Shown here one piece after another: positions 1-37,432 of a stretch of DNA of 37,432 bases. Under the pieces are notes generated by a model. The model ran no database searches and had not been told where the DNA came from. It saw nothing but the letters and a program-made list of their open reading frames with translations. Numbering within the stretch: position 1 is the stretch's first letter; each line of letters begins with the position of its first letter. A program made the translations under genes and the position numbers. Where the stretch lies: contig JACRIL010000140.1 in NCBI GenBank assembly GCA_016235825.1, positions 1 through 37,432 on the forward strand. Reading direction: 5' to 3'. The stretch comes from Planctomycetota bacterium. GTDB lineage: Bacteria; Planctomycetota; Phycisphaerae; SM23-33.

Positions 1-2
1 AT

Positions 3-128
3 CTGCGGCGGGAAGTGAAGGCTTGGGAAGCTGCACGCGACAAGGCTGAGAACAAGGTCGACTGGCAGTTCACCACAGAAGATGCACGGATTAAACTGAA
101 AAGATTATATCCATCAATTTACGGCTGA
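3..128 (+). pseudogene. IS630-family transposase, C-terminal end (5' part outside the window)
   Basis: The window opens inside a reading frame that ends at a TGA at 126-128. The 41 visible residues include WQFTTEDARIKLKRLYPS near the end, the characteristic C-terminal signature of IS630/Tc1-mariner-type DDE transposases. IS630 elements move by cut-and-paste and normally target TA. Only the tail is visible, so whether the element is intact upstream cannot be judged. The next gene (139-1123) lacks a start and resumes about 10 bases after this stop, which fits an insertion that removed its 5' end. No clear terminal inverted repeat could be defined between 129 and 160. The family call is firm. 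The status as intact or remnant is unknown; the pseudogene label only marks it as partial. Confidence 0.75.
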
Positions 129-138
129 CAGAGCACTA

Positions 139-1123
139 GGAGTTGCCGGTTGCGCCGACTCAACGCCGCTCAGGCATATTTCCGTCTTCTCACCGGGGCA
201 GGGGATGCGCCTTGCCTATCACATCGAAATGCAGACGGCCGGCGGCGGGATCGTGGAAACGGTAATTATGTCGATTGATAAGGATGGTAAAGAGTCTCGC
301 AGCACACCCACAATACAACACAAACCGACCCACACATCGCTCGAGTGGGCGGACTTGGCCATGCTTTTACGTATTGCGGCAATTCCCGATTCAGATTCCC
401 TGCGGGTTGCGATGACGTTCGAGCGTTATCGCGCCGGCAACACCTATGCGAAGGGGACCCCGGAGGAACACGAGGAATCATCCGGGTTCGAGGCCGGCGG
501 CCCACCCAACCCTGAGTCTGACATGGACAGTCAACTTCGCGACGCGGAGTTCGTCGCGGTTGTCGATCCGCACGGACAACTGATCTCGGCGGACGTTGTG
601 GGGCAGTATTGGACCCGGCGCAAGAAGGAACTCGCCGACGCCGTGAAGAATGGCATATCTCAGGCCCAGGCTGATGTGGTCCTGAGGCAGGGGACGCCCG
701 GCGTCTTTGCCTCGATCGAGGACGCGATGGCCTACTTGCCCCCGAAAGGGGTCCAGGCCGGCCAATCGTGGACGGTGCGGCGCAAGTACGTCCTTCCCCT
801 ACCACGCCTATGGTTTCTACATGCTCACCAATGGCTGTTCGCACTCGCAGGAAGAGTCAACATGCGTCGTGAAATTCGTGAAAGCTCGCGGCCCGCACTC
901 CATCGCCACCATTGCCATCGGCGGGCGACGAGTCCCGTATAATCTGGAATCAAGCATGTCGGCCAGGGTAAAGTGCCTTGAACTCAAGGGGGAACTCGAA
1001 GTCAACTTGAATACCGGCAGCGTCGAAAAACTTCGACTTGAGAGCGAGCTGATATGGGCCCAGCCGAACGAGGAACCCTTCAAATGCAAGTTTGTTGTGG
1101 TGGTAACGCTCAAGCCGGCCTGA
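139..1123 (+). pseudogene. Truncated and frameshifted gene of unknown function
   Basis: Coding-like sequence runs from just after a TAG at 136-138 in frame 1. It passes an internal ATG at 205 that reads MRLAYHIEMQ and continues to about 797 (GQSWTVRRKYVL). The protein then continues in frame 2 from about position 799 (PYHAYGFYMLTNG...) to a TGA at 1121-1123, ending KCKFVVVVTLKPA. The switch lies in TACGTCCTTCCCCTACCACG; one inserted base, or two lost ones, would explain it. The codons upstream of 205 (HISVFSPGQG) look like the same protein, but no ATG, GTG or TTG lies between 139 and 205. The 5' end therefore appears to have been removed by the adjacent IS630 element. The C-terminal part, with beta-strand-like segments such as LELKGELEVNLNTGSVEKL, resembles secreted planctomycete proteins of unknown role. 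A sequencing error could explain the frameshift but not the missing start. Confidence 0.6.
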
Positions 1124-1183
1124 TATGGAATTATTGGTCTTCGCGTGGCCAAAGTAACACATGAAGACACCCGAACCGCCAAA

Positions 1184-1202
1184 ATGGGCATTTTCGGCCC
1201 AT
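1184..1202 (+). terminator. Small hairpin after the broken gene
   Basis: ATGGGC (1184-1189) and GCCCAT (1197-1202) form a six-base-pair stem around a seven-base loop. The stem is followed by GTACGTTTT and preceded by AAA. It sits in the convergent gap between the pseudogene (ends 1123) and the secreted protein (ends 1259, minus strand). The T-run is short, so this is only a weak intrinsic terminator candidate. The rest of 1124-1258 shows nothing else. Confidence 0.25.
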
Positions 1203-1258
1203 GTACGTTTTGCATTGACGATGCGAAGAGCAATAAATATGAATGATTCGTTGTTTCG

Positions 1259-1885
1259 TTAATCGGGCATTTTGAATTCATCAAGAACCCAATATTCCGA
1301 CAACATAACGTTATCTTCTGATCTTTTGACAACTTTCTTTTTCGCCAATCCGCCCGGAACATCTTTGCAGGTCCATGTCTTGACCGTCAAAATAACTTCA
1401 CGATTATCCTTTTTTTCTGTTATTTGGCGTTCCTCCCAATCGCAATTGAAAGTTGTTTTCCCGATTTTTATATCTTCCTTCCCAGCGGCAATGACCTTGA
1501 CGCTTGAACCATCCTCGGACAATTGCTCCCTCGGGATCTTTCGCAGAATATCGAATACCATGCGGGCTTCAAAGTATGTTTTGCCAGACGACACTGCAGT
1601 ATTTTCTTCCAATATTATTTTGTTTTCATTATTTTCCTTAATGGTTATATTTGCATTTTCAGTTGTATTCGTCTTGTTTTCAACGGTTATATTCGAGGTT
1701 TTTACTGTTGTTCCGACTTTAAATTTGGCCCATGCCAAGTACCGAGGATTATCAACCATTTGAGTTGCAGCCTGACTTGTGGAAGGTCTACTTGAAACGG
1801 TCGGCGCTGAATCCTGCGCAAAGGACCATATGCAACAACTTCCAAAAACCATTAAAGCCGCTAATTCACCGAAGTGCCTGCCCAT
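1259..1885 (-). CDS. Small secreted protein of unknown function, downstream of the kinases
   Basis: A 208-residue protein. Residues 1-23 are a likely signal peptide: a hydrophobic stretch ALMVFGSCCIWSF ending in FAQ. An S/T-rich linker follows, then from about residue 47 an Asn/Lys/Glu-rich domain of beta-prone segments. The motif CKDVPGGLAKK near 175-187 is typical of exported planctomycete proteins of unknown role. The start is supported by AAGGAG placed six to seven bases upstream. It begins 19 bases after the stop of the WD40 kinase, so the two are probably co-transcribed. The DNA is noticeably more AT-rich than the kinase genes, which suggests a different history. It may be a partner or substrate of the upstream kinase, but nothing in the sequence shows this. 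Confidence 0.75.
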   Translation of the reverse strand: MGRHFGELAALMVFGSCCIWSFAQDSAPTVSSRPSTSQAATQMVDNPRYLAWAKFKVGTTVKTSNITVENKTNTTENANITIKENNENKIILEENTAVSSGKTYFEARMVFDILRKIPREQLSEDGSSVKVIAAGKEDIKIGKTTFNCDWEERQITEKKDNREVILTVKTWTCKDVPGGLAKKKVVKRSEDNVMLSEYWVLDEFKMPD

Positions 1886-1904
1886 TGTGTTCTCCTTAAA
1901 GGCG

Positions 1905-5456
<3,552 letters not shown>

Positions 5457-5548
5457 GGCCTACAGTTTAGAGCCTGTCCCGGCAGATACAAGAGTTCCCT
5501 GACAGTCCGTTGAAAAAGTGCCGCGGGCAAAAGCATCCTGCCGGAGTT

Positions 5549-8500
5549 TTACTTTCCGGTTTTGCTTTTCAGCTCTTCGAGTTTCCATGCTGCATATGCG
5601 CTGATGTAAGGATCGACGCTAGACGCCGCCGACTCATATGCCTTTATCGCCCCAGCCGTGTCGCCCTCGAACTCGCACCGGGCCGCTATGTACACCTGGT
5701 AATACAGCTCTCCGTTTGAATCCTTCAGTTTGACGGCGAGCAATTCCTCCGCCGTCATCCTGTGCAGCAGGTAGGAAACCCACGGGCAGTCCTTCTCGGT
5801 TTCCTCGGGCAGGGCATCCAGCGGCGAATAATCGACAATCGGATTGCCCCAGCAGTGAATCATGCCCAGTTTCATCCCCTTGATCGGCTCCATGCTCCTG
5901 ATCTGATTGCGGGCGAAGGATAGTTTTTTGAGAGGCATTTCCTGAAGCGGCGCCAGCGTCGTGATATCGTTGCCGTCGCACTTGAGGCTCACAAGTTTCA
6001 TCCCTTCGGGCGGATTCTGCGGGGCCGCGTCCGGTTTTCCCCATCCGCCTTCAGCCCTGACGGGATTGGAAACGCCGGATGCTTGATTAAGCCTTTCGAG
6101 ATATTTTGCCATTTCGGGCGGATAAGCGGGCTGCGTCCGGGGCACTCCCAGGAGCCTGTCCATTTCGGCCTGCCGCGGATCATCCGGCGGGGCATCGCGC
6201 GGCGCCAGAGGTTGAAGGCTTTTGATCTTGTTATTGCTGCAATCGAGCCTTGTGAGTTTCATGCCCGAAAGCGGCTCCAGCAAGGACACCACGTTGTCCG
6301 AAAACGAAAGCGATTCCAGCGGCATGCCTTTCAGCGGCGACAGATCGCGGACCTTGCATTTGTTGAACGACAGCATCTTGAGCCTCATGCCCGCAAGAGG
6401 CGTCAGGTCGGCGATATTGTTGTTATCCAGGATCAGCCCGTCCACCTGTATTCTGGCGTTGACCAGAGTGTTGAGGTTCCATATATCCGAGTTGGACATG
6501 TCGAGCACGATCATTCCGTCGCGAATGGTGAAGACGGGCTTGCTGCCCGGATATATGCCGGCAAGAAGCGGGCCCTTCTCCACGTTCTTTTTCTTCACTT
6601 CAAGATTCAGGTTCACGTCCCGCAGGCCGAGTTTCGCCTGCTCAAGCCGGTCGGGAACATCCGATGAATTGACGACCTCCTCAAAAAGGTCGCGGGCCGT
6701 GATGTAATGGCCCATCTGAAGGTGCCTCTGCGCCGTTTCCAGAAGGTCGGCCTTTATGGGCGGGCCCAGCTCGAATATCTTCAGATTGTCCCAGCGCGTT
6801 GCATCTGCGTAGCCTGCCAGCCCGATCGCTGCGCTGTCGGGGCCGGTCAGCGGATTGGGATCTTCCCAACTGACGGACTTGTCGTCCACGCTTACAGACA
6901 GCCTGCCTCCCCTGCGTTCCACGACGACCTTATGCTCCATGCCGCTTTCCGACGGCGGCAGCACTATGCCGGCATATTCCTTGCCGTATTTCTGTATCTT
7001 CAACTGCGAATCAGCCAGGATGAACTCGTACCCGGAGATCAGCTTGTCGGGATTCCATTGATAAATCCTGAAATTCTTCCAGCACGTTTGAGGCGCATGG
7101 CCAGCCAGGCCTATAACGCCGATTTCAGACGCGGTCAGCGGCTCGGCATCTTCCCAACTGGCGGACTTGTCGTCAACGCTTACCGACAGCCTGTTGCCTC
7201 TGCGCTCCACAAGGACTTTATACTCTTTGTCAATTTCCGTCGGCGGCAGAAATATCGCGGCGCACTCCTTGCCGTTTTTCTGTATCTTCAATTGCGAACC
7301 GGCAAGGGCGAATTCGTATCCTGACAACGGTTTGTTGGAATTCACGTCGACCAGCTTTGGCAAAGTCGTCAGAAAAACGCTGAATCCCGATTTTCTGCCG
7401 CCGCCTTCCATCCTGCATCCAAACTCTATTTTTACATCGCCCGGATATGGTTTCTTGAGGAAGATCACGCTGGTTCTGTCCCCGGCCGTTCTGAGTTGTC
7501 CATCCTTGATCTGCCAGTTGCTTCCGAACCGCTGCCATCTGCTATCGAGCCAGATATCCGAAAAATCATCCTCGAACGCGGGCTTTGGCATGGCTGACAT
7601 GGAAACGCTGAACCCATGCTTCTGGTTGTCGCCATCCATCCTGTAATCCAACTCGATTTTTATATCGCCGGGATACTGTTTTTTCAGGAAGATAGGGGCG
7701 GGCTTTCCGCCTGCCGTCTTGAGCTGTCCGGCGCTGACCTGCCAGTTGCCCCCGAACCGCTGCCATCGGGCATCAAGCCGGGCGTCGGAGAAATCGTCCT
7801 CGAATACCGGCCGCCATATCCTCCTGTTTTCAGACGCCATTTTCTCGGTCAATCTGCGCTTCTCATCCTCGGACTTCCACTGATTCTGTTCGGCCTGGAG
7901 TTGTTTTTCCCTGGCGCCCAATTCCCTTTGAAGAGCCTGCCTTGAAGCCTCCTCCGCCTTATATTTCTGATCCTTTTCAGACCTGATGTACAAAAAAGAC
8001 CCCACCAGCAGAATTATGATTATCAAACCCAGGCCGTAAATTGCCGCGCCGAGAAACTTCAAACGTGCCTGTTTCTTTTCCTTATCCGCCTTTGCCAGGG
8101 CCACCCTCTCCCGCAGTCCGGCATGCGAAGGCTCGTCGTCTTTCAGCAGCGAAATGGCCAGGTCCAGGTCGCCCTTGTCAAAAGCGCAGCCGGCGTATTC
8201 CAGGCTCGCCTGGGTCAGCCACTGCCTGGCCCGCTCGTTAAAAGGCCACTGCTCGAGGGCCTCGCGGAACCCGAAGACTGCGCTGGAAAAATCCTCGTAG
8301 CTGCCGGTTATCCTGGCGCGATCCAGATCGCGCCTGGCGTGGCTTACCAGCGATATGCTCTCGGAATGGCTTTGGCAGTCCCTGATGGCCGTCTGAAAAT
8401 CCTTGACCGTCTGATATCGGTCGTCGGTATTCGTGGCCATGGCCTTCATGGCGATGTCCAGCAGTTCGCCGGCCTCTTTTGTCGGCTGGATGACGTTGCC

Positions 8501-9499
8501 CAAGGCATGTTCGAGCGTCTGGTTTATGTTGGCCCCGCCGTGAGGCTTCTGGGCGGTGAGTATCTCGTAAAGGATTCCGCCCAGCAGATATACGTCGCTG
8601 TGATAGCCGATTCTGTCCGGGTCGCCCGAGGCCATCTCGGGCGCCATATACGCCGGGGTCCCGCCAAAGGCGGATTCCCTCGTCAGTTCGTCGGCCTTGC
8701 CGCCCTTTGCGACCGAAAGTGCCATGCCCCAATCCATGACCAACACCTCGCCGAATTCGCCGAGCATGACGTTGTCGGGCTTGAGGTCCCGGTGGATCAC
8801 TCCCCTGCTGTGCGCGAAGGCCGCCGCGTCGGCCACGTGCATAAGCACGTCTATGTTCTCCCCCTGCGTCATGTCCTTCAACGCTTTGTTCCATGGCGTG
8901 CCGCGGGCCTTTTTCATCGCGTAAAAAAGCTGCCCCTGTTCGTTGACGCCTATGTCGTACACAGGGACGATATTGGGATGCTCCAGGTTGCTCGTTACGA
9001 CCGCCTCGGAAAGGAACTTGGACCGCTGCTGGTTCTTTTTCGCGTGATCGACCTTCAGCATCTTGACGGCGATGATGCGGTCCATTGCCGTCTGCCTGGC
9101 CTCGTAAACAATCCCCATCCCGCCTTCGCCAAGCACCTGGCAGAGCTGAAAATCGTCTTTGGCGTCGGCGTCTTTGTCATCCCAGGCCACCAGATGGAGC
9201 GCAACCGGAAGATTAGCCCACTTGCCCGGCTGTTCCCGCCTGTGCTTTATGGTCTTGTGGGGGTCCGTATGATATGTCAGAGCCTCCGCCCAGACGGTCT
9301 TGACCTCTTCCGACGGCTTGGCGGCGGAAGACGGCGGCACGGACTTTCCGGCCACCGGCAACGTCTTGCCGTCGTCGGGTTTGGTCTTGTTCGCGTCGAG
9401 CGTGTCGGCCGTTTTGGGCTTGTTCGCGTCGAGCGTGTCGGCCGTTTTGGGCTTGTTCGCGTCGAGCGTGTCGCTTGTTTTCACATTATCAGTTGGCAT
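5549..9499 (-). CDS. Transmembrane Ser/Thr protein kinase with lectin-like and LRR domains
   Basis: A 1316-residue kinase. The leader (1-115) contains an 11-residue tandem repeat (TLDANKPKTAD). The kinase domain spans about 118-375: GEGGMG (124-129), Lys146, HRDLKPDN (236-243), DWG (256-258), APE (286-288). A TPR-like helical region is at 390-475, a membrane segment at about 482-503 and a coiled coil at 508-560. Two pairs of half-domains follow, of concanavalin/lectin-like type: A1 (565-638), A2 (641-714), B1 (725-816), B2 (821-912). Their order suggests one domain inserted within another. Leucine-rich repeats cover about 1000-1230, with units such as LTPLAGMRLKMLSFNKC. They are interrupted by a Pro-rich insert at 1100-1165. 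A helical tail ends the protein. AAGGA lies three bases before the ATG. The gene starts 68 bases after the HAD gene stop. The kinase is probably a sensor that reads an extracytoplasmic ligand; the ligand is unknown. Confidence 0.93.
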   Translation of the reverse strand: MPTDNVKTSDTLDANKPKTADTLDANKPKTADTLDANKTKPDDGKTLPVAGKSVPPSSAAKPSEEVKTVWAEALTYHTDPHKTIKHRREQPGKWANLPVALHLVAWDDKDADAKDDFQLCQVLGEGGMGIVYEARQTAMDRIIAVKMLKVDHAKKNQQRSKFLSEAVVTSNLEHPNIVPVYDIGVNEQGQLFYAMKKARGTPWNKALKDMTQGENIDVLMHVADAAAFAHSRGVIHRDLKPDNVMLGEFGEVLVMDWGMALSVAKGGKADELTRESAFGGTPAYMAPEMASGDPDRIGYHSDVYLLGGILYEILTAQKPHGGANINQTLEHALGNVIQPTKEAGELLDIAMKAMATNTDDRYQTVKDFQTAIRDCQSHSESISLVSHARRDLDRARITGSYEDFSSAVFGFREALEQWPFNERARQWLTQASLEYAGCAFDKGDLDLAISLLKDDEPSHAGLRERVALAKADKEKKQARLKFLGAAIYGLGLIIIILLVGSFLYIRSEKDQKYKAEEASRQALQRELGAREKQLQAEQNQWKSEDEKRRLTEKMASENRRIWRPVFEDDFSDARLDARWQRFGGNWQVSAGQLKTAGGKPAPIFLKKQYPGDIKIELDYRMDGDNQKHGFSVSMSAMPKPAFEDDFSDIWLDSRWQRFGSNWQIKDGQLRTAGDRTSVIFLKKPYPGDVKIEFGCRMEGGGRKSGFSVFLTTLPKLVDVNSNKPLSGYEFALAGSQLKIQKNGKECAAIFLPPTEIDKEYKVLVERRGNRLSVSVDDKSASWEDAEPLTASEIGVIGLAGHAPQTCWKNFRIYQWNPDKLISGYEFILADSQLKIQKYGKEYAGIVLPPSESGMEHKVVVERRGGRLSVSVDDKSVSWEDPNPLTGPDSAAIGLAGYADATRWDNLKIFELGPPIKADLLETAQRHLQMGHYITARDLFEEVVNSSDVPDRLEQAKLGLRDVNLNLEVKKKNVEKGPLLAGIYPGSKPVFTIRDGMIVLDMSNSDIWNLNTLVNARIQVDGLILDNNNIADLTPLAGMRLKMLSFNKCKVRDLSPLKGMPLESLSFSDNVVSLLEPLSGMKLTRLDCSNNKIKSLQPLAPRDAPPDDPRQAEMDRLLGVPRTQPAYPPEMAKYLERLNQASGVSNPVRAEGGWGKPDAAPQNPPEGMKLVSLKCDGNDITTLAPLQEMPLKKLSFARNQIRSMEPIKGMKLGMIHCWGNPIVDYSPLDALPEETEKDCPWVSYLLHRMTAEELLAVKLKDSNGELYYQVYIAARCEFEGDTAGAIKAYESAASSVDPYISAYAAWKLEELKSKTGK
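6764..7807 (-). repeat. Internal A1-A2-B1-B2 duplication of a lectin-like domain
   Basis: Within the LRR kinase, half-domain A occurs twice in a row (A1 7586-7807, A2 7358-7579; both start FEDDFSD..LD.RWQRFG) and half-domain B twice in a row (B1 7052-7327, B2 6764-7039; both contain SGYEF.LA.SQLKIQK and RLSVSVDDKS). The A copies end in GFSV plus about eight residues and the B copies each end in an IGLAG...IY/IF strand. In a simple tandem duplication the order would be A-B-A-B. A-A-B-B fits a second A-B copy inserted at the A/B junction of the first. Confidence 0.8.
9386..9473 (-). repeat. 33-bp tandem repeat in the kinase N-terminus
   Basis: Two identical 33-bp units (9386-9418 and 9419-9451) are followed by a 22-bp partial copy (9452-9473). 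The period equals 11 codons and encodes the repeated peptide TLDANKPKTAD in the leader of the LRR kinase. The exact DNA identity of the units points to recent slippage or to copy-number variation between strains. Confidence 0.9.
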
Positions 9500-9567
9500 C
9501 AGTCCTTAAACCTCTTCGCCGGCAAATCTCTTTTTTGTCTCCGCGGCCGGCTCCGCGACCGCCGCAA

Positions 9568-10239
9568 CTACCATCCGGTCGCCTCCGCCGGCGCTCCGGC
9601 CAGATCGGCGGCGATCCAGTTTGCGCCGGCCTCGACAAGACGCTCCCGCGCAAAGCCGGTCGTCAGGCCCAGGCATCTCGCCCCTGCCGCCCTGGCCGCC
9701 TGCACGCCGTTGGGGGCGTCTTCCACTACCAGGCAATTTTCCGCCGGCAGACCCAACAGCCCGCACGCCGCCAGGAATATCTCCGGGTCCGGCTTTTTGC
9801 GGCTGACCTGGCTGCCGGTTACGACTGCATCGAACGACTCTGGCGGCAGACCTATTTCCAGAAGGTTGCCTTCCATCTTCAGGCTGTCCGCGCTGGTCGC
9901 AAGGGCCGTCCTTAAACCTCTCCGCCGGCATGAGCCGACAAACTGCACCGCTCCTGCAACAGGCCGCAGCCGGCCTTTGATTATATCAAGATATATCTCA
10001 TATGTCCTCTTTTTATCCGACTCGATATCCATTTTCAGGCCGAACTTTTCGCCGACCCCGCCTATATATCGGTTCTCCCCGGCGCCCACGAACGGGATAA
10101 AATCGTCCGGCGCAGCCGCAACGCCGTACCGCTCGGCGAGCATCATGCGCGCAGCCTGACAGATGAACGGCTCGCTGTCGCACAGCACGCCGTCCATGTC
10201 GAGTATGACCGCCTTGAGTTTTTTTCCGCCGTCTTCCAT
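9568..10239 (-). CDS. HAD-superfamily hydrolase, beta-phosphoglucomutase/phosphatase-like
   Basis: A 223-residue HAD protein with a helical cap. Motif I is DMDGVLCDSE with the nucleophile Asp14 and acid/base Asp16. Motif II is ALATSAD, motif III is the Lys of RKKPDPEIF, and motif IV is VVEDAPNGVQAA. The alpha-helical cap lies between motifs I and II (about residues 24-90), as in the beta-phosphoglucomutase/phosphoglycolate phosphatase group (subclass I). These enzymes transfer or remove phosphate from small phosphorylated sugars through an aspartyl-phosphate. The exact substrate cannot be told from sequence. It is the first gene of the minus-strand set leading into the two kinases and is divergent from apt. 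A 23-base stretch of its coding region (9908-9930) recurs with one mismatch just upstream of the next gene (9502-9524). Confidence 0.88.
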   Translation of the reverse strand: MEDGGKKLKAVILDMDGVLCDSEPFICQAARMMLAERYGVAAAPDDFIPFVGAGENRYIGGVGEKFGLKMDIESDKKRTYEIYLDIIKGRLRPVAGAVQFVGSCRRRGLRTALATSADSLKMEGNLLEIGLPPESFDAVVTGSQVSRKKPDPEIFLAACGLLGLPAENCLVVEDAPNGVQAARAAGARCLGLTTGFARERLVEAGANWIAADLAGAPAEATGW

Positions 10240-10308
10240 AAATATAGATCGCCTGTCTGCTCCGGCCGGGCCGGAAAATCCGGCAAATACCGCGCTGGAA
10301 TCTTATTT

Positions 10309-10314
10309 TATAAT
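10309..10314 (+). promoter_or_regulatory. Possible -10 box for apt
   Basis: A perfect TATAAT lies in the divergent gap between the HAD gene and apt, 88 bases before the apt start codon. No convincing -35 box is found 16-18 bases upstream. The surrounding ATTTTATAATACG is the most AT-rich stretch in the gap. Confidence 0.3.
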
Positions 10315-10402
10315 ACGTTCTGGACTGCCGGATTGATCGAATGTAAACTTTTAACGTTTTCGGAACGATAGGGTTACGGATAAACTTTCAGAGAGGACGA
10401 AA

Positions 10403-10924
10403 ATGCAGGACCTGCACAGGTACATAAGGGACATCCCGGACTTTCCGAAGAAAGGTATCGTATTCAAGGACATCACGCCGCTGCTGGGGCACTTCGGTTC
10501 GACGACGCAGGCCGTCGCGCAGATGACCGCCCCGTTCAAGAATAAGGCCGTGCAGCTTGTCGTCGGCATCGAGAGCCGCGGATTCATCTTCGGTTCGCTG
10601 GCGGCCCAGAAACTGGGCGCCGGCTTTGTGCCCGTCCGCAAACCGGGCAAGCTGCCTCACAAGACCATCAGGCAGGAATACTCGCTCGAATACGGCAAAG
10701 ACGCCGTCGAAATGCACGCCGACGCCGTTGCGAAAGGCCAAAAGGTCCTCATGGTCGATGACCTGCTGGCCACGGGCGGGACTATGGACGCCGCGTGCAG
10801 CCTCGTCAGGCAACTTGGCGGTGAGATTGTCGGAATCGCGTTCCTGATCGAACTTGAGGCCCTCAAAGGCCGGCAAAAACTCCCGCCGGGCATCGAAGTC
10901 CACTCGGTCATTCAGGTAAAGTAA
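10403..10924 (+). CDS. apt: Adenine phosphoribosyltransferase
   Basis: A 173-residue protein of normal length for the family. It converts adenine plus PRPP to AMP and pyrophosphate in cytoplasmic purine salvage. The N-terminal part RDIPDFPKKGIVFKDITPLL is diagnostic for Apt. The phosphoribosyltransferase loop is VLMVDDLLATGGT (115-127), with two acidic residues that bind PRPP. GIESRGFIFG (55-64) is the family's hallmark loop. The start is supported by GAGAGGA placed five bases before the ATG at 10403. It is a single plus-strand gene between two minus-strand groups. Confidence 0.97.
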   Translation: MQDLHRYIRDIPDFPKKGIVFKDITPLLGHFGSTTQAVAQMTAPFKNKAVQLVVGIESRGFIFGSLAAQKLGAGFVPVRKPGKLPHKTIRQEYSLEYGKDAVEMHADAVAKGQKVLMVDDLLATGGTMDAACSLVRQLGGEIVGIAFLIELEALKGRQKLPPGIEVHSVIQVK

Positions 10925-10926
10925 GC

Positions 10927-10966
10927 ATGTCGTGCCGCGGCCGGTGGCAGCGGCATGGCAGGACAT
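10927..10966. terminator. Hairpin between convergent apt and the membrane protein gene
   Basis: ATGTC (10927-10931) pairs with GACAT (10962-10966), and TGCCGC (10933-10938) pairs with GCGGCA (10950-10955). This gives an imperfect stem that fills the whole gap between the stops of two convergent genes. No T-run follows on either strand, so it would be an unusual or factor-assisted terminator. Confidence 0.3.
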
Positions 10967-12726
10967 CATCGCCGTCCAGGCTCGACCTGGTAGATCGTAA
11001 CGCGGTCATTCCCGAATACGATTCGGGACAGATTTGGTTTCAATAGCTTGTCAGCCGAGATTTCGCTGACCTGGTATCGTATATTGTCATGGTCGATATC
11101 GGGGGAATTGACCATAAAAACATATGTAAATAATTCTTCCGCATATGGCCCGGACTTTTCCGAGTGATCGGCGGCTTTCGCGCCGCACATCGCCGGCAGA
11201 AGCGAACCGGGCGTGTCAAACATGTACAGGACCATGTCTTTTTCCGGATCAAGGCGTCCGGCGGCCCATTTAAGCCCCTGCCAGACGTTCTCATCGACCA
11301 TCGCCGTCACGGCCCGGTCCTGAAAATGTTCGACGTGCCTTGCCATGCCGGCAACCAGGAAAACGCCGGCCAGAATCCATGAAATCCGCCGTCCTTTGAG
11401 TCTCGGCCAGCCCCACCGCCATGTGATGCCGAATAACAGCCCCGCCGCCGGCCCCAGCCAGTACAAGTCGTGCCGCGGCCCCAGCAGTTGCGCCGCCGGC
11501 GACAGCAGCCAGATCGAGGCGATCACCGCGGCGGCTACCATCGACGCGGGCAAAAGAATAATCGTCAAAGCCGCCCAGCGTCTGGCGGCAAAGAGCATAA
11601 TCAGGCACGCCATGGCCGGCAGAACCAGACAGAAATCGAGATATTCCATGACGTACAGGCCCGGCCCCAGCCTCGAAAAAAGCCCGCCCTGAACCGACGC
11701 GAATTCAACGTCGCCGGGCCGCAGCCACTGATAATTGCCCGATTCCAGTTCTGATTTTGCCGCCAGGAACGCCGCTCCCGCCACCAACGCCGCGGCGACC
11801 CAGGCCAGAAGCCCGGCAGAGAGAGTTTGAAGCCTGCTCCTTGAAAAAAGTATGGCAAACAGCGCCGCGGGGCCGGCCGCGAACAGGGCCCAACTGCCCG
11901 CCCCGAACACGTTGATCATCGGCATTGCGCCTATCGCGATTCCGACGGGAATTATCGAGATCAGCCTGCTGTGCCGCCCGTAGTCCAATATCATGCGGCA
12001 CCCCAGCAGGCCCAGAGAGATCGTCGTGAGCATCGGCAATTCGCCGGTAACGGCCATCGACTGCGTCCCGCCCAATATCCAGCAGACGGCCACCGCGATA
12101 ACGGCCGAGGCCAGCCGTTTTGCCGACAGACGAACCATCAGATATATCGCCAGGATCAGCAGCGACATGACAAACTGCCCCTCCGCCAACATCGCGCCCA
12201 GAGGCGAGCAGCCGGCCCAGACGGCAAGGCCAGCCATCACGGGCGCGCCCTGCAGGAACTGGCCGGATATGCCGGGCTTTTCCGCCGGACCCGTCTGCAT
12301 CCCTGCCGCCGGGCCGATCTGGCGGGCGCTGAGGGCGGCCTTCCACGACTCGCGGCCCAGCGGGGCGTGCTGGACAAAAAGCGGCGTAATATACGCGCAG
12401 CAGCCCGCCAGCAGAACCAGGCATGCCAGCGGCGAAACCCGCGATTTTGCGGTCCGTCGCCGCTTTCTGATTAACATTATCGCCGCCGCCGCTATGGCCA
12501 GAAGACCCGTAACCGCCGCGGCGATCATGAGCCCGCCGGGAAAGGCAAACAGATAAAACGCCGCGGTCCACCACGCGCAGCCCAGGATCGGGCTTGCAAT
12601 CAGGCAGTCGCGGCGGTCGAACGGCGTCGGCAGCATCAGGGCCGGCAGCAGCCCTGCCGCAATCGCCGCGCCCCAGATGATCGCCATGGCCAGAAGATGG
12701 TCCAGAATTTCATCGCCGCCGATCAC
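10966..12726 (-). CDS. Multi-pass integral membrane protein, function unknown
   Basis: A 586-residue protein with roughly a dozen hydrophobic segments over residues 1-460, including AAVTGLLAIAAAAIMLI and LISIIPVGIAIGAMPMI. A soluble C-terminal domain of about 120 residues begins near VDENVWQGLKWAAGRL. The layout (many membrane helices, then a soluble tail) resembles GT-C-type glycosyltransferases or other polyprenyl-linked sugar enzymes. No acidic catalytic loop could be identified with confidence, so no function is assigned. The start is GTG and overlaps the stop of the radical SAM gene as GTGA (12723-12726), implying translational coupling. An ATG 12 codons inside (MAIIWG) is the alternative start. 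Confidence 0.8.
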   Translation of the reverse strand: MIGGDEILDHLLAMAIIWGAAIAAGLLPALMLPTPFDRRDCLIASPILGCAWWTAAFYLFAFPGGLMIAAAVTGLLAIAAAAIMLIRKRRRTAKSRVSPLACLVLLAGCCAYITPLFVQHAPLGRESWKAALSARQIGPAAGMQTGPAEKPGISGQFLQGAPVMAGLAVWAGCSPLGAMLAEGQFVMSLLILAIYLMVRLSAKRLASAVIAVAVCWILGGTQSMAVTGELPMLTTISLGLLGCRMILDYGRHSRLISIIPVGIAIGAMPMINVFGAGSWALFAAGPAALFAILFSRSRLQTLSAGLLAWVAAALVAGAAFLAAKSELESGNYQWLRPGDVEFASVQGGLFSRLGPGLYVMEYLDFCLVLPAMACLIMLFAARRWAALTIILLPASMVAAAVIASIWLLSPAAQLLGPRHDLYWLGPAAGLLFGITWRWGWPRLKGRRISWILAGVFLVAGMARHVEHFQDRAVTAMVDENVWQGLKWAAGRLDPEKDMVLYMFDTPGSLLPAMCGAKAADHSEKSGPYAEELFTYVFMVNSPDIDHDNIRYQVSEISADKLLKPNLSRIVFGNDRVTIYQVEPGRR

Positions 12727-13676
12727 TTTTGCCCCCGCCGGCCTGGAGTTCCGGCTTTGTCCGCTCCGGCCGCCCTGCCGTAATATACGCCGACAGGCAC
12801 GCCCGGAACAGCCGCCCGCACCTTCGCCGCTATCCGGTCCAATTCGGAATCCGCCATCGCCGACGCCGATTCAGTTGCCGGCGGACGGGCGATCGTGTGC
12901 AACTGGACCAGTTCGATCCTGCCGCCCGACGAGATGATCCCGTTGAGCCTGCCGCAATATGCCCCGATCTGCGCTTCATCCGGCCCTTGGCCGTCCAGTT
13001 TCATGAACAGCGTCTGAATTACCAAAGCACATCCGGGCTTGCCGGAACCCTCGCCGGCCCGACGGGCCAGCGATTTGATGCCGGCAATTATTTTGTCCAA
13101 TTTCATACGCCCTGCCGGCCGGTCGATTATCTCGAAATATTCCTGCGTGCCGGCGTCCAGCTTGGCCCATATCTCGCCGTTGGATTCATCCATGATCGGC
13201 AGCGCACGCCGCACCTGCGGGCTTTCCAGCAGCGTGGAATTGGTAATGACCACCAATTTCACGTCCGGCCGCGAAAAGACCGCTTTGACCCGGGCAGCCG
13301 TCTTGACCGCCTTGTCGAAATCGGCAAGGCACGTTGGCTCACCGTCGCCGCTGAAGGCAATATCGTTGATCCGACGCAGCGCGACGGGCGTTTCGCGGAA
13401 TCCCGGTTCATCCCAAAGCCGCCCGCTTATCGCCTCTTCCATCGCCAGGTGCAACTCGCGTCCGAGCAATTCCAGATCAGGATTTCCCGCCTTGCGGCCC
13501 TTGCGGCGGTCCACCTGGCAGTAAACGCACGAGAAATTGCACCGCTTGTCGAGGTTGAGATTGACTCCGATCGAAAGCCCGCCGGCGCGGCGCGATATCA
13601 CCGGATACACGCACCGGCAGTTGCGCCACTGTCTGCGGTGAAGGTGAATCGGATTGTCTTTCGCGTCCGAGGCCAT
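12723..13676 (-). CDS. Radical SAM protein of the COG0731 (wyosine-type Fe-S oxidoreductase) group
   Basis: A 317-residue protein with a radical SAM cluster motif CNFSCVYC (Cys46, Cys50, Cys53), preceded by GVNLNLDKR and followed by QVDRRKG. That context is typical of the bacterial COG0731 group related to the core of tRNA wyosine enzymes. Further SAM-domain motifs are AFSGDGEPT (a GGE-like motif near 110) and KLVVITNSTLL (about 140). Such proteins bind a [4Fe-4S] cluster and cleave S-adenosylmethionine to start radical chemistry. The bacterial substrate is not known. The gene starts with ATG and overlaps the downstream membrane protein gene by four bases, so the two may share a pathway. Confidence 0.88.
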   Translation of the reverse strand: MASDAKDNPIHLHRRQWRNCRCVYPVISRRAGGLSIGVNLNLDKRCNFSCVYCQVDRRKGRKAGNPDLELLGRELHLAMEEAISGRLWDEPGFRETPVALRRINDIAFSGDGEPTCLADFDKAVKTAARVKAVFSRPDVKLVVITNSTLLESPQVRRALPIMDESNGEIWAKLDAGTQEYFEIIDRPAGRMKLDKIIAGIKSLARRAGEGSGKPGCALVIQTLFMKLDGQGPDEAQIGAYCGRLNGIISSGGRIELVQLHTIARPPATESASAMADSELDRIAAKVRAAVPGVPVGVYYGRAAGADKAGTPGRRGQK

Positions 13677-13830
13677 ATGGGAATTCTAACCTGATAGCGG
13701 GAAGCATCATAGACTTATCAGCCCCGGCATTTTATACTCTTGAAGTTCTTCTCCGAAAAAAACATGGTGAATGAGATGTCGTCCCTATTGAATAGCGACA
13801 TTGCGTTTAACGCTTTATGGGCGCCGGCCT

Positions 13831-13882
13831 GGTGCCACTGTCCTACGCAAAGCGAGTTCGCGGAGCGGAGGGCAGTGCCACC
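13831..13882. repeat. Intergenic hairpin repeat (GGTGCCACTG type)
   Basis: GGTGCCACTGTCCT (13831-13844) and AGGGCAGTGCCACC (13869-13882) are inverted copies matching at 12 of 14 positions around a 24-base loop. Similar GTGGCAC/GTGGTGC-type ends occur at 25686, 30879 and near 34100. This suggests a dispersed repeat family rather than a regulatory site for one gene. Confidence 0.7.
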
Positions 13883-13974
13883 TGTAGGAACTGACAATGG
13901 CTCGGTTACGGATGAATTACGCCGGACAAGTCCGATCCCGGTTTTGTTTCATTGCATGAATTTCCAGAAGGACA

Positions 13975-14478
13975 ATAATACCTTGCAAGTTCAGTGCGGC
14001 CGATTGGCAGGCTCGAAGAGCCGGCAGAAAGTAGCCCCGGGTGAAGCGAAGTTCGCCGCCAGGCGGACGAAGCAAAACCCGGGGAAAATCCGTCCATTCA
14101 ATGAAGTTCCAAATTTCCGATCCTGCCGCCGGCAGGCGCGCCAAAATTCAATAACCTCCCGGCCGAAGATTTTCGATGGAACATTCATCCGTAGTGGAAA
14201 AAGCAATGCCCTCGCATGGCCTTCCCGAACAAGTCCTGCCCACATTTGTCCTTTCCAGCAACAGAACAATGAATTGGCTATTCTCATTGGACGTGGTATT
14301 CGAGAATTCTGCCGATTCTGCCGTGGCGCAAACGGAGATTTGGAAACTTATTCAATGACGATTTGTCCCCAGGTTCCGCTTCGGACGGCTTTTGCCGTCC
14401 TCCGCTTCACCTGGGGCTACTATCTGCCGGCCCTTCGGGCCTTAACCGCCGCGACACGGAATCTGCCAGGTGCGAGGA
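13975..14478. repeat. Long imperfect inverted repeat, two copies of a palindromic element
   Basis: Copy 1 runs about 13975-14155 in plus orientation and copy 2 about 14290-14478 in minus orientation. The best conserved part is GCCGGCAGAAAGTAGCCCC at 14020-14038, matching the complement of 14413-14431 at 18 of 19 positions. Each copy holds its own hairpin: CCCCGGGT/ACCCGGGG at 14035-14042 and 14077-14084, and CCCCAGGT/ACCTGGGG at 14367-14374 and 14409-14416. The similarity continues inward (ATTCAATGAAGTTCCAAAT, matched in inverse near 14340) and outward (ACCTTGCAAGTTCAGTG, matched in inverse near 14460-14478). Frames crossing this region carry no recognisable protein. The whole stretch 13677-14687 appears free of genes and made of degenerate repeats, including a further GCCGGACAAG core at 14532-14541. 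Confidence 0.75.
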
Positions 14479-14687
14479 ATTGGGATTCTCCATTCGCCCC
14501 ACCCTCCGCTTGCGGCTTCGCCAATCTCTACGCCGGACAAGTTGCTCCGGGACGGAGCTACTTTCAAACACCCTGCCCCGGGCTGACAGGATGGACTTGT
14601 CCCAAACAGCATCTGAACAATGCCCAACAACGTTTTTAGGATAAAAACCACTTTTATGAAAACCATACAATCCGACAGGAGTCGTCA

Positions 14688-15776
14688 ATGCCGGCAAAAG
14701 TAACGTTCGCGTCAGCCAGACCAAAAGAACTTCGCGCGGAGGCGACATTGCCGTCGCTGCTGGATCGCATGCTCGGGACCTGGAATTTCAAAAAGCGGTT
14801 CGCCAAAAAACGCGTGGCCATAAAAATGCATCTTGGCGGCAATGTCGGTTTTTCGACGATCCATCCGGTCTTCGTGGCCAGGACCGTCGAGGCCGTCAAA
14901 AATGCCGGCGGCAATCCGTTCGTAACCGACGGTCCAAGCGCGGTCGAGTCGGCCTGGCGGCGGGGATATACGCCGCAGACGCTGGGCTGCCAACTCCTGC
15001 CCGTGGCTGGCGCGGCCGACAAATACGTCTATTCCCGCAAGGTCAACTTCCGGACGCTCAAGACCGTGGAACTGGCCGGAAACATCGTCGATGCCGACGC
15101 GATGATCGTCCTGTCGCACGGCAAGGGGCACGGCCACAGCGGATTCGGCGGGGCGATCAAAAACATCGCCATGGGGTGCGTCGACGGCGGCACCCGGAGC
15201 AAAATACACCGCCTCATGAGCGCCGCGTTCGAGTGGGACTCGTCGAAATGCACCGGCTGCCTGCTCTGCCGCGACAACTGCCCCAACAAGGCCATCACCT
15301 TTAAAAAGGGCAAAATAGACATCTTCGACCACGCCTGCAAATACTGCATGCACTGCCAGCTTGCCTGCCCCCAAAAGGCCATCACCATCGACCAGTCCGG
15401 CTACAGGCATTTCCAGCGAGGCATGGCCCTGACTGTCCGCGAGGCCCTCAAGACGTTCGAGCCGGGGCGCGTCCTGCACATCACGCTGCTGCTGAACATA
15501 ACGCCGTTCTGCGACTGCTGGGGCTTCACGACGCCCAACATCGTGCCGGACGTCGGCATCGTCGCCGGCGAAGACATTGTCGCCGCCGAGACCGCCGCGA
15601 TAGATATGATAAAGGCCGAGAATTTCATTGAAGGTTCGCTCCCCTCGCCGCTCCGCCGCACGGGCTCAGGCCACCTGTTCCAGCAGATACACGGAAAGGA
15701 CCCGTACATCCAGGTGGAAGAGTGCGTCAGGCTCGGCCTGGGCGACAGGAAATACAGGCTGACGCAGATATCCTGA
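14688..15776 (+). CDS. DUF362 domain protein with two [4Fe-4S] clusters
   Basis: A 362-residue protein with a DUF362 region spread over residues 1-180 and 230-350 (AIKMHLG near 44, GGNPFVTDGPS near 74, LSHGKGHG near 142). It encloses a bacterial ferredoxin module. The two cluster motifs are CTGCLLCRDNCP (188-199) and CKYCMHCQLACP (217-228), both with complete cysteine sets. DUF362 proteins are cytoplasmic iron-sulfur proteins often found near redox and radical SAM genes; their reaction is not established. The start has AGGAG six bases upstream. The gene faces the DUF4276 gene across a 65-base convergent gap that contains a weak CGCCT/AGGCG stem (15800-15814). Confidence 0.92.
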   Translation: MPAKVTFASARPKELRAEATLPSLLDRMLGTWNFKKRFAKKRVAIKMHLGGNVGFSTIHPVFVARTVEAVKNAGGNPFVTDGPSAVESAWRRGYTPQTLGCQLLPVAGAADKYVYSRKVNFRTLKTVELAGNIVDADAMIVLSHGKGHGHSGFGGAIKNIAMGCVDGGTRSKIHRLMSAAFEWDSSKCTGCLLCRDNCPNKAITFKKGKIDIFDHACKYCMHCQLACPQKAITIDQSGYRHFQRGMALTVREALKTFEPGRVLHITLLLNITPFCDCWGFTTPNIVPDVGIVAGEDIVAAETAAIDMIKAENFIEGSLPSPLRRTGSGHLFQQIHGKDPYIQVEECVRLGLGDRKYRLTQIS

Positions 15777-15841
15777 CGGCAAACAGCAAGAAACCTATCC
15801 GCCTGAGTAAGGCGTAAAACCGACGTTCTGAAGACGAATTT

Positions 15842-16471
15842 TCATGATCTCGATTGCAGCCAATCCGAGGGAGGCCAGTTTGCAACCGATTTGCCAAGTC
15901 CAGCCACAATTGCGCCGAATGTCTTTACCATGTGTTTGAATGAACGGCATTTCTGAAATGCAATCCTCATGTCAAAGACTGCCGCGAGATTGTCCTGGTC
16001 TGTAGTTTCACGGTAGATGCGATGTTTCGGCATAAACTGCGCGATGGCTTCCTTTGCACCGCGCACGGATTCCGGATCGTCCGGAGGTTGCGCATTTTCC
16101 CTGATATCGCACTTTCCACGGAGAGATTCAACAGCCGCCAGAAACCACGCTTCAAATTCACGATGAGCCAAAACAACTCCGCAAGGAAGACTCGTCTCCG
16201 ATTGCGCCCATCGCAGAAGCAGCGGGCCAACTTTTTTAGGACATCCGTCTTCATGCTCGAAAAGGATAACGATGGCGGCACAATCGGTTTGTTTGCCAGC
16301 CAGACGTACTGCTTTGCGCAAACCATCCTCATTCAAAAGTTGCGACTGCTTCCAACGGATCGGACGTGCAATTTTAACATCATAAATCTTTGCTTGATCC
16401 AAAAGACGTCTCAACAGAGTAGGCACAGCCTTCACATCTCCGTACCCCTCGACGATGGGCTGGATATTCAT
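15842..16471 (-). CDS. DUF4276 family protein, partner of the AAA ATPase
   Basis: A 209-residue protein. An upstream in-frame extension lies inside the ATPase gene, so the ATG at 16471, overlapping the ATPase stop as ATGA (16468-16471), is chosen. DUF4276 hallmarks are PIVEGYGDVKAVPTLLRR (5-22), AHREFEAWF (102-110) and YRETTDQDNLAAVFD (153-167). The opening EG resembles the first TOPRIM motif, and a TOPRIM-like nuclease role has been proposed for related families. The position where an acidic LLDADDDCP-type segment is expected reads LFEHEDGCP (70-78), so both motif aspartates become glutamates. In this family the gene typically follows an AAA/ABC-type ATPase, an arrangement seen in anti-phage and DNA-processing modules. 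Function here is inferred from family and neighbourhood only. Confidence 0.85.
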   Translation of the reverse strand: MNIQPIVEGYGDVKAVPTLLRRLLDQAKIYDVKIARPIRWKQSQLLNEDGLRKAVRLAGKQTDCAAIVILFEHEDGCPKKVGPLLLRWAQSETSLPCGVVLAHREFEAWFLAAVESLRGKCDIRENAQPPDDPESVRGAKEAIAQFMPKHRIYRETTDQDNLAAVFDMRIAFQKCRSFKHMVKTFGAIVAGLGKSVANWPPSDWLQSRS

Positions 16472-17667
16472 TCCAATTCCTCGAACAATGCGCCCATGCC
16501 AAGAGTTTCCTGTGCCTTGAATAACTCCTCTGCCGGTTCGAGTGCGTTTGCCCGCATCAATTCGCCTGCCCCCATCAAGTGATCTTTCATGGCTGTCTTG
16601 GCAGATTCTGGAGGAAGCATGATATGCGATGCACCAGCAGCCCAACTGACAACCCTAAGATTGCTATCTTTGATCCACTCTGCGTCCAAAAGTTCCGGAC
16701 TGTGCGTCGTAACAACAACCTGCATGGACTTAGCCGCCTGGAGCAGCATGTCCAGTATGGCGCCAAGGGCGCCAGGATGGATCGTGGCTTCAGGCTCCTC
16801 CACCGCGATAAGAGTCGGCGTAGGCCGCTGAAAAACCGCCATAAGCAAACCCAAGGCTCGCAATGTTCCGTCGGACATGCTAAAGGCTTCAAAATTGAGT
16901 TTGTTCTTGTCCGACCATTTCTGCTCAAACTCGATTGAAAGCTTATTGCCGTGCTTCTTTGGCCGAAATTTTTCTGTCCCCGGCACTATGTTCTTCAAAA
17001 GTTCGCTGGCGTCCTCAACTGCTTTGGAATCCAGACGCGACAATTCCTGGAGAACACTTGCCGCGTTGCTGCCGTCGGGCCGCAGCGCCGTACCGGAATC
17101 AGGATCCTGCATCTCGCGAAGGCGTTGAGGTTGAATTGAATATACCCGCATTGCTGCCAGCATACGCAGAACCGGCGCAAAACGGTCGTCGCCGCCCACT
17201 ACGGGCAAACACAGAGAGGCAGCATCGAGTGAGGGTTTCAGGCCTTCGACATTCGTGCGAAACTTTTTAGTCCGATCAAACCAAAATCGTCCTTTTTTAA
17301 AACGAACAAGACATTGCTCGCGTACAACCTCAAAACCATAGGTCGGAATCGCCTTAACCTCAAATGCAAATCTGCCTCCATCGATCAGGCCGTTTAATGG
17401 ACCGAATTCAACGCCCAAGCCCAAATTCGTCGGGGCGCCGCGAGCCGCTGTGCGATTGCGTACGGACGTGATGCCGCCGCGACGATCAAATACCGCCTGC
17501 AATGGAGAGGACATTGATTCGGCTAAAAATGAGAACGCATCGGATAGATTGCTCTTGCCCGAACCATTATGGCCCACAAAAAAAGTGGGATTGTCAAAAT
17601 CCGCCTGTGCCTGCGGAAAGCTGCGGAACCGCTTAAGGATGAGTTTCTTTATTACTGGTTCAATCAT
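16468..17667 (-). CDS. AAA/ABC-type ATPase (AAA_21, OLD/RecF-like) of a defence-like pair
   Basis: A 399-residue ATPase of the SMC/RecF/OLD group without a long coiled coil. Walker A is GHNGSGKS (32-39) after LKRFRSFPQAQADF, the ABC-type signature is SMSDGTLR (263-270), Walker B is LIAVEEPE (286-293), and the switch histidine is in TTHSPELLD (320-328). All nucleotide-binding residues are present. It starts with ATG 12 bases after the flavodoxin stop. No Shine-Dalgarno sequence is visible, which suggests coupled translation. It is followed by the DUF4276 gene with a four-base overlap. In the family, such ATPases act as sensors or motors that activate the effector encoded beside them. Base composition is a little lower in GC than the flanks, consistent with but not proof of acquisition by transfer. 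Confidence 0.9.
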   Translation of the reverse strand: MIEPVIKKLILKRFRSFPQAQADFDNPTFFVGHNGSGKSNLSDAFSFLAESMSSPLQAVFDRRGGITSVRNRTAARGAPTNLGLGVEFGPLNGLIDGGRFAFEVKAIPTYGFEVVREQCLVRFKKGRFWFDRTKKFRTNVEGLKPSLDAASLCLPVVGGDDRFAPVLRMLAAMRVYSIQPQRLREMQDPDSGTALRPDGSNAASVLQELSRLDSKAVEDASELLKNIVPGTEKFRPKKHGNKLSIEFEQKWSDKNKLNFEAFSMSDGTLRALGLLMAVFQRPTPTLIAVEEPEATIHPGALGAILDMLLQAAKSMQVVVTTHSPELLDAEWIKDSNLRVVSWAAGASHIMLPPESAKTAMKDHLMGAGELMRANALEPAEELFKAQETLGMGALFEELE

Positions 17668-17679
17668 GGCGAATGCCGT

Positions 17680-18141
17680 TCAGGTCGCCAGAACAGCTTG
17701 GGCGAGTTTTTTGCCCAGTTCGACGGCGAGTTTTGCGGCCGCCTCGTCCGGGGCGCCTTTGCACGTAACCGGGGGGGCGGCCTGCGTGAGTTTCATGGCC
17801 TTGGCGAGTTCTTCGATGCTCTTTATTCCGCTGCCGCCTCCGCCGTGGGTCATGAAGGCCACATATGGTTTGCTCTTGACCTTCTTGCCGGCCCAGTCGG
17901 CCAGGCACATGTCGTCGAAGAATTGCTTGAGCCCGCCGGCCATGTAGCTGAAGTAGTCGGGGCTGCCCAAGGCATATCCGTCGGCCCGCTCCATCATTTC
18001 CGGCTCCACGCGGATGGTATAGACGTTCACCATGTCGATGGCGACGTCCTCGAACTCCTTGCACCCGCGGGCGACGAGTTCCGCCAGTTTCCGGGTGTTG
18101 CCCTTCTCCTGCGAATGGTATGCAATAAGGATTTTTTTCAT
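17680..18141 (-). CDS. Flavodoxin / FMN-binding NAD(P)H reductase-like protein
   Basis: A 153-residue flavodoxin-fold protein. The ATG at 18141 is chosen because it opens with MKKILIAYHSQEKGNTRKLA, the first strand and the phosphate-binding loop for FMN, and has GGAG six bases upstream. The motifs GYALGSPDYFSYMAGGLKQF (second FMN loop) and PYVAFMTHGGGGSG (third loop) follow in order. Flavodoxins carry electrons in the cytoplasm, and this short type is also found as a reductase. It lies directly upstream of the AAA ATPase with a 12-base gap, so the three genes may form one transcript. The link may be chance, because flavodoxin is not a known part of such ATPase pairs. Confidence 0.88.
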   Translation of the reverse strand: MKKILIAYHSQEKGNTRKLAELVARGCKEFEDVAIDMVNVYTIRVEPEMMERADGYALGSPDYFSYMAGGLKQFFDDMCLADWAGKKVKSKPYVAFMTHGGGGSGIKSIEELAKAMKLTQAAPPVTCKGAPDEAAAKLAVELGKKLAQAVLAT

Positions 18142-18251
18142 GTCCGTCTCCATAAAAGCCGCCTTCCGGCCGGCTTCCTGCACCGCTTCCTTGCACCATT
18201 ATTGTCGCAGCATGAACGCCGTAAAGCAAGGTTCAAGGCTTAAAAGTTGCA

Positions 18252-18641
18252 TTAAAAAAACGGTTCCAGCCGCCTCATCAGGTGCGGCCCGAGGATCAGC
18301 ACGCCGATCACTATCGCCCCTATCACCGAGATCAGCACCGCCCCGGCCGAGACATCCTTGGCCCGGCGGACCAACGGATGGTAGTCGGGCGAGGCCACGT
18401 CGGCCAGGAACTCGAAGGCCGTGTTCAGCGCCTCGGCTATCCAGACCGTTACGATGGCCAACACTATCCAGCACCATTCCTGCCTGCCAAGCCCGGCATA
18501 AATCCCGAATGCCACGACTCCGCCTGTGGCAAGGCCGTGCAGCCATGCGTTATGCTGCGACCTGAGCATCGTCCATATGCCCCGCAAGGCGTAGATAAGG
18601 CTGCGAATCCTGGCCCGAACCGTAAAAGGCTGTTTTGTCAT
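18252..18641 (-). CDS. dgkA: Diacylglycerol/undecaprenol kinase
   Basis: A 129-residue three-helix membrane kinase of the DgkA family. Conserved motifs are RSQHNAWLH near the first helix, IAEALNTAFEFLAD (the ExxNTAxE catalytic signature) and RAKDVSAGAVL in the third helix. The enzyme phosphorylates diacylglycerol in Gram-negatives and undecaprenol in others; which substrate is used here is not clear. The ATG at 18641 gives the normal family length. A 33-codon upstream extension has no typical features. The gene lies 110 bases upstream of the flavodoxin on the same strand. Confidence 0.92.
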   Translation of the reverse strand: MTKQPFTVRARIRSLIYALRGIWTMLRSQHNAWLHGLATGGVVAFGIYAGLGRQEWCWIVLAIVTVWIAEALNTAFEFLADVASPDYHPLVRRAKDVSAGAVLISVIGAIVIGVLILGPHLMRRLEPFF

Positions 18642-18783
18642 TTCGTTCTGTCCGGCCGGAATCCTGACCGCCGGCCTGGCCCGATTGTCGCCGCTGGCGG
18701 AGCTTTCTGCAAGATATTGCCGCAGCCGCCGGCTCGGCAAGGCCGATATATATAAAAGATTCGGGAGTTTATTTGATTACCCG

Positions 18784-18812
18784 TTGGTTTTGTCGGGTAA
18801 ACCACGTATAAT
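18784..18812 (+). promoter_or_regulatory. Sigma-70-like promoter for the proline-rich small gene
   Basis: A perfect -10 box TATAAT (18807-18812) lies 17 bases after TTGGTT (18784-18789), a partial match to the -35 consensus. It is 36 bases before the start codon at 18849. AAGAGG follows at the right distance to act as the ribosome binding site. Confidence 0.5.
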
Positions 18813-18848
18813 GCAAAGTAGCAGGTTTTAACAGATAAGAGGTTGACC

Positions 18849-19049
18849 ATGAGCCAGATAAACGGTGTTTCAGGGAACAGGAGCATCCCTCCGCCATCCA
18901 GGCCTGATCCGCCGCGGGACGAACAGGTCAAGGTCAGGAGGTCCTCATCGAGCGAACCGCCGCCCGAGCCGCCGCCGGAGCCGGAACCGCCGCCGAAAGA
19001 CGGCAGCTCGCGGGACCGCCAATCAAGTTCTGTGGATTACGAGGCGTAG
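18849..19049 (+). CDS. Small proline-rich protein of unknown function
   Basis: A 66-residue hydrophilic protein. It opens MSQINGVSGNRSIPPPSRP and contains SSSEPPPEPPPEPEPPPKDG, a Pro/Glu repeat of low complexity, then a Ser-rich tail. There is no signal peptide or membrane segment, so a disordered cytoplasmic protein is expected. The start is ATG with AAGAGG seven bases upstream, and a good promoter precedes it. Low complexity makes the call less certain, but the clean start and promoter argue that it is real. Confidence 0.55.
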   Translation: MSQINGVSGNRSIPPPSRPDPPRDEQVKVRRSSSSEPPPEPPPEPEPPPKDGSSRDRQSSSVDYEA

Positions 19050-19056
19050 CAACGCG

Positions 19057-19138
19057 CTGAAAATCCGTTTTTGCCTCTTGGCGCAAAAATCGGACACGCC
19101 ATTCCCCTGACAGAAAACCGGCCTGCCCGGATTTTCAG
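19057..19138. terminator. Nested inverted repeats between convergent genes
   Basis: CTGAAAATCCG (19057-19067) and CGGATTTTCAG (19128-19138) are perfect 11-base inverted copies. Inside, CCGTTTTTGC (19065-19074) pairs with GCAAAAATCGG (19083-19093) with one bulge, and a third version, GAAAACCGG, is at about 19113. These arms can pair in alternative ways. The position between two convergent small genes suggests a bidirectional terminator, although no single stem is followed by a long T-run. Confidence 0.4.
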
Positions 19139-19154
19139 GAATTTCAGCCCAGAT

Positions 19155-19481
19155 TCATCTCTTGCCCTTCTTCGACCGGGCTTGAGCCTGTTCCTTGGCT
19201 CGTTCCAGAGTAGAAAAGCATTGAGAGACTGGTTCAGCCTCGTGTATGCACCAACCCCAATCTCTGCTATGCCAATCCACCAAAGCCGGTTCATCGGAGA
19301 TGTCCGATTTCTGAACGGAGTAAACCTGATCTACAAATGGTATGACCGGCACTCCATCCGCCGTCTTGGGCAACCGATTTACAATGGCTCTCAGCCGGGC
19401 ATTCTCAGCCTCAAGGTGGTGAATGGCAATCTCCAATTCATCGATGCGGGCAAGCAGATCGTCGATATTATGTTCACTCAT
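19155..19481 (-). CDS. Small coiled-coil protein of unknown function
   Basis: A 108-residue protein. Residues 1-40 form a heptad-rich helix (IDDLLARIDELEIAIHHLEAENARLRAIV), followed by a compact region rich in Trp and Asp (ALVDWHSRDWGWCIHE) and a basic tail (QARSKKGKR). The ATG at 19481 is chosen over a TTG two codons upstream because GAGG lies seven bases before it. It is located just after the HD-GYP gene on the same strand, separated by about 80 bases, so co-transcription is possible. No family was recognised. Confidence 0.6.
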   Translation of the reverse strand: MSEHNIDDLLARIDELEIAIHHLEAENARLRAIVNRLPKTADGVPVIPFVDQVYSVQKSDISDEPALVDWHSRDWGWCIHEAEPVSQCFSTLERAKEQAQARSKKGKR

Positions 19482-19561
19482 CGTCAAACCTCATCCTTTC
19501 CGTGTTGCCGCCCTGGAGACGGAAATTCCAAGGCCGGCGGAGGCACAAAAAGTCCGCCGCG

Positions 19562-21499
19562 TCAGTGGAACTCGAATGAGTTGGTGTTGAACATCTCCGT
19601 GCACGCCCGCACCGCCAACGAATCGTATGCTGCCGGATGGCCTTCGGCTATTTCTTTCAGCGCCACCTTGATCCCGAGAGCCGGCCTGTACGGCCTGTGC
19701 GAAGCCATCGCCTCCACGACGTCGGCCACCGCGATTATCCTGGCCCCCAGTATGATATCTGAACCCATCAGCCCGCCCGGATAGCCCGTGCCGTCGATTC
19801 TCTCGTGGTGCTGTTGGACGATCTGGGCCACAGGCCATGGGAAGTCGATCGTCTTGAGAATGCCGTGTCCGGCCTCGGGATGCACCTTGATAATGCCGAA
19901 TTCTACCGGCGTAAGCTTGCCCGGTTTGACCAGCAGTTCGGCCGGAACGTAAATCTTGCCTATGTCGTGCAGCAGCCCGGCCACCCGAACAGCCTCGTAG
20001 TCCTCGTCGTCCAGATCCATCTTCCGGGCGATAGCGCAGGCCAGTTCGCTGACCCGTTTCTGATGCCCGGCCGTGTACGGATCGCGAAGTTCCGCCGCCG
20101 CCGACAGCGCGTGAACCACCCCGTCCATCACCGTCCGGACCATTTGCAGGCTGGCTTTAAGCTCCTCGTCGCTGTTCTTCTGATCGGTTATGTCGGTGGC
20201 GTAAATTCTGGCGACGTTCAGGTGCGGAATAAGGTAAATGTCCTCGCCGAAAACCCTCCCCTCGATCTCCGCCTCGGCCCTGAAATGCCTGGGCCTGGCG
20301 GTCGGAAGATTTTGCAGAATGCCCGGCATGTTTTTCGGCAAGAACAGGGATGAGTCCTGCGAAACATCCATGCTCCGCAGCACATGCCTGGTGGCGTTAT
20401 TGGAAAATATCACCTCGCCGCGGGCGTTGACTTCGAGTATGGGATTGGGCGTGAGCTGCGGGAACGACGCCAGGTGCTGGATTTCCTTTTCGGTCTGCTT
20501 GTTGTAGGACATGTCATGCGCGCAGGCGAACAGGCCGGATGTATTTCCGGCCTCGTCCTTGTATGCCGAAACGCTGTAGAGGATCGGGGTGCTGCGGCCT
20601 TTTTGCCCGCGGATTTCCAGTTCGCACGGCGCTGACCGGCCGGCCTCGAAGGCCAGCCGGTGAACTTCCCGCACCTTCTGCGGATCCGTGAAATATTCAG
20701 CCAGTTCGGTGCCGATAAGCTTCTGCCTCGGCAGTTCGGTGATCGTCTCGGCGGCGGCGTTCACATCGACGATCCGCCCGGATTGGTCCACCGTTATCAG
20801 GGGATCGGTGCTGGCCTCGATCAGCCTGCGGCTGTAGGACCCGGCCTTCAGCAGAGCCTGACGCGACTGCCTTTCGGTCAGTTCCTTGGCGAACATGTCG
20901 CTGGCGATCTCCAGAATGGTGATCGCCGGCTCCTGCCAGGCCACTTCATCGCCCATCGCGCTGAGCGTTACAAACCCGATGGGCCAGCCGCCGTGGATCA
21001 TCGGGGAGGCCAGCCATGACTTCACGCCCTTTGAACGGAGAAGCTCGCGGACCTTCTGGGCCTCGGCAGGCAGGTCGGAAAGCCTGTTTATCGCAACGTT
21101 CCGGAGCTTGTTGATGGTTTCCATGAACCACGGCACGTCCCGCGAGGCGATAGGCTCCTGCCGGCCCTTGACTCGCCATTCCTTCCGCGACGCCCACTCG
21201 TGGGTGAGATTGATGGCCGCACCGTCGGGCGAAAACCAGAACACCGCGGCCCGGTCGGACCCGGCGTAATTCGCTATCCGCTTGAGGCTTTCCTCGATGG
21301 CGGAATCGACCTCGCTGTCGGCCAGATTGGCGAACGTCTTGGAGATGGTGCTCAGAATCATCTCCATATCCATACGCTGCTTCAGCATGCCCTGCGCCTG
21401 GCGGAGCTGGAGATTCTCGCGCTCGAGCGCCTCGGCCCTTGCCTGCCATCGCAGTAATTCGGCCTCAAGGTCCGATTCGGACTTTAGTTCATTAGCCAT
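19562..21499 (-). CDS. GAF-PAS-PAS-HD-GYP signalling protein, likely c-di-GMP phosphodiesterase
   Basis: A 645-residue cytoplasmic regulator. A coiled coil (about 8-45) is followed by a GAF domain (about 50-205), a PAS domain (about 222-330), a second PAS (about 340-440) and an HD-GYP domain (about 452-640). The HD-GYP part has all metal and substrate motifs: HDIGKIYVP, HPEAGH, HHERIDGTGYPGGL (about 564-577) and AVADVVEAM. There is no GGDEF domain, so hydrolysis rather than synthesis of cyclic-di-GMP is predicted. The ATG at 21499 is preferred over an upstream TTG because AAGGA lies seven bases before it. GAF and PAS are likely sensors of a ligand or redox state. The gene is first on its strand after a 362-base gap. 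Confidence 0.92.
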   Translation of the reverse strand: MANELKSESDLEAELLRWQARAEALERENLQLRQAQGMLKQRMDMEMILSTISKTFANLADSEVDSAIEESLKRIANYAGSDRAAVFWFSPDGAAINLTHEWASRKEWRVKGRQEPIASRDVPWFMETINKLRNVAINRLSDLPAEAQKVRELLRSKGVKSWLASPMIHGGWPIGFVTLSAMGDEVAWQEPAITILEIASDMFAKELTERQSRQALLKAGSYSRRLIEASTDPLITVDQSGRIVDVNAAAETITELPRQKLIGTELAEYFTDPQKVREVHRLAFEAGRSAPCELEIRGQKGRSTPILYSVSAYKDEAGNTSGLFACAHDMSYNKQTEKEIQHLASFPQLTPNPILEVNARGEVIFSNNATRHVLRSMDVSQDSSLFLPKNMPGILQNLPTARPRHFRAEAEIEGRVFGEDIYLIPHLNVARIYATDITDQKNSDEELKASLQMVRTVMDGVVHALSAAAELRDPYTAGHQKRVSELACAIARKMDLDDEDYEAVRVAGLLHDIGKIYVPAELLVKPGKLTPVEFGIIKVHPEAGHGILKTIDFPWPVAQIVQQHHERIDGTGYPGGLMGSDIILGARIIAVADVVEAMASHRPYRPALGIKVALKEIAEGHPAAYDSLAVRACTEMFNTNSFEFH

Positions 21500-21861
21500 C
21501 ACGACGTCCTTGCCATCTTGCAACGATATGCTGTTCGATATGCCGTGCGTCTAACTGCCTAAGCAGCAGCAAGTTGCAACTTCCAAAACGCAAACAGTCC
21601 TTCTTTGTCCACATTTCCCGAATACGACAACACACTCCCCTCTCCTCGTTTAATTGTAGGGCGAAAACCGTAACAGACAAGGGGCGATTGATAAATATTT
21701 TGATTCCATCGAGATGCACGACGCGGACCAGTCCGGAATTTCCGCCGACAGTTGCCGAAAAAAATGGAACTTTTTCATCACGTCGGGCGTCTAAAAATGT
21801 AGAATACAACACGGCAAAGGGAAACTGCTCAATCTATGGCATATAAAAAAAGGAGACTGAC
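21500..21861. other. Divergent intergenic region
   Basis: A 362-base gap lies between the HD-GYP gene (minus) and the exported DUF4139-like gene (plus). A strong AAGGAG lies nine bases before the plus-strand start, and TAGAAT (21800-21805) could be a -10 box without a clear -35. No repeat core or credible gene was seen. An open frame on the minus strand (21492-21812) lacks a ribosome binding site and known motifs. Confidence 0.4.
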
Positions 21862-23661
21862 ATGACAGTCAAAATGAGTTTCGCCGCGTCGATATTCGTG
21901 CTGGCTTTTTCGATCCAGTCGCCGGCGGACCAGCCGGCAGCGCCGGTGTCGGCACTGGCGAAGATGCCGGTAAAGGAGGTTACGGTTTTCAAGGACGGCA
22001 CGGCCTTCGTCCTGCACGCCGGCAAAATGCCGACCGACCAAGCCGGCAACGTCATAATGGATTATCTGCCTGCGCCAATTCTGGGAACTTTCTGGCCGTT
22101 CAGTTCCGACGGCGACGCCAAACTCATATCCGTTACGGCCTCGACGCAGAAGGTTTCCATCGAGCGGACTGCCCTTAACATCCCGGAGTTCATCCAGGCC
22201 AACATCGGCGCGGAAGTGGCGGTTACCGAAGTTACCGATAAAACCCAGCCGGACAAAAGCTACTCCGCCACGCTGGTCGGCGTGCCGGCCAGAAGTTCCA
22301 AAGAACTGGAGGAGACCAGTCCGCCCAATTCCGGGCAGATGCTCCCGCAGAAGGGCGAACTGGTGCTACTGAAGACCGATGCGGGCGTCAAGGCCGTCAA
22401 CATCGGCCAGATACGCGACATCACGATAAAAGGCCAGCCCAAGGCCAAATCGGTCCATGAGGAATTTCGCAATCTGCTGACGCTCAAGCTCCAATGGAAG
22501 GACAAGCCCGCCCAGGCTGCCGATGTCGGCATGATGTACGTGCAGCGAGGCGTGAGGTGGATACCGTCGTACAAGGTTTCTATCGACGGCAAGGGCAGTG
22601 CGGCGGTCAAGTTGCAGGCCACGCTCATCAACGAACTGGCCGATCTGGACGACGTTACGATGCACCTTGTCGTCGGCGTGCCGACCTTCAAATTCCATGA
22701 CGCCGCCGACCCGATGGCGTTCCAGGGACGGATGGCTCAATTGTCGCAGTATTTCCAGAGAGATGCGCGAACCACCAGTGCCTTGTCCAACGCCATCATG
22801 TCGCAACAGGTGCGCGTACAGGCGCCGGAGCCGGCCGCTGAGGGCGGCGGGCAGCCCAGAGACCTGGGGCCGGAAATCGCCGGCAGCTCAAAACGCGAGG
22901 ACCTTTTCGTCTATGAGGTCAAGAACGTTACGCTCAAGAAGGGCCAGAGGATGGTCCTGCCGATTGCCGAATTCACCCTGCCCTACAAGGACGTCTACAC
23001 GTTGGATGTTCCATTCGCCCCGCCGTCAGAGACGTTGGCCCATTTCCTGAACTACTCCCGCGGCTATGGGTCGGATGACATCCAGGTCGCCAAAATGCTG
23101 CACTCGCCCAAGGCGATGCACAAGATACGCCTGACCAACAACAGCAAGTTCCCGCTGACGACCGCCCCGGCCCTGATCGTCCAGGACGATCGCGTCCTGG
23201 CGCAGAATCTCATGCAATACACCTCTGTCGGCGGCGACGTGAATCTGCCGATCACAACCGCCGTCGATATCAAGGTTGAGAAAAAGGACAAGGAAACCGC
23301 CCGAACACCCAATGCCGCCATATGGAAAGATCATCAATATGGCCGGGTGAACCTCGAGGGGGTGCTGAAACTCACGAACCGCCGCGGAAATCCGGTCGAG
23401 ATCGAGGTCGTACGCCATGTGCTGGGCAACGTCGGCGAGGCTGATCAGGACGGCAAGGTCGAGATGGTCAACGTGGCTGAGGACACTGATTACCTGCCCG
23501 ACAGCACAGGCACAGAGCCTTTCTGGTACTGGTGGCGTGGATACGGTTGGCCTTGGTGGTGGTATCACTTCAACGGGGTCGGCAGGATATCGTGGAAGGT
23601 CAAGCTCGATGCCGACAAATCCGCGGAGTTGAAATACACCTGGCACTATTACTGGGAATGA
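21862..23661 (+). CDS. Exported DUF4139-like protein
   Basis: A 599-residue protein with a signal peptide (MSFAASIFVLAFSIQS, residues 5-20). DUF4139-like features are an early VTVFKDGTAFVLHAG segment, the central YVQRGVRWIPSYKVSID and LINELADLDDVTMHLVVGVP, and a beta-rich C-terminal half ending in a Trp/Tyr-rich segment with WRGYGWPWWWYHF. DUF4139 proteins are predicted beta-rich exported proteins of unknown function, sometimes called mucoidy-inhibitor-like. The start ATG has a very good AAGGAG nine bases upstream. The gene ends at 23661, with its TGA directly abutting the complement of the TAA of the next gene on the other strand. Confidence 0.82.
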   Translation: MTVKMSFAASIFVLAFSIQSPADQPAAPVSALAKMPVKEVTVFKDGTAFVLHAGKMPTDQAGNVIMDYLPAPILGTFWPFSSDGDAKLISVTASTQKVSIERTALNIPEFIQANIGAEVAVTEVTDKTQPDKSYSATLVGVPARSSKELEETSPPNSGQMLPQKGELVLLKTDAGVKAVNIGQIRDITIKGQPKAKSVHEEFRNLLTLKLQWKDKPAQAADVGMMYVQRGVRWIPSYKVSIDGKGSAAVKLQATLINELADLDDVTMHLVVGVPTFKFHDAADPMAFQGRMAQLSQYFQRDARTTSALSNAIMSQQVRVQAPEPAAEGGGQPRDLGPEIAGSSKREDLFVYEVKNVTLKKGQRMVLPIAEFTLPYKDVYTLDVPFAPPSETLAHFLNYSRGYGSDDIQVAKMLHSPKAMHKIRLTNNSKFPLTTAPALIVQDDRVLAQNLMQYTSVGGDVNLPITTAVDIKVEKKDKETARTPNAAIWKDHQYGRVNLEGVLKLTNRRGNPVEIEVVRHVLGNVGEADQDGKVEMVNVAEDTDYLPDSTGTEPFWYWWRGYGWPWWWYHFNGVGRISWKVKLDADKSAELKYTWHYYWE

Positions 23662-25485
23662 TTATACGGGCTGTTCCTTCGGAGCAGGTTCGGGCGGCAG
23701 GTCGTGTGCGGCAGGCGTTCCGTCTGGGCTTCGCATCGGTATGTGGCTGCGGAGCGGCTGCGTGAGCTTGCGGACCGGACCTTTTATCAGCCTCAAAAAC
23801 CAGCCGAACGTCCGGCCTATCGTGCTGTAAAGCCCCCATATCCCGACAATCTGCAACGCCAATTCGGCCAGGTAAAGGCGGCGGCGGAAACCGGTGATTA
23901 ATATCCAGAAGAACCGCAGTGGATTGTAAAAGCTCAGGTACGCCAGCATGATGTTGAGCTGCTTGCGCCATGGGCGGGGGTCAAGCGTGGTTATGACGTA
24001 ATTGCCGTCGTACATCCGCGACTCGACCTTTTGCCCGGCCGCAGAATCGATCACCATGCCGGAGCGGAATGTCTCCTCGTAAACCCTCGACCCGGCCGAG
24101 GGCGTTATCATCAGCACCTGAAGGCTGACGGCGCGGGCCTTTTTCAGGATGCCGACCTGGTTGAGCAAACCCAGCGGCTTGCCGGGCGTCCAGAGCGGCT
24201 GTTCGTCGAAATGCATCATCATCGGATTGGCGATTATGCCGCGCTGCAGCAGGATGTTGAACGCCTCGACGGTCTTTTCGGGGCTTTGGCCTTTTTTGAC
24301 GAGCGTGGCCGTCATGTCCTCCACGCCCAGCCAGATAGCCCTCAGGCCGGCCCGGCGGGCAAGCCGCAGATGATCTTGCATCGCCAGCAGGTCGTGGACC
24401 GTAGTCTCGGAGCCCCAGCGGACCTTGTGCCTGAACGCCTGGCCGTCGATCTGGGCCTGGGCCATCGTCTCGATTATGTGCAGCGTGTTCTGGTGATTGT
24501 TGAAAAAGTTGTCGTCCGAGCCGAAAAAGAAGCTTATGCCGTGTTCCCTGCGAATGCGGGTCATTTCGTCCACGATCCGCCGGCCGCTCTTGTAGCGGAG
24601 TTGCCGCTGGTTGTACGCGGGGATCGGGCAGTAATGGCAACTGAATTTGCATCCCCAGGTCATCACCAGCGTAACGCCCAGGGCGTGCTGCCTCAGTTGC
24701 GACGACGTCATGGGCCGCGATGTGATTGTCGCCAGACGGCTCGGCCTCTCGAAAATCGACAGGGCCGGCGACGGGTGAGGCAATTCGTCCATGTCGCCGA
24801 GCAGCCGCTGGATGCCGGTATCGACCAGGACCTCGCTGATCCCGTCGGCCGGGCCGCGGGCGTAAACCAGGCCGGGGATGCCATCGAGCAGCCCGGCGTC
24901 GCGGGCACGAAGGAATGTCTGCCTGATCGGTTCGCCGCCGCGGCGCTCGGCCAGAAGAACCTCAAGAAGGCTCAGCAGAACAAATTCTTCGCCGGTAACG
25001 GCAACATCCACCGCCCAGCGGTCGGACGGGTCGTCGCTGAAAAGCTCCCACGGCATGTAGATGCAGGACGAGCCGCCGGCGATTATCAGAGGCCGCTTCT
25101 CCGGCTCGATTTTGAAAAGGTCGCGGACCATCTGCCGGGCCGGGTCGATATGCAGCGCCATGCTGGAGAGCATAAAGATGTCCGGCAGCCGGCCGTCCAG
25201 CCGCGCCTGCGACGGACGAAAGTTTTTATTCCACTGCTGAAGGACGATCCGGGTCTTGTCGAACCCGGCCGCCAGCATCGCCGCGCCGATCGACCGCACG
25301 CCGGCAGGGAGCAGCTTCATGTCCGCGAAGATGAATGGCAGCATCCGCGTGCGGTGGTCGAACGCGCAGGCGATCACAGTCGCCAGGTCGTGCCTGTGCG
25401 ATATGGCCTTCAGCCGACCCAGCAGAGCCGTCATCTCGCCGGATTTTAACAGTTCATCGCCGTTAGGGCGACGCGCCAATTCCAT
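23662..25485 (-). CDS. Radical SAM protein with B12-binding-type N-terminal domain
   Basis: A 607-residue protein. Residues about 45-235 look like a cobalamin-binding Rossmann domain (LLPAGVRSIGAAMLAAG, PDIFMLSSMAL, LIIAGGSSCIYMP, VDVAVTGEEF), a layout typical of the B12-binding radical SAM family (methyltransferases and others). The SAM cluster motif is CKFSCHYC (Cys279, Cys283, Cys286). The rest of the TIM-barrel follows (FFFGSDDNFFNN, AIWLGVEDMTATL), ending in a hydrophobic helical C-terminus (about 490-560) that may touch the membrane. The substrate is unknown. Its stop codon lies directly next to that of the DUF4139-like gene. Confidence 0.88.
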   Translation of the reverse strand: MELARRPNGDELLKSGEMTALLGRLKAISHRHDLATVIACAFDHRTRMLPFIFADMKLLPAGVRSIGAAMLAAGFDKTRIVLQQWNKNFRPSQARLDGRLPDIFMLSSMALHIDPARQMVRDLFKIEPEKRPLIIAGGSSCIYMPWELFSDDPSDRWAVDVAVTGEEFVLLSLLEVLLAERRGGEPIRQTFLRARDAGLLDGIPGLVYARGPADGISEVLVDTGIQRLLGDMDELPHPSPALSIFERPSRLATITSRPMTSSQLRQHALGVTLVMTWGCKFSCHYCPIPAYNQRQLRYKSGRRIVDEMTRIRREHGISFFFGSDDNFFNNHQNTLHIIETMAQAQIDGQAFRHKVRWGSETTVHDLLAMQDHLRLARRAGLRAIWLGVEDMTATLVKKGQSPEKTVEAFNILLQRGIIANPMMMHFDEQPLWTPGKPLGLLNQVGILKKARAVSLQVLMITPSAGSRVYEETFRSGMVIDSAAGQKVESRMYDGNYVITTLDPRPWRKQLNIMLAYLSFYNPLRFFWILITGFRRRLYLAELALQIVGIWGLYSTIGRTFGWFLRLIKGPVRKLTQPLRSHIPMRSPDGTPAAHDLPPEPAPKEQPV

Positions 25486-25685
25486 TGTTCAACTATTCCT
25501 TGCAAGTCCGAAACTTTGCGGCGGCGGGACCAGCACCGCTTCTCTCGCAAACCGAAACGGTTCATTCTACCTTATCATATCCCCGCTTGGCGAACATTTA
25601 ATCCCTTTTGCTGGAAAAAGACTTATTCCGGGTTCCGGGCCGGCAGCCCCGATTTCTGCGGCCTGTCCGAAGACGGCAGTCTGTT

Positions 25686-25768
25686 GTGGCACGGGCATCC
25701 TGACCGTGCGTTCCACGGCCGTCCAGATCGTGGTTTTCGTTATTTTATCCGGTTTCCAAAAGACCGGA
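25686..25768. repeat. Two intergenic hairpins, one of the GTGGCACGG repeat type
   Basis: GTGGCACGG (25686-25694) pairs with CCGTGC (25704-25709) and CCAC (25713-25716), an imperfect hairpin. TCCGGT (25748-25753) pairs with ACCGGA (25763-25768), a second stem. The first has the GTGGCAC end also found at other intergenic hairpins in the window. The rest of the gap 25486-25833 holds no gene that could be supported. Confidence 0.6.
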
Positions 25769-25833
25769 CGCCCTTGTTCGGCAGACTGCCTGTGACGATC
25801 TGCCGGCAAATGTCGGCCGGGAAACCTTGCCGA

Positions 25834-25842
25834 TGGTATAAT
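25834..25842 (+). promoter_or_regulatory. Extended -10 promoter for the small gene before comM
   Basis: TGGTATAAT (25834-25842) matches an extended -10 box (TGnTATAAT), which needs no strong -35. It ends 15 bases before the ATG at 25858. It could also serve comM (26114), which follows 10 bases after the small gene. Confidence 0.5.
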
Positions 25843-25857
25843 AGAGATGAGCGGGTT

Positions 25858-26103
25858 ATGGCGATTTCCGATGTCAATTTCAACCAGACTTGGTGGCAGC
25901 CGGCCAGGTTCGCCTACTTCACGCAGACCCTGTCCGGCTTCGCCCCGCCGGTAACTGCGGTCAGGCCGGCGGAGCAGTCGGGCATGAGGCAGGTCGGCGG
26001 CGTCCCGCCTTCGCAACTGCCCCAGCCGCTGCGGCTCGACGGTAAATTCTCCTTCGGCGGACCGGCAACTATCTCTGGCTCGACGATGGATTTTATGGTT
26101 TAA
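25858..26103 (+). CDS. Small protein of unknown function upstream of comM
   Basis: An 81-residue protein. It opens MAISDVNFNQTWWQPARFAY and is rich in Pro, Gly and Gln afterwards. No signal peptide or membrane segment is seen. The frame is open far upstream (from 25516), but this upstream part lies in hairpin repeats, so the ATG near the extended -10 box is preferred. There is no clear ribosome binding site (GAGCGGG at best). It ends 10 bases before comM, suggesting shared transcription. No family was recognised. Confidence 0.45.
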   Translation: MAISDVNFNQTWWQPARFAYFTQTLSGFAPPVTAVRPAEQSGMRQVGGVPPSQLPQPLRLDGKFSFGGPATISGSTMDFMV

Positions 26104-26113
26104 TGCCGCGACG

Positions 26114-27655
26114 ATGATTTCACGGGTACACAGCGCGATATTGATGGGTATAGACGCCATCGGCAGCGAGGTCGAGGCCGACGTCAGCGCCGGCCGCGTC
26201 GGCGACATAAAGCTGGTCGGCTTGGCCGATGCGGCGGTCAAGGAGAGCATTTCGCGGATACAGTCTGCCCTTCGCAACAGCGGCTACCGCTGGCCAGGCC
26301 CGAAGGTAACCATCAACCTGGCGCCCGCCGACATAAAAAAGGAGTCGTCCGGATTCGATCTGCCCATCGCGATAGCGGCCTGTCTTGCCGGCGGTCTTTT
26401 CCAGTCGGAAAAACTCGACGACTATCTGATTCTTGGCGAACTGGCCCTGGACGGGCGGGTCAGGCCGGTCAAGGGCGCGCTGGCAAGCGCGATGCTGGCG
26501 GCCCAGAAAGGTCTTAAAGGTCTGATCGTCCCGGCCGACAACGCCCCCGAGGCTGCCGTCGTCGACAACATCGAGGTCATCCCGGTCAATTTCCTGTCCG
26601 ACGCGGTGGCCTTTCTGACCGGCCAGCTGCCCATCGAGCCTGCCAGCGTGGACTTGCAGGAGGTCTTCGCGGTGGCCGGCAAATACGACGTGGACTTCGC
26701 CGACGTCCGCGGGCAGGAATCGGCCAAGCGGGCGCTGATAATCGCCGCCGCCGGCCATCACAACATCCTGATGATCGGCCCGCCCGGCAGCGGCAAGACC
26801 ATGCTTGCCAAACGGATTCCCAGCATCCTTCCGCCGCTGAGCCTGGCCGAGTCGCTGGAGACCACGCGCATCTATTCAGCCCGCGGCCTGCTGACGCCGG
26901 GCCATTCGCTGATGGCTGTGCGGCCCGTCCGCTCGCCGCATCATTCGACCAGTTCGGCCGCGCTGGTCGGCGGCGGGGTTATACCACAGCCGGGCGAGGT
27001 CTCGCTGGCCCATCACGGCGTGCTGTTCCTGGACGAGTTCCCCGAATTCGCCCGGACGACGCTCGAGATGATCCGCCAACCGCTGGAGGACCGCTGCGTA
27101 ACTATCCCGCGCGTGCACAGCACGCTGAAGTTCCCGGCCTCGATAATGCTGGTTGCGGCGATGAACCCCTGCCCCTGCGGCTACTACACCGACCCCAAGC
27201 GGCCGTGCAAATGCTCGTCGATAACCATCGAGCGATACCTTGCCCGCATCTCCGGCCCGCTGATCGACCGGATCGACATTCACATCGAGGTTCCGCCCGT
27301 GCCGTGGAAACACCTTCGCGCCGAAGGCCCGGCCGGCGAGGGACTCAACTCGACGCAGATGCGCGACATGGTCGTCGCGGCAAGGCAGGTCCAGCACCGG
27401 CGATTCGACGGCGACGGGGGCATTACAACCAACGCCACAATGGCGCCGCGGCAGATAAGGAAATTCTGCAAGCTCGACCAGGCCGGCGAGTCGCTGCTCA
27501 AACAGGCCCTGACCGAGATGGGCCTGTCCGCCCGGGCGCACGACAAGATTCTGCGGATCGCCCGCACCATCGCCGATCTCGAAGGGCAGGAAAACATCCA
27601 GTCGCAGCATGTCGCCGAGGCCGTCCAGTACCGCCGCCTCGACCGGCGCCTTTAA
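26114..27655 (+). CDS. comM: YifB/ComM family AAA+ ATPase (Mg-chelatase-like)
   Basis: A 513-residue protein of normal length for YifB/ComM. An N-terminal Lon-protease-like ChlI domain (residues about 20-170; VGLADAAVKESISRIQSAL is diagnostic) precedes a Mg-chelatase-like AAA+ domain. Walker A is GPPGSGKT (222-229), Walker B is VLFLDEFPEF (303-312), and a Cys cluster MNPCPCG...CKC sits at 350-367. In bacteria that take up DNA, ComM is a hexameric helicase that promotes branch migration during recombination. The family occurs widely, also in species not known to be competent. The C-terminal Mg-chelatase subdomain is complete. The start ATG has no strong ribosome binding site. Confidence 0.93.
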   Translation: MISRVHSAILMGIDAIGSEVEADVSAGRVGDIKLVGLADAAVKESISRIQSALRNSGYRWPGPKVTINLAPADIKKESSGFDLPIAIAACLAGGLFQSEKLDDYLILGELALDGRVRPVKGALASAMLAAQKGLKGLIVPADNAPEAAVVDNIEVIPVNFLSDAVAFLTGQLPIEPASVDLQEVFAVAGKYDVDFADVRGQESAKRALIIAAAGHHNILMIGPPGSGKTMLAKRIPSILPPLSLAESLETTRIYSARGLLTPGHSLMAVRPVRSPHHSTSSAALVGGGVIPQPGEVSLAHHGVLFLDEFPEFARTTLEMIRQPLEDRCVTIPRVHSTLKFPASIMLVAAMNPCPCGYYTDPKRPCKCSSITIERYLARISGPLIDRIDIHIEVPPVPWKHLRAEGPAGEGLNSTQMRDMVVAARQVQHRRFDGDGGITTNATMAPRQIRKFCKLDQAGESLLKQALTEMGLSARAHDKILRIARTIADLEGQENIQSQHVAEAVQYRRLDRRL

Positions 27656-27703
27656 TTCGCCCCCTGCCGTCGAAAGGGGATAACTTCAATAAGGAAATTA
27701 CAA

Positions 27704-29803
27704 GTGAACCAGGACTGGCTGAAAAAACGCAGCTTCCTCTACTGGTACGATCAATACGCCCTTAACGAGCAGGCGACCGCCTTCTCCCGGTACGATCCGG
27801 ACCGGATCGCCGCCGAGATATGCGCCACCGGCGCGGAGATCGTCGTGATCTACGCGATGAATCAGAACGGCATCGCGTACTACCCCAGTTCGATAGTGCC
27901 CCAACATCCGAATCTGAAAGGCCGGGATTACGTCGCCGATCTGATGAGGCGTTTTCGCGACAGGGGCAAGAAGATCGTCCTGTACGTCAACTGGACTGAT
28001 TCGCGCCATCCCGAGTGGGCCGCCGTCCGCCCGGGGCAGGAGAATGCACCGCCGAAGACGTATCCGCTGGCCTCCTGGGCCAGGCCCGACGACCCGGAAT
28101 GGCGAGTCCAGGCCCTGCCTTCCGGGGTCGAGGTGGAGTACACATGTCCGGGTTCCCCCCGCCGGAGGCAGATGGTTGAAATCGCCCGGGAAATCTGCCG
28201 GCGATACCATCCCGACGGCTACCACATCGACATGCTCTTCGACATGGATATGTGCTTTTGCAAATACTGCCGGGCGACCCTGGAAAAAATGTGCGGCGTC
28301 TCTCCGCCGACTCGCGAGGCGGTTCTGGCCCACTGGCCCGATTACGTGGACTGGCGGTGCCAGCAGGTCGGTTCGATTTTCGGCGATGTCGGCGTAGTGC
28401 TGAAGGAGCACGGCGTCCTGGCGTTTCACAATGGTTTTTCGCCCCTCTCGATGTGGGCCGGCCGCAGGTTGGGCGAGGAATGGCTGCCCCACCTGGACGG
28501 ATACATCTCGGAATGTTTCGACGCCTTCTGCGCCGACTGCACGGATTTGAATTCCCCCAGCATCAACGCGCGGTGGCAGCATGCGACAGGCAAACCGGCA
28601 TGGATGCTCCGCACCAGTTCGGCGCCTTCTTACAATCATTGGCCCATTCCGCCGGCGCATTGGAGGCTTGTGGCCGCCGCATGCAAGGCCAATGGCGTGG
28701 ACGTGTTCGGCCCCTGCGGCGTTGGCGCACGGCCGGACACCACGACATCCCCGACGCTGCTTGAAGCGATCACGGAGGCCGGCTCGCACTTTATGGCCGA
28801 CGCCGATCTGCACGACGGAGCATCCTCGAATGCCAGCGTAGCCCTGCTTTTTTCCTGGGCAACGAGAAAATATTATGAACCCGGCATAAAGGCCACGCAG
28901 TGGGCCGAGGAATTCCTGGGATGGGCCAGGCTCCTTATTGAGGAGCATATCCCGTTCGACATCGTCATCGCCGAGGATGTCAAACGCGACGAGCAGCTCT
29001 CCCGGTACAAACTGCTGATCCTGCCTAACGCCTGCCACCTGGCCGACGATTTCTGCCAGGCGCTTCGCACGTGCGTCCGCGGCGGATTGAGGCTGATCGC
29101 CACCGCTGAGACGTCCCTGGGCCAGGCCCGCGGCGGTCGGCGGGCGGATTTTGCGCTTGGGGATGTTTTCGGCGTCCGTCGCGAGGGGGCCGCCGAAGGC
29201 CCATTCGCGTACGAGGGGCAGAGCGAACCCGAGCCAGGCTTCGGCCGCGTGCAGCGGGTCAAGACGGCTTCGGAGGTGTTATCGCGTTTTGTGGCAACCG
29301 ATCCGGCCGGCGGCGTTGCCGGCGGACATGACCCGTTGCCGCTTGAACCCACGGACTGGCCGGCGGCGGTTCGACATCGCTTCGGCGATGGAGAAACTTT
29401 ATATGTCGCCTTCCCGGCCGGACAGCGATTCACCCTGCGGGGCGAATGGCATATAGGACGGTTTATGACGCGGATGATAGACCTGATTCTGCCCTCTCGG
29501 CAACTGACCGTCGCCGCGCCGCAGACCGTAGAAGTTACTTTATGGAAACAGCCACGCCCCGAGCGGACCATCATTCATCTGGCCAACCGGACCGTTCCGC
29601 ACACCCTGCCCACCCGCAGCAGGCAGATCACCGAAATCGTGCCGGTCCACGATATCTCCCTGGAATTGCCCGCCCCCTACGCCGATACTCGCGTCTCTGC
29701 CCGCCAGACAAACGTAGCCTGCCAGCGCCTCAAGGACAACCGGCTCCGCCTCGCGCTCGATTGCGTCCAATCATATGCCGCGGTCGTCCTTGAACCCGCA
29801 TAG
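27704..29803 (+). CDS. Glycoside hydrolase-like protein with beta-galactosidase trimerisation domain
   Basis: A 699-residue cytoplasmic protein without a signal peptide. The N-terminal half (about 10-340) is a TIM-barrel of the hypothetical glycosyl hydrolase type (GHL6-like): RIAAEICATGAEIVVIYAMN, GKKIVLYVNWT and GYHIDMLFDMDMCFCKYC (172-189). The region from about 365 to 570 resembles the beta-galactosidase trimerisation domain (SVALLFSWATRKYY, RYKLLILPNACHL, GLRLIATAETSL). A C-terminal beta domain follows (PQTVEVTLWKQP). Such proteins cleave or bind beta-linked sugars, but the true substrate is unknown. The start is GTG with AAGGAA eight bases upstream. It follows comM by 48 bases. Confidence 0.85.
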   Translation: MNQDWLKKRSFLYWYDQYALNEQATAFSRYDPDRIAAEICATGAEIVVIYAMNQNGIAYYPSSIVPQHPNLKGRDYVADLMRRFRDRGKKIVLYVNWTDSRHPEWAAVRPGQENAPPKTYPLASWARPDDPEWRVQALPSGVEVEYTCPGSPRRRQMVEIAREICRRYHPDGYHIDMLFDMDMCFCKYCRATLEKMCGVSPPTREAVLAHWPDYVDWRCQQVGSIFGDVGVVLKEHGVLAFHNGFSPLSMWAGRRLGEEWLPHLDGYISECFDAFCADCTDLNSPSINARWQHATGKPAWMLRTSSAPSYNHWPIPPAHWRLVAAACKANGVDVFGPCGVGARPDTTTSPTLLEAITEAGSHFMADADLHDGASSNASVALLFSWATRKYYEPGIKATQWAEEFLGWARLLIEEHIPFDIVIAEDVKRDEQLSRYKLLILPNACHLADDFCQALRTCVRGGLRLIATAETSLGQARGGRRADFALGDVFGVRREGAAEGPFAYEGQSEPEPGFGRVQRVKTASEVLSRFVATDPAGGVAGGHDPLPLEPTDWPAAVRHRFGDGETLYVAFPAGQRFTLRGEWHIGRFMTRMIDLILPSRQLTVAAPQTVEVTLWKQPRPERTIIHLANRTVPHTLPTRSRQITEIVPVHDISLELPAPYADTRVSARQTNVACQRLKDNRLRLALDCVQSYAAVVLEPA

Positions 29804-29812
29804 ACAAAGTCC

Positions 29813-29897
29813 AAAAAAAACACTCCGCCGCTTCCAGGGCAGCTAGTTCATATATATGAACGATAGCTGTTGGGGGGTCGCCCTGGCAGCGGCGGAG
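29813..29897 (-). terminator. Strong intrinsic terminator with an embedded 16-bp palindrome
   Basis: On the minus strand the stem arms are 29880-29897 and 29823-29840 (CTCCGCCGCT..CCAGGGC, 17 of 18 pairing), followed by TG and eight T (complement of 29813-29820). This is a classic rho-independent terminator for transcripts coming from the 82-residue gene side. Unusually, the loop holds the perfect palindrome GTTCATATATATGAAC (29846-29861) flanked by AGCTA/TAGCT, and an 11-base G-rich bulge. The plus-strand glycosidase gene stops at 29803, 10 bases away. Confidence 0.75.
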
Positions 29898-29900
29898 CCA

Positions 29901-30176
29901 AGAGTCCCTAACAGGATACCGCGTGAGCCGCGTTTCGACCAAAACCGGTCGGCCGCAAGGAAGGCCGACGGAGGCGACCTGTTTAAGGTCGTCGAGGAGG
30001 CCAGACGCCGCGGAGGGCCGGTTTTCGTCGAAACCCTTCGGGACGGGCCGCCTTTTGCCGCATGCCTTCGTCGCTCGGGCTCGACGACTCGTTTTATGGG
30101 TCGGCGTCGCCCTCGCTCCTTGGCCTGCGACAAAATTCAGCCCGTCGCGGCCACGGGGCATCCTGTTAGGGACTCT
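29901..30176 (-). repeat. 276-bp element bounded by perfect 17-bp inverted repeats (MITE-like or structured RNA)
   Basis: AGAGTCCCTAACAGGAT (29901-29917) is repeated as its exact complement at 30160-30176. Inside, GTTTCGACCAAAACCGGTC (29932-29950) is inversely matched at 30016-30034 (17 of 19). Smaller stems include CGACCT/AGGTCG around GTTTA near 29975-29991 and TCGGCC/GGCCGA near 29949-29968. The right half also contains several short complementary GC blocks. No duplicated target site is obvious at the edges. The block is GC-rich and shows no recognisable protein. On the minus strand it lies between the 82-residue gene and the terminator. It could be a non-autonomous mobile element or a large structured transcript. 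Confidence 0.7.
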
Positions 30177-30231
30177 AAGTTGTCACAGGTCCTCGCCCCG
30201 ACCTGGTACCGCAAAGTTATGCTTCGACAAG

Positions 30232-30480
30232 CTATGCTTCGACCTTGTGGCCAAGCGACACCAGCAGATGGGCGGACATCTTCTGCCACCCTTCCGCCAC
30301 GGCCTGGCCATACCTGCATGTGAAATACTGAAATGTGCGATTTCGCTCGGCCTTGGCCTTGCGATAGCAATTGGCGGCGTCAAACAACCGGCCTGAATCG
30401 GCCAAAAATACGCCTTTGGCCACTTCGTGGTTCAGTTCGCGGAGATGCCGTCGGGCATCGAAATAGGCGAACGGTCCCAT
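30232..30480 (-). CDS. Small helical protein of unknown function
   Basis: An 82-residue protein. The ATG at 30480 is chosen because AAGGAG lies six bases upstream; a longer reading frame starting at 30531 lacks such a site. The sequence is mainly helical and basic (MGPFAYFDARRHLRELNHEVAK, RLFDAANCYRKAKAERN, CRYGQAVAEGWQKMSAHLL), with features of TPR-like or four-helix small proteins. It carries three cysteines. It stops at 30232, 56 bases before the 17-bp inverted-repeat element on the same strand. A direct repeat TATGCTTCGAC straddles the stop. No family was recognised. Confidence 0.65.
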   Translation of the reverse strand: MGPFAYFDARRHLRELNHEVAKGVFLADSGRLFDAANCYRKAKAERNRTFQYFTCRYGQAVAEGWQKMSAHLLVSLGHKVEA

Positions 30481-31066
30481 GGAATGCTCCTTTCCATGTT
30501 CCAGCCAGACCTTTGCTTTTTCACCACGCACTAACGGGCTGGATGATGTATGTCGCCTATGATGCCATGCCCTTCTTCCCTATTTTACGCCCGGATATTT
30601 CCAATTAACAGGGTTTTTAAGATTTCAAAACGGCGATTAGATATCCCGAACCCGATTTTGAAGCATCTCTTTATATAGCAGACAGTTATACCTGTAATAT
30701 TCCACATTCTTTTAAATATTAAATTTGCAAATCTGGCTGGCCAAGGCCGCATTCATGGGACATTCGGCCGCAATTATCGATTCAAGACTTGACAGAAAAA
30801 CAACTTATCGCCTGTCGCGCCGACAGGACACGTATTGGGTCAGTTATGAGGGGGAAACCAAACAATGTTTCGCCATCTTGTGGTGCGGGCGTCTCGCCTG
30901 CGATTTTTTTCTTTAACGTTGCAGGCAGGACTTGTCCGGCGAAGCTTCAGCGAAGCCAGATGCCCGCACCACAATCCCCCTGTAACTGATCCATTACACA
31001 GGATGATGGAGTTTTATTCCTTTTTGCGGGCGTGCAGGTTAAAATACAGTCCGAATTGAGGGCGCG
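30481..31066. other. Intergenic region with hairpin repeat
   Basis: This gap of 586 bases separates the minus-strand small gene from the plus-strand HEAT gene. Apart from the ribosome binding site at 30487-30492 and the inverted repeat at 30879-30973 it shows no supported gene. Around 30600-30750 it is AT-rich with no clear promoter pair. The weak TTGAGGG before the HEAT start codon is its probable ribosome binding site. Confidence 0.5.
30879..30973. repeat. 95-bp intergenic inverted repeat (TGTGGTGCGGGC type)
   Basis: TGTGGTGCGGGCGTCT (30879-30894) and AGATGCCCGCACCACA (30958-30973) are inverted copies with 15 of 16 matches. The inner part holds CGCCTGCGA, a T-rich middle, TTGCAGGCAGGA, and CTTGTCCGGC, the complement of the GCCGGACAAG core (30931-30940). 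It belongs with the other GC-rich hairpins in this window. Confidence 0.8.
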
Positions 31067-34048
31067 ATGACGGGCAGAAAGAAGCTATGGGCGGTTTTCA
31101 TCCTGCTGGCGGCCGTGATTATCGGAACGGGCGCGTGGGTCTATAACTATTACACCGCCCCGCAGAGGAAGATCGAAAGGCTCGTCTGGGAACTCCGCGG
31201 CAGCCCGGCCGGCCGGCTGGACGATTGGCTTGCCAAAGTCGGCATTAAGACCGATAAGCCCCAGTCCAGAGACCCCGAAATGGTCATGACCGACCTGGCC
31301 GCCTACAGCAAACTCGCCACGCCTTATCTGATCGAGTTGGTCAAGAGTGAGAAAAACGACCAGATCAAATGGCCGGCCGCACAATTGCTGATCCAAGTCA
31401 ACGACCCGGCTGTCATAGATTTTTTCAGACAATGCCTGAAAACAAAAGACCCGTTCATGACCGGAACCGCCGCCGCATTTCTCAAGGACAACTGCGGAAG
31501 CCAATCGCTCCTGGAATTCGCCGATCTGCTTACGGACTCCAATAATCTTGACGCCGCCGCAGTCATCGCCGACGCACTCGGAAATATCGGCGGAAAACAG
31601 GCGACCGACCTGCTGATCGGCGTGCTAACACGTAATTACATACCTCAAGACATCATAGATCAGGGCTTTCAGGCCTATCAGGAATATCAGAAGTATCAGG
31701 ACCTGGAAGATGAACTGAAGGCAACGGCAATAAAGTCGCTGGTCAAGATCGGCGACAAGCGGGCTATCGGGCCTATCACGGCCGAGTTACGGGCTAAAAT
31801 TGTTCATTTGATAAACCTCGAAACCATCGCCGGTTTTTATTTTCTGGGCGACCCAAAGGCGTCTGCCGACATTGTCCTCAGATTCATAGACGCCAATAGT
31901 AGAAATTATTTTAGATGGACACCGACTGCCGCCGAAGGTTTTGGGGGATTAAATCCGAGCATACCCCTTTCAAGTCTGTTTAGCCCGCCTCTGCCAAAGT
32001 TTTTATGCGATCCTGTTGTAATCATGGCAATAGGAAAACTCGGCGGGCTGGATGAGGTATATCTGTTGCTTCAAACCCTTCGCTATGAGTGCATGAAATC
32101 GGACTTCCCTCCCGACAACATCCTGAATGCATTGGCGGATATCGGCGATGCTCGTGCGAAAAAACCGATTGCCATGCGTATATGGAACAGCAAAAATGAA
32201 ACAGTACCTGCCGCCATCAATGCCCTTATCAAGCTCAATGCATATGACGAACTCCTGGCTTTTATGAAAAATGACGACAACTACATATACCGGGATATCG
32301 CCCTTGCTCTTGTAAAGCTTAAAAATCCAAACCTTTTGGAAATACTGTTAAAGATGTTTGACAGCGGCATCTTCTGGAATGAAGATTTGCACTTTTTAGG
32401 CAGATGCATTGGCAAACTCGGAGACAGGCGAGCGATAGAGCCCATGCGCAAGGCCATTGGCGATAAACATTCGGATAAACGATTGGCCGCAATTACGGCC
32501 CTTTATATGATCGACGGGCGACAATCCCTCGAATATTTGATGCCGATATGCGACAGGAAAGTGGACCCCAACGACCTTGAAAACAAATGGGATATCTATT
32601 ATGCAGCAAAAGCAATAATTCAAACTGGAGAATCTGAGGACGTCGCATTCATATCCCGTAAATTTCGCATGATCGGCGACAGGGATTTGGACCTGGGACT
32701 TGTGAGTATTATAAGCGATTATTGGTGGCGGATGAACCCCGAAAACGTGATTCCGTTTTTGGAAAATGCCGATTCCGAAGTCCGCAAGATTGCGGCGGAA
32801 ACCTTGGGGAAAATTGGCGATCGGAAGGCCGTCGTTCCGCTTATAAAAACACTCAAGGATAATGACAAGGATGTCCGAACCGCCTGCATCGTCGCTTTAT
32901 GCAAGATCGGCGATTCGCGCGCCGTCGAGCCGATCATTGAAGTGTTTGAAGATGTGCTGAATGGGTGGTGCGTTGAAAGCATCGCTAATTTTGGCGATCC
33001 AAGATTCGCCCAACCGATCCTCAATCACATGAGAAATATTTCCATTAAAGAAACCATGGATTTCTACACGCGAAAAAGTCCAGTCTTACATGCCTTGGGG
33101 ATGTCTAAAAATCCCACGGCGACTGACGCCCTGATCAAAGTTATAGAATCACCCGACAAGGGTGAGTATGACAAATATCAGTACGTTGCAATTGCCGACT
33201 TGGGAAATGTTGGGGGCAAACGAGCATTTGATTATCTTTCCGACCTTCAACGGTTTAAATCCGTGCTGGACGACGAGGCTTACTATCAAGCCATCGTGGC
33301 ATTGGGCAAATTCGCAAATCCTGTCTCAATTGATTCGTTTGTGGCTGTCGTTAATACCTATCCATACGGCACGAAATATCCCCGAGGAGGTTTTGATATC
33401 CGCAAGGCGGCGATCGAAGCCATCGGCGGCATCGGCGGGCCGAAAGCGATTGATGCTCTGACTAAATTCCTCGATCATGGGTATATCGACGTGCGGACGG
33501 AGTCGGCCAGGGCGTTGTTCGCAATGAACGATTCGTCGACCAGGTCGGCGCTCGAAAAGGCGGCAGGCGATATTCACTGGCAGGTGCGGGCTTACGCGAA
33601 CGCCGGCCTGTACAAGTTCGGCGACAAGGCTGTAATTGAATCTGTCATTGCCCTACTGAAAACTAACGATCCCAAAAGGCGTTCCATCGCAGTTGACATC
33701 CTCTGCATCCTGAAAGACAGACAACTGGCGAAATATCTGATTGATGAACTGCTGAATAATCCTAAAAGCGAATATGCATCATATTATTATGATGATGTCG
33801 TTAATTTGCCTGTGATCGATACGCTTGTCGAGATAGGCAGTTCTGAAGTTTTAGAGGCTTTCAGGAAGCTGATGAAACAGTGGGAAGATGAGATTGAAGA
33901 TATTTGGATCATAGAGCCTTATTACAAGACTGGCAGTCACTCTTATGAAGCTGATGAAATTTTGAAGAATATCGAAAAAATACACTACAACATCATCAAG
34001 GTTCAGCACAAGATGGCGTCAGCGGCAACGCAACCCGCTGAAAAGTAG
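31067..34048 (+). CDS. Membrane-anchored protein with many HEAT-like (PBS lyase type) repeats
   Basis: A 993-residue protein. Residues 7-25 (LWAVFILLAAVIIGTGAWV) form a single N-terminal membrane anchor. Nearly all of the rest is made of helical repeat pairs of about 30 residues. Clear ones are VRKIAAETLGKIGDRKAVVPL and VRTACIVALCKIGDSRAVEPI (about 590-630), and IGDKRAIGPI and IGDARAKKPI earlier. HEAT repeats form a superhelix that binds proteins. With the anchor, the repeats likely sit on the outer face of the inner membrane, although direct orientation evidence is lacking. The start is ATG with only a weak TTGAGGG upstream. The DNA is less GC-rich than most genes in the window. The stop codon is directly followed by a hairpin repeat. 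Confidence 0.88.
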   Translation: MTGRKKLWAVFILLAAVIIGTGAWVYNYYTAPQRKIERLVWELRGSPAGRLDDWLAKVGIKTDKPQSRDPEMVMTDLAAYSKLATPYLIELVKSEKNDQIKWPAAQLLIQVNDPAVIDFFRQCLKTKDPFMTGTAAAFLKDNCGSQSLLEFADLLTDSNNLDAAAVIADALGNIGGKQATDLLIGVLTRNYIPQDIIDQGFQAYQEYQKYQDLEDELKATAIKSLVKIGDKRAIGPITAELRAKIVHLINLETIAGFYFLGDPKASADIVLRFIDANSRNYFRWTPTAAEGFGGLNPSIPLSSLFSPPLPKFLCDPVVIMAIGKLGGLDEVYLLLQTLRYECMKSDFPPDNILNALADIGDARAKKPIAMRIWNSKNETVPAAINALIKLNAYDELLAFMKNDDNYIYRDIALALVKLKNPNLLEILLKMFDSGIFWNEDLHFLGRCIGKLGDRRAIEPMRKAIGDKHSDKRLAAITALYMIDGRQSLEYLMPICDRKVDPNDLENKWDIYYAAKAIIQTGESEDVAFISRKFRMIGDRDLDLGLVSIISDYWWRMNPENVIPFLENADSEVRKIAAETLGKIGDRKAVVPLIKTLKDNDKDVRTACIVALCKIGDSRAVEPIIEVFEDVLNGWCVESIANFGDPRFAQPILNHMRNISIKETMDFYTRKSPVLHALGMSKNPTATDALIKVIESPDKGEYDKYQYVAIADLGNVGGKRAFDYLSDLQRFKSVLDDEAYYQAIVALGKFANPVSIDSFVAVVNTYPYGTKYPRGGFDIRKAAIEAIGGIGGPKAIDALTKFLDHGYIDVRTESARALFAMNDSSTRSALEKAAGDIHWQVRAYANAGLYKFGDKAVIESVIALLKTNDPKRRSIAVDILCILKDRQLAKYLIDELLNNPKSEYASYYYDDVVNLPVIDTLVEIGSSEVLEAFRKLMKQWEDEIEDIWIIEPYYKTGSHSYEADEILKNIEKIHYNIIKVQHKMASAATQPAEK

Positions 34049-34112
34049 CACGGGCATCCGGCTTCGCAGACGGGCTTCGCCGGACAAGCCTTGCAGGACA
34101 GTGCCGCCACTT
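34049..34112. repeat. Intergenic hairpin repeat fragment after the HEAT gene
   Basis: GCACGGGCATCC starts right after the TAG of the HEAT gene. GGCTTCGC occurs twice and pairs with parts of GCCGGACAAGCC (34079-34090); the core GCCGGACAAG is at 34079-34088, and CAGGACAGTGCC at about 34094-34105 matches the arm of the hairpin at 13831. It looks like an incomplete copy of the same repeat family and could end transcription of the HEAT gene. Confidence 0.6.
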
Positions 34113-34135
34113 CGGAAGGCGCCAGACTCTCGCCA

Positions 34136-34810
34136 TCATTTATCGTGTTCGTCTGCCTTCAGAACATCGCGGTCTGCCGGAGGGCGTTTTATCGCCTGCC
34201 ATCTCCGCACGAAAAGCATGAACACGCCCGGCCCGAAGGCCAGCAACATGACCGACGCGCCCAGCCCCAGCCCCCAAACTGTAAGAAAACCAGCACAGCA
34301 ATAATCCCGCATCCTGGCGATCACGTGTGTCGGCACGGCCACCAGCAGTTCGAGTATGCTTCCTGCGACGAGAAAGCGGACGAGCCGCCTCATGAACGTC
34401 TGCGGGTCGCGCCCGCCCGTGTAAAATCCGAAAAGAAATGCCCAGATAATCCATAGTCCCCCCACTCCGGCAGAGCAGCTGAAGAGCCAAATATTTCCCT
34501 TTTCCAATTTTGTGGCAGTTTCCCAGACGGCCATGCCCGCGCCGATTCCCATCGCTATTAATGAGAATATGGCTATCAGGGCCGGCCAGATAAGATGGCG
34601 CCTGGTTACGGGCCGATGTCCCTGCAATCTGACGGGGACGACGAGCAGGCCGATCTGGCAAAGGACCATAATCGTCACCCAAATCCCGACAATCTCCACA
34701 TCCGGTTCATCAAATGGCAGCCGATTTATTGTCAAAATGGACAGTGTCATTAAGATGCCGGCGATCGCCAAGGCATAAAGCAGAATCACGACCAATGCCC
34801 ACTTTTTCAT
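34136..34810 (-). CDS. Multi-pass membrane protein of unknown function
   Basis: A 224-residue protein with about six hydrophobic segments (for example WALVVILLYALAIAGILM, LIWPALIAIFSLIAMGIGAG, GLWIIWAFLFGF) and a basic, charged C-terminal tail ending DVLKADEHDK. A short loop carries GRDPQTFMRRL. The start ATG at 34810 lies six bases after the stop of the Sel1 gene (34817), so the two are almost certainly co-transcribed. No family was recognised. Confidence 0.75.
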   Translation of the reverse strand: MKKWALVVILLYALAIAGILMTLSILTINRLPFDEPDVEIVGIWVTIMVLCQIGLLVVPVRLQGHRPVTRRHLIWPALIAIFSLIAMGIGAGMAVWETATKLEKGNIWLFSCSAGVGGLWIIWAFLFGFYTGGRDPQTFMRRLVRFLVAGSILELLVAVPTHVIARMRDYCCAGFLTVWGLGLGASVMLLAFGPGVFMLFVRRWQAIKRPPADRDVLKADEHDK

Positions 34811-34816
34811 CTATAC

Positions 34817-35587
34817 CTATTCCTGCCTTTGATTGGCCTCGATGATCTTCTCGAGTTCCGCGGCACGTCTTTTTGCGGCCTGTATCCGATCTTTATCGAG
34901 GCTTTTTTCAAGCGATTCAATAGCGGCTTTTGCCGTATTGTCGCCTGATGCGGCAGCCAGATAATACCAGGCAAAGGCCTCCGTTTCATCTTTCGTTGCG
35001 CCTTCGCCGCTCTGATAGCACGCCCCGATATTGACCTGCGCCAGGGCATATCCCTGTTCTGCGGCCTTGCGGTACCACTTGACGGCTTCGGCCGGGTCTT
35101 TCGATGTGCCTCGTCCCTTGTAATAACACGATCCCAGGTTGTTCTGCGCCTCGGGATATCCCTGTTCGGCGGCCTTGCGGTACCATCTGACAGCCTCGGC
35201 AAGATCATTGGCAACGCCCTCGCCTTTTTCGAGGCAGCAGCCGAGATTGTACTGCGCATCGGCAAATCCCTGATCTGCGGCCCTGCGGTACCACTTTACG
35301 GCCTCGGCAAGGTCCTTTGTTACGCCCTGGCCGTTGTAATAGCACACGCCGAGGTTGTACTGCGCAAAGGCATGATCCTGCTCCGCCGCCTTGCGCCACC
35401 ACCTGACGGCCTCGGCGGAATCTTCCGCCACCTCCTCGCCGTTCGCGTAGCACCAGCCGATGGTGAACTGCGCGTTTGCGTCTCCCTGCTGCGCCTTTTG
35501 CAACTGCTCGTTGAAACCGGCGCCGGCATCCTGACAGGCAGGGATAGCCGACAGCAGCAGAACAGCGACAATAGCCGTATTTCTCAT
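34817..35587 (-). CDS. Sel1-repeat protein, probably an exported lipoprotein
   Basis: A 256-residue protein. The N-terminus has a signal peptide (AIVAVLLLSAIPAC) ending in Cys18. The IPAC sequence is an imperfect lipobox, so lipid attachment is likely but not sure. Five Sel1-like repeats of 36 residues follow (about 36-71, 72-107, 108-143, 144-179, 180-215), with the consensus AEAVKWYRKAAEQGYA.AQ.NLG.CY.., then a charged helix. Sel1 proteins form alpha/alpha superhelices that bind partners. The start has GAGGAG seven bases upstream and a good promoter. Confidence 0.9.
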   Translation of the reverse strand: MRNTAIVAVLLLSAIPACQDAGAGFNEQLQKAQQGDANAQFTIGWCYANGEEVAEDSAEAVRWWRKAAEQDHAFAQYNLGVCYYNGQGVTKDLAEAVKWYRRAADQGFADAQYNLGCCLEKGEGVANDLAEAVRWYRKAAEQGYPEAQNNLGSCYYKGRGTSKDPAEAVKWYRKAAEQGYALAQVNIGACYQSGEGATKDETEAFAWYYLAAASGDNTAKAAIESLEKSLDKDRIQAAKRRAAELEKIIEANQRQE

Positions 35588-35613
35588 TGTTTTCTCCTCA
35601 GTGCTTGCCGGCC

Positions 35614-35642
35614 ATTATATATGCACTTTTGTATCCTGACGA
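35614..35642 (-). promoter_or_regulatory. Sigma-70-like promoter of the Sel1 operon
   Basis: On the minus strand, TATAAT (complement of 35614-35619) lies 17 bases after TCGTCA (complement of 35637-35642), which matches four of six -35 consensus bases. The start codon is at 35587, giving a 5' leader of about 20 bases with GAGGAG. Confidence 0.5.
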
Positions 35643-35767
35643 CAAGAATCATCATAAATCCGGGCGAACTGTTTGTTGCCGTTGGCAAAAAAGTTTTTGG
35701 CGGCTATTGCCGGAATTTTCATGGAGTTCGGCAGGCCGGCCTGGCTGGCGAACAGAGGAGCGGGGAT

Positions 35768-35929
35768 ATGGAAACATACAATCCGACCGTCGCCGGGGCC
35801 GCCCTGCTGCCGCAGAGCATCCGGAAACTCGCCGAGTCGGACGCGTCTTTCGGGGCGCTGCTGGGCGTCACGCGGAAGGTCATCGAGGCCTACAAACTGA
35901 CGCTGAGAATGGATTCGCCCAGAAGCTGA
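35768..35929 (+). CDS. Small protein of unknown function
   Basis: A 53-residue protein (opens METYNPTVAGAALLPQS; ends LTLRMDSPRS). GAGGAG lies seven bases before the ATG, a good start signal, and the composition is that of a short soluble helix-containing protein (IRKLAESDASFGALLGVTRK). It lies between the Sel1 gene on the other strand and the SGNH gene, which ends 21 bases downstream on the minus strand. No family was recognised. It could be a real small protein or a chance frame with a good ribosome site. Confidence 0.45.
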   Translation: METYNPTVAGAALLPQSIRKLAESDASFGALLGVTRKVIEAYKLTLRMDSPRS

Positions 35930-35950
35930 ACATCCCGATGCACAATTCCT

Positions 35951-36967
35951 CTAATTGCCGGCAGACTCGCGAATTGAAGAAACGGCGGCCAGTCCTATCG
36001 CCTCGCGGAATTCCGGCAGTTCCAGCAGGGCCGCGGTGAACTTTGCGACTCCGGCGCGATTGAGATGGACGCTGTCGGCGAACATGGAATCGTCCAGCGT
36101 CAGGCGACTCTGGAGATTGACGAACGTAAAGGCCCTGTCTGCCAGTATCCTTTCAACCCTCTGCCAATGCCGGCGGCACAGCGTGGCAGTGGCGTCGTCC
36201 ATCACGGCCGGGCGGATCGGCCCCTGCACGCAGACCAGGCCGATGCCCCGGCCGGCGAGCATGTCGGCCAGGCCCGCCAACTGCTCGTACTGCGTCGGGT
36301 CGATCTTCTCCGGCAGCGGCTTCATTTCCCACCTGCCCCGGCTGACATCCGGAAAGGTCTTGTCCAGCATCGACCCGCCCCAGGCATCAAACATGAGCGT
36401 GGTGTATTCGTCGGACTTGCGGCGATCGCGGGCGGCCTGCCGGCCTTCGGAAACAATCCGGCCGAGTTCAAAGTGCCCCGCCATCGCCGGCCAGTAGCCC
36501 TCGCCCCGGAGCAGCTTGGGCGTGTCGGCGGCGTCCCAGAAGGCCGCGCCGACAGGCGGATGAAAATCCGTGATCGCGCAGACCATCAGAACGTATCGAG
36601 GCCTGGCCCCGCATTCCAACAGCAGTTCGAGAAATTTCCTCGTCTCGCAGACGGTCATGCCCCACGCACCTGCGTTGAGATATCGCCTGCCCCGCCCGAG
36701 TGCATCGGCCAGCATCCGCGAATCCAGGTCCCCCAGCGTCGTGGAAGAGCCGACAGCCAGGACATCGCAGGCCGGGCCGCCGCGATCGTGGATGAACAGC
36801 GCCTTCTCATTGAAGCAGATGTTCGCCGATACTGCCGGCGGCGGGGCAACATCAAACCCGCGCGCGGCGGCCAGCCCGCCGGCGACCATCGCCGCCGACG
36901 CCGCTGACGCCGAGCAGAACCAGATCAGGAACGTCCTGAACGCAGCTTTTGTCCGCAAAATCTTCAC
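35951..36967 (-). CDS. SGNH/GDSL-type membrane-anchored protein, likely partner of the MBOAT acyltransferase
   Basis: A 338-residue protein from the GTG at 36967 (MKILRTKAAFRTFLIWF). A longer version could begin at a TTG at 37003, but that stretch overlaps a promoter. Residues about 10-35 are a membrane anchor. The SGNH-like serine motif is VGSSTTLGD (residues 72-80 of this version), and a DSVHLN motif (298-303) supplies the Asp-His pair. The layout fits DltD/AlgJ/AlgX-like proteins that work with an MBOAT protein to move acetyl or D-alanyl groups to polysaccharides outside the cell. The divergent MBOAT gene at 37.08 kb supports this. The exact group moved is unknown. Confidence 0.8.
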   Translation of the reverse strand: MKILRTKAAFRTFLIWFCSASAASAAMVAGGLAAARGFDVAPPPAVSANICFNEKALFIHDRGGPACDVLAVGSSTTLGDLDSRMLADALGRGRRYLNAGAWGMTVCETRKFLELLLECGARPRYVLMVCAITDFHPPVGAAFWDAADTPKLLRGEGYWPAMAGHFELGRIVSEGRQAARDRRKSDEYTTLMFDAWGGSMLDKTFPDVSRGRWEMKPLPEKIDPTQYEQLAGLADMLAGRGIGLVCVQGPIRPAVMDDATATLCRRHWQRVERILADRAFTFVNLQSRLTLDDSMFADSVHLNRAGVAKFTAALLELPEFREAIGLAAVSSIRESAGN

Positions 36968-36975
36968 AGGCGGCA

Positions 36976-37003
36976 ATTGTAACAGGTTTGCTCTTTTTGA
37001 CAA
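36976..37003 (-). promoter_or_regulatory. Strong sigma-70-like promoter of the SGNH gene
   Basis: On the minus strand, TTGTCA (complement of 36998-37003) and TACAAT (complement of 36976-36981) each match five of six consensus bases, with 16 bases between them. The expected transcript start lies only about one or two bases before the GTG at 36967, so the mRNA may be leaderless. Confidence 0.55.
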
Positions 37004-37006
37004 ATC

Positions 37007-37057
37007 GCAGATCGTAGATTATTATCTGCTTCCGGTCCGGGCCGGATGTCCGGGCCG
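37007..37057. promoter_or_regulatory. Possible operator elements in the divergent gap
   Basis: GCAGAT (37007-37012) and ATCTGC (37024-37029) form an inverted repeat with an 11-base spacer. GTCCGGGCCG occurs twice as a direct repeat (37035-37044 and 37048-37057), 13 bases apart. They lie between the divergent SGNH and MBOAT genes and could be protein-binding sites; nothing else supports this. Confidence 0.25.
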
Positions 37058-37081
37058 CGGTTAATAGACAGGAGAACGCAG

Positions 37082-37432
37082 ATTCTTTTTAACTCATACC
37101 TGTTCGTGTTTGTTTTTCTGCCGGCGGCGGCGGCGGGATTTTTTCTGCTTGGCCGGATCGGCCGGCGCGACGTCGCCATCGCATGGCTGATCGGCGCGTC
37201 GCTGCTGTTCTACGGCTGGGACAACATGCCCGTCATGGGCCTGCTGCTGTTCTCGCTGATCTTCAATTACGGCGTGGGGCTGCTGCTGTCGGCGGAGGAG
37301 CCTGGCAAATCAGATCGCGGCTCTTCCATTCCGCGCGCAACGAGTTGCACGCCCTACGGACCGGCGGATGAATCGGCCGGGCCAAACCGCCTGGGAGTCT
37401 CGCGCAAGGCGATCCTCGTCGTCGGCCTGATC
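37082..37432 (+). CDS. MBOAT O-acyltransferase (AlgI/DltB-like), 3' end outside the window
   Basis: The first 117 codons of a membrane-bound O-acyltransferase are visible: LFNSYLFVFVFLPAAAAGFF, a typical AlgI/DltB-type start, then hydrophobic helices (IAWLIGASLLFYGW, GLLLFSLIFNYGVGLLL). Homologues usually begin MLFNSY. Here the matching first codon is ATT, with AGGAG at 37070-37074 seven bases upstream. An in-frame ATG at 37046 exists but has no ribosome site and adds 12 residues that do not look like the family. The rest of the gene, including the catalytic histidine region, is outside the window. It is divergent from the SGNH gene. Confidence 0.85.
   Translation, partial: MLFNSYLFVFVFLPAAAAGFFLLGRIGRRDVAIAWLIGASLLFYGWDNMPVMGLLLFSLIFNYGVGLLLSAEEPGKSDRGSSIPRATSCTPYGPADESAGPNRLGVSRKAILVVGLI

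Follow-up and report, generated by a model that had tools for sequence, protein, structure and literature searches.

Within the window, by which we mean the whole 37,432-nucleotide stretch of Planctomycetota DNA that was analysed, the 276-bp block lying between a small gene and an intrinsic terminator is a MITE and not part of a conserved transcript. The best overall explanation, to which we assign a probability of about 0.93, is a MITE situated at a TNA site between the gene and the terminator, with a conserved core and with ends that have been exchanged repeatedly. MITEs are usually defined by their conserved ends, and their interiors may decay. In this lineage it is the interior that is ancient and constrained, and the ends are expendable, the reverse of the normal definition. 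The phylum-wide, core-conserved and end-exchanging MITE lineage is new here; the open-access literature yielded no paper on such elements in Planctomycetota and none on core-conserved, end-exchanging bacterial MITEs.

The locus and its mobile element

The minus strand carries, in order, an 82-codon open reading frame, 55 bases, the 276-bp block, three bases and a terminator hairpin ending in T8. The features are as follows.

29813..29897, minus strand: intrinsic terminator, pre-existing; 18-bp stem, tip GTTCATATATATGAAC, T8; single copy in the genome
29899..29901, no strand: left copy of the target-site duplication, CAA; one mismatch to the right copy
29901..30176, minus strand: MITE, 276 bp including the terminal A/T of the target duplication; element proper 29902-30175
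29902..29920, plus strand: TIR type B, GAGTCCCTAACAGGATACC; 22 genome copies, 0 in the reversed control
29925..30152, minus strand: conserved core, approximately 228 bp; short basal stem and two hairpin arms with tandem G.A mismatches
30157..30175, minus strand: TIR type B, GAGTCCCTAACAGGATGCC, from inverted-repeat and TIR pattern searches
30176..30178, no strand: right copy of the target-site duplication, TAA, flanking the window copy
30232..30480, minus strand: 82-codon gene, outside the element; ATG at 30478-30480, stop at 30232-30234
30487-30493, minus strand: Shine-Dalgarno sequence AAAGGAG, 6 nt upstream of the ATG of the 82-codon frame

The preliminary description of this DNA regarded the gene as well supported and placed 56 bases between it and the block. 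The gap exists but measures 55 bases. The gene does have a good Shine-Dalgarno sequence and one weak paralogue in its own genome (C222; 38% over 73 aa, E 7.7e-9); a search of 60 relatives, however, yielded no homologue, and it matched neither Pfam nor NCBIfam. A tandem direct repeat, AAGTTATGCTTCGAC / AAGCTATGCTTCGAC, spans the end of the gene at 30214-30243. The strong terminator with an embedded palindrome is indeed present: the 18-bp stem (29823-29840 / 29880-29897, 94%) is followed on the minus strand by T8, and the palindrome at 29846-29861 forms the tip of the hairpin. No second copy of the terminator exists in its own genome, and it therefore lies outside the repeat. Elsewhere in the window, the frame at 26114-27655 resembles by eye a candidate YifB/ComM-type magnesium-chelatase-like ATPase.

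The block itself was found as described, with perfect 17-bp inverted-repeat ends, many internal stems and a boundary three bases short of the terminator stem. The 17-bp ends sit within a 25-bp inverted repeat (92%), and the element has 19-bp TIRs beginning GAG. The block folds at -167 kcal/mol, compared to -112 +/- 5 kcal/mol in shuffles (z = -11), and the opposite strand gives z = -9. No recognised protein is coded by the block, the one open frame tested having no Pfam match, and searches of plasmid and phage collections returned no match.

Searching its own genome with the block gave 36 matches, among them one near-identical full copy (93%), approximately 15 copies that have only the core in common and bear other ends, and fragments. 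As a family, the MITE has about 25 further matches in this genome, besides many derivatives of 50-56 bp. The preliminary description had offered a non-autonomous mobile element upstream of an existing terminator as one of two readings, to be favoured by copies scattered over unrelated places where the 82-codon gene is missing. Many such copies were found, and the multiple copies, the TIRs and the TNA duplications bear that reading out. In the genome, the type of end seen in the window copy (TIR-B, GAGTCCCTAACAGRATGCC) is present 22 times and a second type of end (TIR-A, GAGCCTATCCGRATAACTAC) 116 times, with 0 occurrences of either in the reversed controls. We parsed 50 elements, L019 being counted twice under two end pairings; their lengths are mostly 272-276 bp (with core) or 50-56 bp (ends only). 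In 39 of the 50, an identical trinucleotide stands just outside GAG...CTC (20 TAA, 18 TTA and 1 TGA), and the window copy, flanked by CAA and TAA, has an inexact duplication. In elements of opposite orientation, TTA or TAA stands as a direct repeat within a structure that is otherwise inverted, so the TNA was duplicated from the target and does not merely prolong the palindrome. All 30 copies examined with a simple codon-usage gene finder lie between genes or at gene edges.

Several minor features of the copies in G000 were also noted. Around 28 near-perfect palindromes of 53-56 bp, made of TIR-A and a short tip (L087-L114), outnumber the full elements and are apparently core-deleted derivatives. 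At L016, L027 and L117, the end CAGCCCGTTGAAAAAG is inserted in the TIR of TIR-A elements and truncates them. The core is antisense to both neighbouring genes in six of six co-directional copies (L003, L004, L007, L009, L014 and L015); this orientation is absent in G010 and is possibly due to chance.

Bacterial MITEs of IS origin include Nezha, RUP, NEMIS/Correia and ERIC (PMC3733652). Like these, the elements described here fall in the range of 70-300 bp, have TIRs, are non-coding and intergenic, fold strongly and would be moved in trans. They differ in that the core is conserved across the phylum and is common to many unrelated TIR types.

A conserved two-armed core

The core, approximately 228 bp long, folds into two arms, and this fold is ancient and conserved. 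Alignment of 26 cores from ten genomes gave a mean column identity of 76%, and RNAalifold predicted from it a basal stem and two arms in the form of a Y, comprising 66 pairs, 42 of which have compensatory changes. The values for the real alignment were not reached in any of 500 shuffles: 94.3% of cells are paired (80.2% in shuffles), 42 pairs are changed on both sides (25.8), 218 cells are doubly changed (63) and the covariation is 0.390 (0.149). Slid controls, in which the relatedness among the cores is kept, collapse, whereas this relatedness is uncorrected in the shuffles. The idea that the structure is real and under constraint proved correct, the covariation being strong.

Many unpaired positions are also near-invariant over the 26 cores. 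The GA of columns 42-43 lies opposite the GA of columns 82-83, and the second arm has TC/TC positions; the G.A mismatches of arm 1 are on the minus strand and those of arm 2 are on the opposite strand. Strand-neutral folds have tandem GA/GA as the predominant 2x2 loop of either strand, a motif that the energy model itself favours.

A covariance model detected the core in 49 of the 298 genomes sampled from the class. Of 392 genomes sampled across the phylum, 35 carry it, among them members of other classes and a single-contig genome. The weaker matches are partly single-arm elements of approximately 160 bp with their own ends.

Exchange of ends and candidate transposases

The same core is found with at least 11 end types: GAGTCCCTAACAGAATG, GAGCCTATCCGGATAAC, GGCACTCTAACAAAAC, GAACTGGTTTCATACC, GAACGTGTATGAAAAC, GAAACTATCTCAGAAC, GAGCGTGCGTGAGAAG, GAACCCCTAACCAAACC, GACGCTGTTTCAGAAC, GAACCCATCCCAAAACC and CAGCCCGTTGAAAAAG. 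The last is flanked by TTAG/CTAG and not by TNA. On a tree built from 36 cores, the labels of the 18 genomes undergo 18 changes (minimum 17); the cores therefore follow their hosts. The 11 end types undergo 14 changes on the same tree, and B, A, C, E, F and H recur separately. Each of five genomes (G000, G010, G024, G046 and G596) has end types of two or three kinds, and the ends of two almost identical cores in G046 differ markedly. The own genome also contains a hybrid (L125, on C91) that pairs a TIR-B end with a TIR-A end between two TTA flanks. Core lineages that track the host genomes, combined with TIRs that vary within and between genomes, show that the ends of core-bearing MITEs have been exchanged repeatedly. 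At three loci, L274 (G543), L280 (G596) and L284 (G351), a core or an arm lies between ends with CTAG/TTAG flanks in place of TNA; hence the core also rides IS elements with a different target rule.

Candidate partners were sought at the transposase loci of related genomes as inverted repeats flanked by identical TNA. Scanning for TIR pairs around transposases with G[AG]G ends required gave no result, and relaxed scans found partners. The same class contains complete IS elements of approximately 900 bp whose TIRs are similar, whose target is likewise TNA and whose transposases belong to the IS5 family. L135 is a 901-bp IS whose end, GAGCCTATCCGGACAACCCT, is close to TIR-A. Its transposase matches the NCBIfam IS5 family transposase NF033580 below the curated cut-off; each half falls below this whole-protein threshold because the gene is split over two frames. 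L224 is a 905-bp IS whose end, GAGTCCCTAAAAGAAC, is close to TIR-B, with a DUF4096 match in overlapping frames. The end GGCACTCTAACAAAAC of L132, L198 and L203 matches MITEs of G042/G051 and resident IS ends in the own genome. The MITE ends are similar, not identical, to those of L224 and L135.

In the own genome, a 276-contig MAG, we found no PF01609 transposase and no complete IS whose ends are exactly TIR-A or TIR-B, only cut-off DUF4096 fragments. These lie at two contig ends, where the end GGCACTCTAACAAAACCTAG adjoins TNA. DUF4096 is the N-terminal part of IS5-type transposases.

The elements share with the IS5 family (IS427/IS1031-like) TIRs that begin GAG/GG and a 3-bp TNA duplication; the partners in this family are complete elements of approximately 900 bp with DUF4096 and a DDE transposase. 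Unlike them, the MITE has no transposase and only the ends are in common. IS1031-group elements have a 3-bp target, and one member measures 899 bp (PMC2516522). From the likeness of the TIRs and the TNA target of the IS5-type partners, we infer that the MITE transposes and that IS5-family (IS427/IS1031-like) transposases, acting in trans, most likely move it.

The resident IS5-type element with end GGCACTCTAACAAAACCTAG breaks contigs in G000 (L136 1-260 on C260; L140 1-260 on C111). Seven TIR-A MITEs are abutted at their exact TNA edges by the TIR-C ends of this resident IS, on the right of L005, L089, L100, L104 and L105 and on the left of L006 and L106, a pattern that suggests a preference for insertion at MITE borders. 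Nesting of this kind, with IS ends inserted at the TNA borders of MITEs, occurs often here and is one plausible route of end exchange.

The level at which the core acts

We considered whether the fold is maintained as RNA or as DNA on the premise that selection on a one-strand RNA tolerates G.U changes and not A.C. Columns that are well paired on either strand have 31 G.T and 39 A.C mismatches, and the union of both strand predictions has 73 G.T and 80 A.C. Folds that forbid G.U gave single-mismatch counts of 41 G.T and 44 A.C for one strand and of 62 G.T and 41 A.C for the other; the positive control, with only six tRNAs, was too small to be usable. G.T changes are thus about as frequent as A.C changes and the G.A-rich arms lie one per strand, which favours a probable DNA-level or both-strand role over a one-strand RNA.

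These results bear on the other reading of the preliminary description, a single transcript with a large structured 3' part, and on the rival explanation that gene, block and terminator evolved as a single transcription unit, with a regulatory RNA as its structured 3' part. The three do lie on the same strand, 55 bases apart and with the terminator directly downstream, and the block fold is very stable. However, the block occurs in dozens of contexts without the gene, which has no homologue in the 60 relatives; both strands fold equally well and the G.T and A.C mismatches are balanced, so the G.U signature of a one-strand RNA is lacking; and an Rfam scan of the region gave one chance match only and none at the locus. 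The copies elsewhere without the gene largely refute a dedicated unit, and we regard it as very improbable. On physical grounds, a minus-strand read-through mRNA that carries the MITE in the place of a 3' UTR is likely, and would be incidental. A broader possibility is that the core is a functional RNA, trans-acting or in 3' UTRs, which spreads on MITE ends. The strong covariation with conserved unpaired positions fits such an RNA, and MITEs are known to affect neighbouring mRNAs (PMC3733652). The absence of a G.U excess (31 against 39 in paired columns; 41 against 44 in strand-neutral folds), the placement of the G.A-rich arms on different strands, and an inconsistent orientation to flanking genes, with few copies having co-directional neighbours, make it rather unlikely.

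Template-switch correction of quasi-palindromes is a known mechanism, and part of the covariation could have arisen by it without selection. That the pairing as a whole is kept neutrally in this way, with no function, agrees with the strand-symmetric mismatch pattern. It fits less well with unpaired G.A and T.C positions that are near-invariant in 26 cores, or with a core that persists phylum-wide while the TIRs turn over, and we consider it unlikely. The short palindromic derivatives of 50-56 bp, intergenic and in high copy, recall REP/REPIN palindromes mobilised by a RAYT (Y1) transposase, which are likewise abundant between genes. The target and TIR logic is different here: the duplications are 3-bp TNA, and the TIRs resemble those of IS5 elements, which are of the DDE type; RAYT elements are not known to make such target duplications. 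Mobilisation by a RAYT is the most remote of the readings considered.

Under the preferred reading of a MITE with a conserved core, an IS5-type (IS427/IS1031-like) transposase acting in trans would cut the element at GAG...CTC, and the element would have been inserted at a TNA that lay past the end of the 82-codon gene and ahead of the terminator belonging to it; minus-strand transcripts would therefore carry it as a 3' UTR. With less certainty, the core fold may act as DNA, as a cruciform or a single-strand hairpin with one G.A-rich arm per strand, and may help the passenger to persist or to be recognised, whichever transposase moves it. The role that we infer for the core is tentative, at somewhat under even odds: in a phylum-wide passenger DNA, the folded two-armed core would be what is inherited, and new ends would be taken repeatedly from different IS families, so that many unrelated transposases mobilise a single MITE lineage; the arms, with their tandem sheared G.A mismatches, would secure propagation or end capture at the DNA level. 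If true, passengers are untied from any one transposase, which would explain their long-term persistence. The dozens of genomes and at least 11 TIR types form a comparative data set for end acquisition and for the roles of DNA hairpins.

Single-arm elements of approximately 160 bp in G332, G580 and G412 (L265-L268 and L272) repeat the G.A-rich motif of the core arms between different ends. Two units of this single-arm type, joined as an inverted dimer, may make up the two-arm core.
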